The notes under the pieces: model-generated
Seen by the model: the letters and a program-made list of their open reading frames with translations, nothing else
What the model was told of the DNA's origin: nothing
Databases searched by the model: none
Shown: piece by piece, positions 1 through 64,000 of the stretch
Layout of the letters: the number at the start of each line of letters is the position of its first letter
Numbering within the stretch: the stretch's first letter is position 1
DNA from: Lachnospiraceae bacterium
GTDB taxonomy: Bacteria; Bacillota; Clostridia; Lachnospirales; Lachnospiraceae
DNA: 64,000 bases
Direction: 5' to 3'
NCBI GenBank assembly: GCA_017623295.1
Contig: JAGAPK010000026.1
Span: 1-64,000 of the forward strand
Made by a program: the position numbers and the translations under genes

Positions 1-576
1 CTCCATAAGCTCCTTATTGTGACCATAATTGATATTGAGCATTCGGACTTTCACTTCCACATCTGCTTCCTGTTTCTTGTTCTCAAAGGCATCTGACAGG
101 CGCAGTATCTGTTCTTCCGGCATGTCTTTCTCTCCATTATAGAAAACAACGCATTGTGGAGTCGGCAGCATAATCTGCCTTGCCCCATACAAGCTTTCTT
201 CTGCCTCCTGCACTACCTTCTGATACTCGGATGCAAGATAGATTAAAAATCTTACTGGCATATTTGGATTATAGGTGCTCTGGTGTTCATACAGATTCAT
301 GGTTCCTGCTAATACAAACGCCAGGTCATTTTTCATCACAATATAAACCGCATTTTCAATCGTCACTACCTGTAACTGGGATGCATCCTGATAGTCCGTT
401 CCATTCAGTGCATTGTAAATCTGAAGTAATGCTTCCTTATCTTCCTCGAATAAGAATCGAAAAAGACGGTCTTTAAACTGCTTATGTACCTTATGATTTC
501 CTTGCCAGCGAAACCACCTCGTCCAGAACTTTTCCTTCTCCTTAATTCCATGCTTCCTAATAACACTTCTCTGCAT
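1..576 (-). CDS. Rpn-family PD-(D/E)XK nuclease / putative transposase (3' end cut by window)
   Basis: The frame is open from the ATG at 574-576 to the window edge, giving 192 residues without a stop. The text resembles the Rpn/PD-(D/E)XK nuclease family transposases that are common in Lachnospiraceae: an N-terminal block with KDRLFRFLFEEDKEALLQIY, then NDLAFVL, YEHQSTYNPNMPVRFLIYL and a later QIMLPTPQCVVFYNG segment. Family members are recombination-promoting DNA endonucleases, often present in many genomic copies. The start is fixed by a GGGAGG ribosome site about 6 bases upstream and a consensus promoter further up. The C-terminus lies outside the window, so completeness cannot be judged. 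Confidence 0.75.
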   Translation of the reverse strand, partial: MQRSVIRKHGIKEKEKFWTRWFRWQGNHKVHKQFKDRLFRFLFEEDKEALLQIYNALNGTDYQDASQLQVVTIENAVYIVMKNDLAFVLAGTMNLYEHQSTYNPNMPVRFLIYLASEYQKVVQEAEESLYGARQIMLPTPQCVVFYNGEKDMPEEQILRLSDAFENKKQEADVEVKVRMLNINYGHNKELME

Positions 577-727
577 ATCATATCCTCCCTTGCATCGACA
601 GGATACTGATATACCTTCTCCATTCTTCACACAGTTCCTGCCTTATTTAATTAATAACTAGAAAAATCTGACAGAAACTGTCTGAATGTGCGAACGGCAC
701 ACTGTTTAGAATTTCTCTGATAAGTTT

Positions 728-756
728 ATTGTAGATTATTTTTATTTTATTGTCAA
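728..756 (-). promoter_or_regulatory. Sigma-A type promoter of the Rpn gene
   Basis: Read on the minus strand: TTGACA (751-756), a 17-base spacer, then TACAAT (728-733). It points at the Rpn gene and leaves a leader of about 145 bases. Nothing else recognisable lies in 577-832, which is AT-rich. Confidence 0.65.
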
Positions 757-832
757 ATAATTTTTAACGAAATTTTGTCGTTTCTTCATTCACAATTTAA
801 TTACTCGATTGTCTGCAAGCACGATTCTTTTC

Positions 833-1078
833 TTACCTCTCATTATCCGGTCTACCGGCAGCCATATCGGTATACATGTCAAGCAATCCTACCGTTTCGG
901 ATGCCGGACGACCATAGACATTACAACATTGTTTGGACACCGTTTTATCCTGTTTGGAATTCTCATCCATCAGTACACTCATACGATAAACGCCATTCTG
1001 TGACTCTGAGTCCAGATGTTTCATAATTTCAGCAATCATTTCATCTTCATTCATATTATCTTTCATCTCATCACTCAT
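833..1078 (-). CDS. Small acidic hypothetical protein (81 aa)
   Basis: An 81-residue, soluble, acidic protein without membrane segments. The start has a GGAGG site 9-10 bases upstream. The C-terminal half carries VSKQCCNVYGRPASETVGLL, which looks like a motif of short uncharacterised Lachnospiraceae proteins; this is recollection, not a search. It contains two adjacent cysteines. It lies between the Rpn gene and the aldolase and is not obviously part of an operon. No function is proposed. Confidence 0.55.
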   Translation of the reverse strand: MSDEMKDNMNEDEMIAEIMKHLDSESQNGVYRMSVLMDENSKQDKTVSKQCCNVYGRPASETVGLLDMYTDMAAGRPDNER

Positions 1079-1204
1079 CTATGCGTCCTCCATCCTCATT
1101 TTGAACTCCGCCCTTTTTCCACAAACAGCTGTTATACTATTCCTGCTGCATTTTTCCTGCTGTAATATTCTGTTACAACTTTCATACCGGAATGTTCACA
1201 ATAT

Positions 1205-1882
1205 CTACTGCCTTCTCGGTACACCACCCTGTTTCACGCCAAACTTTTCACGCATGGCAAGCAGTGCATCTACCTGCTCGTTGGATAAAAGGTTCTGTTT
1301 TCCCAAAATTTTTTCTGTTATCAATAATATATTGGCATAGTATTCCATAGATTCCAGCCGATAATACGCTGCATAGGCATCCTCCGCCCATGTAACCGCA
1401 CCATGATTTGCCAGTAAAATTCCATTGTGGGTATGACAATATGGCGCAATCACTTCCGGCACTTCTTTTGTACCAAGTTCTGCATAAGGTGCAATCGGTA
1501 CATCGCCAAGTGAAATAATGGCTTCGGCCAGAACCGGCGTATCTAACGGAATTCCTGCAATTGCAAAACAGGTACAAATAGGTGGATGTGCATGACAGAC
1601 AGAACGAATATCCGGATTTTCTTTGTAAGCACGCAAATGCATCTTAAGTTCCGAAGATGGCTTGTGTGTTCCTTCCAGAATATTGCCGTCCAAATCCACT
1701 TTCACAAGCATTTTCTTTTTCATAAAACCTTTGGATACACCGGTAGGCGTTGCCCACACTTCATTATCTCCTGTTTTTATAGAAATATTGCCATCATTTG
1801 CCGCCACAAAATTGCGTACATACATTCTCTGCCCAATATCAATAATCGCCTTTTTCGCCTGCTTCTCTGTCATATACTCCAT
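1205..1882 (-). CDS. Class II aldolase (fuculose-phosphate / 5-deoxyribulose-phosphate aldolase type)
   Basis: A 225-residue zinc-dependent class II aldolase/adducin family protein. Visible marks are an N-terminal GNIS motif, TPTGVSKG, the metal-binding HAHPP and a second metal histidine in LLANHGAVT, with the family's usual length. Such enzymes split sugar-1-phosphates into DHAP and an aldehyde. The next gene upstream is mtnA. That pairing is known from the 5-deoxyribose/methylthioribose disposal route (DHAP shunt), where this aldolase acts on 5-deoxyribulose- or methylthioribulose-1-phosphate; the assignment here is inference. The start was placed at the internal Met (GAAAGG upstream), because the longer frame would begin inside the repeat at 1947-2090. 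Fuculose- or rhamnulose-phosphate remain alternative substrates. Confidence 0.8.
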   Translation of the reverse strand: MEYMTEKQAKKAIIDIGQRMYVRNFVAANDGNISIKTGDNEVWATPTGVSKGFMKKKMLVKVDLDGNILEGTHKPSSELKMHLRAYKENPDIRSVCHAHPPICTCFAIAGIPLDTPVLAEAIISLGDVPIAPYAELGTKEVPEVIAPYCHTHNGILLANHGAVTWAEDAYAAYYRLESMEYYANILLITEKILGKQNLLSNEQVDALLAMREKFGVKQGGVPRRQ

Positions 1883-1946
1883 CTTGTCTGTACCTTTCTC
1901 TTCTATACGATTTTGGGTGTTTGCGCAACACTGTTTTTCTTTGTAG

Positions 1947-2090
1947 GAATTGTACAAGGTTAACAAGTACCATAAACAGGTGCTGTGAGCTCATCGGTAT
2001 TTAGGTGCTGTATTTTAGCACCTTATGTACCGCTATGAAGCGAGCGCAGCGAAAGCGTGCCTGTGTTGGTTTGTTAATCTTGTACAATTC
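1947..2090. repeat. 144-bp inverted-repeat (MITE-like) element
   Basis: The ends are 20-base inverted repeats with one mismatch: GAATTGTACAAGGTTAACAA at 1947-1966 against the complement of 2071-2090. Inside lie a perfect AGGTGCT/AGCACCT hairpin (2004-2024) and weaker pairing of CAGGTGCT with AGCGTGCCTG. It codes for nothing recognisable and fills the gap between mtnA and the aldolase. It could be a non-autonomous transposable element or an intercistronic mRNA structure. No target duplication was resolved. Confidence 0.6.
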
Positions 2091-2121
2091 AAACTAAGTT
2101 AATTGTTTGCGTAACACCTAA

Positions 2122-3198
2122 TTATGAGTTCTTCTTCTCAAAAATCTCCTTCAAAGACTCCGTATACGGTGCTCTCGCCACGCCATACTCTGTAACAATT
2201 CCTGCAATTAAATCGTGGTCTGTTACGTCGAATGCCGGGTTGAATACTTTTACCCCTTCCGGTGCCATACGTTCTTCGTACCACATTTCGGTCACTTCAT
2301 GCGCCGGACGTTGCTCAATGGTAATATCTGATCCCGTTGGTGTATTCATATCAATGGTAGAAGTAGGTGCGCAAATATAAACCGGCACATTATAACGTTT
2401 TGCCACAGTTGCCACAACAGAAGTTCCGATTTTATTTGCTGTATCTCCATTGGCTGCTACACGGTCACAACCAACAAAAACTGCATTGACCCAGCCATTT
2501 TTCATAACCGTTGCTGACATATTATCACAAATAAGGGTCACGTCCACTCCGGCAGAATGTAACTCGTAAGCGGTCAGACGAGCTCCCTGCAAAAGTGGTC
2601 TTGTTTCATCTGCAAACACACGGAAATTATAGCCTCTTTCATGTCCCAAATAAATCGGTGCGGTTGCCGTACCGTATTTGCAGGTTGCAAGCTGTCCTGC
2701 ATTACAATGTGTCAAAATGCCGTCGCCCGGTTTTACCAGACTAAGTCCGTATTCTCCAATTGCTTTACAAACCTGAATATCTTCTTCTTTAATTGCAATG
2801 GCCTCTTTTTTCAAGGCTTCCAGAATCGCTGGAATTGTTTCACCACTCATTGACTGACACAGTCCATCCATTCGATTTAAAGCCCAAGACAAATTGACTG
2901 CCGTAGGTCTTGCAGAATTTAAATATTCTTTTTGTTTCACAAACTCCTGGTAAAATGTTTCGTAATCATTCGCTTTAATCTGTTTTGCCAGCAAATAAAT
3001 ACCGAACGCTGCCGCTACACCAATTGCCGGTGCACCACGCACTTTTAACAGATAAATCGCATCCCAGATTTCTTCTCCGGTTTTCAGGCTGATAATTTCC
3101 GTTGATCCCGGCAATTTTGTCTGATCGATGATAACAAGTGCACTGTTTGCATCATCAAGTGCTACGGTTTCATAGTCTAAAATTGTCTTCTCGCTCAT
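2122..3198 (-). CDS. mtnA: S-methyl-5-thioribose-1-phosphate isomerase
   Basis: A 358-residue protein of the eIF-2B alpha/beta/delta-like aldose-ketose isomerase family. It converts 5-methylthioribose-1-phosphate (or 5-deoxyribose-1-phosphate) to the ribulose form. Family signatures are clear: [15 protein letters not shown] near residue 52, [11 protein letters not shown] near 96, the catalytic cysteine in [16 protein letters not shown] (C165), [17 protein letters not shown] with the catalytic aspartate (D245), and an APTSTID segment. The start was chosen at MSEKTI, preceded by GAGG, rather than the longer frame, which overlaps ybaK. The adjacent class II aldolase suggests a DHAP-shunt type salvage rather than the full methionine salvage pathway. 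The kinase for the first step is not in the window. Confidence 0.92.
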
Positions 3199-3250
3199 AA
3201 AATCCTCATTTCTGCGCACGTTTTTTGCGCACTTTCCCATGCTATTTGGG

Positions 3251-3733
3251 TTAAAATATAATATCTGCATACTCTGCTCTTGCAGCCTTACATAAATCAT
3301 CCGGTTTCAGTTCAATCTGGGAACCGATTCTGCCACCACTGACAATCATCGATTCCAGATTTTTTGCAGATTCTTCAATTCTCGTTACATATTGCTTCTT
3401 CATTCCAATGGAAGTACAGCCGCCCCGGATGTAACCGGTTACTGCATTGATATCTTTTACATGAATCATGCTGACTGATTTTTCTCCAACAGACTTAGCG
3501 GCCTTCTTTAAGTCCAGTTCCTTATCAATCGGAATGACAAAAACAAAATAATTCTTGCTGTTTCCAACTGTTACCAACGTTTTATATACTTTTTCATAAG
3601 GAAGGTTCAGCTTGTCCGCAATCTGCAAACCATCCACAAACTCCCCACATTCATATGTATAATGCGTGAATGGAATCTTCTCGCGCTCCAAAATACGCAT
3701 TGCATTCGTTTTTATTTCTTTATTTTTAGCCAT
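3251..3733 (-). CDS. ybaK: Cys-tRNA(Pro) deacylase, YbaK/EbsC family
   Basis: A 160-residue YbaK-type editing protein that hydrolyses cysteine mischarged on tRNA-Pro. Visible family features are the N-terminal KTNAMRILE, the invariant lysine in the VYKTLV segment, [18 protein letters not shown], the [14 protein letters not shown] block and the C-terminal [16 protein letters not shown]. The chosen Met has GAGG eight bases upstream. It lies about 50 bases upstream of mtnA on the same strand and may be cotranscribed, though no functional link is known. Confidence 0.9.
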
Positions 3734-3814
3734 AGCTATATCCTCTATTATTAACTTTCTTATGCCCCGATTGAGCAACATTTTCTGTGTAAAGCTATAC
3801 AAAAATATTATTTA

Positions 3815-4999
3815 CTACATCAACAAATAATACGTCACCGGAAAAAGCTTCTCCACAACTCGAAACATCGGTAAATAAGTTGCCAACCTTATAAAAACAG
3901 GACAACATACTATACTTGCCAGTGTCAGAATCGGAATCGCTACTGCTATTGTTTCCTGTCTTCGCAATACCAATCTGATTATACTACAATACGTAATAAG
4001 AAGGAACTGATAAACGAAAAGGCTTCCGATTTCTTTTCCAACATTTTCTAATTTTCCAAGCAGTCCGAGTGTAATCAAAGATATGAATGAAGTGTAAATA
4101 GTAGGCATCCACACATTGACCACTGTAGTCATCCATACCGGGCATATACGAGCAAATCTTTTTTCTTGTCGGTCATTCCAATCAATCAGCAATCCACACA
4201 TTCCACTCAAAAAAATGCAGACTGCCAGAACGCCTCGCACCGGGAACCGCTCCTGTGTGTGCTGCATATTCTGTGCATCCTCTTGTTTCTCCTGCATGGA
4301 AAGATTCTGATTCACTTCCCCCTGATATTCAAATGAAAACGTGCTTCCATCCGCTAAATGCGACTGATATGCTTCCTTTGCGAAACGAACAATATCCGCT
4401 CGCTTTATACCATTTTTTTCTGCATTTGCAAAAGCATCTGTCTGTTCCACATAGTTTACATAACTCTCTTCTGCATATAGAGTAAACACTGCATACGCAA
4501 TTCTTTCTTTTGCAAATTCTGTCGCGGTACTCGCCGATGTTTCATAACAAATCACGAATTTCTGCCACTCGTCTTCCAACACTTTTTCCATGAAATTCGC
4601 AGACAAAACAAAACCGCAATCCAGTTCTTCTTTTTCTACCGCTTGTATCAACATGTCAGAACTATCATACTTACAAAATTCCAGAAGTCCCTCCTGTTCT
4701 TGCAATAACTTCCAGAATTCTTCCCGCCATGCCGCTTCCGAATCCATTTCAGATTCCATTTCTAAATTCACTTCTGAATCCGTTTCTGAATTCGTTTCTG
4801 AATCCGTTTCCTTCGAAAGTGCCTTGCCGCCCAACTCCTTTTCTATTACAATTCCGACAGCAACTCCGCTTTGCTCCCCCTGTTCCAATTGGTTCAATCC
4901 AATCGCAATAAAAGGAATCATCAATAGCAGAACAAGAAATGCCGGTCTTTTCAATATGCGCTTCATCATCAGAGAAAAACAAATAAAATATTGTCTCAT
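3815..4999 (-). CDS. ABC-2 type exporter permease, acidic-repeat variant
   Basis: A 394-residue membrane protein: one N-terminal membrane segment (about residues 13-33), a long extracytoplasmic domain, then about five C-terminal segments, the topology of ABC-2 export permeases. The start ATG overlaps the stop of the upstream permease by four bases (ATGA) behind an AAGGGAGA site, so translation is probably coupled. Just after the first membrane segment sits a low-complexity stretch of repeated Glu-Thr/Met-Asp-Ser-Glu units (about residues 65-90), encoded by short repeated DNA. The cognate ATPase is probably the one at 9727-10401. Confidence 0.75.
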   Translation of the reverse strand: MRQYFICFSLMMKRILKRPAFLVLLLMIPFIAIGLNQLEQGEQSGVAVGIVIEKELGGKALSKETDSETNSETDSEVNLEMESEMDSEAAWREEFWKLLQEQEGLLEFCKYDSSDMLIQAVEKEELDCGFVLSANFMEKVLEDEWQKFVICYETSASTATEFAKERIAYAVFTLYAEESYVNYVEQTDAFANAEKNGIKRADIVRFAKEAYQSHLADGSTFSFEYQGEVNQNLSMQEKQEDAQNMQHTQERFPVRGVLAVCIFLSGMCGLLIDWNDRQEKRFARICPVWMTTVVNVWMPTIYTSFISLITLGLLGKLENVGKEIGSLFVYQFLLITYCSIIRLVLRRQETIAVAIPILTLASIVCCPVFIRLATYLPMFRVVEKLFPVTYYLLM

Positions 5000-6324
5000 A
5001 ACATTCTCCCTTCTGATGCTTTTACTCCAAAAAAGGCACTTCGGATTATTATTACCACATATGCACATATTCCAAATACAATCGTGTATCCCAGCAAACC
5101 TCCGGCAAAAACTCCATCAATGCTACTTACAAACAAGCTTCCTGCTGCCTGTATCAAATAGGTGGTTGGAAGAATTTTGCCAATATTCTGTATCGCTTCC
5201 GGCAAAAATACCGATGGCAGAAAACCACCGGAACAATACATCATAACAATCGATAAGAAAAATAATGCTAGAATTGCCGTCACACCACTATTTGCTAATT
5301 GAAATATGAAAAAAACAAAAGTCGCAATGCATGCGATAATCAGTAAAATAATTCCAAATTGCTGCCAGCCAAATTCAACCAGATAATTCGAAATCTCCTC
5401 GCTTGCAGAACCACTGCTTACTGTGCTTACCAAACCACTATTTTCTGCGCTCGCAAGACTGTCATTCCACATGCCGGCAACACCAATAATAACAATAAGG
5501 CAAACAATTGTACCGGCAAATCCAATCACAAGACTACTAAATCCACACAACCATTTTCCGAAGCATTGTTTTCCCACACCAATTCCCTGTCTGGAAAGCT
5601 GCCCAGACATCACACTTGTATATGGCTGCATCATCGGATAGCAGGCCATTCCCAATAACAGCAGAAACAGTATAATTCCAGATGCGATATAATACTGGAC
5701 AACCGTTAATCCGCCTGTTGCCGAAACACTCTCTGTCTGGAAAATCGCCAATCTATCCAGTGCAAAAGCCAGATTTTTCTGATTGATATCGGCTTCCAAT
5801 ACCGATAAATTTTCCAATGCTCCAAATTCCTTTGCGGTATCATAAATACCATAAATCTCTGCCTGTGCCACCTGAAGCATTCCAACTCCGGCATCCGTCA
5901 ATTCTTTCAGTAACGCTGATTCGATCCCTGCGTTTTCCGGGAAATATACTTGCACCGGAGTATTTTCTCCGGTCAATATTCCTTCTACCAGCTGGTTTGG
6001 AAGAACCAAAACTGCAGCTAATTTCTGCTCCTGTAACAAAGAAAAAGCTTCTTCTTTTGACATCAACCGAAACTGACAAGTTTCCGAAATGCTTTCCATA
6101 CTCTGAATGTATTGCAACATCAAGTCCGTCATCGGGTTTTCTTCTTCTTCCACAACACCAATTGTTATCTGTATCATCGGCTCATCCTGATAAAGAAGTT
6201 TTCCTGCACCAAATGCTATTCCTGCCAGAATACTGACTATCAAAATCGCTTCCAGCAACATTCCCGGCAAACACTTCAATGTATGCTTCCATTCTATTTT
6301 CCATAATAATAGAGTACTCTTCAT
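4996..6324 (-). CDS. ABC-2 type exporter permease
   Basis: About 442 residues, with an N-terminal signal-anchor segment, a large extracytoplasmic domain (about residues 45-200) and a cluster of five or six C-terminal membrane segments, as in YhgE/ABC-2 type permeases. It shares layout with the following gene, with which it overlaps by four bases, so the two probably form a heterodimer. The start is uncertain: the ATG at 6324 has AGGA 14 bases away, while an in-frame TTG at 6336 is too close to it. The substrate is unknown. Confidence 0.75.
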   Translation of the reverse strand: MKSTLLLWKIEWKHTLKCLPGMLLEAILIVSILAGIAFGAGKLLYQDEPMIQITIGVVEEEENPMTDLMLQYIQSMESISETCQFRLMSKEEAFSLLQEQKLAAVLVLPNQLVEGILTGENTPVQVYFPENAGIESALLKELTDAGVGMLQVAQAEIYGIYDTAKEFGALENLSVLEADINQKNLAFALDRLAIFQTESVSATGGLTVVQYYIASGIILFLLLLGMACYPMMQPYTSVMSGQLSRQGIGVGKQCFGKWLCGFSSLVIGFAGTIVCLIVIIGVAGMWNDSLASAENSGLVSTVSSGSASEEISNYLVEFGWQQFGIILLIIACIATFVFFIFQLANSGVTAILALFFLSIVMMYCSGGFLPSVFLPEAIQNIGKILPTTYLIQAAGSLFVSSIDGVFAGGLLGYTIVFGICAYVVIIIRSAFFGVKASEGRML

Positions 6325-6348
6325 ATCATAATACAATTCCTATCTAGC

Positions 6349-7725
6349 TTAATAAATTGAATCAAGTGCCGCAGACCATTTATCCAGATTGTCTATTAAC
6401 TGATTCTGCAAATCTTCGTATTCTTCTTCTGTCATTTTAAAAAGTTGAATTGTTTCTCCCTCTAATGGTTTAATTGTTTCCTGTAATGGTTCCGCTATTA
6501 TGCGTCCTGTCATTTTATAGGTTCCCAATGTATCGACTGCCATAGTCAATTCATTCAAATCCATTGTGACATTGATGTCATTTTCATCAAAGATAATATT
6601 CATATCTGCTACAACATCTACATCCGGCAAGTATTCTTCGCTAACCCCATATTCTTCCCATGTTTCTTTTGTTTCTTCGTCTGTAATCAGTGCTCCCATC
6701 GGAATATTCCATTTGAATCTGACAAGTGTGTCATCTATACTTCTCTCTTTTCCGAGGAACATCACATAACCGGAAAACTCAATTTTCTCGTCAGCACCGG
6801 TAGATAACAACACTGGTTCTTCAAACTGCAACTGAACAATCTGATTATGTTTATCCATTGCAACCAAAAGAACTATGTCACTTGCAATTTCTTCAATCAC
6901 AATTTCCTGTTCTGTACCATACACATCTTCGGTAGTTGTATTGCCTAATTCAACAATACTTTCCACTATCTCCTGTGGAATTATGATTCTATATTGACTG
7001 CATTGGTAAACAGTATTATTTCTGCTTTGGACATCAATTTCCAATGTTTTGTCCAGCTTTTCAATCGTAAGACCGGATTCTTTAAACGCTTTCCATTCTT
7101 CTATTAGTTTTTCATAATCAATCTGAATCCCTTGCTCTTGCGTTTCAGCAAACCAGTCAATCGTAATTTCTTCCTCATCTATTTTTCCAAATTCATCTGC
7201 CCAAATAGAATTATTATATTGTTCTTCGATGTGACTTGTCTGAAATGCAAGATTCTGTCGCCAGAAATCCGGTGTCGAAACAATCATTTGCTTTTCATCA
7301 CCATATACAGTAATTTCAGTCAAATCTACATTTGATACACTAAGAATCATGGAAGACTGCAATCTCTTTGCATCGATATCACGCATGCCTTCCACATCAA
7401 TACCAATCGTAACCGGTAATTCTTCAGCGCTTAAATTAAAAGAAGCCGTTAATTTTCCATTATCCATATAATGAGATAGGTTATTTCCGGTTTCATCCTT
7501 CCAAACGGTATTCCATTCTCCGGCTTCTTCTGCCAGATTCGCAAACCCTTTTAACAGCTTTCGTTCATCTGTATTATAAATTTTGACAACTACCACAATT
7601 ATTATCGCTACTACAACAAAGCAGGCAGCTAAAATTCCCGCTGCCATAAACCATGTTTTCTTTCTATTTTGCTTCTCTGCAATTTCCGGAATCTGAATTT
7701 CAAAATTCGTTTCGTTCTGTTCCAT
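6349..7725 (-). CDS. Membrane-anchored protein with large extracellular domain, function unknown
   Basis: 458 residues: a short cytoplasmic N-terminus, one strongly hydrophobic segment (about residues 26-46), then an acidic, beta-rich looking extracellular region of about 400 residues without cysteine clusters or obvious enzyme motifs. Translation starts behind GGAGGAG; the ATG was preferred to an upstream in-frame Met because of this site. It sits immediately upstream of the two ABC permeases (25-base gap) and is probably part of the same transcript, so it may be an accessory or substrate-contact subunit of the exporter. I do not recognise the family. Confidence 0.65.
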   Translation of the reverse strand: MEQNETNFEIQIPEIAEKQNRKKTWFMAAGILAACFVVVAIIIVVVVKIYNTDERKLLKGFANLAEEAGEWNTVWKDETGNNLSHYMDNGKLTASFNLSAEELPVTIGIDVEGMRDIDAKRLQSSMILSVSNVDLTEITVYGDEKQMIVSTPDFWRQNLAFQTSHIEEQYNNSIWADEFGKIDEEEITIDWFAETQEQGIQIDYEKLIEEWKAFKESGLTIEKLDKTLEIDVQSRNNTVYQCSQYRIIIPQEIVESIVELGNTTTEDVYGTEQEIVIEEIASDIVLLVAMDKHNQIVQLQFEEPVLLSTGADEKIEFSGYVMFLGKERSIDDTLVRFKWNIPMGALITDEETKETWEEYGVSEEYLPDVDVVADMNIIFDENDINVTMDLNELTMAVDTLGTYKMTGRIIAEPLQETIKPLEGETIQLFKMTEEEYEDLQNQLIDNLDKWSAALDSIY

Positions 7726-7806
7726 TTTTCTCCTCCGTTTACACACATTACTTCTCTTTATGTTTTTTTGCAACTTCTTTTACATCGCTTCGCTCATGCT
7801 GTTTTG

Positions 7807-7862
7807 CTTACGCTGCTTCTCTTACGCTGCTTCTCTTACGCTGCTTCTCTTACGCTGCTTCT
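7807..7862. repeat. Four exact tandem copies of a 14-bp unit
   Basis: CTTACGCTGCTTCT is repeated four times without a mismatch (7807-7820, 7821-7834, 7835-7848, 7849-7862). The fourth copy holds the stop codon and last residues (REAA) of the MATE gene; the other three lie just downstream. A degenerate fifth copy (GTTTTGCTTACGCTG) precedes them. Confidence 0.9.
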
Positions 7863-9196
7863 CTGGTTACGTCTTTCAGCCAAACTTTCTTACGGTAGCG
7901 CCACCAACATATCGGTACTTTAATAAACTCATCACTCAGCAAAATCGCATATACCACTGCCACCGGCGCATGAAATACAAATGCTGCCAGAGCACTGAAC
8001 AAGATAGAACCAAACCACATAGTCGTCATATCCAGAATCATACCGAATCTGGTATCTCCACCAGAACGGAAAATCCCAACTACCCATGTAGAATTCATGG
8101 ATTGCCCGATAACATATGCTGCCATCATTGCAAGAAAAATGTTCAAGTAATTGGCTGCATCGCCTTCAAATCCCATTCCCCACGTAATAACAGGGCGCAT
8201 AAGTATAATAATCAATGCACCACCAATTCCACATAAAATTCCAAGCACCGTAAATTTTCTGCCATACTCTTCAGCCACATCTTTTCGGCCTTCACCAATG
8301 GCTTTTCCAATCATAATCGCTGTTGCCGCTGCAATTCCATAACCTACCACCATAGAAAGCTGCCTTGTTACCTGTGCGACCGAGTTTGCCGCTACTACAC
8401 TACTTCCCAAACGTCCAACAATAGCGGTATTCGCCGAATAGCCTACGCCCCAAAGCACTTCATTTAAAATGACCGGAGAAGAATAATACAGAAAATCTTT
8501 CCATAAAACAGGATCAATATGCATGATATTTTCCCATTTTACCTTAACCTCCGGTTTTGCTTTTACTACATAGATAATCAAAATAAGAAGTTCTACGATT
8601 CTGGCTATTAATGTGCCAATTGCTGCTCCCTGTATTCCCAGTGTCGGAAACCCAAGCAGACCAAAAATCAAAATACTATTTACAATAATATTGATAATCA
8701 AGGAACTGCCATAAATAATCGTAGATATTAAAACACGCTCTACACTTTTGAGCATATTCAAATATCCCATTGTAAAAGCAGTTATCGGATAAGTAAACGC
8801 AACAATTCGAATATACAATACTGCCTGTTCAATAATCTCCGGATCATTCGTAAAAAGATACATTAGCTTGTCCGGTATCAGCAATGCCACTATCATAAAA
8901 AGGATACCGACAGTTGTTGTTAACAATACTACGATACCCATTATTTTCTCTATGGATTTCAAATCTTTCTTTCCCCAGTATTGGGCAATCAGAACAGATG
9001 CTCCTGATGTTGCGCCAAATAAAAATAAGCTCAAAATCCAGAAAATCTGTCCGCCAAGAGAACAACCGGATAATACTTTTTCACCCACTCTTCCAAGCAT
9101 AACAACATCTGTCGCGGAAACGCCGACATTAATAAGGTTCTGCAATGCCATTGGAAGAACCAGTAGAAATACCCGCTTATAAAAATTGTCTTTCAT
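7850..9196 (-). CDS. MATE-family efflux transporter (NorM-like)
   Basis: A 448-residue polytopic protein with about 12 membrane segments and the two-fold MATE layout. It starts MKDNFYKRVFLLVLPMALQN, contains VSATDVVMLGRVG after the first segment and has a repeat of the same fold in the second half (SANTAIVGRLG). Members export cationic drugs or metabolites using Na+ or H+. The end of the coding region is formed by a 14-bp tandem repeat. It is embedded between ABC exporter genes on the same strand, so it is probably coexpressed with them. Confidence 0.88.
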   Translation of the reverse strand: MKDNFYKRVFLLVLPMALQNLINVGVSATDVVMLGRVGEKVLSGCSLGGQIFWILSLFLFGATSGASVLIAQYWGKKDLKSIEKIMGIVVLLTTTVGILFMIVALLIPDKLMYLFTNDPEIIEQAVLYIRIVAFTYPITAFTMGYLNMLKSVERVLISTIIYGSSLIINIIVNSILIFGLLGFPTLGIQGAAIGTLIARIVELLILIIYVVKAKPEVKVKWENIMHIDPVLWKDFLYYSSPVILNEVLWGVGYSANTAIVGRLGSSVVAANSVAQVTRQLSMVVGYGIAAATAIMIGKAIGEGRKDVAEEYGRKFTVLGILCGIGGALIIILMRPVITWGMGFEGDAANYLNIFLAMMAAYVIGQSMNSTWVVGIFRSGGDTRFGMILDMTTMWFGSILFSALAAFVFHAPVAVVYAILLSDEFIKVPICWWRYRKKVWLKDVTREAA

Positions 9197-9234
9197 GTCT
9201 ATCTATACCTTTACTTTTTATCTATGGTTGCCGT

Positions 9235-9699
9235 CTATCTGCGGCAGCCTCCCCTTTCCTCTACAATTCCTTCTAAAACTCGATTCAAACAAATCTGTCT
9301 CACATCTCCCTGTTCGTCCCGCAAGCGTATTACATGCGTGGATACCCACTGATATTTTCCCTTGCCGCCTTTTTGATATAATTCAGCATAAACTTCCGTA
9401 CTTCCATTCTGGAATTTTCGAAGTAAATTTTCTCTGGAAAAACACTCTAAAAAGACTTGCTGATAGTTTGAATGAACATTGTCTACTCCATCATCAATCA
9501 AATCATCATAGCAACCGGAACGAGGCATATCAAATGCCAGAAAATTTTCATTTCGAATCATTGTATATGTATTTTTCGTCAGATTCGACATAACAATCAT
9601 CGGATACACTTCTGATACCGCTTCCAGAACCTGAATCGTTTCCCTTAAATCCAGACCTATACTTTTCTCCAACTCTTCTACTCTTTCTGTTAACTTCAT
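9235..9699 (-). CDS. Stand-alone PAS-like sensory domain protein
   Basis: 154 residues starting with a short helix that could form a coiled coil, followed by a single domain that looks like the PAS fold found in front of GGDEF/EAL modules in Lachnospiraceae (segments VYPMIVMSNLTKNTYTMI, VHSNYQQVFLECFSRENLL and KYQWVSTHVIRL). No output domain follows. The ATG was preferred to an upstream in-frame TTG because AAGGGGCG lies at the right distance. It lies between the ATPase and the MATE gene. A signalling or regulatory role is inference. Confidence 0.55.
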   Translation of the reverse strand: MKLTERVEELEKSIGLDLRETIQVLEAVSEVYPMIVMSNLTKNTYTMIRNENFLAFDMPRSGCYDDLIDDGVDNVHSNYQQVFLECFSRENLLRKFQNGSTEVYAELYQKGGKGKYQWVSTHVIRLRDEQGDVRQICLNRVLEGIVEERGGCRR

Positions 9700-9726
9700 A
9701 TGCAATTCGCCCCTTTCCGGTTTTCT

Positions 9727-10401
9727 CTAGAACTTCGCTGTCAATAATTCCCCACGTAATGTTTTATCTATCTGATGTAACTTCCCATCCTTCATAACAT
9801 ATAAACTGTCACAAAGTGAAAGTTCGTTTTCTTCATGTGTCGTAATAACAACCGTTCCTTTCCTCTCCAGATAAATCTGCAAATAGCGTTTAATGTCTTC
9901 TTTGCAGACCAAATCCAGTGCCGCGCTTGGTTCATCCAGAATCAGAATCGGCGGCATTCCCGCCATAGCAATTCCAATACTGACTCTTTTCTTCATACCA
10001 CCCGACAATTTGGAAACCTGCATTTTCACAAACTCAGGGATTCCCAGAATTTGTAAAAAGCCTTCCTGTAACTCTTTTTCCAGTTCCTTTTTATCCGGAT
10101 ACCAGAGCCTTAAATTATCATAGACACTGAGTTCCGGAAGCAGCGGATTTTCCTGTGGCACATAGCCTGCCATCTTCGCAAAGACTTTTTGATTCGCAAG
10201 AGCATCTTTTCCATAATAAAGGATACTGCCTGTCTTAGGTCGAAGTACTCCTGCCATCGTCGAAAGCAATGTCGATTTACCACATCCATTCGGTCCTACA
10301 ATTCCTACACATTCTCCGCGTTCAGCATACAAATTTAGTCCGTCTAAAATCTTCCTTTTTCCATATGAAGTTGATAGATTATTTATTTCTATCATTTTCA
10401 T
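9727..10401 (-). CDS. ABC transporter ATP-binding protein
   Basis: A 224-residue ABC ATPase with Walker A GPNGCGKST (about residues 36-44), the Q-loop GYVPQENPLL, the signature LSGGMKKRVSIG, Walker B ILILDEPSAALD and the switch histidine in VITTHEENE. It is the first gene after the etf terminator. No permease is adjacent, but two ABC-2 permeases follow in the same direction at 6324-3815, so it is the likely energy subunit of that exporter. The two MATE/PAS genes in between are unusual. Confidence 0.88.
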   Translation of the reverse strand: MKMIEINNLSTSYGKRKILDGLNLYAERGECVGIVGPNGCGKSTLLSTMAGVLRPKTGSILYYGKDALANQKVFAKMAGYVPQENPLLPELSVYDNLRLWYPDKKELEKELQEGFLQILGIPEFVKMQVSKLSGGMKKRVSIGIAMAGMPPILILDEPSAALDLVCKEDIKRYLQIYLERKGTVVITTHEENELSLCDSLYVMKDGKLHQIDKTLRGELLTAKF

Positions 10402-10468
10402 TTATCGCTTTTACTCTTTTCTTTTACTCTTTTTCCTATTATTAGAATACCATATTTTCAGATAAAAG

Positions 10469-10500
10469 AAAACGGTCAGACTAAATTGTCTGACCGTTTT
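10469..10500 (-). terminator. Rho-independent terminator of the butyrate operon
   Basis: A 13-base perfect stem (AAAACGGTCAGAC / GTCTGACCGTTTT) with a six-base loop. On the minus strand it is followed by CTTTTATC. It lies just after etfA and before the ABC ATPase. Confidence 0.85.
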
Positions 10501-10524
10501 GTATGTTCATTATGATAACAAAAC

Positions 10525-11571
10525 TTATTTAGCAGCAGCAATTGCAGCTTTTAAACTTTCTGTTAACTTCGGAACGATTTTGTTTAAGTCGCCTACGATA
10601 CCGTAATCAGCAACATCAAAGATAGGAGCATCTTCGTCTTTGTTGATTGCAACAATGATATCAGATTCTTCCATACCAGCTACATGCTGGATAGCACCGG
10701 AAATACCGATTGCAAAGTATACATTAGGACGAACTGTTTTACCAGTCTGACCAACCTGTAAATCTCTTGGTTTCCAACCAGCATCAACTACTGCACGGGA
10801 ACAGCTTACTGTACCGCCAAGTACTTCTGCAAGGTCTTCCAAAATCTTAAAGTTTTCTGGGCTGCCAACACCACGACCACCGGATACAAGAATCTTAGCA
10901 TCCATGATATCTACTGTATCTGTTACAGCTTTAACTACTTCTAAGATTTCTACATATTTGTTGTCTGGAGTAAATCCAGGATTGAACTCTTCTACAACTG
11001 CTTTAGCACCTTTGATTGGCTCAATTTTCTGCATAACACCTGCACGAACTGTAGCCATCTGAGGACGGTTGTAAGGACATGCGATAGTAGCGATTGTGTT
11101 ACCACCGAATGCAGGACGAGTCATAAGCAACTGATTGTGTAACTGTTCCTGTCCTGGGATTGCCTGTAATGGGAAATCACCAATTTCAAGAACGGTACAG
11201 TCAGCTGTAAGACCTGTAGCTACTCTTGCAGAAACTCTAGGGCCTAAATCTCTACCGATTGCTGTAGCACCAACCAATACGATTTCTGGTTTGTACTGAT
11301 TAATGATAGAAGCTAATGCATGTGCATATGGCTCTGTTCTATATTCTTTTAATTCAGGATCATCTACAACGATGACTTTATCAGCACCATACTCTGCGAG
11401 CTGGTCTGCAAGTCCTTTAACACCTGAACCTAACAGCATAGCTGTTACATCTGTATTTAAATCTTTTGCAAGGTCTTTTGCTTTACCAAGTAATTCTAAT
11501 GCAATACTGCTGATTTCATTGTCTACCTGCTGAGCAAAGACATAAACTCCCTTGTATTCTTCTAAATTCAT
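10525..11571 (-). CDS. etfA: Electron transfer flavoprotein alpha subunit
   Basis: 348 residues. The C-terminal FAD-binding domain is diagnostic: [48 protein letters not shown]. With EtfB it binds butyryl-CoA dehydrogenase and supports flavin-based electron bifurcation from NADH to ferredoxin and crotonyl-CoA. It is the last gene of the operon. The ATG at 11571 is taken because GGAAGAG sits 11-13 bases upstream; two in-frame GTG codons at 11583 and 11580 are too close to that site. Confidence 0.95.
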
Positions 11572-11597
11572 CGTATTCACCACTCTTCCTTTACCTG

Positions 11598-12380
11598 TTA
11601 GATAACATGTTTTTCTTTTAACTTGTCAACGATATAGCTTACTGCTTCATCTGGATCAAGAGTAACCTTTTCGCCGGCACCCTTTCTTACCTTATCAGAT
11701 GCTTTCGCAATCTTTGTAGGTGAACCTTTAAGACCTAAATTAGCATCATCAACATCTTTTAAGTCTGCTCTGCCCCAAACAGTGATTTCTTCTTTGTATG
11801 CATCGAAGATTCCACCTGGAGTCATGTAACGAGGCTCATTTAATTCGGAAAGTGCTGTAATCAGACAAGGCATTTTAGCTTTTACTACGTGATATCTGTC
11901 TTCATACTGACGTTCAACGATAACGCTGTCACCTTCAACTTTGATGTCCTGTGCATAAGAAATTACAGGAATATCAAGATGCTCAGAAATCTGAGGACCA
12001 ACCTGTGCTGTATCACCATCGATAGCCTGACGGCCTGTGATGATTAAATCATAATCGATATTTCTAAGTGCACCAGCAAGAGTTGTAGATGTTGCCCATG
12101 TATCTGCACCACCAAGTACTCTATCTGTTACAAGAATACCTTTGTCAGCTCCCATAGCCATAGCTTCACGAAGAACTTCTTCTGCTTTTGGAAGACCCAT
12201 AGTTAAAACTGTAACTTCTGCGCCATACTGATCTTTTAATCTAAGTGCTGCTTCTAAGCCTGCTTTATCATCAGGGTTCATAATTGTAAGCATTGCACCT
12301 CTGTCTAATGTACCATCTGGATTGAACTTTACGCCACCCTTTGTATCAGGTACCTGTTTAATACAAACAACGATTTTCAT
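11598..12380 (-). CDS. etfB: Electron transfer flavoprotein beta subunit
   Basis: 260 residues beginning MKIVVCIKQVPDT. The AMP/FAD-binding segment ITGRQAIDGDTAQVGPQ and the Bcd-contact region around ALSELNEPRYMTP are typical of the beta subunit. A GGAG site precedes the ATG. It forms the bifurcating Bcd-EtfAB complex with its neighbours on both sides. Confidence 0.95.
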   Translation of the reverse strand: MKIVVCIKQVPDTKGGVKFNPDGTLDRGAMLTIMNPDDKAGLEAALRLKDQYGAEVTVLTMGLPKAEEVLREAMAMGADKGILVTDRVLGGADTWATSTTLAGALRNIDYDLIITGRQAIDGDTAQVGPQISEHLDIPVISYAQDIKVEGDSVIVERQYEDRYHVVKAKMPCLITALSELNEPRYMTPGGIFDAYKEEITVWGRADLKDVDDANLGLKGSPTKIAKASDKVRKGAGEKVTLDPDEAVSYIVDKLKEKHVI

Positions 12381-12421
12381 CGATTTTTTCTCCTTTACCT
12401 TATTTTCTATCGCCGATGTGA

Positions 12422-13588
12422 TTATTTCAAAAGAGCTCCAGAAATAACCATACGCTGAACTTCACTTGTTCCTTCGTAGATTTCTGTAATCTTAGCATCA
12501 CGCATCATACGCTCAACATCGTATTCTCTGATGTAACCATAACCACCGTGTAACTGAACAGCTTTTGTTGTTACTTCCATAGCAACTTCTGCTGCATATA
12601 ATTTAGCCATAGCTGCTTCTACAGAGTAAGAAACCTTTGGATTTGTAGCATATTCTGCTTTCTTCATAGCAGCTTTGTATACTAACATCTTAGCAGCTTC
12701 TACTTTAGTAGCCATATCAGCTAACTGGAACTGTGTATTCTGGAATGCACCAATTGCTCTACCGAACTGTTTTCTTTCTTTTACATATTCGATAGTTGTT
12801 TCAAGTGCGCCTTCTGCAAGACCAAGTGCCTGTGCAGCGATACCGATACGTCCACCATCCAGTGTATGCATAGCGATAGCAAAACCTTTACCCTGCTGTC
12901 CTAATAAGTTTTCCTTAGGAATACGGCAATCTGTAAAGATAAGTTCGTATGTGGATGAACCACGAATACCCATCTTGTTTTCTTTTGTACCGAAAGTAAA
13001 TCCTGGTGTTCCTTTTTCTACGATAAATGCGGAGATTTCTTTTGTTAATCTGCCACGCTTTTCAACAACACCTGTAATAGCGAAGATAACATAAACGTCT
13101 GCTTCTTTACCATTTGTGATAAAGCATTTTGATCCGTTTAATACCCATTCGTCGCCATCAAGTACAGCTTTTGTCTGCTGTCCCTGTGCATCTGTACCAG
13201 CACCTGGCTCAGTTAAACCGAAAGCACCTAATTTCTCACCTTTTGCAAGTGGGATTAAGTATTTCTGTTTCTGTTCTTCTGTACCATATGTCTGAATTGG
13301 GTCACAGCAAAGGGATGTATGAGCAGATACGATAACGCCTGTAGTACCACATACTTTAGAAAGTTCTTCAACACACATAGCGTATGTTAAAGGATCACAT
13401 CCCTGTCCGCCGTATTCCTTCGGAACCGGAATTCCGAGGAAACCGCTTTTAGCCATTTTTTCAACAGTTGCTCTTGGGAAAGTTTCTGTTTCATCTACCT
13501 CTTGAGCGAGAGGTTTTACTTCTTTTTCAGCGAACTCTTTGAAAAGAGATCTCGCCATTTCATGCTCTTTGCTTAAAGTAAAATCCAT
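12422..13588 (-). CDS. bcd: Butyryl-CoA dehydrogenase
   Basis: A 388-residue acyl-CoA dehydrogenase that reduces crotonyl-CoA to butyryl-CoA. Signatures include AFGLTEPGAGTDAQGQ, the RQFGRAIGAFQNTQFQLA flavin/CoA region, QLHGGYGY and the catalytic glutamate in ITEIYEGTSEVQR. The length is typical. The position directly in front of etfBA supports the short-chain, bifurcating enzyme rather than a fatty-acid-degrading paralogue. The ribosome site is GGAGG. Confidence 0.95.
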   Translation of the reverse strand: MDFTLSKEHEMARSLFKEFAEKEVKPLAQEVDETETFPRATVEKMAKSGFLGIPVPKEYGGQGCDPLTYAMCVEELSKVCGTTGVIVSAHTSLCCDPIQTYGTEEQKQKYLIPLAKGEKLGAFGLTEPGAGTDAQGQQTKAVLDGDEWVLNGSKCFITNGKEADVYVIFAITGVVEKRGRLTKEISAFIVEKGTPGFTFGTKENKMGIRGSSTYELIFTDCRIPKENLLGQQGKGFAIAMHTLDGGRIGIAAQALGLAEGALETTIEYVKERKQFGRAIGAFQNTQFQLADMATKVEAAKMLVYKAAMKKAEYATNPKVSYSVEAAMAKLYAAEVAMEVTTKAVQLHGGYGYIREYDVERMMRDAKITEIYEGTSEVQRMVISGALLK

Positions 13589-13642
13589 GATTGTTTATTC
13601 CTCCATGTTATTATATATGGACTGATTCTATCCTCAGTCTGC

Positions 13643-14482
13643 TTATTTCGAATAATCGTAAAATCCTTTTCCTGTCTTGCATCCAAGTTTGCCTGCACGA
13701 ACCATCTTTCTAAGAAGTGGAGCCGGACGATACTTAGGATCACCTGTTTCAGAATAAATAACTTCCATAATTGCAAGAACGATATCAAGACCTACATAGT
13801 CACCTAACTGTAAAGGTCCCATTGGGTGATTTGCACCTAATCTCATAGCTGCATCGATATCTTCTACGCTTGCAACACCTGCTTCTAATACACAGATACC
13901 TTCGTTGATCATTGGAATAAGAATTCTGTTTACAACGAAACCAGCTGCTTCATTTACTTCAACAGGAGTTTTGCCGATTTCTTCAGCAATTGCTTTAACT
14001 TTGTTGAATACTTCATCAGTTGTATTCTCACCACGAATGATTTCAACTAATTTCATAACTGGTGCCGGGTTGAAGAAGTGCATGCCAATTACTGGTCTGT
14101 CAATTCCTGCTCCGATTTCTGTAATGGAAAGAGAAGATGTGTTTGTTGCGAAAACACAGTCTGCTTTACAGATGTCCTGTAACTCTTTGAATGTCTGTTT
14201 TTTGATGTCCATAACTTCAAGAGCTGCCTCTACAACTAAATCACAATCTGTACAGATTGTTTTAACACCTGTTGTAATTTTAGCAAGAATCTTGTCAGCA
14301 TCTTCCTGAGACATTTTGCCTTTTGCAATACGTTTTTCGAAACCTTTTGCAATTTTGTTTTTGCCGTTTGCAGCGAATTCTTCATTGATATCGCAAAGGA
14401 ATACTTCGTATCCTTCTGTCTGAGCAAAAGCCTGAGCGATACCGGAACCCATTGTACCTGCACCGATAATACCTACTTTCAT
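13643..14482 (-). CDS. hbd: 3-hydroxybutyryl-CoA dehydrogenase
   Basis: 279 residues. An N-terminal Rossmann motif ([17 protein letters not shown]) is followed by [13 protein letters not shown], the catalytic histidine in [17 protein letters not shown], and a C-terminal helical domain with [14 protein letters not shown]. It reduces acetoacetyl-CoA to 3-hydroxybutyryl-CoA. Third gene of the butyrate operon. Confidence 0.95.
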
Positions 14483-14519
14483 GGTAAATCCTCCTATATG
14501 TTTAAATATTTTTTAGGTC

Positions 14520-15305
14520 TTATTTGTTCTGGAATGGTTCTTTTACTTTTTCTTTGTTTTTATCTAAGAAAAATGCCATACCATATTTCTGGTCTTCTGT
14601 TTCGAAACAGTCACCGAATAATTTCTCTTCGATTACGATAGCTTCGTCCATACCAACTTCTAAACCATCATTGATTGCTTTCTTGCAGTTACGAACAGCG
14701 ATTGGTGCATTCTTAGCAATGCCTGCTGCCATTTTCTCTGCTGCTGCCATCAATTCTTCCTGTGGATATACAGCGTTAACAAGACCGATTCTTAAAGCTT
14801 CGTCTGCTTTGATGTTTCTTGCTGTATAAATCATCTGTTTTGCCATACCTGGGCTAACAAGTCTTGCAAGTCTCTGTGTGCCACCGAAGCCTGGTGTAAT
14901 ACCAAGACCAACTTCAGGCTGTCCAAATACTGCATTATCAGAACAGATTCTGATATCACAGCTCATGGAAATCTCACATCCACCGCCAAGTGCAAAGCCG
15001 TTTACAGCTGCAATTACAGGGATTGGGAAAGTTTCCAGTTTACGGAATACGTCGTTACCTTTTTTACCAAATGCTTCGCCTTCTGCTTTTGTTAATGTGC
15101 TCATCTCGCCGATATCTGCACCAGCTACGAAAGATTTCTGTCCTGCACCTGTTAAAATAAGGCATCTAACGTTCTCTAAATCTACTGCATCCAGAGTCTT
15201 GTCCAATTCATCCAAAACTGTGGAATTTAATGCGTTTAATGCTTTTTCACGGTTGATAGTAATGATTCCTACCTGACCTTTTACTTCATATAAAACAAAT
15301 TCCAT
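14520..15305 (-). CDS. crt: Short-chain enoyl-CoA hydratase (crotonase)
   Basis: A 261-residue crotonase-fold protein: AGADIGEM, the oxyanion-hole region GFALGGGCEISMSCD and the second catalytic glutamate region PEVGLGITPGFGGTQRL. It dehydrates 3-hydroxybutyryl-CoA to crotonyl-CoA. The start was taken at MEFVLYEVKG, behind ATAGGAG; the ten-residue longer frame has no ribosome site. Confidence 0.95.
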   Translation of the reverse strand: MEFVLYEVKGQVGIITINREKALNALNSTVLDELDKTLDAVDLENVRCLILTGAGQKSFVAGADIGEMSTLTKAEGEAFGKKGNDVFRKLETFPIPVIAAVNGFALGGGCEISMSCDIRICSDNAVFGQPEVGLGITPGFGGTQRLARLVSPGMAKQMIYTARNIKADEALRIGLVNAVYPQEELMAAAEKMAAGIAKNAPIAVRNCKKAINDGLEVGMDEAIVIEEKLFGDCFETEDQKYGMAFFLDKNKEKVKEPFQNK

Positions 15306-15366
15306 GATTCTATCTCCTATTTCTTTATATCTCAACTGCGGAAAATGACACCTGTGCCATTCTCTT

Positions 15367-15392
15367 ATATGAAGGCTGACTAGCCTTCATAT
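15367..15392. terminator. Perfect hairpin spanning the thl stop codon
   Basis: ATATGAAGGCT and AGCCTTCATAT pair over 11 bases with a four-base loop. The thl stop codon lies in it. Read on the plus strand the stem is followed by TTTTT, so it is a good terminator for antisense transcription. On the sense strand of the operon no U-run follows, so there it is better seen as an intercistronic RNA structure. Confidence 0.6.
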
Positions 15393-16567
15393 TTTTCGAC
15401 GATTGTGGAACAACCCATACCACCGCCGATACACAATGTTGCAAGACCTTTCTTAGCATCTTTTGCTTCCATTTCATGAAGCAGTGTTACAAGGATACGG
15501 CATCCGGATGCTCCAACAGGATGTCCGAGTGCGATTGCACCACCGTTTGGATTAAGCTGTTTGTCAACATCAATACCAAGGTCTTTACCAACTGCAACAG
15601 ACTGTGCTGCGAAAGCTTCATTTGCTTCGATGATATCAAAGTCTTCAATCTTATAACCTGTTTTCTCCATAACTTTCTTAGTAGATGCAACAGGTCCGAT
15701 ACCCATAACTTCAGGTCTTACACCTGCAAGAGCACCAGCTACCCATGTAGCCATAGGTTTAACACCAAGTTCTTTTGCTTTTTCTTCGCTCATAACAACG
15801 ATAGCTGCTGCACCATCATTGATACCAGAAGCATTACCAGCTGTTACGAAACCATCTGGATTAATTGTACGAAGTTTCTGAAGTCCTTCGATTGTAGAAC
15901 CAGCACGAGGTCCTTCATCCACTTTGAATTCAACCATTTCTTTTTTCTTCTTAACCATAACAGGAACGATTTCTTTATCGAAAGCACCGGATTTCTGAGC
16001 TGCTTCTGCCTTCTGCTGGCTCTTTAATGCAAACTCATCCAGTTCTTCACGTGTAAGTCCCCATTCTCTACAGATATTATCTGCTGTTGTAATCATATGA
16101 TAATTATTGAAAGCATCCCATAATGCATCATTTACCATTGTATCTACTAATGTACCGTTGTTCATTCTGTAACCATAACGAGCCTGTGGTACAGCATATG
16201 GTGCCAAAGACATATTTTCCATACCGCCTGCAACAACGATGTCAGCATCTCCTGCAAGAATCATCTGTGCAGCCATATTTACACAGTTCAAACCAGAACC
16301 ACATACTACGTTAGCTGTAACAGCTGGTACTTCGATAGGAAGTCCTGCTTTAATAGAAGCCTGACGTGCAACGTTCTGTCCAAGACCTGCCTGGATAACA
16401 CATCCCATGTATACGTGGTCTACCTGTTCTGGTGCAACCCCTGCTCTGTTTAATGCTTCTTTAATAACGACAGCTCCCAATTCTACTGCCGGTGTTGTGC
16501 TCAGAGAGCCACCCATTGTACCGATTGCAGTACGGCAAGCACCTGCTAAAACAACTTTCTTTGCCAT
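15380..16567 (-). CDS. thl: Acetyl-CoA acetyltransferase (thiolase)
   Basis: A 395-residue biosynthetic thiolase condensing two acetyl-CoA to acetoacetyl-CoA. The catalytic residues are visible: C89 in [11 protein letters not shown], histidine in [10 protein letters not shown] and the C-terminal cysteine in CIGGGMGCS. It is the first gene of the operon and starts behind GGAGG. A longer reading frame of 17 more residues has no ribosome site. Confidence 0.95.
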
Positions 16568-16653
16568 ATTTTCTTTCCTCCATTTTGTTATAAAATGCCT
16601 TTTTCTCGGGCTTTGCAATGATTGTTATTTTTTTATCATTGTCCACTGTTCCT

Positions 16654-16682
16654 ATTGTAACATAGGGACACCTATTTTGCAA
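16654..16682 (-). promoter_or_regulatory. Promoter of the butyrate operon with overlapping palindrome
   Basis: Minus strand: TTGCAA (16677-16682), a 17-base spacer, TACAAT (16654-16659). The -10 lies inside the inverted repeat CCTAT-N6-ATAGG (16651-16666), and a further CCTAT half-site follows at 16671-16675, which may be a regulator site. The promoter starts about 90 bases upstream of thl and just after the end of the broken M23 gene. Confidence 0.65.
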
Positions 16683-16705
16683 TGGGCAACTATTTTTCTT
16701 TCGCA

Positions 16706-17125
16706 CTATTTTTCTTTCATATCATAAACTCTGTGCCACTCTTTCGTTTCTACTTCCTTCCAAACTTCGCTTCGGTTTCGATATAAAAATTTCGTCAGTT
16801 CATAGCAATCTATCCAGATTTCGTTGTCACTGTCCTTCTGTGATTCATCAAAAATCAGTTGTAGACCCCAGTGTAAATGCACAACTTCGATGTTATTCAC
16901 ATTTTCTTCCGTGCTGTAACCGGTATGTCCCATATAACCGATAACGTCACCTGCTGTTACGATACTTCCTTCTTCCAGACTTTTGTTATAAGGAAAATTC
17001 TGTCGCAAATGTGCATAATAATAGTAGCGTTTGCCATCAAAGCTACGGATTCCAATGCGCCAGCCGCCGTATTGATTCCACCCTAATGCCTCTACGGTTC
17101 CAGACTCGATTGCAATAATCGGCGT
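16706..17125 (-). pseudogene. C-terminal half of an M23 peptidase gene, split by the prophage
   Basis: From the attL core onward the frame encodes QIGTPIIAIESGTVEALG, then YYYYAHLRQNFPY, GDVIGYMGHTGYS and the second metal motif VHLHWGLQ, typical of Lachnospiraceae M23 (lysostaphin-like) endopeptidases. The first metal motif (HLGHD) is in the other half at 52,582-53,295. Joining the halves at the shared core restores one continuous frame of about 375 residues. A Met codon 9 residues upstream of the join is phage-derived and has no ribosome site, so this fragment is probably silent and could not bind zinc properly. Confidence 0.9.
17117..17125. other. attL core
   Basis: AATCGGCGT, identical to the copy at 52,582-52,590. 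To its left is M23 gene DNA, to its right phage DNA (ACCAATCTGG). Outside the nine bases the two junctions still resemble each other (a/g CC a/g AT c/t TG), as expected from attP/attB similarity of a serine integrase. Confidence 0.85.
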
Positions 17126-17166
17126 ACCAATCTGGATAATAAATGGAAACATATCATTGAAACAGC

Positions 17167-17195
17167 AAAAAGGAAACAGTAATGTTAACTGTTCC
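17167..17195 (-). terminator. Terminator after the endolysin gene
   Basis: An imperfect stem (GGAAACAGT / AACTGTTCC with one bulge). On the minus strand it is followed by TTTTTGC. It would stop late phage transcription before the thl operon, which lies 0.6 kb further on in the same direction. Confidence 0.55.
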
Positions 17196-17249
17196 CAAAA
17201 TCAAACGGTTAAAATATTCAAATAAAAAATCAACTCATAGACTGGAATC

Positions 17250-18101
17250 CTAAAAGCCACTTTTAACCGTTACCTTTCCGTTATCATTCCTCGCCCAGTA
17301 TTTTGTATTCCTACTATCCACATGAACAAAGCTGTTGTACTGAATGATTCCGGTAACTCCAATCTGCTGTGCATATCTTGCCACCTCTGCCGGAGTCTTA
17401 CCTTTTACTACAATATCAAAAGCTTGTCCTGCCATGTGATAGCTTTTTGATGCGCCGCCAACTTTCTTGTTATATGTCACGGTACGATATGCCGAATTGA
17501 TTGTTACAGGCGCACCGAAATGGTCCCTAATCTTCTGCAATTTATCTTTGACAAAATCAACATCAACCAGAATCTTGTCCGAACCATCTTTACAACGGAA
17601 CTCTTTCACTTGGAAGTTCTTAGCAATATATTTGTTTCCGTCTCTGGACAGTGAGTATTCTACAATGCCACTCTGTTCTGTTACGGTACTCTCTTTTAGG
17701 AAAAGAGCCTGTTCTTCTGCTCTGCGTTTTGTAAGCCCTGCAAGAACTTGTCCGCCTGCCTTATTATATAGAAGAATTTTTTCTGCAATAACCTGTTTGG
17801 TTCTGGTGCCACCGGCAGTCAGTTTATCGATGCTGCCGACATTATACGCAAATGATACAAGAGCATCAAATTCATTCTGAGTCCATTTGTACTTATTATA
17901 TTGCTCAACATTCTTTTCAAATCGTTCAATGTCTGCCAGAAGATATAATTCAGCCTGCGCCCGAGTGATTTTATCACCTTCTTTAACCCCTACAGTATGA
18001 CCGTAACCAATCGTCCATACTCCCGCCGGACATTTATAGGCTGTAAGTTTGCAGCCCTCATATTTTTTAATTAAAGATAATCCTTCGTTTGATATTTTCA
18101 T
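17250..18101 (-). CDS. Bifunctional endolysin: GH24 lysozyme plus M15 peptidase
   Basis: 283 residues with two catalytic domains. Residues 1-138 form a T4-type lysozyme (GH24) with the triad spacing E15, C24 and T30 around KYEG...VWTIGYGHT; cysteine replaces the usual aspartate, as in some phage lysozymes. Residues 155-283 form an M15 D-Ala-D-Ala-type peptidase with H222 and D229 (HMAGQAFD) and H260 (VHVD). It would cut both glycan and peptide parts of the wall at lysis. There is no signal peptide, so export should depend on the holin genes just upstream. Confidence 0.9.
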   Translation of the reverse strand: MKISNEGLSLIKKYEGCKLTAYKCPAGVWTIGYGHTVGVKEGDKITRAQAELYLLADIERFEKNVEQYNKYKWTQNEFDALVSFAYNVGSIDKLTAGGTRTKQVIAEKILLYNKAGGQVLAGLTKRRAEEQALFLKESTVTEQSGIVEYSLSRDGNKYIAKNFQVKEFRCKDGSDKILVDVDFVKDKLQKIRDHFGAPVTINSAYRTVTYNKKVGGASKSYHMAGQAFDIVVKGKTPAEVARYAQQIGVTGIIQYNSFVHVDSRNTKYWARNDNGKVTVKSGF

Positions 18102-18119
18102 ATTCAGTCACCATCCATT

Positions 18120-18227
18120 CTAATCACATCCTATATATTTTCCTGCTGCAATCACTGCAAGGACACCCACTATAAATACCCCAAACAATATATAAATTAT
18201 TGCGGCTATCATCACTACCACTATCAT
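18120..18227 (-). CDS. Small single-pass membrane peptide (35 aa)
   Basis: An ATG-initiated frame of 35 codons that is almost entirely hydrophobic (MIVVVMIAAIIYILFGVFIV at its start) and ends KYIGCD. It lies between the holin-like gene and the endolysin on the same strand. Ribosome-site support is weak. Its position suggests a lysis accessory or pinholin-like peptide; this is inference. Confidence 0.4.
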   Translation of the reverse strand: MIVVVMIAAIIYILFGVFIVGVLAVIAAGKYIGCD

Positions 18228-18243
18228 ACCAGACACCCACTTT

Positions 18244-18657
18244 CTACTGTGCTGTTTCGAGCTGCTTCTTAATTTTCTCTATTTCTTTCTGTGCATTCGT
18301 TCCGTATACATATTCTGCCAGTGCAGTGTTGCTTATCAACATTTTCTTAGCAGTTATTAGTGCTTTTGACACCAAATCAGAGAAGCGTTTAAAAGAAATC
18401 AGTACCGCAAACCATTTGAAGGCCGGAACTGCACAAAACTTATCGTAAACGTCTCTTAATTTTAACTGTCCTGTATCGCTCTGCAGTTTCTTTTCTGATT
18501 CGATACACGCCCAGATAAGCCACTCTTTCACTTTTTCTTTCTGCTGCTCAACCGGTAATTTCAAAAACTGATAAGCAATCCAGATGCCGGCAGCAATCAT
18601 AGTTGCTCTTACTACTAAAACATACCAATTATCAATTACCCAATTCATAAATGTCAT
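18244..18657 (-). CDS. Phage holin-like protein (LLH type)
   Basis: 137 residues: one N-terminal membrane segment (WYVLVVRATMIAAGIWIAYQ) followed by a soluble helical part with EQQKEKVKEWLIWACIESEK and GQLKLRDVYDKF, an arrangement known from LLH-type phage holins. The start was set at MTFMNW, nine bases after GAGAGG; longer frames would begin inside the upstream gene. A 14-bp palindrome lies 20 bases upstream of this start. It is followed by the endolysin. Confidence 0.6.
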   Translation of the reverse strand: MTFMNWVIDNWYVLVVRATMIAAGIWIAYQFLKLPVEQQKEKVKEWLIWACIESEKKLQSDTGQLKLRDVYDKFCAVPAFKWFAVLISFKRFSDLVSKALITAKKMLISNTALAEYVYGTNAQKEIEKIKKQLETAQ

Positions 18658-18964
18658 AATTCTCATCCTCTCTTTCTTGCGATATCGCAACTTCTTCAAA
18701 ATCTTCGTTTGTCTGGCCGTTCGTTCCAAAGCGGAACTTACGGCTGTTTTCGCTCTTGGCTTTCCATATCATGAATCCAGTATGTACTCCAAGCTCCGTC
18801 CATGCTGCCGGAATGCCATAGGTAATGACTGCAAGGTCTGATATCTGTAGATATCCGCTAATGGCATTTAACCAAAAACACGCCCATGTGAATATCCATA
18901 CTGCCCGGAGATTGTACCAATACAACTGATCCATGAATCCCCGGTTTTCAAATTTCTTCCGCAT
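18632..18964 (-). CDS. Phage membrane protein, function unknown (lysis region)
   Basis: 110 residues with one or two hydrophobic segments (AVWIFTWACFWLNAISGYLQ and ISDLAVITYGIPAAWTELGV) and a charged, acidic C-terminus. It overlaps the holin-like gene by 26 bases. I recall similar short proteins in Lachnospiraceae prophages before the lysis genes. A holin or holin-partner role is possible but not shown. Confidence 0.55.
   Translation of the reverse strand: MRKKFENRGFMDQLYWYNLRAVWIFTWACFWLNAISGYLQISDLAVITYGIPAAWTELGVHTGFMIWKAKSENSRKFRFGTNGQTNEDFEEVAISQEREDENYDIYELGN
18677..18690. repeat. 14-bp palindrome, copy 1
   Basis: TTGCGATATCGCAA, immediately 5' of the ribosome site of the holin-like gene (minus strand). 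Copies 2 and 3 lie at 28,362-28,375 and 40,478-40,491. Copies 1 and 2 share five more bases on the SD side (GAAAG). Confidence 0.85.
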
Positions 18965-18979
18965 CGCATCACCGGCTTT

Positions 18980-19285
18980 CTAGCTGATTGCGTGCACAGC
19001 CTGTCTATTCAGGAAGTCTTTTTGTTCGTGTTTAACTTCCCTTGCATAATCCAGTGCTGCGTGCATATCACCGTTACAATGCGCATCTGGTATTCTTGCT
19101 ACTGCCTCAGCGGTAGCTTCTCCTAGCGCCATAGAAGCATTGATACTTTTGATAATTAAAAATTCATGCTCCTCGCGCGCTTTCTCCTTCGCATCCATCT
19201 TTTTCTCCATCTTGCGCACATAGGCTGCAAATATTGCTGACGGTATGGACGCTGCTGTTAAAACTGCAATTACTATTCCACTCAT
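18980..19285 (-). CDS. Phage protein with N-terminal anchor, lysis region
   Basis: 101 residues: a short hydrophobic N-terminus (IVIAVLTAASIPSAIFAAYV), a charged helical middle, and the ending RIPDAHCNGDMHAALDYA, a motif recurrent in Lachnospiraceae phage proteins of this location. Probably a small membrane-linked lysis or tail-completion accessory; the family has no established function that I know of. Confidence 0.6.
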   Translation of the reverse strand: MSGIVIAVLTAASIPSAIFAAYVRKMEKKMDAKEKAREEHEFLIIKSINASMALGEATAEAVARIPDAHCNGDMHAALDYAREVKHEQKDFLNRQAVHAIS

Positions 19286-19309
19286 ATATTGCTCCTCTCC
19301 ATATAATAA

Positions 19310-19341
19310 AGAGCCGGCAAGGATTTCTCCCTATCGGCTCT
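19310..19341 (-). terminator. Hairpin between two late genes
   Basis: AGAGCCG and CGGCTCT pair with an 18-base loop. On the minus strand TTTATTAT follows. It could attenuate transcription before the lysis genes. Confidence 0.45.
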
Positions 19342-19346
19342 TTGGC

Positions 19347-19784
19347 TCAAAATAATCTATACTGTGGCTTTTCTCGCTTCTGCATCTTTGGAAAGACCTT
19401 ATGCAATGCTATGTACGCTCCGTACCGGATCCAATCATCCAGTATAATTCCTACAATGGATAAAAGAATCCAAAGGAAAAAGAAATACAAGCATATCTGT
19501 CCTAACAGATTGAATGGCAGATTGGAATAATCCCATATCTGCCAGCCAAACCATAGGTTAACAATGCAACCGATTATAAATTCAAAAACGGTAATCACTG
19601 TTGCACTAATTAAGGCCTGGACAAATAGTGAATCTTTCCATCGAAACCTGTACTCATTTAACAACCCCATGATTACGAAACAGGTACCGCCAAGTACAAA
19701 CATGGTCCAGTGGCTCTGACCATCCCACATCATTTCTATTAGATAGTACAGTTTTCCGCCGATACAAAATAATATAGATTCCAT
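19347..19784 (-). CDS. CmpB-type putative ABC-transporter membrane protein in the prophage
   Basis: About 145 residues with four to five membrane segments. The block TVFEFIIGCIVNLWFGWQIW followed by DYSNLPFNLLGQIC matches what I know of the ABC_trans_CmpB family (DUF1113), a Firmicutes membrane family sometimes carried by prophages. The start is the ATG directly after the stop of the previous gene. Its place between tail-fibre and lysis genes is odd for a transporter-like protein, so it may be an accessory (lysogenic conversion) gene. Confidence 0.65.
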   Translation of the reverse strand: MESILFCIGGKLYYLIEMMWDGQSHWTMFVLGGTCFVIMGLLNEYRFRWKDSLFVQALISATVITVFEFIIGCIVNLWFGWQIWDYSNLPFNLLGQICLYFFFLWILLSIVGIILDDWIRYGAYIALHKVFPKMQKREKPQYRLF

Positions 19785-19786
19785 CT

Positions 19787-20443
19787 TTACACCACTCCAT
19801 AATCGATAATAATGCTGTTTACTTCTTCCACCGTAGTACAAGCGTTTATCTGTTCTTCCAAAGTCTGTTGTGCTGACACAAGCGGATAGACATAAGCCTT
19901 TATTTCCATGATAAGCTGTAAAAACTCTTCCTCTGTCCACACTTCACAGGATTTTCCTGTTTCATTCCAGGTAAGTGTTGCGCCGCCGACAATCTGTTTC
20001 TCAATCGTATATGTCATGTACTGGCTCATCATAAGTGTTTGCTTTTCTTCTGTTACAGAATAGATACCCTCTTTTTCACCATGACAGGTAGAAACAAGTG
20101 GGTTCTTTTCCAGATAGTCAGCTAAAAGCATCTTGGATTCCATGATTCTGCCTGTCTTAACTTCTTCCAGTGTTGGTACATATGGCTCTGGTGTTGGTGT
20201 CGGTTCTGGTGGCATATAAACGCTTCCGTCATTACTGAACTGTACACCACCCTCTATTTCACGATATATGGTTGTATAATCGGAATAGTCGCCGGTAAAG
20301 GCTTCCGGTTCTCCGATTCTTGTAAGAATGAAACCATCTGTTTTGATAGGGATATTTCCCTTGATTTGGACTAGGTTATTTCCTATTTTATTAAAAGATA
20401 TTTTATATTCGGTTTTATCACCGATGTATTTCATGTTAAGCAT
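19787..20443 (-). CDS. Tail-fibre-associated protein
   Basis: 218 residues. An N-terminal beta-rich part (about 1-75), a proline-rich linker (PPEPTPTPEPYVP) and a helical C-terminal part with WTEEEFLQLIMEIKAYVYPL, resembling phage proteins with a DUF4376-like end that follow receptor-binding proteins. A strong purine-rich ribosome site (GGAGAGGAG) precedes the ATG. A chaperone or baseplate role is inference. Confidence 0.55.
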   Translation of the reverse strand: MLNMKYIGDKTEYKISFNKIGNNLVQIKGNIPIKTDGFILTRIGEPEAFTGDYSDYTTIYREIEGGVQFSNDGSVYMPPEPTPTPEPYVPTLEEVKTGRIMESKMLLADYLEKNPLVSTCHGEKEGIYSVTEEKQTLMMSQYMTYTIEKQIVGGATLTWNETGKSCEVWTEEEFLQLIMEIKAYVYPLVSAQQTLEEQINACTTVEEVNSIIIDYGVV

Positions 20444-20471
20444 TTACTTCTCCTCTCCTCTAAACGACAGT

Positions 20472-21881
20472 TTAATTATACAACTGCAAATTTACTACGT
20501 CACCCTTATAAGTTCCTTCTGTTTGTACTTGAGCACTTATATAAAGTCTAAAATACTTATATTTTGTATTAGTGTTTGTTGCAATTTCAAAATCATTAGT
20601 TGTATATTGTTCAGTACTTGAAATGTCAGTAAAATTAGTGCCATCATTAGAACCTTGTAATTTACAAGTTGTAGATGCTATAACACTATAAGTTTTAATT
20701 TTTGCTTTCTTAACTGATACTGCACTTGGTAATTCAATTTGCAACCAAATAGGTGGGCTTTGAGAATTTGAAGTCCATATATTAGTATCTGCATTTGTGG
20801 CTGAGCCATTAAACGCTTTATATGCACTCCTACCACTATATTCAGAAATAGCACTAGCAACATAAGTTCCATTAACATATTCAGTTCCACTGTAAGTATA
20901 GCTGTTACTAGTCATAAGTGGTATTAATGCAACAAGATTAACATCAGGTAAATAACCGTTATCAACACAATATTGGAGAAATGCACCTAATGATGAATAT
21001 TCTTCATTTGTAAAACCGCTAATATCTCCTAAACTATCATTTACTTCCTTCAACGCCAACGCTCCGGCTACCTTACCGGGATCCGTATTTGCTTCAACTT
21101 CTTCCATCGTGTCAAGGACATCTATTTCCTTTTCTGCCAGCTCGTTAATGGCTGAAACCAAGTCAGATTTATCGGTGGTCTTTAAATTGGCAAGTGCACC
21201 GATTTGCTTCTGTAAGTTGGCTGCTACGTCACCTTCGAGTTGGTTCTTGATATTTTCAAACCATTTATCAAAAGCTTCCTGCTTCTCCTTTGCCCAATCT
21301 GCATTTTCGGACTTTACTTTCTCGTAAAAGGCTTGAAGCTGACTAAATATCAAAGTTGTATCGATTTCACTAAAAGCAATAGCCAGTCCACAAACATCCG
21401 TATTAAGTCTCTGATCGGTTATATTATCTTGTGTAATTTTAATGACACCTGCTGCCACATACACATCTGCTAACACATAATCTTTGTACTCTGCATTTCT
21501 TCTACATTCTGGCGAAATCGGTTCATAAGAAGATTCGCCTTTTTGCACTATCTTATGTGCATCTCGCTCTTCCTTAATCCATGATATTGAAATCCTATCA
21601 ATACGATTCAGTACACCATCTGCAGGATCCAATTGCACAATAATGTCTTCTGTATTCTCATAATGATATCCATCAATAATTATAGCTCCCGGTCGGATAG
21701 TGACACTCATATCATCATTTGCAATAACTTGAAGATTATCGTGTTCTTTCAAAAAAATACCGGAACTAATAAATGAGCGAAAATATCTCGCAAAATCATC
21801 CGCGTAATATATTCGATCATAATTTCCCATAGAATCTTTTTCCGCATCAAACGGAAAGGCTTTTTCACTTTCTAATCCCAT
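20472..21881 (-). CDS. Receptor-binding/baseplate protein with F5/8 type C (discoidin-like) tip
   Basis: 469 residues. Residues 1-175 look like the conserved N-terminal domain of baseplate proteins of gut siphoviruses (YYADDFARYFRSFISSGIF, IRPGAIIIDGYHYEN). A coiled-coil and linker region follows (about 180-300). Residues 325-469 resemble an F5/8 type C carbohydrate-binding domain (SAYKAFNGS, WLQIELPSAVSVKKAKIKTY, CKLQGSNDGTNFTDIS, YKYFRLYI). The tip-coding DNA (20,472-20,960) is visibly more AT-rich than the rest, suggesting a swapped module that sets host range. Confidence 0.75.
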   Translation of the reverse strand: MGLESEKAFPFDAEKDSMGNYDRIYYADDFARYFRSFISSGIFLKEHDNLQVIANDDMSVTIRPGAIIIDGYHYENTEDIIVQLDPADGVLNRIDRISISWIKEERDAHKIVQKGESSYEPISPECRRNAEYKDYVLADVYVAAGVIKITQDNITDQRLNTDVCGLAIAFSEIDTTLIFSQLQAFYEKVKSENADWAKEKQEAFDKWFENIKNQLEGDVAANLQKQIGALANLKTTDKSDLVSAINELAEKEIDVLDTMEEVEANTDPGKVAGALALKEVNDSLGDISGFTNEEYSSLGAFLQYCVDNGYLPDVNLVALIPLMTSNSYTYSGTEYVNGTYVASAISEYSGRSAYKAFNGSATNADTNIWTSNSQSPPIWLQIELPSAVSVKKAKIKTYSVIASTTCKLQGSNDGTNFTDISSTEQYTTNDFEIATNTNTKYKYFRLYISAQVQTEGTYKGDVVNLQLYN

Positions 21882-21885
21882 CTTC

Positions 21886-22947
21886 TTACTCCTTTGCCTT
21901 AATAATTTGGACGATGCTTGGTATACTGTCGCCGAATGTAACTACTACTGATTGCTCGTTTTTAGAATAACTTTTTTCTATCCCTTTAATTTGCGTATCA
22001 ACCGTTACTCCCCAACGCTTATCTGTGCATGTTACATAATCCCCAAGTGCATATGTCAGTTTCTTGTTTTGGTTAATTTTGCTTTCGAATGCCTTTGCAA
22101 TATAAAAAGCAGAAAGTTTCTCATTTCCTTTCTGCTTTAATTGGGCTATATATTCCGCTTCTGTTACATCTTTATTGCTTAATCCGGAAGCATTATAATA
22201 CATTTCATACCTATCGACACCTGAATTGTCATCACCAACAACTGTCTTGATTCGCTCGGTATCTTCGCCACTCCCGGCTACCAGACATACATTGCAATAG
22301 TTGGTATCATCTTCTGAATATTCCTGTGTATATACATTGCCGTAATCTCGCGTGAATACACAAGGGATAGCTGACGTATACGTCCTATCAACACCTTTAT
22401 ATACTTCAAAGAAAAACTTTCTTTCCGCAATGTCAAGCCTCAGACGATACCCTAACTCGGATGTTTGCGACACATCTGTAAGTGCTGTTTGTAAATTATC
22501 GTAAGTTATCTGCTTTTCAATACTTCCTTCATACCCATGATAATTTCCCAGTTCAATATTTGGAATGATTCTGAAAGCATTACTTGGGGCAATGACCTGT
22601 TCATATACCATTTTCCTCATAATGTCTTCCGGAGAACCTTTCAACACCATCGTATCCCAAATTATGCGCTGGTGAAGATATCTGGTAGCAAGATAGCCTT
22701 GAATCAGTATTGTTTCTTCTCCTGTTTTTTTTATTGATAAATACTTTCTTGTTATAATTCCAGCCTCGCATTCGTCGGTTTTATACAACAAATTGCCACG
22801 CTGTAAGATTTTATTCATTTTCTCAGAAAAAACAAAAGAAGCTTTAAACGTTCCCGGTTCATGAAGTTTTGTTGTCCATATGATTGCATCGTATGTTTCA
22901 AACACTCCAAGAATGTGCAGTTCTCTATCCAATACATAAATTTCCAT
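21886..22947 (-). CDS. Gp37-like tail tip protein (Tal/baseplate)
   Basis: 353 residues from MEIYVLDRELHILGVF. The layout fits the siphovirus ReqiPepy6 Gp37-like family, baseplate hub proteins placed after Dit: an N-terminal EPGTFKASF, the central ITYDNLQTALTDVSQTSELG and YRLRLDI, and a C-terminal LGDYVTCTDKRWGVTVD beta segment. The start was placed directly after the stop of the Dit-like gene with GGGGGTG as ribosome site. Confidence 0.75.
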   Translation of the reverse strand: MEIYVLDRELHILGVFETYDAIIWTTKLHEPGTFKASFVFSEKMNKILQRGNLLYKTDECEAGIITRKYLSIKKTGEETILIQGYLATRYLHQRIIWDTMVLKGSPEDIMRKMVYEQVIAPSNAFRIIPNIELGNYHGYEGSIEKQITYDNLQTALTDVSQTSELGYRLRLDIAERKFFFEVYKGVDRTYTSAIPCVFTRDYGNVYTQEYSEDDTNYCNVCLVAGSGEDTERIKTVVGDDNSGVDRYEMYYNASGLSNKDVTEAEYIAQLKQKGNEKLSAFYIAKAFESKINQNKKLTYALGDYVTCTDKRWGVTVDTQIKGIEKSYSKNEQSVVVTFGDSIPSIVQIIKAKE

Positions 22948-22948
22948 G

Positions 22949-23830
22949 TCACACCCCCAGATATTTATTTTGATAATACAAACGTACTTCCAACATATCT
23001 TCTCCGCCTTCCGCGCCATATCTTAATAAATTATCTCCCGGAGCTAAGACCAAAAATGTGTTGCCACCACCCGGTATATCTATTTTTCCAATATAATCCT
23101 CATCAATACCTTGATAGTTGCGTGTTACGGTTTTGTCTGTTCCTGTGGTTACCGTTATTGTTTCACCCGGTGCCATCTCACAATTTATCTTAATAAACTC
23201 TCGTGTATTCACATTGAATAATTGTGGATTAGTCACCGTACCATTTGCGATAAACACTATACGCATTCCTACATTAACTGCACTATAATTATAGGCATTT
23301 GCTATCAGAGTTGCCGATTTAATACCAAAAGTAACTCCCTCATCTACTGGTATTATCAATGGAAAATGAAGGCCTCCGGTCATGTTAGCTATTGGAATGA
23401 GTGTCTCAATCGGATCCTTCCAATATGGGTCTGCTGCTTCCAAACATACCACATATTCTTCTACAGAAGATACCTCTGTAAATTGAAACTCCGGTGTTTC
23501 TTCCACTCGCGCCGTTATAATACGATTTCTGCCGCCATAATAATGGTTAATGGTAATATTCCTTTTTGGCAAGAAAAGATTAAATATCTTATCCTTAATC
23601 TCTTGCATCTTTTCAGGCGAAAAAGCTTTGATTTGTCCATGTATCTCCATTGGGCGCGGCAAAATATAATCATTCAAAACAGATGCTCCGTCTTGATCAA
23701 ACCCCTGTGACGTAACAATTCTTACACTCAACTTATCAAATCCTTTTGTTTCCTTCACATAATACGGTTCTTGTGTTATATCGCGTGAAGTGAACCCATT
23801 TGATATGATTATCTTCCTATCTGTTACCAT
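22949..23830 (-). CDS. Distal tail protein (Dit-like)
   Basis: 293 residues. N-terminal half: RPMEIHGQIKAF, KRNITINHYYGGRNRIITARV and a VVCLEAADPYWKD segment, typical of phage tail family proteins (Dit, gp19.1 type). C-terminal half: a galectin-like beta domain. It overlaps the tape measure gene by seven bases. It forms the hub between tail tube and baseplate. Confidence 0.75.
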   Translation of the reverse strand: MVTDRKIIISNGFTSRDITQEPYYVKETKGFDKLSVRIVTSQGFDQDGASVLNDYILPRPMEIHGQIKAFSPEKMQEIKDKIFNLFLPKRNITINHYYGGRNRIITARVEETPEFQFTEVSSVEEYVVCLEAADPYWKDPIETLIPIANMTGGLHFPLIIPVDEGVTFGIKSATLIANAYNYSAVNVGMRIVFIANGTVTNPQLFNVNTREFIKINCEMAPGETITVTTGTDKTVTRNYQGIDEDYIGKIDIPGGGNTFLVLAPGDNLLRYGAEGGEDMLEVRLYYQNKYLGV

Positions 23831-26800
23831 TCTTTGGCTACCTCTCTCATAATATCTCTATATTGTTTTGACGTTTCAATTAAATCCGGAGTATCTCCGT
23901 ATATTTGAAACGTCTGGTCGATATTGTACGTTTTATTGCCACTGTTTTGAATTATGCTTTGTCCTGAATGCTGCATCCTGTCATTGGTTGCTGCAGATAT
24001 TACTGCTTGGGTATGGGTAATAGCTGAAAGTTCTGCCTCAATGTTGCGACTAGACAATGCTGCATTAGTGCTATCTATCGCTTTAGTGCACATACTATTC
24101 ATTGCTACGGTAACCAGTTCTGTATTTTCAATGACACCATCTGCCAGTCCTCTATCATACATTTCTCCCATCCACCAACTTTTTCTTGAAGGTGAATGAA
24201 TATCTAATGAGGTTTTTGAAGCTTCTACCGCCTTTGTGCACATCTCAACAATTGCGTTAACTACTGCACTTTGTCCACTGTTGATGCCCTGTACCAATCC
24301 TGCAGGTATTTGCTTTCCTATTTCTGCAAATGTTGATGTCTTGAGTTCACTTTGCGTTTTTGTTACAAGTCCACCCGCTAAATTCTGAACGGTATTAGTA
24401 GCATTGGCTTCCTCTCCCTTTACACCAGTTATTAAACCTTGTATGCTTGATATACCTATATTAGCAAAGACTTTAGACTCTCCTTCGATTTCTAATTTTT
24501 CCTCTACACCACTTTGAAGATTTTCACCAGTATCAATTCCGGACTGTTTCACTGTTTCGGATGACTCTGAAATTTTGTCAGTCATTCCTTTGATTGCACT
24601 ATCTCCAACTCCGGCATACGATTCTGCTATTTGTGTTGCTACATCGTCTGATACTGTAAATGATTCCGCATATAATTCATTAGCTTTTTGCAACTCTTCA
24701 TCAGTCATATCAACAAATGCCGCTACATACCCAGCTCCTGCCGGTCCCATATCTGCAAGTTTCTGTAGCAAACCTTGATTGATTCCTCTGTCTGCTAATT
24801 CCTGAATATTATCTGCCCATTCCTGTAAACCATTTACCTGAGACTGCATATTGGCAACCATCTGTTCACCACTTGCCACCATTTCAGTATCCCATTGAAG
24901 GAATAAATTCATTTGATTTTCTATCGATTCTGATACAGAAGTGTACATATCCGAAAAAGCCTGTTGTGCAGTTTCCGACAATCCAGAGATACTGTCTCCT
25001 GTCGCCGTTGCTGAATCACCAAGTCCTGACATTGCTTCACTTGCACTAGCAATCGGCTCTGTGTCCGCAATGTAATTCATGGTTTCTTCGTACTCTTCAG
25101 TATACCCTGCTATCGTTTCTTGGGTAGCTGCAATCTGTGCATCCAACTCTTCCTGTGCTGCTCTCGCCTGTTCTACATTTTCAGCTAATGTGCTTTGTGT
25201 TCCACCCATAGCATCTAATGTCGAAGCATAGCTAAGGGCATCATCATTCGAGTGTATTATCAAATCATTGTATTCGCTCTGTGCTTCTTTAATCTGATCT
25301 ATCTGTTCAGACCTTTGTTCCTCCAATTCTGCAAGTTTCTTTTCTGCCTCATACTGTTCTTCTGCAATCCGCAACAAATCTTCTCTTGCTGCTTCTGCCT
25401 TTGCCTGCGCCATTAGAGCATCCACGTTCTTCTCTAATTCCTGCGTAGACATATTAAGCTTATTAGTCTGTTCATCAATGGCTAAGTTTAATTCAGGCAT
25501 TATTTGGTTAAGTTGCTCTACAATCGTTTTCTGCCTCGCTTGTTCCTGCATAGTAAGCGTTGTTTTCGATTGTAAGGATGACAACTCTTGAACAAGCTTT
25601 TTGCATACTCCGGCCTCTGTTTCCATTTCTTTTCTGGAAGCAGCACGTTCCGCTGATGATGCAGTATAGGTATCATTTAACTCTTTGGATTGTTGTACCA
25701 GTTCTTTGGTTTTCTGCGTTGTTTCATCCAGAACAACGGTATTGCTGTCAGCCATAATTACAAAGGTAGCCATTGCTGCTGTCAATCCAACAATACTTTT
25801 CATCAGCAAAGCTGCTGGATTCAAACTCATTACCATATTCATTATTTCCTGTGCAATAACTGCTCCTTTGGTAGCTGCTGTCAATCCAACAATTCCAGAA
25901 ATCACTATTTCCGAATTATCCATGAGCCATGTCAAACCATCAATAACTACCGGAAGTGCATCTTCTCCAAACTCAACACCATCTTCTACCAGGTCGCCAA
26001 GCGATTGTGAGAATTTGCGCATAGATACACCTAAGTCTCCGCTACTCATTGACTTCTGCAATCTCCCAACTGCCTCTGTTGCAGATACCACAGCTTTTTT
26101 CATATCATCATCAAATATCTCATATGCTGTAATGCCAAGACCCTCTAATCCGGATTCTAATTCATCAACCTTTCCTTTCAGATTATTGTTTAAGGTCTTT
26201 GCCATTTCGGATGCAGCTCCACTACAGTTTTTAATCTCTGTATTCAGTTTGTTATACTCTTCGCCTGTTCCCTTCAAAAGGGCATTAACCGCTGCAATAT
26301 CCGTCTTATTAAATATTTTACTGATCGTCTTAGTCTTTTCAGTAGATGACATACTTGATAATGCCACATTCAGATCTATCAAGATATCATTTAAGTCTCG
26401 CATATTGCCTTGACTGTCGGTAATTCTTAATCCAAGTTCTCCTATTGTTTCCGCCGCTTTATCCGTAGGTGCCGATAATGATAAAAGAATATTTCTTAAA
26501 TGGGTACCACCCTCAGCACCTTTGATACCATTGTTTGCCAATACACCAAGTTCCGTATTCATCGTTTCCAGGCTCTGACCTGTCAGCGATACGGTACCGG
26601 CGCATACCAAAGTAGCTTCTCCAAGCTGTGCTACACTTGTATTTGCTTTCTGGGATGTTTTCGCCATTTCATCAATGTAGTTATCCAACTCACTTGTTTC
26701 CATGTTCATGGCAGCCATGCTGTCTGTTACAAGGTCAGATGAATATGCCAGGTCAAGATTTCCTGCGGCTGCCAAATCCAAAACTTTCGGTAATGTTGCT

Positions 26801-27726
26801 GCAGATTTCTCTGCATCATAGCCTGCAAGTGCAAGGTAATTCAATGCTTCTCCTGCCTCAGATGCTGAAAACATGGTCTCAGCTCCACATTTCTTTGCTG
26901 CATCTGCCAGAAGTACATACGCATCGCTTCCATTTTCTACCTCGTCAGCTGTCATCCCCATCGTAGCCGCTACCTGTGACATGGAAGATTCGAAAGAGGA
27001 GCCTGCATCCGTCGCTGATTCTGCAACCTTCTTGATTCCTTCTGCCAGTTTCTCTATGCCGGTATGAATTGCATCGGAAAGCAAATTCGCTTTTAACACA
27101 TCCCCGAATACATCTGTCTTGTCAGCCGCTTCTTTTGTCTCATTACCGTACTTATCAATAGAAGTTGCACACTTATTTGTTGCATTTTCTACCTCTTTCA
27201 TATACTGGTCAGTTTTTTGCAATTCATTTTCCATTGCTGCAAGTTCAGCTTTGGCATTATTGACATTGGTCTGATAATAAGAAACTTTTTGCCCGGCACT
27301 TGTATAATTCTTCTCTGCATCCGCCAATTGCTTTTTTAATTCTTCAATCGTTTTTGCCTGCTCACTGATAGCTTCCGAAGACTTGTCTGAACTCTCAGAC
27401 ATTTGTTTCATATCCGTTTCTGCCTTGCTAAGCGCAGCTCTTAATTCTTCTATCTTATCAGCAGCTCTCTCCTGTTTTTCCGAATAATCGGTAACAGCCT
27501 TTTGATATAACTCAACTTTATTCGTCTGAGTGTCCATTTGCTTTGTCAAAATCTCATACTTCTTTTTCAAAGCATCTGCTGAATTTTGATTTTCCTTAAA
27601 GGAAGACTGACATAATTTCATTTCAGAGCGCAATTCTGCCTGCTCTGTTTTGATGGATTTTAACGCTTCTCTATAACTTTTTTCACCTTCAAGAACAATT
27701 TTATTACCAATAGTACCTTTGCCCAT
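23824..27726 (-). CDS. Tail tape measure protein
   Basis: 1300 residues, the longest gene of the prophage. Residues 1-200 are coiled coil. Residues about 230-420 hold the TP901-type tape measure core (AATMGMTADEV, FSASEAGEALNYLALAGYDAEKS). Hydrophobic segments lie near 600-680. The rest is again helical and coiled, ending near a SLDIHSPSRKSWWMGE motif common in such proteins. It sets tail length and probably helps DNA entry. An AGGAG site is five bases upstream of the ATG. Confidence 0.92.
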   Translation of the reverse strand: MGKGTIGNKIVLEGEKSYREALKSIKTEQAELRSEMKLCQSSFKENQNSADALKKKYEILTKQMDTQTNKVELYQKAVTDYSEKQERAADKIEELRAALSKAETDMKQMSESSDKSSEAISEQAKTIEELKKQLADAEKNYTSAGQKVSYYQTNVNNAKAELAAMENELQKTDQYMKEVENATNKCATSIDKYGNETKEAADKTDVFGDVLKANLLSDAIHTGIEKLAEGIKKVAESATDAGSSFESSMSQVAATMGMTADEVENGSDAYVLLADAAKKCGAETMFSASEAGEALNYLALAGYDAEKSAATLPKVLDLAAAGNLDLAYSSDLVTDSMAAMNMETSELDNYIDEMAKTSQKANTSVAQLGEATLVCAGTVSLTGQSLETMNTELGVLANNGIKGAEGGTHLRNILLSLSAPTDKAAETIGELGLRITDSQGNMRDLNDILIDLNVALSSMSSTEKTKTISKIFNKTDIAAVNALLKGTGEEYNKLNTEIKNCSGAASEMAKTLNNNLKGKVDELESGLEGLGITAYEIFDDDMKKAVVSATEAVGRLQKSMSSGDLGVSMRKFSQSLGDLVEDGVEFGEDALPVVIDGLTWLMDNSEIVISGIVGLTAATKGAVIAQEIMNMVMSLNPAALLMKSIVGLTAAMATFVIMADSNTVVLDETTQKTKELVQQSKELNDTYTASSAERAASRKEMETEAGVCKKLVQELSSLQSKTTLTMQEQARQKTIVEQLNQIMPELNLAIDEQTNKLNMSTQELEKNVDALMAQAKAEAAREDLLRIAEEQYEAEKKLAELEEQRSEQIDQIKEAQSEYNDLIIHSNDDALSYASTLDAMGGTQSTLAENVEQARAAQEELDAQIAATQETIAGYTEEYEETMNYIADTEPIASASEAMSGLGDSATATGDSISGLSETAQQAFSDMYTSVSESIENQMNLFLQWDTEMVASGEQMVANMQSQVNGLQEWADNIQELADRGINQGLLQKLADMGPAGAGYVAAFVDMTDEELQKANELYAESFTVSDDVATQIAESYAGVGDSAIKGMTDKISESSETVKQSGIDTGENLQSGVEEKLEIEGESKVFANIGISSIQGLITGVKGEEANATNTVQNLAGGLVTKTQSELKTSTFAEIGKQIPAGLVQGINSGQSAVVNAIVEMCTKAVEASKTSLDIHSPSRKSWWMGEMYDRGLADGVIENTELVTVAMNSMCTKAIDSTNAALSSRNIEAELSAITHTQAVISAATNDRMQHSGQSIIQNSGNKTYNIDQTFQIYGDTPDLIETSKQYRDIMREVAKEW

Positions 27727-27735
27727 TTGCTTCTC

Positions 27736-27975
27736 CTACAAAACAGAAAGAGAACTTATCGGTTCTTCTTCCTGAAGATTGTACAAAATTCTCTTAGTCT
27801 CAAAATTATATTGTTGTTTATAAGCATCAAACATATCTGCCCATGTTCCAAATCGCATATGCCTTACTTCCGCATATCTAAATCCCATGCGCATGCCGAC
27901 TATATATATCCAAGCAAAATCTATCGGCAAATCACTTTCTTTTTGCTTGGTATTTATTTTTTTACAGCAAAGCAC
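27736..27975 (-). CDS. Tail assembly chaperone, -1 frame extension (GT part)
   Basis: A frame overlapping the 3' end of the preceding chaperone gene. It has no convincing start or ribosome site of its own. It is reached by a -1 slip on A AAA AAA at 27,963-27,957, after which the sequence reads KKINTKQKESDLPIDFAWIY and then GMRMGFRYAEVRHM. The joined product would be about 204 residues. This is the classic G/GT arrangement of siphovirus tail chaperones, which load the tape measure protein encoded just downstream. Confidence 0.8.
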   Translation of the reverse strand: MLCCKKINTKQKESDLPIDFAWIYIVGMRMGFRYAEVRHMRFGTWADMFDAYKQQYNFETKRILYNLQEEEPISSLSVL

Positions 27976-28349
27976 TTACCAAATTCTTCTTGAATAATTC
28001 TCGCCAAATACATGTAATCAACATTGTATTCTCTGTCAATTTGCTGTTCATTCACCGGCTGATATCCAATTCCCGTCATTTCCGACTCGATTTCCAGTCC
28101 TTCATTAATCATCGGAACTATGGCAGTGCGAATCGCCTTAATAGATGGTTCTTTCGTTACCATCTCTGGCTTCCCGTTTTTATCTAATACCTGATGTCCA
28201 TTTCCATCTAAATGATAGTCCAAACCTACTATATCCATTTCAAATTGATGCAGTGACCCATAGGCTTCTTGTATTTTCTCTAAAACGCTAAGCGTAATGA
28301 TAACCGGATATTTTACTTCTCCAATTTGCACTCTTCTTAACTGCTCCAT
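27954..28349 (-). CDS. Tail assembly chaperone, short form (G part)
   Basis: 131 residues from MEQLRRVQIGEVKYPVIITL, a small acidic helical protein between the tail tube and tape measure genes. The start has AAAGGA six bases upstream; the longer frame would start inside a palindrome. Part of the ribosomes should slip near its stop codon and make the longer form. Confidence 0.75.
   Translation of the reverse strand: MEQLRRVQIGEVKYPVIITLSVLEKIQEAYGSLHQFEMDIVGLDYHLDGNGHQVLDKNGKPEMVTKEPSIKAIRTAIVPMINEGLEIESEMTGIGYQPVNEQQIDREYNVDYMYLARIIQEEFGKCFAVKK
27957..27963 (-). promoter_or_regulatory. -1 ribosomal frameshift site A AAA AAA
   Basis: In the zero frame the codons are GTA AAA AAA TAA, so the heptamer is perfectly phased (X XXY YYZ) and is followed at once by the stop of the short product. 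Slipping back one base opens the frame of 27,736-27,975. Confidence 0.8.
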
Positions 28350-28361
28350 ACATTTCCTTTC

Positions 28362-28375
28362 TTGCGATATCGCAA
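28362..28375. repeat. 14-bp palindrome, copy 2
   Basis: TTGCGATATCGCAA directly 5' of the ribosome site of the tail chaperone gene, in the same relative place as copy 1 before the holin-like gene. Confidence 0.85.
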
Positions 28376-28376
28376 A

Positions 28377-28414
28377 GGGCATCTATTCAGTCCGTTCAAG
28401 ACTTATAGATGCCC
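28377..28414 (-). terminator. Hairpin after the major tail protein gene
   Basis: GGGCATCTAT and ATAGATGCCC pair perfectly over 10 bases with an 18-base loop, directly after the tail tube gene. No good U-run follows on the minus strand (CTTTGCG), so it may be a partial terminator or an mRNA stabiliser giving more tube than chaperone. Confidence 0.5.
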
Positions 28415-28422
28415 CAGATAAC

Positions 28423-29223
28423 TTATACTGTAATAAAATATTCCTTTGTAATCATTTCCGAATCTGCCATACCATCTTTGTACGCAAAAGCTCTCAAGCC
28501 GGTATTAGATGCAATCGTAATTGGTACAGAATATTCCTCACCATTCTCTGCCGTTGGTGTAGTTCCATCCGTTGTATACTTAATTTTTGCGCCAGCAGTT
28601 GCACTTGTTAATATAACAATCTGCTCTTCTGTATAACTTCCACCATCCACAGATGCAACCGGAGCTGCACAAACAGCGACTACATTCAATTGCTTCTGGA
28701 TCCACAAATCAGCTTCTTCTTCCGTATTAAAATACGGTGATTTTCTTCGCCAATTACCATTTGAATCAGCCATTGCAATTCCGGAGATTGTCGGCGCCTT
28801 AAATACAATTGACTCACCTTTTGTTTCATAAGATTCTTCCCCTTCCGAAAATAATACCTTTAACAAAATACACGCTCTGTACTTTGTTTTTCCGTCTAAC
28901 TTTTCACAAGTAACAAATCCATAGCCTACATAATTCGGTTCATCTGATACATTATTGTTTTCTTCCCCGTCAGCATTTACCGTATGTCCAAATACTGTTT
29001 TGGATGCCTGTACCGGTAATCTATCTGTTCCAAGCGAAACCGCTGCATTCTTAAACTCTTTTACGTGTTCCCGTTCCTGATTGTCAGCAAACATCGAAGC
29101 TTCATTATAACTTGGTGAAATAGACGTATTTACCGCCATACCACATTTGAACCCTCCTGAATATGTTCCTGTTGCTGCATCCAATTTTGCAATCCATGGT
29201 TTTGATAAGCCAAAATTTGCCAT
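28423..29223 (-). CDS. Major tail (tube) protein with C-terminal Ig-like domain
   Basis: 266 residues. Residues 1-180 match the phi13-type major tail protein pattern (LSKPWIAKLDAATGTYSGGF, SPSYNEASMFADNQ, NYVGYGFVTCE). After a conserved ANFNTEEEADLW-like helix, residues 185-266 form a chitobiase-like Ig domain (GGSYTEEQIVIL, AKIKYTTDGTTPT, LRAFAYKDGMADS), a common decoration on tail tubes that may bind surface sugars. Confidence 0.85.
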   Translation of the reverse strand: MANFGLSKPWIAKLDAATGTYSGGFKCGMAVNTSISPSYNEASMFADNQEREHVKEFKNAAVSLGTDRLPVQASKTVFGHTVNADGEENNNVSDEPNYVGYGFVTCEKLDGKTKYRACILLKVLFSEGEESYETKGESIVFKAPTISGIAMADSNGNWRRKSPYFNTEEEADLWIQKQLNVVAVCAAPVASVDGGSYTEEQIVILTSATAGAKIKYTTDGTTPTAENGEEYSVPITIASNTGLRAFAYKDGMADSEMITKEYFITV

Positions 29224-29227
29224 TTCC

Positions 29228-29587
29228 TTATTCCTCCACTTTTCTTGATTCCGTATACGTTACTTCGAATACGGTTTGCCTTGTTTTCTCTGTTCCATGA
29301 TATACATCTCCCAAAAAACTTCGGATAGATGTAACAAAAAAATCCGCTCCTTCTAATAGATTGCGGATTTCTTTTTTTAATTCGAAATAATTAAAATTTT
29401 TCGGTGTAATCAATTGAATCTGCATACATACGGTATCATCCGTCACTTGGTTATCTGCAAATGCCTCCGGGTGTTCATCCGTATACACGAAAATGATATA
29501 CTTATCACTCTTTCCGGTATATTCATCCTGTTCAACCGGAAGCCCGGTTACTCCAAGAAGTTTTTTTAATTTCTCATTTAGGTTCAT
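29228..29587 (-). CDS. Tail terminator/completion protein
   Basis: 119 residues located between the gp10-like gene and the tail tube gene, the usual place of tail terminators. Pattern: a helix, a KYIIFVYTDEH strand, MQIQLITPKNFNYF and a C-terminal VFEVTYTE strand. It overlaps the upstream gene by four bases. Assignment is mainly positional. Confidence 0.6.
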   Translation of the reverse strand: MNLNEKLKKLLGVTGLPVEQDEYTGKSDKYIIFVYTDEHPEAFADNQVTDDTVCMQIQLITPKNFNYFELKKEIRNLLEGADFFVTSIRSFLGDVYHGTEKTRQTVFEVTYTESRKVEE

Positions 29588-30030
29588 TTGCTGCCAACCT
29601 TCCTGTTATATACTTCCTGCATCTTTGCTGTAACACTTTCTCGTGCCTCATTACAAGCACGGTCTATAAATGGTCTGGGTGGCTGTCTGCCAGGAATACC
29701 ATACTCTTTCCAAATCGCTTTCAGTGCATTGGATACCGGATATTTCCTGTCCTTCTTTTTATGATGGTATATTTTTGTTTTGCTGTAGCCTTTCGGAGAC
29801 ACATTGACAATATATGCATCTGTTTTGGTTTTCTTGGGTTTACCAGCTTTGATGGAATCAACCAATTCAGAATCCCCTTCATGCTCTACCGCAACTGCAC
29901 AGGATTTCTTCAGAGAATCTTCCAACAATGGTGCTGCTTCTTTAAGTGCCTCTTCTGCAATTTCATCAAAATCAGTTTCTAATAATTCCGAAAGAAAATC
30001 TTCCGGGAAATCAACTTCAAAGCGTGCCAT
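29584..30030 (-). CDS. HK97 gp10-like neck/tail-completion protein
   Basis: 148 residues from MARFEVDFPEDF. Mid-protein GKPKKTKTDAYIVNVSPKGY and the C-terminal YGIPGRQPPRPFIDRA block are typical of HK97 gp10-like proteins joining head and tail. The second of two adjacent Met codons was taken as start, seven bases after GGAGG. It overlaps both neighbours slightly. Confidence 0.75.
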   Translation of the reverse strand: MARFEVDFPEDFLSELLETDFDEIAEEALKEAAPLLEDSLKKSCAVAVEHEGDSELVDSIKAGKPKKTKTDAYIVNVSPKGYSKTKIYHHKKKDRKYPVSNALKAIWKEYGIPGRQPPRPFIDRACNEARESVTAKMQEVYNRKVGSK

Positions 30031-30374
30031 CATTCCACCTCCTTGCAAGTCATTTCTAACATTCCGAAATTATTGCGATAAGTCCGTTGTATCAGATAGG
30101 TTATCCCTTCATAAATAACTTTAGATGCCCTGACTTTTTTGTTTTTCCCATCCACCATTATTTCTTTCTCCGATAACTTGAAATCATCTGGATCAACCAC
30201 AAAAATGATACTGACTTGTATACCGCTTCGTAAAGCTTCATAATACTCTGTACGACCAACTGATTTAATTCCGGCAAATACTTCTACCTTCTCTATCGTT
30301 TCACCAATACAGAATCCATCTGCATCTTTTTGGTCATTCAACACTGTCACTAATTCTATTGATTCATTATTCAT
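30030..30374 (-). CDS. Head-tail adaptor / head closure protein
   Basis: 114 residues starting MNNESIELVTVLN. Beta-rich, with EVFAGIKSVGRTEYYEALRSG, DFKLSEKEIMVDGKNKKVRA and YLIQRTYRNN, the pattern of small head-closure proteins (SPP1 gp16 or HK97 gp7 type). Its stop overlaps the start region of the gp10-like gene. Ribosome site is weak. Confidence 0.65.
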   Translation of the reverse strand: MNNESIELVTVLNDQKDADGFCIGETIEKVEVFAGIKSVGRTEYYEALRSGIQVSIIFVVDPDDFKLSEKEIMVDGKNKKVRASKVIYEGITYLIQRTYRNNFGMLEMTCKEVE

Positions 30375-30660
30375 TGTAATCACCGCTCAAAGCCAACGAA
30401 TCCCTCAATTTTTCATATGAACTGTTGTAACTTTCGCCTTTCCCTTCAAAATCTACTTGCGCTTTTACATACAATTCCATTGCCTTATATATCAGTGCAT
30501 CTTCCTTGATTACTTTTTCTTCTGTTTGATTTAGCTGATATGGATTGACACCGACCCGCAAAAGGTCGTGTGCCGCTACTTCCATATCCGCCAGAATAAC
30601 ATCATCCAATGCATGATGCGATATTCTCATGGACAATTTTATCTGTTCAAGCATTTCCAT
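30367..30660 (-). CDS. Head-tail connector protein (gp6-like)
   Basis: 97 residues, all helical, between capsid and head-closure genes: MRISHHALDDVILADMEVAA, a YQLNQ turn, LIYKAMELYVKAQVDF and a C-terminal YEKLRDSLALSGDY. This is the usual four-helix pattern of gp6-like connectors at the portal. Confidence 0.75.
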   Translation of the reverse strand: MEMLEQIKLSMRISHHALDDVILADMEVAAHDLLRVGVNPYQLNQTEEKVIKEDALIYKAMELYVKAQVDFEGKGESYNSSYEKLRDSLALSGDYNE

Positions 30661-30674
30661 ACCATTGCCTCATC

Positions 30675-31904
30675 TTATGACTGTGTTGTCTGCGTAGCCA
30701 CATTAGTTAACAACGCGTGCGCTTTGGTTGTTGTAACATTACCATCCATAATAGAATAACCACAGTAATCAGTAACACGTTTTTTCACATGCTCCTCCGG
30801 AATCATGGTCATTTCTTTGTTTACATTCAAATGGTATTCTTTTGCATTAGAGAAAAGAATTTCGCCGTTCTCCATAGAATCATCTTCCTTTACAACCATG
30901 CCTAAGATTCTAAATACTCCGTTATTGGTTGGATCCGGAATAAATAATGGTCGTTTATTTGCATCAACAACAGCCGCAAGACCTGTCCAGATTGTAGTAG
31001 AATTTGCATAAATAGCTAATCCATTTCCATATCCGGATTTTACTTTTGATCTCGCGTCCAAAATATTCTGATAAGTCGGAACATTACCTGTATATTTCAC
31101 AACCTGCGGTGTTCCACTTTCTTTTGTCAATGCCGTAACAACACCCAACGGTTCCGCCTTTGCGTTGCTATCTGCTGCCGGACCTGCACCATGTGTAACT
31201 CCATAGCCTGCTGCCGCTCCCATTTTCTTAGCCATTTTCCGCTGAATGTATGGAATGAAATCTTCGATAGCCATTTCTTTCAACTTCCATGATACCGTAA
31301 TATTTCTGGAAAGTTCACAACCATTCAACGTGAACTCTTTGAAGGTTTCTTTTCCATCTTCTGTTTCTGTAGATTCATCGTACCACTTGCTATCCGAAGA
31401 AGTATCTTCCTGAATCATAGACAGAACACCATTTACATATGTCTTCGTTACATCCTGGAAATATGGATACATTTCACCTGCCATCTCCCAGATACCTTTC
31501 GTAACTGTCTTAGGAATAACAATTCCAGTATTACCGGTTGTATGTGTATAGGCTTCATTAACCATAGAAAAGCTTTCTTTTTCTTCGTTGGTTAACTGAC
31601 CTCCTACAAGTGTTTTAGCCCATGCTGTTTTGTAGGTGTCAGAGTCCCATTCTTTTGCAATTGAATTTTCTTTATCTTCCTGTCCACCCATTGTTTCATT
31701 GGTAGCAAACGGATTTTTTGCCTCCGGCTCCTGTGTAAGTGCTTTCAAATTTGCCTCTGCCTGTGCAATTGCATCCCACTTTGCATCCAAATCTTTCACT
31801 TCCTGCATTTTTGTTTCTGCCTCTGCCGCTTTTCCCTCATCAATGAGCTTCTGCGCATCGGACATCAACTGTCTTCTCATGGCTTCATACTGTTTTCTGT
31901 TCAT
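30675..31904 (-). CDS. HK97-fold major capsid protein
   Basis: 409 residues. Residues 1-75 are a charged coiled-coil delta domain (scaffold) that the ClpP-like protease should remove; the remainder shows capsid features such as NTGIVIPKTVTKGIWEMAG, IPYIQRKMAKKMGAA, GYGVTHGAG and the late LFSNAKEYHLNVNKEM strand. The start has GGGAGA upstream and overlaps the protease stop (ATGA). Confidence 0.92.
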   Translation of the reverse strand: MNRKQYEAMRRQLMSDAQKLIDEGKAAEAETKMQEVKDLDAKWDAIAQAEANLKALTQEPEAKNPFATNETMGGQEDKENSIAKEWDSDTYKTAWAKTLVGGQLTNEEKESFSMVNEAYTHTTGNTGIVIPKTVTKGIWEMAGEMYPYFQDVTKTYVNGVLSMIQEDTSSDSKWYDESTETEDGKETFKEFTLNGCELSRNITVSWKLKEMAIEDFIPYIQRKMAKKMGAAAGYGVTHGAGPAADSNAKAEPLGVVTALTKESGTPQVVKYTGNVPTYQNILDARSKVKSGYGNGLAIYANSTTIWTGLAAVVDANKRPLFIPDPTNNGVFRILGMVVKEDDSMENGEILFSNAKEYHLNVNKEMTMIPEEHVKKRVTDYCGYSIMDGNVTTTKAHALLTNVATQTTQS

Positions 31905-32602
31905 CTTTCTTCTCCCTTCAATTTTAAATAATTTAATTTTGCTTGTATTAAAAAAGAAGATTCTTTTTGACTATCCGAATCTCCTTTTTCTAACATCCTT
32001 TTAGCTTTATTCAGTTGTTCTTTACTGGGAAGATTAAATAATGGCCCTGCCACAAATGGCATATCAGGTTCTGCTTCTTCAAACATTATGACATCAATCA
32101 AACCTTTTTCTTTGGCTTTCTCTGCCGTTAACCATGTTTCCACTTCCATCATATCTAACACATCCTGTTCGGACATTCCTGTTTTTGCCATATAAGCTGT
32201 ACACAATGCTTTGTCTGCTGTCACAAGCATCTGTGCCGTATGCTCCATATCGGAATGATTACCGGATGCTCTAGTCGATACACAATGGACCATCATCAAC
32301 GCTGTTGGTGACATCTCACAATATGCTGCCATTGCTACGATAGAAGCTGCACTACACGCTTCCCCTGTAATATAAATCCTTACATTATCCTTATTTCTCC
32401 GTAAAAGAGTATATATTTCGGAACCAACATCAATTACTCCACCAGGAGAATTGATGTATACCTCAATTTCATCCCCTTCCTGGAAATCATTTAAAATCTT
32501 CTGGACATCCGCCGGGCAGGTTGAATCATAACCAAATAAATCATAATACCATTTGTAATCATTCGGAATCATTACCCCCCGTATGTTGATTTTGTGTTTC
32601 AT
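31901..32602 (-). CDS. ClpP-like prohead protease
   Basis: 233 residues. ClpP fold with INSPGGVIDVGSEIY, catalytic serine in GEACSAASIVA (S84) and catalytic histidine in MMVHCVS (H106); a WLTAEKAKEKGLID helix follows. The C-terminal part is helical. It matures the capsid. The ATG has AAGGAG five bases upstream; an in-frame GTG two codons earlier is less likely. It overlaps the portal gene by 44 bases. Confidence 0.9.
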   Translation of the reverse strand: MKHKINIRGVMIPNDYKWYYDLFGYDSTCPADVQKILNDFQEGDEIEVYINSPGGVIDVGSEIYTLLRRNKDNVRIYITGEACSAASIVAMAAYCEMSPTALMMVHCVSTRASGNHSDMEHTAQMLVTADKALCTAYMAKTGMSEQDVLDMMEVETWLTAEKAKEKGLIDVIMFEEAEPDMPFVAGPLFNLPSKEQLNKAKRMLEKGDSDSQKESSFLIQAKLNYLKLKGEER

Positions 32603-33845
32603 CTGCACTCCTTCCCACAGCTTGTATTAGCTGCGTAATCATTTCTGCCATAACCATACAGTTTTCACTATTCATCTTATTAAGCATATTTTCAATAAGA
32701 TTAACCACTTGCGTATCAAGTCTTCTAATCGGAGAATCACCGCCCTCAATCGGTGCCATATTGAGTGTTGCTCTCCATTCATTTGGTGTCATAGCACCTC
32801 TATCGACCATTGCCTGCAATGCCAGTTTAGAGCTTAGGCTTGCACATTGCAAATTGCTCGCTTCAAATACAATGTGATTTCCATGTGCGCGCTCATGCCT
32901 TTTAAATATTCCTAAAGTGTATACTTGTCCTAACTGAATAACTGCCGGTTCTACCTCTGCTTCATAATAAGCATTCCACTCATCCTCAGTCCATTTGGAT
33001 TGTACAATCCTTTCATTCGTATTGAAGAATGAGTAAATTCGATTGATAACCTCTTTGGTCTGTAAAGCATTGGGAACATAATCCTTTGGCTCTATTCTCG
33101 TTGCAATCGCTTTGGAATCAACACCTGCAGCTCCCCATGTTTCAGAATCAACACTCAGATAATTATCAACAAATTCTTTGACATTCTTTTTGATATCTTC
33201 CGAACGCAACGATTGTGTAAAGGTCAGTAACCATCTAATCATTCCACTATTTTTTATGGCTTTGATAATTCCCTGATCAATTGTTCCAATGACTTCCATC
33301 ATATTCTTTAACGCATCTGCCGGGCTATCCCCAAAAATATCATGATTATTATAATCCTGCTTTAAATGCATTATTTCATCATATGGAAAAACACTTGATT
33401 TACCATTTCGAAACTTAAACCGCAAATACAATTCATCATTTTTATATTCTGTTTCACAGAAATCACAGGGAATTGGATATAACTGCATTGGTTTACCATT
33501 CTCATCCTTGACAATTAAAATAAAAGCGTTATTGTTCAAGCAAAGCTGATTGGCTACCTTTTCCAAAAATTGCTGACTTGTCATGAACGGGTTCGGTTCT
33601 GATAACAAAAATTTGATGCTTGCTTCCGGATTTACTTGTAATCCGTTTTTACTTTCCCGGATATGCTTTCCTACAAGCTTACCAATCGCTTTTACTTTTG
33701 GTCTGATGCAGGCACGTACAATATCACTTTTGTATAGCTTGCCATCCCATGTGTAATAATGTTCCCCATAGGTATTCACCATTTTGATGATTTCTTTTCC
33801 TGCTTTTTCATTTTTTGTCGGCTCACGTTTCCTAAATAATTTCAT
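32559..33845 (-). CDS. Phage portal protein (HK97 family)
   Basis: 428 residues. Recognisable portal segments: VRACIRPKVKAIGKLVGKHI, LLSEPNPFMTSQQFLEKV, NNAFILIVKDENG, DEIMHLKQDYNN, and the C-terminal clip/crown region with QYF-like helices and LQAMVDRGAMTPNEWRATLNM. It forms the 12-mer ring for DNA packaging and is preceded by GGAGGG. Confidence 0.92.
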   Translation of the reverse strand: MKLFRKREPTKNEKAGKEIIKMVNTYGEHYYTWDGKLYKSDIVRACIRPKVKAIGKLVGKHIRESKNGLQVNPEASIKFLLSEPNPFMTSQQFLEKVANQLCLNNNAFILIVKDENGKPMQLYPIPCDFCETEYKNDELYLRFKFRNGKSSVFPYDEIMHLKQDYNNHDIFGDSPADALKNMMEVIGTIDQGIIKAIKNSGMIRWLLTFTQSLRSEDIKKNVKEFVDNYLSVDSETWGAAGVDSKAIATRIEPKDYVPNALQTKEVINRIYSFFNTNERIVQSKWTEDEWNAYYEAEVEPAVIQLGQVYTLGIFKRHERAHGNHIVFEASNLQCASLSSKLALQAMVDRGAMTPNEWRATLNMAPIEGGDSPIRRLDTQVVNLIENMLNKMNSENCMVMAEMITQLIQAVGRSADETQNQHTGGNDSE

Positions 33846-33856
33846 TTTCCCTCCTG

Positions 33857-35548
33857 CTAAATTATATTTTGATATTCTTCTAAATTATTTTCCAAAGTTA
33901 CATACGCATCTAGTAATCCTGCCGTACCATCTATTCTTCTGGTACCCAGATTGCCTTTGCATGGTTGAATGTTGTCATTCTTATCAACATCTACCGAAGT
34001 ATTGGTCAGACACCACTTCAAAATAGGATTGTTATTATAGACAACACGTTTCTTACTCAAATCAGCTCCCAGTGATTTCATAGGACTAGAAAGCGTCTTT
34101 TTACCTTGTATTACCTGTTCCATAACTGATTTTCCAAATGTATTTGTCATTTCTTCCACAAAATAACTTGCTGACCAACTGTCGTAACCACATTTAAAGA
34201 TATAAATGTCCAATTCATTCTGTATTTCCAGAAACCATTCCACTACATATTTGTAGTGAATTCTATTTCCGGGACATAATCGTAATAATCCTTGTTCATG
34301 CCAGAGGTCATACGGTATTTTGTCTTCTCTTACTCTTTGCTCCAACAAATCCTCCGGTAACCAATACATCTGCAACACATAAATTCTTTCATCGTTTGGA
34401 ACCATAAAAATAACCGTGGCATTCGTCAAATCAGTTGTACTGGATAAGTCCACACCACCGATTCCATACCGCGGTTTCAATTCCTGCAAATTAAATTTCT
34501 CAGTATTATTTAATTGTTCAAAAGTAAGCCATGCTTCACTAGAAGTTTCCCGAATATTAAACTCTTTGCATACAAGATTCTTCACCAAAGATGGATTTTG
34601 CATTGCTTTTTCTACTTTGGCTTTAAGAGCCTCTTCGTTTTTAATTGTACCAAGTCCGGGGTTCGCTTTTTTCCAACATTTTGGGTCAATCCATTCTTTC
34701 CGGCTATCCAACTCATAGATAAAAGCAATCAAATGTTCATCTTTATAACCATTTTCATCAAAATAACCATTGATAACCCTTTCCGCTTCTTCATATTTCT
34801 GGTCATATATATCCTCTCTAATTGTTCCGGCAGTGGAAGTAATAAAAACAAGTGGTTGTTCCCTTGCTGTAACACCATCAGCAATGATATCGTACAATTT
34901 CTTGCCATTCTTCCATTGATGTATCTCATCCATCAAAGCACAATGAACATTCAAACCATCCAGTGTGTCAGAATCACTTGCAAGTGGCTTAAAAAATCCA
35001 TCATTAAACTCTTCACTGGATAATTCTGCTACCAACGTCTTTATTCTACTCCGTAGTGCTGCTGATTTCCGTACCATTCTTTTGGCTTCTGTCCAGATAA
35101 TCTTTGCCTGATCTCTTTTAGTAGCTGTTGCATATACCTCTGGCCCATTTTCACCATCGGCAATTAACATATAATTTCCAACACCAGATGCCAACAGTGA
35201 TTTACCATTCTTTTTTCCTACAACCAAAATAGCTTCCCGGTATTTTCTGAAGCCATTGATATCAATAAAACCAAATATTGTAGCAAGCATTGCCTTTTCC
35301 CAAAGTTCAAGTACGACTCGTTTTCCACCTGCTTTTCCTTTGGAATGGCTGCAATAATTCTCAAAAAACTCAATGATATGATTCGCCCTTTTATTGCTAT
35401 AAAAATATTCATTTGGATTTTCCAAATCATATACTATTTTTTTGTATGTCCGTCTGATTTTGTCGCAAACAACTTCCTCACCGGATTCAATTTTATTCCA
35501 GTATTCTAAAATTGGATTGTAATCAGCCGGATATGTTATCTTTTTCAT
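33857..35548 (-). CDS. terL: Terminase large subunit
   Basis: 563 residues. ATPase: Walker A GKKNGKS (111-117), Walker B ALMDEIH (D207, E208), coupling motif ITSTAG near 237. Nuclease: GGVDLSSTTDLTNA with D367 and D373 and a later GYDSWSA. It belongs to the HK97/phage-terminase group that works with P27-type small subunits and HNH proteins, consistent with cohesive-end packaging. It overlaps the small subunit by four bases. Confidence 0.95.
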   Translation of the reverse strand: MKKITYPADYNPILEYWNKIESGEEVVCDKIRRTYKKIVYDLENPNEYFYSNKRANHIIEFFENYCSHSKGKAGGKRVVLELWEKAMLATIFGFIDINGFRKYREAILVVGKKNGKSLLASGVGNYMLIADGENGPEVYATATKRDQAKIIWTEAKRMVRKSAALRSRIKTLVAELSSEEFNDGFFKPLASDSDTLDGLNVHCALMDEIHQWKNGKKLYDIIADGVTAREQPLVFITSTAGTIREDIYDQKYEEAERVINGYFDENGYKDEHLIAFIYELDSRKEWIDPKCWKKANPGLGTIKNEEALKAKVEKAMQNPSLVKNLVCKEFNIRETSSEAWLTFEQLNNTEKFNLQELKPRYGIGGVDLSSTTDLTNATVIFMVPNDERIYVLQMYWLPEDLLEQRVREDKIPYDLWHEQGLLRLCPGNRIHYKYVVEWFLEIQNELDIYIFKCGYDSWSASYFVEEMTNTFGKSVMEQVIQGKKTLSSPMKSLGADLSKKRVVYNNNPILKWCLTNTSVDVDKNDNIQPCKGNLGTRRIDGTAGLLDAYVTLENNLEEYQNII

Positions 35549-35973
35549 ACATCTTCACGTCCTGACACAAAATCATCAAAACCATCATCTGTTTTCACTA
35601 CCTGCTTCTCTGCTTTTGGTAAACAATCTACTAAAATTTTCATAGCCTGAGTCTGCTTTTGAGACAACTGCAAATACAACTGTGCATCCGGACTTTGCTT
35701 TGTTCCAAACTGATTTGCACCATTCTTATACACACAAGTTGTACCCTCTCTGACAATCTTTTCGCGTAAATCCTGCATAGTAATTGTCATAAAAGCTACG
35801 TCTTCAATAGTAGTAAATACTAACTTTTTCTTATTCTCATCAATATCTTTGAAAAGCTTTTTAAGTCTTGCTGATTCCTTCTTAATCCGCTTATTTTTCT
35901 CTAAATATGCCGTTGCACTATCTACCTTTTCTTCTCTTTCAACTTCTGCAAGAATTTCTTCATAATCGATCAC
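35545..35973 (-). CDS. terS: Terminase small subunit (P27 family)
   Basis: About 142 residues, helical: EEILAEVEREEKVDSATAYL, KRIKKESARLKKLF, then an AFMTITMQDLREKIVREG helix pair and the end MKILVDCLPKAEK. This fits P27-like small terminases that bind the cos region. A GTG at 35,973 is chosen as start because AAGGGGG sits eight bases upstream; an ATG at 36,045 in the same frame has no ribosome site and would overlap the HNH gene. Confidence 0.75.
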   Translation of the reverse strand: MIDYEEILAEVEREEKVDSATAYLEKNKRIKKESARLKKLFKDIDENKKKLVFTTIEDVAFMTITMQDLREKIVREGTTCVYKNGANQFGTKQSPDAQLYLQLSQKQTQAMKILVDCLPKAEKQVVKTDDGFDDFVSGREDV

Positions 35974-36037
35974 ATACCACACCCCCTTTATGTGCGACCC
36001 GTGTGTTAAATCATTCTCTGCTGTCGGTCTTTCGCAT

Positions 36038-36394
36038 TCAGTCATGACTAGTTCGGAAGGGGGGAGTATCAATCTCACGCAAAGATATTGGTTGTCCGTT
36101 CTCGTCAAACAAACAAAGCGGTTTTACTTTTCCTCTTCCGTTAACTCCATGTCCTTCGAACTTATCATGGCAAGCCTTACAAACATATTCCATATACTTG
36201 TGATTCAATGCTATCTCTGGATTAGATATTGTTTCTGCTGTCAATATAATTCTGTGATGAACAATGTACCCTTGCTCCTGTTGACACTCTTCACATACTC
36301 CACCATCTATCCTCACTCTCTCCGCTATGTACGAAGCTCTACACCTTTGCCATGCCTTACTGTTATAAAATGATTTCGCCCATTCTTTTGCCAT
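36038..36394 (-). CDS. HNH endonuclease (packaging-associated)
   Basis: 118 residues. The HNH core is clear: CEECQQ, the first histidines in YIVHHRI, N in IALNHKY and CKACHDKFEGHG, with two CxxC zinc pairs. Located just before terS/terL, as in HK97-like phages whose HNH protein is needed for cos cleavage. The start follows a copy of the GGCAGCAGG word. Confidence 0.9.
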   Translation of the reverse strand: MAKEWAKSFYNSKAWQRCRASYIAERVRIDGGVCEECQQEQGYIVHHRIILTAETISNPEIALNHKYMEYVCKACHDKFEGHGVNGRGKVKPLCLFDENGQPISLREIDTPPFRTSHD

Positions 36395-36477
36395 GCCTGC
36401 TGCCCTCGACCACAATAAAAAGCACCAGATTACTCTGATGCTTTCCACTATTTTTTCATATTATTTTACTCTTCCCC

Positions 36478-36506
36478 TTGAATAGCACGTTATAATGTGC
36501 TATAAT
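36478..36506 (+). promoter_or_regulatory. Promoter of the plus-strand cassette, with operator-like palindrome
   Basis: TTGAAT (36,478-36,483), a 17-base spacer and TATAAT (36,501-36,506). The spacer contains TAGCAC-N8-GTGCTA (36,483-36,502), a nearly perfect palindrome that is a plausible operator. It drives three small genes against the direction of the late operon. Confidence 0.7.
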
Positions 36507-36536
36507 ATAATTACAGTAAAGGAAAGGAGAAAGCCA

Positions 36537-36656
36537 ATGTCACATAAGAAAAAGCGCAAGCAAAAAGAGCGAATCGCAAAGCTGATAATACAAATGCTAA
36601 TAGCCGTAGCAAGTGTAATATCATCAATAGCCGCTTTGCTAAACGCTCTCAAGTAA
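36537..36656 (+). CDS. 39-residue basic/hydrophobic peptide
   Basis: ATG with AAAGGAG seven bases upstream and a strong promoter before it. The peptide has a very basic N-terminus (nine Lys/Arg in the first 15 residues) followed by one hydrophobic helix (LIIQMLIAVASVISSIAALL). Such peptides occur among membrane-acting toxins and small phage membrane proteins. A toxin role is inference from layout. Confidence 0.55.
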   Translation: MSHKKKRKQKERIAKLIIQMLIAVASVISSIAALLNALK

Positions 36657-36664
36657 GCAAGAAC

Positions 36665-36684
36665 AGGGGAAGGAAACTTCCCCT
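36665..36684 (+). terminator. GNRA-capped hairpin after the small peptide gene
   Basis: AGGGGAAG and CTTCCCCT form a perfect 8-base stem with a GAAA tetraloop. No U-run follows, so it may stabilise or attenuate the transcript rather than end it. Confidence 0.5.
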
Positions 36685-36726
36685 ATATCTTGAAATCATC
36701 TTAGCACATTGGTTAGTGAATGTAAA

Positions 36727-36903
36727 ATGAAAAAAACTTTTTTATGTACCATCCTTCTAATCATTGCAATCAGCACTGCTTTCTGTTTCAACTGGTCGAA
36801 GCCTGCTGCCATAGCAGTGTTAATTGTCGCACTCATTACTCTTATAATCATCATACCAGAAATAAGGAGTACACTTCATGAAATTAAAAGAAATAAGAAT
36901 TGA
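36727..36903 (+). CDS. Small two-helix membrane protein
   Basis: 58 residues starting MKKTFLCTILLIIAI, with two hydrophobic segments (about 5-22 and 27-46) and a charged tail (RSTLHEIKRNKN). It overlaps the following XRE gene by 26 bases. Ribosome-site support is weak; the reading is supported by its membrane pattern and place in the cassette. Function unknown. Confidence 0.5.
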   Translation: MKKTFLCTILLIIAISTAFCFNWSKPAAIAVLIVALITLIIIIPEIRSTLHEIKRNKN

Positions 36904-37060
36904 AAGAGGTCTTTCTGTTCCTAAATTAGCAGAGTTAAGTGGTGTTCCCAGACGTACTATCCAAGATATCGAAAAGCGTGGTGACTGCATGGTTTCCACT
37001 CTTCTAAAGCTTTCCAAAGCACTTGATGTCTCTTTGGATGAGTTATGTCAGGAAGAATAA
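36878..37060 (+). CDS. Minimal XRE-family regulator (60 aa)
   Basis: A single Cro/C1-type HTH: MKLKEIRIERGLSVPKLAEL, SGVPRRTIQDIEKR and a third-helix region LLKLSKALDVSLDEL. AAGGAG lies eight bases upstream. As last gene of the promoter-to-terminator cassette it is the obvious candidate to bind the palindrome in the cassette's own promoter. Confidence 0.8.
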   Translation: MKLKEIRIERGLSVPKLAELSGVPRRTIQDIEKRGDCMVSTLLKLSKALDVSLDELCQEE

Positions 37061-37091
37061 CCTTTTTTACTACTGCTGCCTCTTTCACCTG

Positions 37092-37125
37092 AAAAGCACT
37101 TGACCATTACAGCCAAGTGCTTTTT
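37092..37125 (+). terminator. Terminator of the plus-strand cassette
   Basis: GCACTTG and CAAGTGC (extended by A/U pairs) with an 11-base loop and a run of five T. It closes the transcription unit 36,478-37,060. Confidence 0.8.
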
Positions 37126-37173
37126 ACATGAGGATTTTCTATGGGGTTGTCCTGCTGGACTTCCTAATTATTA

Positions 37174-37593
37174 TTATAATATTGAATTAGTTGAATTGGT
37201 TGAAAGTTGTAAAAAATTTGAAATTTTTTTACACACACCGCTTCTTTCCAAATGAACCATTTTAGCGACATTCTTTTGAGAAATACCATCTATGTAATGT
37301 AGTCGGAATATCCTTCTAGTAATACTGTCCGGTATCGCCTCAATAAATTCTTCTATTTCTTCGCATTCCTTAGTAAGCTCTTCAATCTTATCTTCATATC
37401 TTTCCGTTGTTCTATTCACCTTACCCCAATCAACTCCCACTACTGCCTGTGGCATCGGGTATCCACTTCGGTAGTCAAATATAGTATCGTTCCCAATCAT
37501 TGCATCACCATCGTTTAGATGATTTAGCTTATATTGCAATTCAGCAATTTCGGCTTTCTTACTTCTATAAGATTCTAATAATTCTTTGGTCAC
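37174..37593 (-). CDS. Sigma-like/ArpU-type phage transcription regulator
   Basis: About 139 residues: a long coiled-coil N-terminus, then IPDSITRRIFRLHYIDGISQ and a C-terminal HTH (KNVAKMVHLERSGVCKKI) as in phage late-gene regulators related to sigma-70 region 4. The GTG at 37,593 is preferred because AAGGAG lies exactly eight bases upstream; the ATG eight codons earlier has no site. It stands before the HNH/terminase genes and may switch on late transcription. Confidence 0.65.
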   Translation of the reverse strand: MTKELLESYRSKKAEIAELQYKLNHLNDGDAMIGNDTIFDYRSGYPMPQAVVGVDWGKVNRTTERYEDKIEELTKECEEIEEFIEAIPDSITRRIFRLHYIDGISQKNVAKMVHLERSGVCKKISNFLQLSTNSTNSIL

Positions 37594-37650
37594 TATGTTT
37601 TCTCCTTCCTTTTCCATGATATTTTTTAATCCTTGTTGCTTTTAGGCACT

Positions 37651-37681
37651 AAAAAACCAACCATCAAATATTGACGGTTGG
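37651..37681 (-). terminator. Terminator of the HEPN gene
   Basis: CCAACC(A)TCAA / TTGA(C)GGTTGG pairs almost fully, and on the minus strand TTTTTT follows. It directly follows the HEPN gene. Confidence 0.8.
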
Positions 37682-37688
37682 TAAATTC

Positions 37689-38114
37689 TCACCTATTGCA
37701 TATATCAGATAGTATATTTGCAAATTCCAGTAAAAAAAATGGAGAAAATGTAACTTTCTCGTATTCATACTCATATCTTACTTCCTGAAAGTTCAGACTT
37801 ACACTTTCTAATCTTTTTTCAAATCCTTCTTCCATTTGGTTCTTTATTTCTTGCTTTATATTATCACTAAGTTCATCGTATAATACTTTCAGATTATGCC
37901 CACTAATTAAATCTCTTGAATCTGCAGCCTCTCTGTTTTTCTTTTTATAATTAACTAAATATTTTAAATATAACTCACATGCAAAGCATACATTCATTTC
38001 TAGTGGGATAGCCATATTCCGCTCATTTTTCAATACATCAACCGCTTTTTTAAATTGATTTGCCCTAGTAAGAATTTCAAAATCTTGTATTATTACATTT
38101 CCTTTTACTCCCAT
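37689..38114 (-). CDS. HEPN-domain protein with own promoter and terminator
   Basis: 141 residues, helical. The segment LEMNVCFACELYLKYLV, then a loop with R67-x5-H73 (RDLISGH) and HNLKVLYDEL, and a late EVRYEYEYEK, follow the pattern I know of small HEPN proteins. The R-x(4-6)-H motif is the HEPN RNase active-site signature. It is flanked by a near-consensus promoter and a strong terminator, so it can be expressed in the lysogen independently of phage operons. An RNA-targeting defence or toxin role is inference; no antitoxin gene is adjacent. Confidence 0.6.
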   Translation of the reverse strand: MGVKGNVIIQDFEILTRANQFKKAVDVLKNERNMAIPLEMNVCFACELYLKYLVNYKKKNREAADSRDLISGHNLKVLYDELSDNIKQEIKNQMEEGFEKRLESVSLNFQEVRYEYEYEKVTFSPFFLLEFANILSDICNR

Positions 38115-38139
38115 AAGAACCTCCCTATATCATATAAGT

Positions 38140-38168
38140 ATCATACCACACCAACCATCACTATTCAA
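38140..38168 (-). promoter_or_regulatory. Promoter of the HEPN gene
   Basis: Minus strand: TTGAAT (38,163-38,168), 17-base spacer, TATGAT (38,140-38,145), then an AGGGAGG ribosome site before the ATG at 38,114. Confidence 0.7.
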
Positions 38169-38261
38169 TTTTCAAAGTACGCATCATATCAGTTATTCCC
38201 TAACGAATATCGTATGCTGTATAGAATATTACACCTGCTGCCCTCGGAAGCTTCTTTTCAT

Positions 38262-38375
38262 TTACTCTTTCAAGATTATCTTGTCCTTTGCAAGTGCATA
38301 ACCGCATTCTCTGTTCGCTCCACAGGACTGCTGCCATCCGTCAAGCATATATATGGCATCACACATATCCAACAT
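38262..38375 (-). CDS. Truncated DUF4406-like fragment (37 aa)
   Basis: A 37-codon frame two bases after the upstream stop, with GGAG nine bases upstream. The text (LDMCDAIYMLDGWQQSCGAN, then a GYALAK block) corresponds to the C-terminal end of DUF4406 nucleoside-deoxyribosyltransferase-like phage proteins, which are normally about 100 residues. The N-terminal two thirds are missing, so it is either a decayed gene or a retained small peptide. Confidence 0.6.
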   Translation of the reverse strand: MLDMCDAIYMLDGWQQSCGANRECGYALAKDKIILKE

Positions 38376-38377
38376 GG

Positions 38378-38638
38378 TTATTTCTCCGTTTCAAGCACAT
38401 TTAAAATTTTATCAGTCGCCTTGTCCCAAAAAATATTTGCAAAATCATCAAGCATTCCTATTGTATCTTCATCCCAATCGACTAAAGCAACATCATCCGC
38501 CTGTATGACCTTTGCCCCCATATCTCTTAACGATTCATTCATCAAATCATTAACTACATCCTGTGTTCCGCTATATTCACAACCTCTACTCATGAATTCT
38601 CTCAAATTATTTATTGTCCTTTTTGATATTTTCGCCAT
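38378..38638 (-). CDS. Small phage protein, unknown function
   Basis: 86 residues from MAKISKRTINNLREFMSRGC, helical and acidic toward the end (DWDEDTIGMLDDFANIFWDK). GGAGG precedes the ATG. Part of a run of short early genes spaced by near-identical GGAGGAATAAT start regions. Confidence 0.6.
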   Translation of the reverse strand: MAKISKRTINNLREFMSRGCEYSGTQDVVNDLMNESLRDMGAKVIQADDVALVDWDEDTIGMLDDFANIFWDKATDKILNVLETEK

Positions 38639-38639
38639 A

Positions 38640-38819
38640 TTATTCCTCCGCTTCTGACAAGCCATCCAAAGCATAACTTCCTGGATAGTCTTTTAATTTA
38701 ACAACCATAGTTCCACCTACATTCCACGGCTTACTTGCTACCTCAAATACCTTATCCTTATTTTTGTCTGCTACATAATATTTATCATTCATTTTTACTT
38801 TACTTCCTACTGTAATCAT
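38640..38819 (-). CDS. Small phage protein (59 aa), SH3-like pattern
   Basis: A 59-residue frame preceded by GGAGGAATAAT and overlapping the next gene's ribosome site. It reads as a short beta barrel: VGSKVKMNDKYYVADKNKD, KVFEVASKPW, TMVVKLKDYPGSYALDGL. Function unknown; probably a small DNA- or protein-binding early product. Confidence 0.6.
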   Translation of the reverse strand: MITVGSKVKMNDKYYVADKNKDKVFEVASKPWNVGGTMVVKLKDYPGSYALDGLSEAEE

Positions 38820-38820
38820 A

Positions 38821-39030
38821 TTATTCCTCCACTTCTGATTGTAACCACTTTAAAATATCATCTATATCATCTTTCCCATGGTCATATACACATATTTCAT
38901 CAGTCGCAATAAATTCCGCTAACTCTTCATCAGTCATAGAACGGATTCTATCGGCATTAGTTCTTTTTCGTAATTTCATAAAATCTTCTTCTCCACCAAA
39001 TACAGTTAATCTTGATACTCCAAAACTCAT
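38821..39030 (-). CDS. Small phage protein with RIRSMTDEELAEF motif
   Basis: 69 residues. The ADRIRSMTDEELAEFI motif and the C-terminal LKWLQSEVEE are common in short Clostridia phage early proteins, which usually carry a cysteine-rich middle; here only one cysteine remains. Start at 39,030 behind AGGAGAGGGGAG; an internal Met at 38,979 with GGAG is possible. Confidence 0.6.
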   Translation of the reverse strand: MSFGVSRLTVFGGEEDFMKLRKRTNADRIRSMTDEELAEFIATDEICVYDHGKDDIDDILKWLQSEVEE

Positions 39031-39043
39031 CTCCCCTCTCCTT

Positions 39044-39412
39044 TCAACTGATAACTGGTGGAAGTGGCTGCCTGCTGCCCTCGGATGAATTGCTATGCTT
39101 GTTCTCTGCAAATTCCTGTTCTTCGATAACAACATCAGTTGTATATACTCGTACACCATCTTTGTTTGTATAACTTCCAGTCTGAATACGTCCGGTAATC
39201 GCAATCTTAGTCCCCTTATGGAAATATTTTTCTGCAACTTCCGCATACTTGCCAAATGATACACAGCTAATGAAGTCAGCACTTGATTCCTCCCGGTTAT
39301 ACTTTCTATCTACCGCCAAAGTGAATCTCGCAACTGCAGTAGCATTTTCAGTTTGTGCATATCTTATTTCCGGTTCTCTGGTTAGTCGCCCTATCAAATT
39401 TACTTTATTCAC
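39044..39412 (-). CDS. ssb: Single-stranded DNA-binding protein without acidic tail
   Basis: 122 residues, GTG start with AAGGTGA six bases upstream. OB fold: NLIGRLTREPEIRYAQ, VARFTLAVDRKY, DFISCVSFGKYAEVAEKY, KGTKIAITGRIQTGSYTNKDG. The usual long linker and acidic DDDIPF-type tip are absent; the protein ends in SNSSEGSRQPLPPVIS. Such SSBs bind DNA but should recruit partners poorly. A copy of the GGCAGCAGG word lies in the tail codons. Confidence 0.88.
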   Translation of the reverse strand: MNKVNLIGRLTREPEIRYAQTENATAVARFTLAVDRKYNREESSADFISCVSFGKYAEVAEKYFHKGTKIAITGRIQTGSYTNKDGVRVYTTDVVIEEQEFAENKHSNSSEGSRQPLPPVIS

Positions 39413-41318
39413 TCTTGTTCACCTTCTTTTGCAAATTCTTCAAAAATTCCACGAGATATGTTTCTGAATCAACACTTTGTCTATATTTTTCATCATATAT
39501 TCCATTATAACTCTTTTTATTTCTTTCAAGCAGATGGTAGTGATACTCGTCTTCCGTCTTATCATTCCAGTAACAATGACGATTGGGATATTCTGCTACT
39601 ACCAAACGGCTACCATCCGGAAAATCATATTTGTAATAATTGACATCGATATTTTCATCTCTGTACCACATTCCCCATTCTTTGTACTTTGCAAGCCACT
39701 CTTTTCGTTGGTCATTATTTTTCAGAACAGGCAGCTCCGGTTGTAATACCTCTTTTTCCTCTTCTGTTTCTTCCATATCTTCCAGTTCACACACCATGTT
39801 TGCCAGTGCTGCCACAATGGTTTTCTTTTCGAATATGGTATTTTCCGGAATGCCATCTACGCTTAGATAATCATTTAGTTCTTTCTTTTTGGCATCCAGA
39901 AGTTGTTTAACTGCCGGCAACTCTCCCTGGGACTCTGATTCCGACTCTACAACCTCTTCCTTTTGCTCCAAGCCTAAATTAGACGCTCTCCGGCAACGAT
40001 AACCACAATCGAACACGTTACATTTCTTACAACACGGTACCGGTTCTCCGTCACCTGCTCTATGTTCTGCAAGCTCCGTATTGATAAACTGACACTCCTC
40101 TGCAAATTCATCTTCCAAATTTTCTAACACATTCATCGTTGTGCATGAAAACGGATTACCCATAGGAGCTTCTACACAATATCTTTCCTCGCCCCTAATA
40201 TCACACTCCTTTGAACAGCTATAACAGTTATGTTTATGCCCGCATCCCTCAGTAGCTATCAGACTATCTTCTGGATATTCCGTCTTAGGCAACCCATAAG
40301 CAGATAATGCCTGTGGCACTTCCCGGTACTCTGCATCAATTACCGCATCCAGTTCTCTTTCCAACTCTTCTGTATCAAATTCGATACTCAGCGATTCTTC
40401 CTGTTCCGGGAGTACTTCTATGTCCGTTATGATTTCATCCTCAAATTCCTCTTCGCATTCAGTCATTACTAAATCTGTTGCGATATCGCAAGACTTTATC
40501 CACTTACTCCAATCAACAGCCTGTCCACATTCAGGGCATATGGTACTTTGACATCCATCATCTGGTGAATTTAATGGACATCCGCATGCTCTACAATATG
40601 GATCATCCATAAGCCCCTTTATCTCCGGAAGCATTTTCTCACTCTTTTGCTGTCTGCTTTCCAGGAAACAAGCTGTTAACACATTTACTACCGTCTGGGA
40701 ACTATATTTACCAACAATCTCTCCGGTCTCTTCGTCTATGAGTTCCGAATCTGCATCACCTAACAAAAGAACATAGTCATTAACCTGCATCCCTTCCGCA
40801 TATGCGCCCTTTAACTGTTCCACACCGAATCCTGCTGCCATATTGTAAAAACGAAGCAAATTCATATACTCATCTGCTACAAATGCTTTTACCCAGGAGT
40901 CCAGTTTTTCTTGCTGCTCTTTCTGCTCCGGTACCGGATTCTTCATTTTCCGGATTGCCGTAACTGTCATATCCGGAGTAACCTGCTCCATCTGCTCATC
41001 TGACAGGGTAAGCATCTCCTGCAGCTGACTCTTATTGTATTCTTTGTATGTATCATTCATAAATGGTGTATTGCCGTCTATGGAGTATTTATCATTCATA
41101 CTCATTGCTCTGGAAGCTTCGCTGACTTTAAGCCCGAACTCCGCTTCGGCACATTCCCATACTGACTGATAACCATCTTTCAGATATCCTTTACTGTCAC
41201 GAATATCCTTTAGCCAATAGCCTGCTGCTATGAACGAAGTAACCGTATTGGCCAGGTTTTCTTTGACAAGTTCTTTTTTATCTTCATATGCAACATTCTG
41301 ATACCAAAGTTCTCCCAT
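39405..41318 (-). CDS. Large cysteine-rich phage early protein, unknown function
   Basis: 637 residues. The N-terminus (about 1-130) is helical with KENLANTVTSFIAAGYWLKD and ASRAMSMNDKYSIDG. In the middle are several zinc-finger-like groups: CRACGCPLNSPDDGCQ with CPECG (near 245-265), a CGHKHNCYSCSKECD block and a CCKKCNVFDCGYRCRR block. The end is a KEWGMWYRDENIDVNYYKYD domain. It sits between a DnaD-like gene and ssb, so a role in replication or regulation is likely. I do not know the family. Confidence 0.6.
   Translation of the reverse strand: MGELWYQNVAYEDKKELVKENLANTVTSFIAAGYWLKDIRDSKGYLKDGYQSVWECAEAEFGLKVSEASRAMSMNDKYSIDGNTPFMNDTYKEYNKSQLQEMLTLSDEQMEQVTPDMTVTAIRKMKNPVPEQKEQQEKLDSWVKAFVADEYMNLLRFYNMAAGFGVEQLKGAYAEGMQVNDYVLLLGDADSELIDEETGEIVGKYSSQTVVNVLTACFLESRQQKSEKMLPEIKGLMDDPYCRACGCPLNSPDDGCQSTICPECGQAVDWSKWIKSCDIATDLVMTECEEEFEDEIITDIEVLPEQEESLSIEFDTEELERELDAVIDAEYREVPQALSAYGLPKTEYPEDSLIATEGCGHKHNCYSCSKECDIRGEERYCVEAPMGNPFSCTTMNVLENLEDEFAEECQFINTELAEHRAGDGEPVPCCKKCNVFDCGYRCRRASNLGLEQKEEVVESESESQGELPAVKQLLDAKKKELNDYLSVDGIPENTIFEKKTIVAALANMVCELEDMEETEEEKEVLQPELPVLKNNDQRKEWLAKYKEWGMWYRDENIDVNYYKYDFPDGSRLVVAEYPNRHCYWNDKTEDEYHYHLLERNKKSYNGIYDEKYRQSVDSETYLVEFLKNLQKKVNKSE
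40478..40491. repeat. 14-bp palindrome, copy 3
   Basis: TTGCGATATCGCAA, here inside the coding region of the cysteine-rich protein (codons for CDIAT). A one-mismatch copy (TTGCGATACCGCAA) lies at 43,814-43,827. Confidence 0.8.
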
Positions 41319-41331
41319 GTTATCCTCTCTC

Positions 41332-42324
41332 CTAATTACTCAATAATTCTTTTTCCAATTCCGTAAAATCATATTCATTTTGCTTATAGTCGTTAAATGG
41401 ATTTTTCTTACTGTTCTGGTAACTCTGTTTACTCTGCAAATACAATGTCTGGAACTTTTCCCGGAACTTACCGGTACTTCGTATATTGCTTCGCCAGAAA
41501 GAATTCTGCATTGTCCATACCAGTGTGTTCCATATCTTTACCATGTCAAGTCCATCTAACCGTTGCATCCGATTAATATGAATTGCCCATTTACGTATCT
41601 CAGCATCCGTTTTTGGTACCTTCTGATTTGGAAAATCATTCAGTATTGACTGAATGAGGAAGTCTACGCACTTGAGTTCAAAATCGGAAGGTTGATAATT
41701 GTTTTCTCTAAATTTATTTGCATCATCCGGCGCATCCTGCCCTGCAGGTTCGACGATGATATTATTTTCTATACTATCCTTTACTTTACTTTCCTTTTGT
41801 TTTAGTGAATTGCTATTTGCTCCTAGTGTTTGTTGATTCTCTCCTAGTGAATGACCGTTTTCTACAACCTTTTCACCATTTTTGTGTACAAAAACCACAC
41901 CCTGATAATCTGCTGTTTTGCTTTTATCAAGTAACCAATATTCGCTATATATCTCTGTCCCCCGTCTGTTCTTTGACTTCAAGACTACGAGATAACTTTT
42001 CTGGATACCTTTACTGGTAAGCACATGCCACCTGTCAAACAGCCCTTTATCAAAAAGACCAATCTGCAAGCAGTAGTCCACAGTTTCCTTCACTGTACCG
42101 GAACCAACGCCCCCGCCCATCTTCCTTGCGGTTGATGCACACAAATCGTAGCTCCATTCATAAAAATATCCTTCACCGCCAAATGCCATCTGACACAGAT
42201 AGAAATAAACTCCAAATCCTATCCATCCATGTGCATCTAACAATCTATCAATTTTTGTATCATTGGAGAAAATATCAACAGACCACCCGGCATAATCAAT
42301 TCGCCTTTTCGGTTTTCCGGACAT
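41332..42324 (-). CDS. DnaD-like replication initiation protein (Lin1244/DUF4373 N-terminus)
   Basis: 330 residues. The N-terminal 120 residues (DYAGWSVDIFSNDTKIDRLL, GWIGFGVYFYLCQ, SKGIQKSYL) match the Lin1244/Lin1753-type winged-helix domain of phage replication proteins. A polar linker and a C-terminal DnaD-like helical region (DAEIRKWAIHINRMQRLDG, VKIWNTLVWTMQNSFWRSNI) follow. It should bind the phage origin and recruit helicase. Start at MSGKPK, eight bases after AGAGG. Confidence 0.75.
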   Translation of the reverse strand: MSGKPKRRIDYAGWSVDIFSNDTKIDRLLDAHGWIGFGVYFYLCQMAFGGEGYFYEWSYDLCASTARKMGGGVGSGTVKETVDYCLQIGLFDKGLFDRWHVLTSKGIQKSYLVVLKSKNRRGTEIYSEYWLLDKSKTADYQGVVFVHKNGEKVVENGHSLGENQQTLGANSNSLKQKESKVKDSIENNIIVEPAGQDAPDDANKFRENNYQPSDFELKCVDFLIQSILNDFPNQKVPKTDAEIRKWAIHINRMQRLDGLDMVKIWNTLVWTMQNSFWRSNIRSTGKFREKFQTLYLQSKQSYQNSKKNPFNDYKQNEYDFTELEKELLSN

Positions 42325-42406
42325 TTCCCATACCTCTTTTCTTTCTTTAGAATGGCACATTTCGCGCCCTTCTATATGCCTGCTGCCGTAGGCAGCTCCT
42401 AAAGCC

Positions 42407-43174
42407 TTACGCTGTAATTGTGATGTAATCCAGTTCCTTTAATGCCTCTTCCAGATAGTCTTTGACTGCTGCCATAGCTTCCATCTTCCATTTACCGCCA
42501 TCTGCTTCATGCAAGGATAACTGCACACCATCATACTTAGAATCCTGCGCCCGGAAAATAAACTCACTCTTAGGCTGTTCTACTTCCAGGAATGTACGGT
42601 ATGGTCTTAATACCACTTTTTCCGGCAGAAGCTTGTCCTCCGCTTCCTGAATACCAGTTTTTAAAGTAGCTTTCTGACTGATACCAGTATCTTCATACTC
42701 TGCAATTGTGCCGGATACAATATTACTTGCTACGCTGATCAGCGCATCCCGGTTCGTATCCTCGAAAAGTCCATTTGCTGTTTCTGTAAAACCATTGTCA
42801 ATAAAATTAGCGCGCATCATAATGCAAAACTCTGTCTGGTTCACCCACTGACCAATCTTTACTACCGGAAGCATTGCACTAACGTCTGCAATCGCAGTTC
42901 TGGCATAGTGATTATCCTTATTTGCCTCCGAGTACACCGAAATATGCTCCGGCGATGTGATGTTTATAAAAATATGTTTTACAAAGTCATTTGGCACATC
43001 TACATGACTCTTTAAATAGTCCACCAGACTCGTCAAGGTGAAAAAGTTCATCTTATCCAGTTTCAAAATATTCTCTACTTTTTCCAGTTTCTTGTCTGTC
43101 CAATTCGTTCCATCAATCCGCTGCATATGCGGAGCTGTTTCTTGTTTAATCCATTCCATTGCTTTTGCTATCAT
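42407..43174 (-). CDS. DUF2303-like phage early protein
   Basis: 255 residues. The order TLTSLVDYLKSHVD, MLPVVKIGQWVNQTEFCIMM, SNIVSGTIAEYEDTGISQ, VLRPYRTFLEVEQPKSEFIF and LHEADGGKWKMEAMAAVKDY follows the DUF2303 (YfdQ-like) pattern as I remember it. Such proteins lie in early regions of siphoviruses; the biochemical role is not established. A GGAGG site precedes the ATG. Confidence 0.65.
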   Translation of the reverse strand: MIAKAMEWIKQETAPHMQRIDGTNWTDKKLEKVENILKLDKMNFFTLTSLVDYLKSHVDVPNDFVKHIFINITSPEHISVYSEANKDNHYARTAIADVSAMLPVVKIGQWVNQTEFCIMMRANFIDNGFTETANGLFEDTNRDALISVASNIVSGTIAEYEDTGISQKATLKTGIQEAEDKLLPEKVVLRPYRTFLEVEQPKSEFIFRAQDSKYDGVQLSLHEADGGKWKMEAMAAVKDYLEEALKELDYITITA

Positions 43175-43178
43175 CTTA

Positions 43179-43574
43179 TTAGCCTCCTATCGCCGGTGAT
43201 AATTTCTGTTTACTAAACGTCTTTACATTGCCTGCCGTTTCTGCACCTGCTGACGGTGTAACATCTTCCATTGCAAGCTGTCCCGGAATCTGGGTACCGT
43301 ACTCTTTGGCAACATACTCTTTGGTGTTCAAATCCTGCCCAATTCCAAAGTTTGTTTCGAAAGTCTTTGCTTTCGCCAACTTACTCTGCACATCACAGGT
43401 ACAGGTGCAAGTATTACGGTCTTCATCCTGCTTGAAGCTAAGCGTAATGGTAACCTTGCGGACATCTTTGTATGAAGTATTTGGATCCCTCATGTTTTTG
43501 ACAACCTTTTCAAACTCCCGGTTAAAGCGTGCCTGCAAGCCACCGCCACCAATGCTGTTTAAATCTACATTCAT
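43179..43574 (-). CDS. Conserved phage early protein (often labelled replication terminator protein)
   Basis: 131 residues: NSIGGGGLQARFNREFEKVV, a DPNTSYKDVRKVTITLSFKQ strand, CTCTCDVQSKLAKAKTF and a GTQIPGQLAMEDV end. I recall similar proteins carrying the label replication terminator protein in databases, a label not backed by any function I know. It sits four bases upstream of the DUF2303-like gene behind AGGAGG, so the two are probably translated together. Confidence 0.6.
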   Translation of the reverse strand: MNVDLNSIGGGGLQARFNREFEKVVKNMRDPNTSYKDVRKVTITLSFKQDEDRNTCTCTCDVQSKLAKAKTFETNFGIGQDLNTKEYVAKEYGTQIPGQLAMEDVTPSAGAETAGNVKTFSKQKLSPAIGG

Positions 43575-44245
43575 AAGCTCTCTTCCTCCTTTTGATTATT
43601 TATAAAAACTCTTTTAGAGTCTTCATCATAGTAAATGCCGCTCACATGGTACATTTGCACGAAGCGTTCCCGTCCATAGGAATGTGCTATTGTATGATGC
43701 TTTCGGCACAGGCATATCTTACGATTGTCACTGTCATCATAATGTCTTCTGTCATTCCCCATTCCAATAGCATCCCAATGATGAATTTCACCATCTCTGC
43801 CACATATGGAACACTTGCGATACCGCAAACAGCTTCGCAGCATATATTCCATATCTTCTGCTCTGTTATACAGGGCATCTGATACAATAATTCCATGTTC
43901 CAGAAAGACATCAATGATCACATTGATAAATGTTCTTGCCGTATCCATAGAACAGTCGGACAAGGAAAAATACGGCTGTCCGGTGCGTTCTACATATAAA
44001 TACTTCAACACCTCTTTGGACTCTTCTGGTGTATAACCGGTATATACTGAAAAATCCCGGATGAATGCGTATATTTTCTTTCTTTGCATGACCGATATAG
44101 TCCTGCCATCATCCAACCACAAACCAATCTTTACCGTTTCTTTTCTGGTAATAAATCCTGCTGCCTGTTCTCCATCCAAAGCAATCTGCAGCATGGTATT
44201 TCCATTTTCTTTTCTACACTCTGCTATATTTCCTACTGCATACAC
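43571..44245 (-). CDS. Phage HNHc_6-type nuclease
   Basis: About 224 residues. Middle: LDDGRTISVMQRKKIYAFIR, FSLSDCSMDTARTFINVIID. C-terminal HNH: CSICGRDGEIHHWDAIGMG, then KICLCRKHHTIAHSYG, with zinc-binding CxxC/CxxxH pairs. This is the pattern of putative HNHc nucleases in phage replication modules. A GTG at 44,245 with AAGGTGA eight bases upstream is taken as start; it overlaps the RNase H-like gene by 13 bases. An upstream in-frame ATG at 44,281 lacks a site. Confidence 0.75.
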   Translation of the reverse strand: MYAVGNIAECRKENGNTMLQIALDGEQAAGFITRKETVKIGLWLDDGRTISVMQRKKIYAFIRDFSVYTGYTPEESKEVLKYLYVERTGQPYFSLSDCSMDTARTFINVIIDVFLEHGIIVSDALYNRAEDMEYMLRSCLRYRKCSICGRDGEIHHWDAIGMGNDRRHYDDSDNRKICLCRKHHTIAHSYGRERFVQMYHVSGIYYDEDSKRVFINNQKEEESL

Positions 44246-44676
44246 TCTCTGGTCACCTTCTCCGCTTCGCTTACCATCCATTCATAATAAGAATGCTTTT
44301 GTCTGACACATAGTTCATACTCATGCTCATTCAGCAAAATTGCCAATTCCTTCCATTCTTCCGCATTAGCTACTTCTTTTCCTTTGGCACTCTTCCAGTC
44401 ATTCTTTTGCCAGCCATCCAACCATTTCTCTATACCACTTGCCAGATACACAGAATCGGTATAAATAACCAGATGGCATTGTTTATATATTCTTTTTAGA
44501 GCTGCTGCCAGACTCAGCAAATCCGCCTGATGTTCTGTTACATTCTCTAAACGTTCCTTATGCGATTTTGTTGCCGGCCCCTTACTGGTATCCACTTCCA
44601 AAACATATGTATAAGCTCCGCTATGGCGGCGCGGTCCTTTTACCGTTGTATATACATAAACATTAACCCTCTTCAT
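44233..44676 (-). CDS. RNase H-like protein with altered active site
   Basis: 147 residues resembling RNase HI: VYVYTTVKGPRRHSGAYTYV, TEHQADLLSLAAALKRI with E48, IYTDSVYLASGIEKWLDGW with D74, a KNDWKSAKGKEVANAEEWKE linker and a terminal HSYYEWM. The first catalytic aspartate of RNase HI is not present at its place (T10/T11) and the last one appears as glutamate, so classical activity is doubtful. Probably acts, if at all, in phage replication. Confidence 0.65.
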   Translation of the reverse strand: MKRVNVYVYTTVKGPRRHSGAYTYVLEVDTSKGPATKSHKERLENVTEHQADLLSLAAALKRIYKQCHLVIYTDSVYLASGIEKWLDGWQKNDWKSAKGKEVANAEEWKELAILLNEHEYELCVRQKHSYYEWMVSEAEKVTRECMQ

Positions 44677-44678
44677 CC

Positions 44679-44984
44679 CTATACCGCCTTTGGAATTCCC
44701 GGATATGGTTTACATTCATTTGTCTGGTTAGCTTTGATACATTCCAGATATGCCTTTTGCACCTGTTCCTCTGGAAATAAACCTTGTGAAATAATTGCAC
44801 CACGCTCTCCACGTTCCCCGAAAAGCTCCTGCATTCCATGCTCATCTATTTCCAGAAATACTGATACGGTACGTGCCGTGTCATAACAGGCTTTTGCTCT
44901 TGGATACTCTTTGCGGCTCATGTGCCACCGGAACATCACAGGAAGGTTATACAGTTTGTCCCATATTTCCTTTTCTTTCAGCAT
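44679..44984 (-). CDS. Small phage early protein, unknown
   Basis: 101 residues from MLKEKEIWDKLYNLPVMFRW. Helical, with a HMSRKEYPRAKACYDTARTV segment and LFGERGERGAIISQGLFPEE. No enzyme motif recognised. Start placed at the Met following AAGGGTGAAAAG. It lies two bases upstream of the RNase H-like gene. Confidence 0.6.
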   Translation of the reverse strand: MLKEKEIWDKLYNLPVMFRWHMSRKEYPRAKACYDTARTVSVFLEIDEHGMQELFGERGERGAIISQGLFPEEQVQKAYLECIKANQTNECKPYPGIPKAV

Positions 44985-44988
44985 CTTT

Positions 44989-45381
44989 TCACCCTTTCGC
45001 ATCTACCAGTTGCACATACACCTGCTGCCTGCCATACTGAATACACTTCTCTTCATCCGGTATATACACATCAATACAAGTTCCATTCTGTATCCGGTAA
45101 TCCCCACCAGTATCTTTAATCTCATAAATACCCATTACCGCACCGATATCTCCGTCTGGCTCTACTTCATATAAAATGGCTGTCAGACCAATCCATTCCC
45201 TCTTCGCTGATGCAATCCCTTCCCGAACCCTGCTGCCATCAGCTGTCACTTCTCCGTAACAATATGCCGTTGTTTCTATCAGGAAAGGTTCTACCGGAAT
45301 GTTTTCTTTCGCATAAACAATGCCTGTCCATTGCAACATCAACACTGTTGCCAGAAGAATTGCTGTTATCTTCTTTTTCAC
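44989..45381 (-). CDS. Secreted 3D-domain protein
   Basis: 130 residues, GTG start with AAGGA seven bases upstream. A signal peptide (ITAILLATVLMLQWTGIVYA) is followed by a 3D domain: TTAYCYGEVTADGSRVREGI, then IKDTGG and CIDVYIPDEEKC, with aspartates in the arrangement of Rpf/YuiC-type 3D proteins that bind or cut peptidoglycan. It lies in the early region, away from the lysis cassette, which suggests a role in lysogeny or entry rather than release. Confidence 0.75.
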   Translation of the reverse strand: MKKKITAILLATVLMLQWTGIVYAKENIPVEPFLIETTAYCYGEVTADGSRVREGIASAKREWIGLTAILYEVEPDGDIGAVMGIYEIKDTGGDYRIQNGTCIDVYIPDEEKCIQYGRQQVYVQLVDAKG

Positions 45382-45595
45382 TTACTTTTCCTTCTTCCTT
45401 ACATATTTGAGTTAATATAATGACTCCGCACACAAAAACTATGACCGATTTCACAAGACCGGTTCCCAGTTCTATTGCCCCGGCAATACCGGAAATTCCT
45501 ACTAAAATGCATACAAAACCTGCATTTTGCATAATTCTTCTACTTTTCACCAGAACAGATGCCTTTCGATTTACTTGTAATTCTGTATCTGCCAT
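45239..45595 (-). CDS. Small phage membrane protein overlapping the 3D gene
   Basis: 118 residues. The N-terminal 72 residues contain two hydrophobic segments (AGFVCILVGISGIAGAIELG and LVKSVIVFVCGVIIL). The last 47 are read from the same DNA as the signal peptide region of the 3D gene in another frame and are polar, low in pattern. Start directly after the upstream stop with GAGG eight bases away. Real up to about residue 72 in my view; the 143-base overlap may be just run-on. Confidence 0.5.
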   Translation of the reverse strand: MADTELQVNRKASVLVKSRRIMQNAGFVCILVGISGIAGAIELGTGLVKSVIVFVCGVIILTQICKEEGKVSEKEDNSNSSGNSVDVAMDRHCLCERKHSGRTFPDRNNGILLRRSDS

Positions 45596-46195
45596 TTACA
45601 CATCCTCAGATTCAAAGATTGCGGAGGAAAAGATACAAAATGGGCGCACACCGTTGCTGTCGTCACTGTAATAGTCGCTGAAGTAACCCGAGGGCGAAAC
45701 AACGGCAACTAATGTGTCATATCCGTTACACTTTGTGCTCCATGGAGTAATCAGCCACCACCAGTAGTCATCTGTGTTTGGAATCATGCTGCGATACTTC
45801 CGGTATTCATCCACAGTCAACAAGGAAACCCTATCTTCACATGATCCATACTCTGTCTGTCCATCCAGTGAAATTAAGTTTCTTTCAAATGGAATAATAT
45901 TTTCTTCTCCAATTCCATCTGCAAGCGCAGCATAAAAATCTTCATTGAGATATTTTCGCAAACTGCTTTCATCCCATTTGTTGACTGACTTATCAAATGG
46001 TAATTTTTCCATGAGATCCATCACCAGACAGTGATAACCTTTTTCACTTATCTCAAGAAGCTTCCAGTTCATTCCTAACATCTGGAATTCATCACCCACA
46101 GAAAGATTCTTATGCAACTTAACTGATTTTTCTTTCTGCATTTTTTTTACAGCATCTTCCAATGCTTCAATTCTTTCTACTATACTCATTCCCAT
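45596..46195 (-). CDS. DUF6273 protein A with hypervariable C-terminal block
   Basis: 199 residues: a coiled-coil start (SIVERIEALEDAVKKMQKEK), a DUF6273-type body (GDEFQMLGMNWKLLEI, WDESSLRKYLNEDFY, RVSLLTVDEYRKY) and a C-lectin-like end WWWLITPWST ... VAVVSPSGY, ten variable residues, GVRPFCIF. The next gene upstream is a paralogue with an almost identical DNA block around the variable codons (see 45,630-45,706). Such ends are typical targets of diversity-generating retroelements, where the protein displays a ligand-binding surface. GGAGGG precedes the start. Confidence 0.7.
   Translation of the reverse strand: MGMSIVERIEALEDAVKKMQKEKSVKLHKNLSVGDEFQMLGMNWKLLEISEKGYHCLVMDLMEKLPFDKSVNKWDESSLRKYLNEDFYAALADGIGEENIIPFERNLISLDGQTEYGSCEDRVSLLTVDEYRKYRSMIPNTDDYWWWLITPWSTKCNGYDTLVAVVSPSGYFSDYYSDDSNGVRPFCIFSSAIFESEDV
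45630..45706 (-). repeat. Putative DGR variable region A
   Basis: 77 bases shared with 46,232-46,308. Flanks of 23 and 24 bases are identical. The ten codons between (45,653-45,682), read on the minus strand, are TTC AGC GAC TAT TAC, then AGT GAC GAC AGC AAC. All differences to copy B are at codon positions 1 and 2. Confidence 0.65.
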
Positions 46196-46197
46196 AA

Positions 46198-46734
46198 TTA
46201 ACCCTCCGTTGATTCAAAGATATTAGATTTTAAGATACAAAATGGGCGCACACCGCCGTTGAGGCCACTGAAATAGCTGAGGATGTAACCCGAGGGCGAA
46301 ACAACGGCCACGGAATTCCACCCACGTTTCGGGGTACTCCATGATGTGCATGTCCAATACCAATCCAGAAGGGATTCATCAACAAGCAAGTCATTGAATT
46401 CTCTTGCTTCGTCAAATGTAATGGGACGTACCTTACAAGAACACTTTCCATAATCTTTCTGCATATCCACTGTTGTAAGGTCAACTTCATGCTCCAGAAT
46501 ATTCTCTGAACCGAAGTCTTCTTCAAAAAGTGGCAAAATCTTCTCTTCTATCAACTGACGAATTCTAGATTTGGAATAATCCGTTGTATCATCATCAAAC
46601 TTCACATCCTCAGCCATCAATCCTGCTGCCACCACCATAACCTGTCCTTCATCCTGCTTCAAAAAGATGTACTTTCTTCCGGATTCACATGTAATGACTC
46701 CACCACGTTCCTTTTTAGATACTGTTAATTTCAT
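46198..46734 (-). CDS. DUF6273 protein B with hypervariable C-terminal block
   Basis: 178 residues from MKLTVSKKERGG (AAGGAG eight bases upstream). Body: GRKYIFLKQDEGQVMVVAAG, YSKSRIRQLIEEKILPLF, VRPITFDEAREFNDL. End: WYWTCTSWSTPKRGWNSVAV, VSPSGY, ten variable residues, GVRPFCIL. Outside the C-terminal block it is only distantly related to protein A, so the near-identity of the block is not explained by a recent whole-gene duplication. Stop and start of the two genes are two bases apart. Confidence 0.7.
   Translation of the reverse strand: MKLTVSKKERGGVITCESGRKYIFLKQDEGQVMVVAAGLMAEDVKFDDDTTDYSKSRIRQLIEEKILPLFEEDFGSENILEHEVDLTTVDMQKDYGKCSCKVRPITFDEAREFNDLLVDESLLDWYWTCTSWSTPKRGWNSVAVVSPSGYILSYFSGLNGGVRPFCILKSNIFESTEG
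46232..46308 (-). repeat. Putative DGR variable region B
   Basis: Counterpart of 45,630-45,706. The ten codons at 46,255-46,284 read ATC CTC AGC TAT TTC, then AGT GGC CTC AAC GGC on the minus strand. Twelve substitutions against copy A, none at a third position; eight of ten codon pairs fit a common AAC template codon. Confidence 0.65.
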
Positions 46735-46793
46735 AGCATTTGCTCCTTTATAAAAATTTTTATTTGATTTAAGCTTGTCCAACAGTTAACCGC

Positions 46794-46952
46794 TTACGCG
46801 GTTTCCTCTCTCTGTTTCGCAAGCAACGGACCTTTACAAGTTCCCTGCTCGATTTGGTAATACAAGTCTACAAAAGCATCTGTAATTCTTTGTGTTGCTC
46901 CTTCTGTAAACTCAACAGTGCATTCAATTGTCTTTTCTTCTTTCTTGGCCAT
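46794..46952 (-). CDS. Small phage early protein (52 aa)
   Basis: A 52-residue frame behind a clear GGAGG site. Begins MAKKEEKTIECTVEFTEGAT and continues RITDAFVDLYYQIEQG. First gene of the leftward early operon after the accessory plus-strand genes. Function unknown. A hairpin (AACCGC/GCGGTT) overlaps its stop. Confidence 0.6.
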   Translation of the reverse strand: MAKKEEKTIECTVEFTEGATQRITDAFVDLYYQIEQGTCKGPLLAKQREETA

Positions 46953-47016
46953 AAACACACCTCCTGCTAATCCTATGTATTACTGCTTGTACTTGTTGAC
47001 TTACTTACAATTTTTA

Positions 47017-47045
47017 TTGTTATTTTCTTCTATTTCTCCTATAAT
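47017..47045 (+). promoter_or_regulatory. Promoter of the Abi-alpha-like gene
   Basis: TTGTTA (47,017-47,022), 17-base spacer, TATAAT (47,040-47,045), then AAGGAG before the ATG at 47,094. Confidence 0.6.
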
Positions 47046-47093
47046 CTATGTACAGAAACACGCCAATGTAACTACAAAAAGGAGAATCTAAAA

Positions 47094-47876
47094 ATGAGTG
47101 AAAATAATACCACCAATGCGTTATTCAACGTCACAATGCCCGATTCTGTAGATAATGCACTACAAAATTTAACTGACAAGCCAACCCAATCTATAGGGCA
47201 AACCATCTCTGATATTTGGTATATTGTTTTTGGCGGTATATCAAATTATGCAGAGAAAAAGAAAATTAAATATGCGCATTCATTGGAACAATTTCAACAG
47301 GAACTAGCATCTTCCGTTTCTAATATTCCACCTGAAAAGCAACTTGAGCCATCTTTACAAACCACCGCTCAAGCATTAGAAAATTCAAAGTATTGCTTAG
47401 AAGAAAAAGAACTCCGTGATATGTTCACTTCCTTAATAAGCAATTCCATGAATGTGGACTTTTCAAAAGACGTTCACCCTTCCTTTGCGGAAATAATAAA
47501 ACAAATGTCACCTTTAGATGCTGAGATTATTAAAATATTTAAAAACTCTCCTACTAATGGCTTTCCTCTTTGTCGATACGAAATAACTGAAAATGTTGGA
47601 TATAGAATACTGTTAGAAAATGTTTTCTTACGTCATTCACAAACAGACTTGTCTACCGTTTCCCTATCCATTTCTTCGTTAGTTCGACTGGGATTACTGA
47701 AAACTACATATGAAGACTATCTTCTTGGAAAAGATTTATATTCTGCTTTTACGAAACATCCCTGGTTCAATATGCTTCAACAGAATTTTCCAGATAAAAC
47801 GGTTTCCATTCAAAAAGGTATTGTTTTATTAACTCCTCTAGGTCGCTCTTTTACCCGAGTATGCATTCCGGATTGA
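47094..47876 (+). CDS. DUF4393 (Abi-alpha-like) protein, accessory gene
   Basis: 260 residues. The block ALENSKYCLEEKELRDMFTS, then SNSMN, VHPSFAEIIKQMSPLDAEII and a C-terminal winged-helix-like segment ending LLTPLGRSF fits DUF4393/Abi_alpha, a family named from abortive infection proteins. It has its own promoter and runs against the early operon. A protective role against other phages is inference from family name and position. Confidence 0.7.
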   Translation: MSENNTTNALFNVTMPDSVDNALQNLTDKPTQSIGQTISDIWYIVFGGISNYAEKKKIKYAHSLEQFQQELASSVSNIPPEKQLEPSLQTTAQALENSKYCLEEKELRDMFTSLISNSMNVDFSKDVHPSFAEIIKQMSPLDAEIIKIFKNSPTNGFPLCRYEITENVGYRILLENVFLRHSQTDLSTVSLSISSLVRLGLLKTTYEDYLLGKDLYSAFTKHPWFNMLQQNFPDKTVSIQKGIVLLTPLGRSFTRVCIPD

Positions 47877-47996
47877 TTCTTTTGCCGTTTCAACCACATC
47901 TTTCACATAGCCGTCTATTACTTTGAACGTATAGGCGGCTAGAATTTTATTACTAATAGCCGATACAAGAATCGCTACTATAATGTTTATCACCAT
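47838..47996 (-). CDS. Small anchored protein (52 aa), antisense to the Abi-alpha 3' end
   Basis: Starts MVINIIVAILVSAISNKILA behind AGAGGTG, with one membrane segment and a charged helix (FKVIDGYVKDVVETAKESIR). It overlaps the last 39 bases of the plus-strand gene. It resembles many one-helix phage proteins; function unknown. Confidence 0.45.
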   Translation of the reverse strand: MVINIIVAILVSAISNKILAAYTFKVIDGYVKDVVETAKESIRNAYSGKRAT

Positions 47997-48114
47997 CTCA
48001 CTCACCTCTTTCTTGCCACTTTTCCTTTATTCTTCTTGCCCTTATCCCCTATACTTCCTATACTGTACTTACAGGCTGTTGCCGCAGCCGAGTACGAATG
48101 AAAGGAGTATGTAT

Positions 48115-48333
48115 ATGGCAAATATTGAAAACCTATCACAAGCAGTCAAATTTCTACATGAAGAATTTGTTAATGAAATCAACAATCACACAAATTTTCA
48201 GAATCCAGAAGTATCCGAACTTGCAGATATTATCGTCGATATCTTTACCCGCCTGGAAAAGATATCGACGAATATAATGATTAGTTTCCTTGAGCCGGTT
48301 CCTCATCCGAATCGGCTTTTTCTTTTGCTATAA
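48115..48333 (+). CDS. Small acidic helical protein (72 aa)
   Basis: Starts MANIENLSQAVKFLHEEFVN with AAGGAG seven bases before the ATG. Mostly helical up to about residue 52; the last 20 residues are coded by a terminator-like sequence and by DNA antisense to the next gene, so they may be run-on. A strong inverted repeat (TCGTCGATATCTTT against its complement, 48,235-48,273) lies in the coding part. Function unknown. Confidence 0.5.
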   Translation: MANIENLSQAVKFLHEEFVNEINNHTNFQNPEVSELADIIVDIFTRLEKISTNIMISFLEPVPHPNRLFLLL

Positions 48334-48451
48334 TGTCCTTTTGCAGTTTATGGATTTCGCTATACAATTGACTTGCCAAATTCTCTATTTTTGCAAGCCT
48401 TCCCAATGTTTCCTCTTCTTCTAATTCCACTGATATAAGCATTTTTGCCAT
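48281..48451 (-). CDS. Small coiled-coil protein (56 aa)
   Basis: Starts MAKMLISVELEEEETLGRLA, about seven bases after GAGGTG, followed by a continuous amphipathic helix (LASQLYSEIHKLQKDIIAKE). It follows the Cro-like gene on the same strand and converges with the preceding plus-strand gene over 53 bases. Confidence 0.5.
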   Translation of the reverse strand: MAKMLISVELEEEETLGRLAKIENLASQLYSEIHKLQKDIIAKEKADSDEEPAQGN

Positions 48452-48485
48452 CGCTTTCACCTCTTTCTTTGTCATTCTTGTTTGA

Positions 48486-48502
48486 ATCTTATTTTTTAAG
48501 AT
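48486..48502. promoter_or_regulatory. Repressor operator O4 (distal)
   Basis: ATCTTA-TTTTT-TAAGAT, a perfect match to the operator pattern found between the repressor genes. It lies at the 3' end of the cro-like gene, about 255 bases from O1, so loop formation is possible. Confidence 0.65.
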
Positions 48503-48711
48503 TGCAAAGGCACAAAAATAAAATCCATTGGTATACCAGAAACTTCGCTAATTTTCCTTAACTGACTTGCACTTGGTTCAGTTTTCCCCTTTTCCCAATT
48601 CGTTACTGTAGATACATCAACTCCCATATATTCAGCAAACTCTCTTTGATTCATATGCGCATTTACTCTTGCTGCTGATAATGTAATTTTAGGTTTTTCT
48701 ACTAAATTCAT
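48496..48711 (-). CDS. Cro-like XRE regulator
   Basis: 71 residues with one HTH: ITLSAARVNAHMNQREFAEY, MGVDVSTVTNWEKGKTEPSA, SQLRKISEVSGIPMDFIFV. Divergent from the CI-type repressor with shared operators between them; first gene of the leftward lytic programme. A purine-rich ribosome site (GGAGGAG) lies upstream. Confidence 0.85.
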   Translation of the reverse strand: MNLVEKPKITLSAARVNAHMNQREFAEYMGVDVSTVTNWEKGKTEPSASQLRKISEVSGIPMDFIFVPLQS

Positions 48712-48735
48712 TCCTTTATCTCCTCCTTTATCGCA

Positions 48736-48764
48736 AGTATAATCTTATAAATTAAGATTGTCAA
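48736..48764 (-). promoter_or_regulatory. Leftward lytic promoter with operator O1 in its spacer
   Basis: TTGACA (48,759-48,764), 17-base spacer, TATACT (48,736-48,741). The spacer is exactly operator O1, ATCTTA-N5-TAAGAT (48,742-48,758), so repressor binding would block polymerase. Confidence 0.85.
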
Positions 48765-48770
48765 TATAAA

Positions 48771-48822
48771 ATCTTAATAAATAAGGTTTTTTATTGAAAA
48801 TAATCTTATTTTGTAATATAAT
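48771..48822 (+). promoter_or_regulatory. Repressor promoter with operators O2 and O3
   Basis: TTGAAA (48,794-48,799), 17-base spacer, TATAAT (48,817-48,822). O2 (ATCTTA-N5-TAAGGT, 48,771-48,787) lies upstream. O3 (ATCTTA-N5-TAATAT, 48,803-48,819) fills the spacer and has the poorest match, as expected for negative autoregulation at high repressor level. Confidence 0.75.
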
Positions 48823-48856
48823 CATTTCATACCATTATCTTTAAAGGAGAAATCTA

Positions 48857-49495
48857 ATGACTGATGACGAACAAAAAATGATCTTTTCTAAGAATTTAAA
48901 TCATTATGTACATATAAGTGGCAAACAACAAAAAGAAATTGCAGAGCAATTGAAATTTAATCCCAAAACTTTTAATGGATGGTGCAAAGGTTTGTCGATG
49001 CCTACAATGGGAAAAGTACAAAAGATAGCAGATTTTTTTGAAATAGGAAAATCTGATTTACTTGATGACAAATCTTCATTATTGGGTAAAGAACGCTCAG
49101 TTGGTGTTATAATCAATGTCCTGGGGCGTGTAGCCGCTGGCATCCCTATTGAAGCAGTAGAGAATATCATTGATACAGAAGAAATCACAGAAGAAATGGC
49201 TAAGACAGGTACTTTCTTCGGCTTACAGATACAAGGAAACAGCATGGAACCACGTATTTGTGAAGGAGATGTTGTTATAGTCCGCCAACAAGATGATGCG
49301 GAGTCAGGAGATATTGTTATTGCTTTGGTAAATGGCGATGATGCTACCTGTAAACGACTTCGCAAATATCGTGATGGCATAGAATTGGTTTCCAATAACC
49401 CGATATATGCTCCTATGTTCTTTAGTAATGAAGAAATTATATCTAAGCCGGTACAGATTATTGGTAAGGTGGTTGAACTAAGAGGAAAACTTTAG
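48857..49495 (+). CDS. CI-type repressor with S24 autoprotease domain
   Basis: 212 residues. HTH at about 12-65 (KQQKEIAEQLKFNPKTFNGW). S24 domain with cleavage site A94-G95 (RVAAGIP), serine S129 in QGNSMEPRI and lysine K166 in ATCKRL. RecA-stimulated self-cleavage would induce the prophage after DNA damage. GGAG precedes the ATG. It should bind the four ATCTTA-N5-TAAGAT sites around its promoter. Confidence 0.92.
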   Translation: MTDDEQKMIFSKNLNHYVHISGKQQKEIAEQLKFNPKTFNGWCKGLSMPTMGKVQKIADFFEIGKSDLLDDKSSLLGKERSVGVIINVLGRVAAGIPIEAVENIIDTEEITEEMAKTGTFFGLQIQGNSMEPRICEGDVVIVRQQDDAESGDIVIALVNGDDATCKRLRKYRDGIELVSNNPIYAPMFFSNEEIISKPVQIIGKVVELRGKL

Positions 49496-49613
49496 ATTAC
49501 AATTTTTCTCAGAAATCTTGCATATTTTGCTGTACTACTTTTGTTTCTTTTTAAAAAGTATATAATATACTGGTATTTTTCTCAAAAATTATATTTTTAA
49601 AGGAGCATTACAT

Positions 49614-50099
49614 ATGAAGAAAAAAATTTTAGCATTACTATTTTGTGTTTTATTAACTGGATGTAGTTCAAATGACGCTGCACAAAAAATTGACGAAAAG
49701 CTTATGAACCATTTCCCATCTAATGAACAGGCTTTATTAGAAGAAGTTAACCCTGACTTAATTACCATGGAATACTTAATCAATCACTCTTCAGATTACG
49801 CCACTGACCTATCATCTGATAGAAATGACTTTTTCGTCGTTGTTCATGGTACAGTTGCTAACATAGAAACCGAAGAATATGACGATGAAATTCTTGATAG
49901 AATGGACCCTGAAATTGCTGACCTTCTTCGTGGAAAAACTAAAACTGAAATTTTTTTCGATGATTGTTCTACACCACTAACAGACTCTGATAGCGATTTT
50001 GATGTAGAAATCGGAAATGAATATTATTTCTTTGTGTATGTGCAAGAAGATTCTTCAGGATATCGCTATACCCCTTTTGCATGTTACGATTTCAATTAA
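49614..50099 (+). CDS. Prophage lipoprotein, candidate superinfection exclusion factor
   Basis: 161 residues with a lipoprotein signal (KKKILALLFCVLLTGC, lipobox LLTGC, lipid at about C17) and an acidic extracellular domain of about 140 residues with an OB-like pattern (FVVVHGTVANIETEEYDD, EIGNEYYFFVYVQ). Located between repressor and integrase, where temperate phages of Firmicutes often carry lipoproteins that block injection by related phages. That role is inference. Its stop codon is in frame with the dinD remnant that follows. Confidence 0.7.
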   Translation: MKKKILALLFCVLLTGCSSNDAAQKIDEKLMNHFPSNEQALLEEVNPDLITMEYLINHSSDYATDLSSDRNDFFVVVHGTVANIETEEYDDEILDRMDPEIADLLRGKTKTEIFFDDCSTPLTDSDSDFDVEIGNEYYFFVYVQEDSSGYRYTPFACYDFN

Positions 50100-50828
50100 A
50101 TAGAAGTATCCAGTGCTACCGAATGGCGTAATTTCAAAAAAGCTATCGAGAAAGCTATAACAGCATGTGAAAATAGTACAAATCCTTCCTCAAACCATTT
50201 TGTTGACGTCAACAAAATGGTAACCATCGGTTCGGGTGCAGAAAGAGAAATAGATGATATCCAGCTTTCCAGATATGCCTGTTACTTGATTGTTCAAAAT
50301 TCTGATCCACGAAAAAAAGTTGTTGCGCTTGGCCAATCTTACTTTGCTGTAAAAACCAGACAACAAGAGTTAATCGAAAATTTTGAGGAACTGGATGAAG
50401 ATACAAAACGTCTTGCTATCCGAAAAGAAATGATAGAACATAACAAGCAACTTGTCGCTGCTGCCAAAGATGCTGGTGTAGAAACTACCAAAGATTATGC
50501 TATTTTTCAGAATTATGGATATAAAGGTTTATATGGTGGACTTGGCGCTAAAGATATTCATGAAAAGAAAGGGCTTAAAAAAAGCCAAAAAATTCTTGAC
50601 CACATGGGATATGAGGAATTGGCTGCTAATCTGTTCCGGGCCACACAAACAGAAGCCAAACTCCGTCGCGATAATATCCAAGACAAAGCCGAAGCCAATC
50701 AAACCCACTATAATGTAGGCAAAGAAGTCCGTGATACCATCAAACGACTTGGCGGTACTATGCCTGAAGCTCTTCCTACCCCAGAAAAAAGTATTCAACA
50801 AATTGAACGTGAAAAAATAAAACTCTAA
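50100..50828 (+). pseudogene. 5'-truncated dinD-like gene
   Basis: From 50,103 the frame reads SSATEWRNFKKAIEKAITAC, then NHFVDVNKMVTIGSGAEREI, DDIQLSRYACYLIVQ, GLGAKDIHEKKGLKKSQKIL and an ANQTHYNVGKEVRDTIKRLG end, matching DNA-damage-inducible protein D. The usual first 30-50 residues (with a YWxARE-type motif) are missing and the frame begins directly at the stop of the lipoprotein gene. An ATG at 50,217 could start a 203-residue product but has no ribosome site. Replacement of the 5' end by the lipoprotein gene is the simplest reading. Confidence 0.75.
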
Positions 50829-50933
50829 CCGACTGACAAAAAAATCGCCCCGATGCGCCAACACCGGAGCGAAATGGAACTATACCGGGAATACCGATAT
50901 AACTCACCCTAGACAAGTGAATTGTATCATCTT

Positions 50934-50964
50934 CCCGGCAAAAACACAAGTGCCGGGCATTTTT
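50934..50964 (+). terminator. Terminator upstream of the integrase
   Basis: CCCGGCA and TGCCGGG pair perfectly with a 10-base loop, followed by CATTTTT. It separates the repressor/lipoprotein transcript from the integrase gene. Confidence 0.75.
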
Positions 50965-51003
50965 ATGCTCTTTTGCCCGTACCTTATACAGGAGGATGAT
51001 ACT

Positions 51004-52557
51004 ATGACCATTGGAATCTACCCACGAAAATCAGTGTACCGGGATAACAGCGATTCCGTCAGTGTACAAGTGCAACTTTGCAAAGATTATGCCGGAATTA
51101 TCTTCAAAGACAAAGAGATTACTTTCAAAATTTATGATAAGGATGAAGGATTTTCCGGTAAAAACATGAATCGCCCAAGCTTCAAAGAACTAATGTCAGA
51201 TGTTCAGAACGGCGTTTTAGATGTGGTTATGGTCTACAAATTGGACCGTATTAGTCGTAATGTGCAGGAATTTTCTGCCATGTACGATATCTTTCAACAA
51301 CACAACGTATCCTTTGTTTCTGTAAAAGAGTCCTTTGACACCACCACACCAATGGGACGTACTGTAATGTATATTCTCGCTGCGTTCGCACAACTCGAAC
51401 GTGAAAATACTTCCGAACGTGTTACAGACAATATGCAGGCTCTTGGCGCATCCGGAAAATGGACTGGCGGGAAACTTCCATCTGGAATGACCTCTGTACG
51501 CCGCCAGATGGGCGAAAAAGAACATTCTTACCTTGTCGTCGATAAAAACACCATATGGCTTGTGAAATTGCTATATGAGCTTGTTTTGCAAGGTTATCCT
51601 ATAACAAAAATAGAACGCTACTGCCGTGACAATGGTATCAAGAGTCAATCCGGCAACTTTCTCAACACATCACAAATTTACAATATCATTACCAATCCGG
51701 TATATTGCCAGAACAGCATTGAAGCCTATTATTACTTCCAGGACTTAGGCTGTACTCTACCAGATGAAACACAATTTGATGGTAAAAAAGGCTTAATTGG
51801 ATATGGTAAAACCAAGAACGGGAAGCAATCACAAAAGAAACAGGAAAAATCCAACTGGACAATCGCAATTGGTATTCACGATTATGTTATGCCTGCTGCC
51901 GACTGGATAGCAGCACAGAATCGTCTCGGCATCAACAAAATGCTCCGTACAGCAAAGTATGATTGTGGTATCCTAAAAGGTGTCATACGCTGCAAATGTG
52001 GTGCACGCATGGATGTCCGAACCTATTCTAAGAATGGCATCCAATTTTCTTACTACTATTGTACTGACATGTTTCGTCAGGGCAAATCAAAATGCAATAC
52101 CGGATATGTTCGTATAGAACAGGTCGAAGAAGCTTTCCTAAAGCAGCTCCGCAAAATCCGTTTTAATCCGGATGGTTTCAAACTCCGTCCAGATTCATCT
52201 GGTGCACTACAAAGCAGCTCATCCATCAAGGAAGAATTAAAGCAGGCACAATCTTCCATTGATAATTTAACTGCTGCCCTCATGAACGCTTCCGACTCGC
52301 CTGCTGCCAAATATATTGTCTCTAAAATTGAAGAACTGGATAAACACAAGAACGTATTGGAAACTAATCTCCGCAAAGCAACATTACAAGAAAGTGCCAC
52401 AAAGTCACTCCAGGAAACAGAAAATGAAATATATAATAATATCTGTTACCTACTGGATAATTTTGATTCCATAGAGTATACTGGAAAAAACGAACTGATC
52501 CGAAAGATTATAAAGAAGTGCGTTTTAGACGATAAAAACCTGCACATCGTATTTTGA
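51004..52557 (+). CDS. int: Large serine recombinase (prophage integrase)
   Basis: 517 residues. The resolvase domain has catalytic S10 (YPRKS), then YDKDEGFSGKNMNRPSF, YKLDRISRN and the LAAFAQLERENTSERV helix. The recombinase domain (about 150-320) and a zinc ribbon with C330, C332, C353 and C364 follow, then a coiled coil near 410-490. Start at ATG behind AGGAGG; the longer frame runs through the terminator. It ends 25 bases before attR, so it is the enzyme that recombined the 9-bp core in the M23 gene. Confidence 0.95.
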   Translation: MTIGIYPRKSVYRDNSDSVSVQVQLCKDYAGIIFKDKEITFKIYDKDEGFSGKNMNRPSFKELMSDVQNGVLDVVMVYKLDRISRNVQEFSAMYDIFQQHNVSFVSVKESFDTTTPMGRTVMYILAAFAQLERENTSERVTDNMQALGASGKWTGGKLPSGMTSVRRQMGEKEHSYLVVDKNTIWLVKLLYELVLQGYPITKIERYCRDNGIKSQSGNFLNTSQIYNIITNPVYCQNSIEAYYYFQDLGCTLPDETQFDGKKGLIGYGKTKNGKQSQKKQEKSNWTIAIGIHDYVMPAADWIAAQNRLGINKMLRTAKYDCGILKGVIRCKCGARMDVRTYSKNGIQFSYYYCTDMFRQGKSKCNTGYVRIEQVEEAFLKQLRKIRFNPDGFKLRPDSSGALQSSSSIKEELKQAQSSIDNLTAALMNASDSPAAKYIVSKIEELDKHKNVLETNLRKATLQESATKSLQETENEIYNNICYLLDNFDSIEYTGKNELIRKIIKKCVLDDKNLHIVF

Positions 52558-52581
52558 TGCGCAGGTTCTATTTTTTATTCA

Positions 52582-52590
52582 AATCGGCGT
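52582..52590. other. attR core
   Basis: AATCGGCGT, identical to attL at 17,117-17,125. On its left phage DNA (TATTCA), on its right M23 gene DNA (GCCGATTTGCCCC). Confidence 0.85.
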
Positions 52591-53295
52591 GCCGATTTGC
52601 CCCATCATATCATGCCCCAGATGAGGTCTGGAATAACCATAGCTTCTGGCCGAGCCAAAATCATCATAATGACTGTATTCAAACCCTTTGGCAATCGGCG
52701 AAAAAGCCTTCAGTCCATAAAAATCGCGCCATTCCTTTGTCTGCTGTACTTCTGTCTGGCCGCTCACACTTGTTTCAGTGTTTTCTCCTGTCACATTGTT
52801 CTCCACCGGCACCTCCAACGAAAACTCTCCAACCATGCCACCGAGTACCGCACGATAGGCTTCTTCATAATAATCATAATATTCCATATCCTTTGTCAAC
52901 TTGGCAATAGTGGTTTCCTTCGCCTGTAATTTGTCCGCTGTTTCCTGTAATTCCGAAACACAACTTTTATCAAATTGACCGCCATGTCTTGCACCAACGT
53001 AAGCCAGCAATTCAATCCAGTCCACATGCACCTCGTCCTTATAAGATGCCACATCCAGTTCATAGGCCTTTCCCATTGCTTCACAGGTTACATTAAAATC
53101 CACCCATTTGATGAAATTACCATCTGTCGATACTTCAATCGCCTCGCCGTTTTCTTTTTCTAATGGTCTGTCTATCAGTATTTTCTTGCAAAGAACTACA
53201 CCGACTGCTGCCATCAGCAAAAGCAATACTATCCTGCTTTTCTTTTTTTCTTTGCTTCCTTGTTTTCCATTCCTATGCCACTTTCTTTTTTTCAT
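52582..53295 (-). pseudogene. N-terminal half of the split M23 peptidase gene
   Basis: Reads from a cytoplasmic basic start (KKRKWHRNGKQGSKEKKKSR), one membrane segment (IVLLLLMAAVGVVL), a domain with WVDFNVTCEAMGKAYELDVA and VDWIELLAYVGARHGG, a coiled coil (LQETADKLQAKETTIAKL) to the first M23 metal motif SRPHLGHDMMGQIGTPI, where phage DNA brings a stop. Expressed alone it would be a membrane protein without a complete zinc site. The start with GGGCGGGAA upstream is the likely one. Confidence 0.9.
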
Positions 53296-53345
53296 AAAAA
53301 AGTTCCCGCCCGTTACCATACTCAACTAGAAAAATATATGAAAAT

Positions 53346-53372
53346 ACCCTGTGAGTTATGCACCCACAGGGT
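53346..53372 (-). terminator. Terminator of the glycosyltransferase gene
   Basis: ACCCTGTG and CACAGGGT pair with an 11-base loop; ATTTTC follows on the minus strand. It lies between the glycosyltransferase stop and the M23 fragment. Confidence 0.65.
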
Positions 53373-53382
53373 TTGTCGTTTC

Positions 53383-54453
53383 TTATTTTTTCTTATAAAC
53401 AAATTCTCTCTGAATAACAAAGCTTAGGAAGAACAAAAATACATCCACCGGTATTTTTACAATAACTTCATAACCGCCAATCAGACCGTATAATCCATTA
53501 ACCAGAAAGGCGCTGCAAAGCATCTGGCAAATGGCAAGCAGACAATATTTCACAGCCGTTGATGCCATATTTGCCTTACTCTTGAAAACGACTTTATAGT
53601 TAATCAGGAAATTATAGATTGCTGAAATCACTCTTGCAAGCACCGTTGCACCGACGATATACGGTAATTCTCCAAACAATCCCTCTGCTCCTTGTAATAT
53701 CTGACAGAAAAAGTTAAACAAAAGCAGATCCACCACACTGGATGAAAGGGAAGAAAACAGAAATTTTCCAAAAATCATATAAATCCGAATAGAATCTTTA
53801 ATCGGATTAAAATGACTCGTTTTATTTTCTTCTATATATATAGTCTTTACCGGCACTTCTATAATCGGAACATTGTTATTTTTTGTTTCAATCAGCATAT
53901 TGGTTTCGTATTCAAACCGCTCGCCTTTCACATTCATCAATGTTTTCATAAAAGAAGCCGGAATCGCACGAAGCCCGGTCTGGGTATCTGAAATAGAAAT
54001 ACCAATCAGATAGCCAAACACTTTCCGCGTACATTTATTTCCAAAACTGGAACGTGTCGGAACATCTTCGGCATCAAAATTGCGACAACCAAGTATCAAA
54101 GTCTCCGGAGTATCCCACAGTTTTTTCATACATGCCAGAATATCTTCCGGCGTATGTTGTCCATCCGAATCTGCTGTCACACATCCTACCGCATCCGGGA
54201 ACTGCATCAGGCAATAATTAAAAGCAGTCTTTAGTGCTCGTCCTTTTCCGAGATTGACTGTATGCGTCAAAACCCTGCACCCTTCTACGCAAGATGCACG
54301 TTCGAACAAATCGTGGTAATCGTTACCACTGCCATCATTTACTACAACAATATTTACAATGCCTGCCTCTTTTAAATGCTGAAGCAGCATAATCAATTTT
54401 TCATCCGGTTCATATGCCGGTATAATTACCGGTATCTCAAAATAAGAAGACAT
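53383..54453 (-). CDS. GT2 glycosyltransferase fused to GtrA-like membrane domain
   Basis: 356 residues. Residues 1-225: GT2 fold with VIIPAYEPDEKL, VVVNDGSGND, NLGKGRALKTAFN, the metal motif TADSDGQH and SDTQTGLRAIP, like dolichyl-phosphate mannose synthases. Residues 230-356: four membrane segments with the GtrA pattern (SSSVVDLLLFNFF, ISAIYNFLINYKVVF). It probably makes and flips a lipid-linked sugar. It follows the polytopic protein gene, a likely user of that sugar. Confidence 0.85.
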   Translation of the reverse strand: MSSYFEIPVIIPAYEPDEKLIMLLQHLKEAGIVNIVVVNDGSGNDYHDLFERASCVEGCRVLTHTVNLGKGRALKTAFNYCLMQFPDAVGCVTADSDGQHTPEDILACMKKLWDTPETLILGCRNFDAEDVPTRSSFGNKCTRKVFGYLIGISISDTQTGLRAIPASFMKTLMNVKGERFEYETNMLIETKNNNVPIIEVPVKTIYIEENKTSHFNPIKDSIRIYMIFGKFLFSSLSSSVVDLLLFNFFCQILQGAEGLFGELPYIVGATVLARVISAIYNFLINYKVVFKSKANMASTAVKYCLLAICQMLCSAFLVNGLYGLIGGYEVIVKIPVDVFLFFLSFVIQREFVYKKK

Positions 54454-54540
54454 CAATCTCCCTTTCTTTTACCCTTTTTACTTTCTATTTCTATATTTAA
54501 GTTTTATTTCTATGTTTACTTTTATTTTTACTTGCTAGTT

Positions 54541-56448
54541 CTACTGTACTGCAATCAAACGCATCTGTACACCATCATCTTCAATCCGATATAACATTTC
54601 ACAGTCGAATTGACCGTCTGCTGTCACAGCATCAAAAACGGCAGAAGCATCCGCCTGCGTTTCTTCCACATACAGATATTCTGCATGGGATGCACGAATT
54701 TCCTGCACCATCCAATCTGTCTGTGCATCGTCCAGATTCAGGCTCTTATATACTACGGAAATTGGAGAAGCTTCCATATTTGTGTAGCTATTTTTTACCC
54801 AACGCGGTTCATCGCCCCGCTGAATGTAGCACACTCTTGTGCTTTCTGTTGTTCCAAGCACTTGTATTTTCTCCAGAAAAAGCAGGGCATCCTCATCTAC
54901 CATCTCGGCCCGTTCCTGCAGATTGTCCAAAACCTCTGCCCGATATCCAACAAGTCCATGATACCCAGTTTGGTAGCCTGCTGTCAATGCCACAAACAGA
55001 ATTAAGCACAAACTTGTCCCATATTGCTTCACAAATCGCGGCATTTTCTCTCCGGCAAAAAGGCGCTCCCCATAGGTCATCCAGATATTTGCCAGAAACA
55101 GCAGCGTTCCTATCGTAAAAGGTGCTCCATATCTTTCAATCGACGAAATCATTCCCGCTGCTTCCAGATATTGTGTCTCGGTTGCAAAAATTGTGATGTG
55201 TGCAATAAAGATAATACCATAAAAAAGCGCACCACTAATCACACTATACCATAATACTAGTTTTCCCTGTTTTTTCGGCATTAAATTCTTCCGATAGAAA
55301 AAGAACACCAACAAACAGATACACACATAAAAACCAAGCGGTGTCAAATCCACTGCCAGACTTTTTTCCTTATGCAATGGCGATGTGAAAAATGCCTCAA
55401 TAAAAGCTTTCGCAAAATCACTTGTATAGCCTGAAATTCCATATTCATCCGTTGTCATGTATTTGACAGCGGTTGTCGTTGTCTTGGTAACTCTTCGCAT
55501 AAGCAGACAGAAAAGCATCCAGCTTCCACCTGTCAAAAGAGGCGTTGCAAATACTGGAATTACCTTTTTCCAATCTCCGGTTTTGCCCTGTTGTTCCTGA
55601 TACTGCTGCTTCTGATATAGGCATAAAAATACCAGTCCGAATGCTGCCCAGATAAAACCGACCGACTTTATCAGAACAAGCACGCCCAGATATAATGCAA
55701 GTCTTGTGTAATAAACACTGTCTTTCTTGCCATCCCGCTGCGTTACCGCAAACAAAAATCCACCATAAATGCACGCCATCGTCAAATCTGCACAGAAGCC
55801 ATCATAACCATACACTTCCGCAATACTTGGCAGAAACCAGAGTGCACATGCCATAAAGAACATTACAGCAACATTTCTGCCTTTCATCTTACGAAACACC
55901 GGCAGCATAAAGGAAAGGTTCATGATATAGTAACCGGCAAATGCCAGACCTTCTTTAAATTCATGCGGATTCAGATGCAGAAACCACCATTTTATCAACT
56001 GCGCTCCCGGCGGGTAATCGCCAAACTCAGATGCTACATTTCCATATTTCTGCGCAAAGCCATCCAGATAGAAAAGAGATTTCACATCCGTTGCCCAGAA
56101 ATTCACATCATCCCACCATGTTACTACTTTTCCGGAAGTACAGATGCCCACTGCAAGCAGCAAAAAAATTGCTGTCAGAAAAGAAGGTTGTTTCACATTC
56201 TCCAGACATACTTTTCCAAATTCTATCCGTTCTTCTCTTTTTCTGCTACCCAGAAAAGCTCCTAAGCCAATAATGCATATAACACTGATTCCATCAATCC
56301 ATGAAAGGTGCTTCAATATTGCCAATCCGTAAAGTACCAACACAAGACCACATAAAACAACCGGTATTACTTCTACCAGACTTTCCTTCCAGACATAAGA
56401 AAGCAACAATAGACAGGCTAAAACTGCCAATACATTGATAATCGCCAT
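54541..56448 (-). CDS. Polytopic membrane protein, probable lipid-sugar-using glycosyltransferase
   Basis: About 635 residues with about 12 membrane segments, a first large outer loop containing SGKVVTWWDDVNFWATDVKS and EFGDYPPGAQLIKWWF (an acidic D-D motif after the first segments, as in GT-C enzymes), and a C-terminal soluble domain of about 130 residues. With the adjacent GT2-GtrA gene it may transfer sugars to a wall or surface polymer. Start at 56,448 (GAGG) or 56,463 (AGGGTG, inside a hairpin). Confidence 0.65.
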   Translation of the reverse strand: MAIINVLAVLACLLLLSYVWKESLVEVIPVVLCGLVLVLYGLAILKHLSWIDGISVICIIGLGAFLGSRKREERIEFGKVCLENVKQPSFLTAIFLLLAVGICTSGKVVTWWDDVNFWATDVKSLFYLDGFAQKYGNVASEFGDYPPGAQLIKWWFLHLNPHEFKEGLAFAGYYIMNLSFMLPVFRKMKGRNVAVMFFMACALWFLPSIAEVYGYDGFCADLTMACIYGGFLFAVTQRDGKKDSVYYTRLALYLGVLVLIKSVGFIWAAFGLVFLCLYQKQQYQEQQGKTGDWKKVIPVFATPLLTGGSWMLFCLLMRRVTKTTTTAVKYMTTDEYGISGYTSDFAKAFIEAFFTSPLHKEKSLAVDLTPLGFYVCICLLVFFFYRKNLMPKKQGKLVLWYSVISGALFYGIIFIAHITIFATETQYLEAAGMISSIERYGAPFTIGTLLFLANIWMTYGERLFAGEKMPRFVKQYGTSLCLILFVALTAGYQTGYHGLVGYRAEVLDNLQERAEMVDEDALLFLEKIQVLGTTESTRVCYIQRGDEPRWVKNSYTNMEASPISVVYKSLNLDDAQTDWMVQEIRASHAEYLYVEETQADASAVFDAVTADGQFDCEMLYRIEDDGVQMRLIAVQ

Positions 56449-56468
56449 AAAAACCTCACACATAACTT

Positions 56469-56492
56469 CACCCTGTCAGCTATGACAGGGTG
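56469..56492 (-). promoter_or_regulatory. Strong hairpin between hpf and the membrane protein gene
   Basis: CACCCTGTCA and TGACAGGGTG form a perfect 10-base stem with a four-base loop. Its 3' arm on the minus strand contains the AGGGTG that could serve as ribosome site for the ATG at 56,463. It has no U-run, so it may be a terminator remnant or a translation-blocking structure. Confidence 0.5.
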
Positions 56493-56543
56493 ATTATACA
56501 TTCATTTATTCTATTATATTAGATATTGCCTTTTTATTCAATT

Positions 56544-57071
56544 CTAATATTCCGGTTCAATTAAACCGTAGGTATTTCCTTTTCTCTTGTATACTACATT
56601 AACCTGATCCGTTTCCGCATTACAGAATACGAAGAAATTATGTCCAAGCAATTCCATCTGTACGCATGCATCTTCCGGATACATTGGTTTAATATCAAAT
56701 TTCTTGGTACGAAGAATCTGTACTTCTTCGTCATCCATATAATCCTTTTCCAGATATTCCTGCTTAAAGAATCCTGCTGACTGTTTCTTATCCGTCAGTT
56801 TTGTTTTGTACTTCTTAAGCTGTCTTTCTATGATTTCTTCTACTAAATCAATAGAAACATACATATCACTGCTGACCTGCTCAGAACGGATGATGTTTCC
56901 CTTCATCGGAATGGTAACTTCTATTTTCTGCCTGTCTTTCTCAACACTTAATGTAACATGTACTTCTGTGTCTTCCGTAAAATACTTCTCCAGCTTACCG
57001 ATCTTATCCTGTACCGCTGTCTTTAACCCTTCTGTTACGTCAATGTTTTTCCCAATAATTATAAATTTCAT
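56544..57071 (-). CDS. hpf: Ribosome hibernation promoting factor, long form
   Basis: 175 residues. N-terminal HPF domain (GKNIDVTEGLKTAVQDKIGK, VHVTLSVEKDRQKIEVTIP, DMYVSIDLVEEIIERQLKKY) and the C-terminal dimerisation domain of long HPFs (VQILRTKKFDIKPMYPEDAC, LLGHNFFVFCNAETDQVNVV, YKRKGNTYGLIEPE). It joins ribosomes into inactive 100S dimers in stationary phase. Start at MKFIIIG behind AAGGGATG. Confidence 0.95.
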   Translation of the reverse strand: MKFIIIGKNIDVTEGLKTAVQDKIGKLEKYFTEDTEVHVTLSVEKDRQKIEVTIPMKGNIIRSEQVSSDMYVSIDLVEEIIERQLKKYKTKLTDKKQSAGFFKQEYLEKDYMDDEEVQILRTKKFDIKPMYPEDACVQMELLGHNFFVFCNAETDQVNVVYKRKGNTYGLIEPEY

Positions 57072-57106
57072 AGCACTCATCCCTTCCATTGGATTATTGT
57101 ATAAGC

Positions 57107-57136
57107 ATTATAACATATTTGCATGGCATTTTGCAA
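57107..57136 (-). promoter_or_regulatory. Promoter of hpf
   Basis: Minus strand: TTGCAA (57,131-57,136), 18-base spacer, TATAAT (57,107-57,112), about 35 bases before the hpf start. Confidence 0.6.
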
Positions 57137-57287
57137 CAATTTACAAATTTTGTTTCATGTTTATGACATTTTTAAAGTCAATAGATTTTACCTTATTTTT
57201 AACCCGCATTTACTTTTTTATTACAACTTCACAAAACACCCGTTCTTTAAGTTACCATAAAATCCGTTTTTTTCCCTCGAAAAACAA

Positions 57288-57358
57288 TGTGGATAATGTG
57301 CATAACTCGGTGTATAAATCATTTTTGCCCTAAAATATGCATTTTTCAATGTGGATAA
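57288..57358. other. DnaA-box cluster in a 490-bp AT-rich gap
   Basis: Two perfect TGTGGATAA boxes (57,288-57,296 and 57,350-57,358) and one with a single mismatch (TGTGCATAA, 57,297-57,305), all in the same orientation. No gene was found in 57,072-57,561; the rest is AT-rich with the hpf promoter at one end and the hydrolase terminator at the other. Confidence 0.5.
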
Positions 57359-57512
57359 CTTAGAGTGTACATTTTGCAAAACTTATTGCTCCCGAATTTC
57401 CTTTTGTGTATCTTGCACAAGATTATTTTTGTCAAGGAAATATATCAAAAAAATAAAGTCTGAAAAATTATGAAACTCGACAGACAAAATGTTGGTACTT
57501 TTTTCACACGCA

Positions 57513-57550
57513 CAAAAAAAGAAAGTAACCAATTCCTATGGTTACTTTCT
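57513..57550 (-). terminator. Terminator of the NlpC/P60 hydrolase gene
   Basis: AGAAAGTAACC and GGTTACTTTCT pair over 11 bases with a 9-base loop; on the minus strand a run of T follows. Confidence 0.85.
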
Positions 57551-57561
57551 CAATTACTTTT

Positions 57562-58884
57562 TTAGAAAATTCTTCTAATAGAAAGGATGGAACGATAATT
57601 TGCATTGGAAACAATGATACCTGTCTTAGAGGTAGATGCATGAACAATCTGACCATTTCCAATATACAATGCCACGTGTCCTGAGTAACAGATAAGGTCA
57701 CCCGGCTGTGCATTTTCAAGTCCATTTACCGCAGAACCTACATTTCTGTCCGCTGCAGAAGAATGTGGTAAGCTTACACCAAAGTTCTTATAAACGCTCA
57801 TTACGAATCCGGAACAATCCGCACCATTTGTCAAACTGGTTCCACCGTATACATACGGATTTCCAACAAACTGAAGTGCAAAATCAGCAACTGCCTGACC
57901 GGAAGCACTACCGCTCGGCGGTGCATAAGTCTTTTCTTCAGATGAGCTGCTAGAAGATGATTCTGATTTCGATGCTTCCTCTGCTGCTTTTCTTGCTGCT
58001 TCTTTGGCTGCTTTTCTCTCAGCTTCTTCTTTGGCAAGTCGTGCCTGTTCTTCCTCTATGGATTCTGCTTTTACAAATTCTGTAGATAACGTTACAAACT
58101 CGTTGGATACATAACCGTTACCTTCTTCAATATCAACTTTTACCCATCCGTCTAATTCTTCGGTAACAATCAATTCATCTTCGATTGGTACGAGTCCAAG
58201 GACGGTTGCATCCATATTCGGCTCTTCACGAACCTTTAATGTTGTTGTCGTAACAGTTGCAATTCGTGTTCCGACTTCTTTCGCAAGTTCTACTGCATCA
58301 TCACCTGTTACACAATACTCTGCTTTTACATATCCTTCTACAGAACCGGAGCTGATTTTATACCAGCCGTCTTTTTCTTCTATAAAAGTACCTACGGACT
58401 TATCATAAAGTTTACCAACAATATTACCTTCTTCGCTTGGTAAATCTCTGACATTCACATAATCATTTACTTTTGCAATAACAAGACTCTTGAAGCCTTC
58501 CTCTTCTTCACTCAGTTTGGAAGTATTTGACGCTTCCTTTAAATCTTTTGTATATCCTTCACTAACAACTATGGTTTCTTCAATTTTCTTATCAGATACA
58601 TTAGAAGATGAATTTTCTAAAATTCCCCCAACCGGTATCTCGGTTGCCTCACTCAATGCAATATCTACATTGGAAGCAGTTAAACTATTGCTTTCTTCTT
58701 TTACGACTTCTTCCTTCATATCAGAAAGAGAAGTGCTTTTTCCACCTGTCAGCGAATAATCAATACCTGCTGACGGTAATACGGAACTAATATTTCCAGA
58801 TGCGTAAACCGGTAATTCCATACCGGAAAAAGTGATGGCTGCTGCTATTGCACAAGCTGCGACTCTCACATTTTTTCTCTTCAT
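57562..58884 (-). CDS. Secreted SH3b-SH3b-NlpC/P60 peptidoglycan hydrolase
   Basis: 440 residues. Signal peptide (VRVAACAIAAAITFSGMELP...A), a Ser-rich linker, two bacterial SH3 domains (about 135-195 with DYVNVRDLPSEEGNIVGKLY, about 205-270 with TLKVREEPNMDATVLGLV), an Ala/Glu/Lys-rich coiled linker and a Ser run, then NlpC/P60 (about 325-440) with the catalytic cysteine in NGADCSGFVMSVY and histidine in GHVALYIGNGQIVHAS. It cuts peptide stems of peptidoglycan outside the cell. GGAGG lies five bases before the start. Confidence 0.93.
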   Translation of the reverse strand: MKRKNVRVAACAIAAAITFSGMELPVYASGNISSVLPSAGIDYSLTGGKSTSLSDMKEEVVKEESNSLTASNVDIALSEATEIPVGGILENSSSNVSDKKIEETIVVSEGYTKDLKEASNTSKLSEEEEGFKSLVIAKVNDYVNVRDLPSEEGNIVGKLYDKSVGTFIEEKDGWYKISSGSVEGYVKAEYCVTGDDAVELAKEVGTRIATVTTTTLKVREEPNMDATVLGLVPIEDELIVTEELDGWVKVDIEEGNGYVSNEFVTLSTEFVKAESIEEEQARLAKEEAERKAAKEAARKAAEEASKSESSSSSSSEEKTYAPPSGSASGQAVADFALQFVGNPYVYGGTSLTNGADCSGFVMSVYKNFGVSLPHSSAADRNVGSAVNGLENAQPGDLICYSGHVALYIGNGQIVHASTSKTGIIVSNANYRSILSIRRIF

Positions 58885-58945
58885 AAAAACCTCCATTAGG
58901 TTGTTTGAACGTCATTTGTTACAAATTTGTTACATTTCATGAACT

Positions 58946-58974
58946 AATATAACACCCTAAAACGCCTTTGTCAA
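58946..58974 (-). promoter_or_regulatory. Promoter of the NlpC/P60 hydrolase gene
   Basis: Minus strand: TTGACA (58,969-58,974), 17-base spacer, TATATT (58,946-58,951). Confidence 0.7.
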
Positions 58975-59042
58975 CCACTGCATCTATTGAGAAAATCCCG
59001 GAAATACGCTATTTATTGTGTTTTACCAAAATGTTACAGCAA

Positions 59043-60002
59043 CTATGGTAAGGAATTAATATATTTTTCCGCACTTGCCACAGCATTTGCACCATCGGCT
59101 ACTGCCGTTACAATTTGTCTCACTTTCTTCGTTCTTGCATCCCCAGCAACATAGATGCCCGGAACATTCGTTTCACATTCTTCCCCTGCAATCACATAGC
59201 CTTTTTCATCGCAGGAAACCACTTCCCGGAATATTTCTGTATTGGGGTAAAGACCTACGGCAATAAAAACGCCATCTGCTGCGAGCAATTCCGCTGTCTG
59301 TCGCTGTGCTGCTTGCAATGTTGTTTTCTGCGTTTCTTTCAAATGCTTTATCCGTATTCCTTCCACCTGATCCTGCCCACAGATTTCTTCTACCACGCTA
59401 TCCCATACAACTTCAATGTTCTCGCAGGAAAACAGTTTGTCCTGCAAGGATTTTGCTGCACGCAAGCTGTCTCTTCTGTGAATCAGATATACCTTTTTAC
59501 AGAATCTTGCCAGAAAAATAGCATCTTCTACGGCAACATCACCGCCACCGACTACCGCCACAGTTCCTTCTCTAAAAAAAGCACCATCACAAGTAGCACA
59601 ATAAGAAACTCCTCTTCCTCTAAGCTTGTCCTCTCCCGGTACTTGTAATGCCGCATGAGAAGCTCCTGTTGCCAGAATGAGGGCTTTGGTTTCATAAGTT
59701 TTCTCTTCGCTGCCATCTAAAACCGTTACAATCTTGTATTTTCCGGCATCTGTTATCTGTGTCACTTCTGTATTTTCAAATATGACACCCATGTCATTTG
59801 CGTGCTCGTGAAATTTCATACCCATGTCAAAACCATTTATTCCGGGTAAACCAAGATAATTATCTACTTCATAGGTATTTAATACCTGACCACCACTCAT
59901 CGGATTTTTCTCAAGAGCAAGAACATCAAAGCCGGCTCTTTTTCCGTATACAGCTGCGGACAGTCCGGCAGGACCGGAACCAATAATAATTAAATCATAC
60001 AT
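59043..60002 (-). CDS. trxB: Thioredoxin reductase
   Basis: 319 residues. FAD motif IIGSGPAGLSAAVYGKRAG, GGQVLNTYEVDNYLGLPG, redox pair C135-C138 in SYCATCDGAFF, NAD(P)H motif VVGGGDVAVEDAIFLAR with HRRDSLRA, and C-terminal GIYVAGDARTK...QIVTAVADGANA. It reduces thioredoxin or a related disulfide carrier. No thioredoxin gene is adjacent. The second nucleotide motif has GGGDVA where NADPH enzymes usually have GGGNSA-type sequence; the HRRDSLRA segment still suggests NADPH. Confidence 0.9.
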   Translation of the reverse strand: MYDLIIIGSGPAGLSAAVYGKRAGFDVLALEKNPMSGGQVLNTYEVDNYLGLPGINGFDMGMKFHEHANDMGVIFENTEVTQITDAGKYKIVTVLDGSEEKTYETKALILATGASHAALQVPGEDKLRGRGVSYCATCDGAFFREGTVAVVGGGDVAVEDAIFLARFCKKVYLIHRRDSLRAAKSLQDKLFSCENIEVVWDSVVEEICGQDQVEGIRIKHLKETQKTTLQAAQRQTAELLAADGVFIAVGLYPNTEIFREVVSCDEKGYVIAGEECETNVPGIYVAGDARTKKVRQIVTAVADGANAVASAEKYINSLP

Positions 60003-60059
60003 CGAATGACCTCCTTCATAAAATAGCAGATAAGTTTACATTCTCTTTCGTTTCTTTCT

Positions 60060-60085
60060 ATTATGTAATATAATATCTACATAAT
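60060..60085. promoter_or_regulatory. Inverted repeat between divergent trxB and SDR genes
   Basis: ATTATGTA and TACATAAT, eight perfect bases with a 10-base AT spacer, centred in the divergent intergenic region (60,003-60,186). A regulator site is possible. Confidence 0.4.
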
Positions 60086-60186
60086 GTCACTTTCTATGAA
60101 AGATTACTGTTATCATAAAAAGTTGTCTATTTCTGTTATAAGAACATTTCTATTATAAGAATATGATAAAGGAGTATAACCAGTCA

Positions 60187-60906
60187 ATGTCTAAATATGC
60201 TTTAATCACAGGCGCTTCACGCGGAATCGGCAAAGAAATCGCTGCTGCTTTAGCTGCCAAGGGCTATCATCTTTATATTACTTGCATTCATTCCAAAGAG
60301 GCGCTTTTCTCTCTGGCAGAAGAACTTTCTGCCCGCTATGGCATTATTTGCACCCCTTTTATGGGTGATATGGGAAATCCTTCGGATGTAGAAAAACTAT
60401 TTGAAAATATACAAGAATTGGATGTATTAGTGAATAACGCCGGAATTTCTTATGTGGGACTTTTACATGAAATGTCATTGGAAGACTGGCAAAAAACAAT
60501 GAATACCAACCTAAACTCTGTTTTTTATACAAGCAGACTTGCTATTCCACTGATGCTGCAGAAGCACAGCGGGCGAATCATCAACATATCTTCCGTCTGG
60601 GGAAATGTAGGTGCTTCTATGGAAGTGGCTTACTCAGCTTCCAAAGGAGGTATCAACAGTTTTACCAAGGCTTTGGCCAAAGAACTTGCTCCCAGTCAGA
60701 TAGCAGTCAACGCAATCGCCTGTGGTGTGATTGATACGGATATGAATCGTTGTTTTAGCCCGGAAGATATGGATAGTTTACGGCAGGAAATTCCTGCTGA
60801 CCGAATCGGTCAAGCATCTGAAGTCGCACAAACAGTATCTATGCTGCTCCATGCGCCGGATTATTTGACCGGACAAGTCATTACCATTGACGGGGGCTGG
60901 ATATAA
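60187..60906 (+). CDS. SDR-family 3-oxoacyl-ACP reductase-like protein
   Basis: 239 residues. Classical SDR: TGASRGIGKEIA (NADPH-type), NNAG in LDVLVNNAGIS, catalytic serine in INISSVWGNVG, YSASKGG, and the C-terminal GQVITIDGGWI. Similar to FabG/YmfI-type reductases. It lies 40 bases upstream of the GH127 gene and may be cotranscribed with it, so a sugar or polyol substrate is conceivable. The start at MSKYAL follows AAGGAG by 12 bases. Confidence 0.85.
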   Translation: MSKYALITGASRGIGKEIAAALAAKGYHLYITCIHSKEALFSLAEELSARYGIICTPFMGDMGNPSDVEKLFENIQELDVLVNNAGISYVGLLHEMSLEDWQKTMNTNLNSVFYTSRLAIPLMLQKHSGRIINISSVWGNVGASMEVAYSASKGGINSFTKALAKELAPSQIAVNAIACGVIDTDMNRCFSPEDMDSLRQEIPADRIGQASEVAQTVSMLLHAPDYLTGQVITIDGGWI

Positions 60907-60945
60907 AGTTTTTACGTGATTGACAAATATGAAAGGAGTCACGCT

Positions 60946-62853
60946 ATGAAAGTACAAAATCAAACTTCCATCAGGGCTTATAAGTCCAGTGGATTCATTG
61001 GTAAATACCAGCAACTCATCAAAGATGTCGTTATCCCTTATCAGTACAACGTACTTTGCGATGAAGCACCGGATACAGAGAAAAGCCATGTTGTCCAGAA
61101 TTTCATCAATGCCGGAAAAGCGGTTCGCGGCGAAGAGGTCGGAGATGGTTTCTATGGTATGGTTTTCCAAGATAGTGATGCCGCCAAATGGATTGAGGCT
61201 GTAGCTTATTCCCTTTCTCTTTTTCCGGATGCGAAACTGGAAGAAACCACAGATAAACTGATTGATATTATTGCTGATGCGCAGGATACCGATGGTTACC
61301 TGAATACCTATTATACGATTAAAGATAAAGACAAGCGCTGGACGAATCTTTTGGAAGGTCACGAATTATATTGTTCAGGCCATATGATGGAAGCTGCCTG
61401 TGCTTATTATGAAGCAACCGGCAAAGAAAAGCTTCTTACTGTTATGTTAAAAAATACAGAACACATTTATCAGCACTTTATTGTTGAAGATAATGAGGGT
61501 TGCCCGGGACATCCTGAAGTGGAACTGGCATTATTGAAAATGTATCGCCTGACCAAGAACAAGCATTGTCTGGAACTGGCTGAGCACTTTATTAACGTAC
61601 GCGGTACTGACCCTCACTTTTTTGAAAAGGAAAAAGAAAAGCGTGACTGGAATGTCTGGAATGCTGACCCTTCCGATACTGCCTACTTACAGGCCTCTGC
61701 ACCGGTGCGGGAACAAAAAGCTGCTACCGGTCATGCGGTACGCGCAGTTTATCTCTATACTGCAATGGCAGATTTAGCCGCTTCGACAGATGACAAGGCT
61801 CTATTAAATGCCTGTCATAAATTGTGGGATAGTATTACCCGTCGCCGTATGTACCTTACCGGTGGAATCGGCTCTACTGCACTGGGCGAAGCTTTCAGTG
61901 TCGATTATGATTTACCAAGTGATACAGCTTATGCAGAAACATGCGCCTCCATTGGTCTTATGTTTTTTGCATCCAGAATGCTGGAAAATGAAGTAAATGG
62001 AGAATATGCTGATGTTGCTGAGCAGGCATTTTACAATACCGTATTGGCGGGAATGCAGCTCGATGGCAAACGCTTCTTCTATGTAAATCCACTGGAAATT
62101 ATTCCGGGCATCTCCGGTATTGCTCAGACTCATCGTCACGATTTACCAATGCGCCCGAAGTGGTACGCCTGCGCCTGTTGCCCGCCTAACGTAGCACGAC
62201 TGATTTCCTCTTTTGGGAAATATGCTTACGGTGAGAATGCGGACACTGCTTTCTGTCATATGTTTGCCGCCGGAGAAGTGACTTTCGAAAATGGTATGCA
62301 TTTTACTTGTGAAACAGCATATCCATATGATTTTACTATCTCTTATCAGATAAAAAAAGGTGGAAATCTTGCAATTCGCATTCCTGCCTGGAGTAAAACT
62401 TATAAAATAAGTCAAAACAATAACGACTTAACTATCACACCGGAAAAAGGGTATGTTTATTTAACGGTTTCCGATGGTGATTATGTAAAAGTTGTTTTGG
62501 ATGATACACCACGTTTCCAGTATGCTTCTACTAAAGTACCGGAACTGACCGGTAAAACTGCTATCTGTCGTGGGCCTCTTGTGTATTGCTTCGAAGGTGT
62601 CGATAACGAAGAAGATGTTTTATCACTTTCCTTAAAAAGAAATGGAACGCTTTCGGTTTCTTCTTATAAGCAAGAACTTCTAAACGGAGTCATTACAATT
62701 ACTGCTGATGCCTTCCGCACGGAAGGCACCAACAACTTATATACCGACCAAGCTCCAGAATCGAAACCTTGTAAGGCAATTGCGGTTCCATATTATACGT
62801 GGGGCAATCGTCATGAAAACCAGATGCGTGTCTGGATGAATGAAATTATTTAA
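60946..62853 (+). CDS. GH127 beta-L-arabinofuranosidase
   Basis: 635 residues, the usual GH127 length. Catalytic (alpha/alpha)6 barrel with the zinc-thiolate site visible as E331 and C333 (YAETCASIG) and C411-C412 (YACACCPPN), matching the Glu-Cys-Cys-Cys arrangement of HypBA1-type enzymes where the first of the paired cysteines is the nucleophile. No signal peptide, so it acts on imported arabino-oligosaccharides from plant glycoproteins or arabinans. AAAGGAG precedes the start. Confidence 0.92.
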   Translation: MKVQNQTSIRAYKSSGFIGKYQQLIKDVVIPYQYNVLCDEAPDTEKSHVVQNFINAGKAVRGEEVGDGFYGMVFQDSDAAKWIEAVAYSLSLFPDAKLEETTDKLIDIIADAQDTDGYLNTYYTIKDKDKRWTNLLEGHELYCSGHMMEAACAYYEATGKEKLLTVMLKNTEHIYQHFIVEDNEGCPGHPEVELALLKMYRLTKNKHCLELAEHFINVRGTDPHFFEKEKEKRDWNVWNADPSDTAYLQASAPVREQKAATGHAVRAVYLYTAMADLAASTDDKALLNACHKLWDSITRRRMYLTGGIGSTALGEAFSVDYDLPSDTAYAETCASIGLMFFASRMLENEVNGEYADVAEQAFYNTVLAGMQLDGKRFFYVNPLEIIPGISGIAQTHRHDLPMRPKWYACACCPPNVARLISSFGKYAYGENADTAFCHMFAAGEVTFENGMHFTCETAYPYDFTISYQIKKGGNLAIRIPAWSKTYKISQNNNDLTITPEKGYVYLTVSDGDYVKVVLDDTPRFQYASTKVPELTGKTAICRGPLVYCFEGVDNEEDVLSLSLKRNGTLSVSSYKQELLNGVITITADAFRTEGTNNLYTDQAPESKPCKAIAVPYYTWGNRHENQMRVWMNEII

Positions 62854-62864
62854 TGTTAAAAAGG

Positions 62865-62900
62865 AAAAGAGTAAACCCTAATGATAGGGTTTACTCTTTT
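62865..62900. terminator. Bidirectional terminator between GH127 and the MCP-PilZ gene
   Basis: AAAAGAGTAAACCCTA and TAGGGTTTACTCTTTT pair perfectly over 16 bases with a four-base loop and have T or A runs on both sides, suited to the convergent gene pair. Confidence 0.9.
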
Positions 62901-62919
62901 TATTCTTTTTGCTCTTTTC

Positions 62920-64000
62920 TTATCCAAGTCTTGCTTTTACAAAATCACGAATTTCCATGTTATCAGCCGGCATTCTACATCCTACAATGTATTTTCCTTC
63001 ATCATCTGTGGAACGGATAATAACACCCTTCAATGCTTTATCCTCCAAGAAATCAATACCATAAATTGTAAGTTCAACTTCTTTTCCTAACGAATCGGCA
63101 AATTCTCTTGCAGAGCTTGCAAATGCATAGCCACCGGCACTTAAATTAACCATTCTTCCTTCAAAAGATTTCTTCTCAGATTTCACATTGATTCTACAAG
63201 CATTGCTCATAGAAAGTCTTGGGAATTTTCTACGGTTAATTACCTTTGGATTACTTGTAATAGTCAGCTTATAATAACTGTTTCCATCCTTCTTTTGTGC
63301 TGCAACTACTACATGCTCCCATGTATACATCATATTATCTACTACTATATGTACTTCATAGTTACGTTTATTTTTCCTAGACTGGAAGAACTCTCCTGCT
63401 GCTCCATAAGCATCCACTAAAATTCCGTCTTCCAAAACTATCGCTGCTTCTGTTTTTAATTCTTCGCCAAGCTGTCTTCCATTCTCAACTTCAACAACCG
63501 ATAAGTTCATTCCCACACGGACATCGCTAACACCCATAAAACCGCCGGTTCCCAATTCTTCTACCAGCTTACCAACAACGTTTTCAATATTGCTGACATT
63601 TCTGGATGTTTCATCATATTTACTAAGCATGGTCTTTGTAGTCATTTCTGAGCTTACAACACTCTCATTCATGATTTCCATGATATCTCTGACTTGCTTC
63701 ATATTTTCAACCATGTTCTGATTGGAAATTTCTACTTGCTTAATCGCAGAATCAACTACCTGAATTTCTTCCCCTAACTGTTTGGAATCATCGGTAATCT
63801 TTCCAACACTTTCATTAACAGAGTTCATCTTCTCTAATGTTTCAGAAATCAATTTTAAAATTGTCGTAATGGATTCTGTCATTCTATCAGAAGTTTCTCC
63901 CAAATGCTGCAACGCACTCATAATACTACTGGAAGAATTCTGTGTACCCATACTTAAGTTTCTGATTTCATCTGCAACTACCGCAAAACCTTTACCTGCT
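62920..64000 (-). CDS. Methyl-accepting chemotaxis-type protein with C-terminal PilZ domain (5' part outside window)
   Basis: Frame enters at the window edge with the signalling-tip remainder AGKGFAVVADEIRNLS, continues as the descending coiled coil of an MCP and then has about 90 linker residues. The C-terminal domain has the c-di-GMP-binding PilZ motifs RRKFPR and NLSAGG, then GKYIVGCRM and EIRDFVKARL. The fusion would let c-di-GMP act on a chemoreceptor-like coiled coil. The sensor part is not visible, so soluble or membrane type is unknown. Confidence 0.85.
   Translation of the reverse strand, partial: AGKGFAVVADEIRNLSMGTQNSSSSIMSALQHLGETSDRMTESITTILKLISETLEKMNSVNESVGKITDDSKQLGEEIQVVDSAIKQVEISNQNMVENMKQVRDIMEIMNESVVSSEMTTKTMLSKYDETSRNVSNIENVVGKLVEELGTGGFMGVSDVRVGMNLSVVEVENGRQLGEELKTEAAIVLEDGILVDAYGAAGEFFQSRKNKRNYEVHIVVDNMMYTWEHVVVAAQKKDGNSYYKLTITSNPKVINRRKFPRLSMSNACRINVKSEKKSFEGRMVNLSAGGYAFASSAREFADSLGKEVELTIYGIDFLEDKALKGVIIRSTDDEGKYIVGCRMPADNMEIRDFVKARLG

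Follow-up and report, generated by a model that had tools for sequence, protein, structure and literature searches.

In this study, we analyzed a stretch of 64,000 nt from a Lachnospiraceae bacterium (GCA_017623295.1, contig JAGAPK010000026.1), hereafter called the window. The assembly to which it belongs (G000) is a fragmented draft of 2,775,454 bases in 74 contigs and is 87.75% complete. The window carries a prophage with terminase, portal, capsid, and tail genes at 20–36 kb. Beyond these, two genes, A and B, lie in tandem on the minus strand, with a variable repeat at the 3′ end of each. The locus comprises the following features:

46797..46952, minus strand: 52-aa gene upstream of the pair, in the congener G037 directly followed by a P0005 homologue
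46198..46734, minus strand: target gene B (P0002, 178 aa from the ATG), phrog_9958, DUF6273 below the Pfam cut-off, open ORF
46232..46308, minus strand: variable repeat of gene B, from flanks and template comparison
45596..46195, minus strand: target gene A (P0001, 199 aa), DUF6273, phrog_9958, open ORF
45630..45706, minus strand: variable repeat of gene A, from flanks and template comparison
45560..45595, minus strand: avd-like 5′ stub, the first 36 bases of the next ORF, with weaker likeness to about base 54
45239..45595, minus strand: P0005, ORF of 118 aa, with congeneric homologues aligning only from residue 14–23 onward

In a preliminary description of this DNA, A and B had been named as two DUF6273 genes. 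With the gathering cut-off of DUF6273 (PF19789) at 23.5 bits, gene A scores above it (43.4 bits) and gene B below it (13.9 bits); both match phrog_9958 (7.7e-49 and 1.5e-27, respectively). The PADLOC and NCBIfam models gave no match to either target protein, and the best E in a PDB sequence search with alignment A2 was 0.12. The two proteins had been described as only distantly related outside the block; with the block included, their identity is 36% over 156 aligned residues.

At their 3′ ends, A and B share 24 and 23 identical bases, which frame 30 variable bases. The exact flanks (45630–45652 and 46232–46254 on one side, 45683–45703 and 46285–46305 on the other) occur only these two times in the window, and in shuffled sequences with up to three mismatches 0 occurrences are expected; a search of viral contigs for the exact flanks gave 0 matches. 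Within the block, all 12 differences between the genes lie at codon position 1 or 2, in agreement with the earlier observation of identical flanks around 12 substitutions with none at position 3. If the differences were placed at random in the 33-nt core, such an arrangement would have a probability of 0.0018. On the upstream side, beyond the identical flank, there is a 13th difference. A gene fragment from G041, a congener of another species, shares 84% identity with gene A across 88 residues; nine of its 10 core differences from gene A lie at codon positions 1 or 2, while all four flank differences lie at position 3. This comparison fits the pattern of a diversity-generating retroelement (DGR).

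Relatives of the pair were gathered by searches with the reverse transcriptase (RT) of the viral contig L003 and with gene B, plus a scan of named genomes. A total of 54 loci were compared, in which avd was counted if more than 80 aa and RT if more than 150 aa were matched. Not included in this number were L030 (contig of L024), L107 (contig of L017), L021 and L025 (contig of L003), loci derived from the window, short duplicates, and the phages L006–L008, which are already published. Owing to these thresholds, L050, L053, and L102 were scored as full, though their RT match stops near the contig end. A tandem pair together with avd and RT was found in 32 of the 54 loci, with 25 RT clusters at 95% nucleotide identity. 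The others are two loci with a single target, avd, and RT, seven on contigs that end too soon, and 13 with room but without a full mutator, among them the window; several of these 13 are distant relatives or have a single gene, and they perhaps never had this cassette.

A complete cassette starts with target B and target A, followed by avd, the template repeat, and RT. In L003 (gene A 60% identical), the two tandem genes are accompanied by an Avd-like gene of 123 aa, a non-coding template, and the RT. The Avd-like gene matches NCBIfam DivGenRetAVD (3e-11) with 43.6 bits, below the cut-off of 80, and also remains below the cut-off of Pfam bAvd; a PDB sequence search with its protein gave 0 matches. 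Among solved structures, the cassette RT matches best to 8ub7, a molecule named ‘Reverse transcriptase’, which we take to be the DGR RT of a Bordetella phage. Compared with phage records, the L003 RT is closest to that of nd12 (45.5% identity), followed by nd4, Brigit, Lelie, and Toutatis. The scan of named genomes revealed pair, avd, and RT in four MAGs, three of Lachnospiraceae and one of Tyzzerella. After the RT of L003, there is a 416-aa gene (12424–13674) for which the Pfam, PADLOC, and NCBIfam models gave no match within the limits applied. By eye, this gene and an ORF following the pair of locus L106 resemble phosphoadenosine-phosphosulfate reductase-like proteins.

Templates were read in 27 cassettes, and 25 of them are distinct. 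The repeat alignment covered 32 loci, while the table of adenine changes drew on 27, omitting L007, L008, L020, L042, and L044, as well as the first repeat in each of L032 and L034, both being duplicates of the one in L033. In 43 of 51 repeat–template pairs, template adenines were changed in 519 of 920 cases versus 85 of 2004 for other bases. The remaining eight pairs had been excluded for more than six non-adenine mismatches, a rule that favours the adenine result; with all 51 pairs, the values, summed by hand from the same table, are 617 of 1091 for adenines versus 190 of 2377 for other bases. Of the omitted loci, L042 and L044 (four repeats) have the same adenine bias, with 63 changes at A and three elsewhere, whereas the bias is less clear in L007, L008, and L020, with 55 changes at A and 41 at other bases, the alignments of L007 and L008 overrunning the repeat.

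The preliminary description had derived the variable codons of the window from AAC by changes of adenines. Derivability as such is a weak test because any two differing bases could both stem from A; real templates provide the test. Each of the 12 columns in which A and B differ has an adenine in 80–100% of the 25 distinct templates, where five templates with a variable stretch one codon longer were aligned from the 3′ side. The chance that 12 of 12 differences fall in template-adenine columns is 3.6e-4 in the 33-nt core. The L003 template alone has A at 11 of the 12 positions and G at the other. The origin from AAC probably does not apply to the codon that reads TTC in gene A and ATC in gene B. 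ATC is the template codon there in 20 of the 25 distinct templates, and in the other five, with the longer stretch, it is found one codon earlier; therefore, gene B probably just retains ATC.

By comparison with homologous templates, since the window has none of its own, A and B carry one of the features of a DGR target, namely 3′ variable repeats differing at template adenines. With homologues adjoining avd and RT in 32 of 54 loci, and with templates and strongly adenine-biased changes there, the proposal that both genes are DGR targets is supported. On these sequence comparisons, the conclusion holds that both blocks of the window were written by a DGR.

As for the mutator, the earlier finding that the window contains no RT and no template could be extended to the whole assembly, at its completeness of 87.75%. 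A search of G000 with the RVT_1 profile gave 0 matches, while this family matches three of 14 control genomes. With the L003 cassette RT as query, 0 matches were obtained in G000 even at E 10. The same query matches 22 of 77 genomes of the genus, and only G009 exceeds 36% identity, so that this control indicates that the search works, not that the cassette is common in the genus. That an RT was merely overlooked was therefore rejected. The two-part flank pattern with up to three mismatches, applied to the whole assembly, revealed only the two variable repeats and no template; a template elsewhere in the assembly was thus rejected as well.

Of Avd or another accessory gene, as expected in a complete DGR, the window contains an avd-like 5′ stub only. 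In this stub, 28 of 36 bases equal the start of avd, the top value among 1043 open ATG starts in the window (next best 24), though no more than these 36 bases are compared and M-S-D is found at the start of the P0005 homologue in G037, too. The likeness fades between bases 36 and 54, i.e. after about 12–18 codons. Homologues of P0005 were found in 10 congeners, and since their alignment starts only at residue 14–23, the stub seems to be fused to an unrelated small gene. A search with P0005 in viral contigs gave 37 stretches matching the pattern, none of them a relative. The gene order of the window recurs in G037, from the 52-aa gene through the P0005 homologue to the genes beyond, but no DUF6273 pair lies between the first two. 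The pair thus occupies an accessory slot in the operon of this phage, with the junction inside avd. Either the whole cassette arrived and then lost its mutator, or the pair alone recombined in.

Further genes were observed around this site. On the plus strand, an abortive-infection gene (47094–47876; Pfam Abi_alpha 3.3e-43, PADLOC PDC-S47 8.6e-50) lies beside the pair and faces away from it. In locus L064 of the congener G031 (302–2058), a gene that by eye looks like a homologue of the Abi_alpha gene of the window is located between the 52-aa gene and a P0005-like gene, where the window has the DUF6273 pair; this slot may be an accessory hotspot. On the minus strand of the window, a small protein with a signal-like start (44989–45381) overlaps P0005 in another frame; it has no Pfam or NCBIfam match and appears 3D-domain-like by eye.

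Other loci also carry targets with a partial mutator or none. In a Lachnospiraceae MAG from water deer (genome G077, locus L106), a tandem pair has no avd or RT in the following 5 kb. Its repeats have 13 core differences, all at codon positions 1 or 2, and two more outside the core. An RT search gave no match in G077, while all three cassette genomes in the same search do match. In L055, avd extends to about codon 50, and the RT shortly after it is present only from about residue 241. In L060, avd and a template were found, while the following 5 kb contain no RT; beside the intact avd and the template, the second target of L060 (5819–6393) is apparently split over two frames. In L108, an open A-type gene with a decayed neighbour has no mutator nearby, and only the gene fragment is left in G041. 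By these comparisons, loss of the mutator appears to recur, with the window and L106 as two tandem pairs without it. As separate observations, the gene A fragment of G041 (L017, 8448–8894) runs in frame into sequence that is tape-measure-like by eye, in a decayed prophage remnant, and genome G073 has a more distant tandem pair of the genus (L018, 8307–9686), of which the ends are rich in cysteine and look variable and which is followed by no matching avd or RT within 6.5 kb.

A and B are former DGR targets, now most likely frozen. We consider it quite probable that they form the target part of a DGR from which the mutator part is missing, and both proteins are probably frozen variants. In the Bordetella phage BPP-1 system, RT and Avd copy the template with errors at adenines. 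By analogy, the RT and Avd of a complete cassette would copy the template in this way, and the error-bearing copies would take the place of the 3′ end in either target, so that about ten codons per gene are altered. In the window prophage, a recombination junction about 12–18 codons into avd would account for the missing avd, template, and RT. A and B would be variants selected while the mutator was present and frozen since, with the variable residues presumably forming a ligand-binding face.

The preliminary description had left it at a mutator acting in trans or lost. The avd-like stub, the lack of RT and template in the assembly, and other loci at other stages of loss favour loss, and the mutator is probably truly absent from the strain. 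Diversification of the blocks in trans, with RT and template supplied by a co-resident phage or by genome sequence that was not assembled, is improbable but still the strongest alternative. At a completeness of 87.75%, the mutator could lie in the missing part of the genome; the identical flanks of both blocks fit recent writing from one template, and remote targets are described in PMC3521204 and PMC12629997. However, neither RT nor template was found in the G000 assembly, and the mutator lies directly beside the pair in 32 of 54 loci, where the window has the avd-like stub and another gene.

Repeats of this kind can mislead assemblers, and in a fragmented draft of 74 contigs sequences of two related phages might have been fused where avd begins, so that the strain would in fact have the cassette. 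Such an artefact is very unlikely, because the junction lies past the repeat, inside avd, the other contigs also contain no template and RT, and the genes beyond the junction keep the G037 order. Without any DGR, diversifying selection on duplicated genes, with flanks that gene conversion has kept similar, could explain changes confined to codon positions 1 and 2, but this was rejected as scarcely credible given homologous pairs with templates, avd, and RT and differences that match template adenines column by column.

The window also offers information on the place of the two genes in the phage genome. Downstream of the pair, there are replication-type genes (RNase H, HNH nuclease, Lin1244-like), and with the structural genes at 20–36 kb, the earlier placement of the targets in the early region rather than in the tail gene is corroborated. 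Among cassette neighbours, 77 of 190 listed ORFs were scanned, picked by hand and mostly the larger ones on the cassette strand. The commonest Pfam families were DnaB_C, SSB, and Lin1244_N (five each) and Phage_rep_org_N (four), followed by two DNA methylase families with two each and one terminase small subunit, most ORFs belonging to none of these. In the 57.9-kb record G081, the cassette (about 38.6–41.4 kb) adjoins a primase-helicase, a DNA methyltransferase is located about 2 kb past the RT across one gene without a match, and the terminase and the tape measure gene are found at 15.7–17.4 kb and 1.9–6.4 kb, respectively.

In G081 and G082, phage records of 58 and 62 kb that may be incomplete, the flank pattern detected only the template and two early repeats. 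In G083 (27.8 kb), the template and one repeat were detected and the other repeat, one codon shorter, was missed; a third target with other flanks or another length would thus escape this pattern. A promoter scan gave nine sites versus 13.7 in shuffled sequences, and with no excess it backs no timing claim. A position next to replication genes does not prove early expression.

Several elements of this arrangement are already published, namely DGR targets with DUF6273, a second target in the vicinity of methyltransferase genes, and targets next to an RT that has decayed. In the gut phage DGRs of nd4 and nd12, target 2 is a small single-domain DUF6273 protein with a 3′ variable repeat, for which a C-type lectin fold was reported by modelling (PMC10743442). 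These small targets resemble those described here, and the L003 RT shares 45.5% identity with that of nd12. The DUF6273 target of nd4 is about 11 kb from the RT. While the second target accompanies tentaclin in nd4 and nd12, the cassettes described here have a tandem of two small DUF6273 genes next to the mutator, which is absent in the window. DUF6273 targets with two variable regions per DGR are also described for Faecalibacterium phage Lelie and the candidate prophage CP11 (PMC11792537), and the repeat match of Lelie was reproduced in our analysis. In these DGRs, a large target is combined with a small one located about 15 kb from the RT, in contrast to the tandem pair of the cassettes. DGRs in Faecalibacterium phages are also the subject of PMC5883640. 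For FP_Toutatis (L006), no repeat match to its DUF6273 gene was found in the compared 32 kb, which is no negative result since its RT, at 49.4–50.4 kb, lies outside.

In gut prophages, a second, distal variable repeat was described near DNA methyltransferase genes (PMC12629997). The proximity of a target to counter-defence genes recalls the methyltransferase of G081, but in those prophages the RT cassette and the second target lie apart, whereas both targets adjoin the cassette here. In Pseudogulbenkiania, remote targets lie beside a strongly mutated RT, and another genomic RT is thought to serve them (PMC3521204). The window shares with this case targets that outlive a local RT; unlike there, no RT was found in G000, nor in G077, the genome of L106. 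In the open-licence literature, we found neither a dedicated early tandem pair nor such a pair without a mutator, though either may still be in print.

Viral targets of three DGR clades were annotated mostly as tail proteins (PMC8144416). The usual explanation for DGRs in phages is variation of tail and attachment proteins, while the diversified genes described here lie near replication genes. With this position, and with no further repeat copy detected by the flank pattern in two long records, the family is a good system for asking about roles of DGRs beyond tail change. A and B might act as early binders inside the cell, on a factor of the host or of a rival phage, to which we assign somewhat less than an even chance; a function as virion adhesin is only slightly less probable. 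A rather speculative picture, which we consider unlikely as a whole, would be a phage DGR lineage dedicated to two early intracellular proteins rather than to host attachment and evolving binders against variable factors of the host or of rival phages, in the manner of anti-defence or superinfection-control ‘antibodies’. Prophages would repeatedly shed the mutator once a useful pair had been selected and would retain the two genes as a fixed accessory, in the window next to an abortive-infection gene. A pair that lacks the mutator offers a natural snapshot of variants that have been selected, for which binding partners can be sought without ongoing mutation. Moreover, the repeated loss makes it testable whether settled prophages shed hypermutation.
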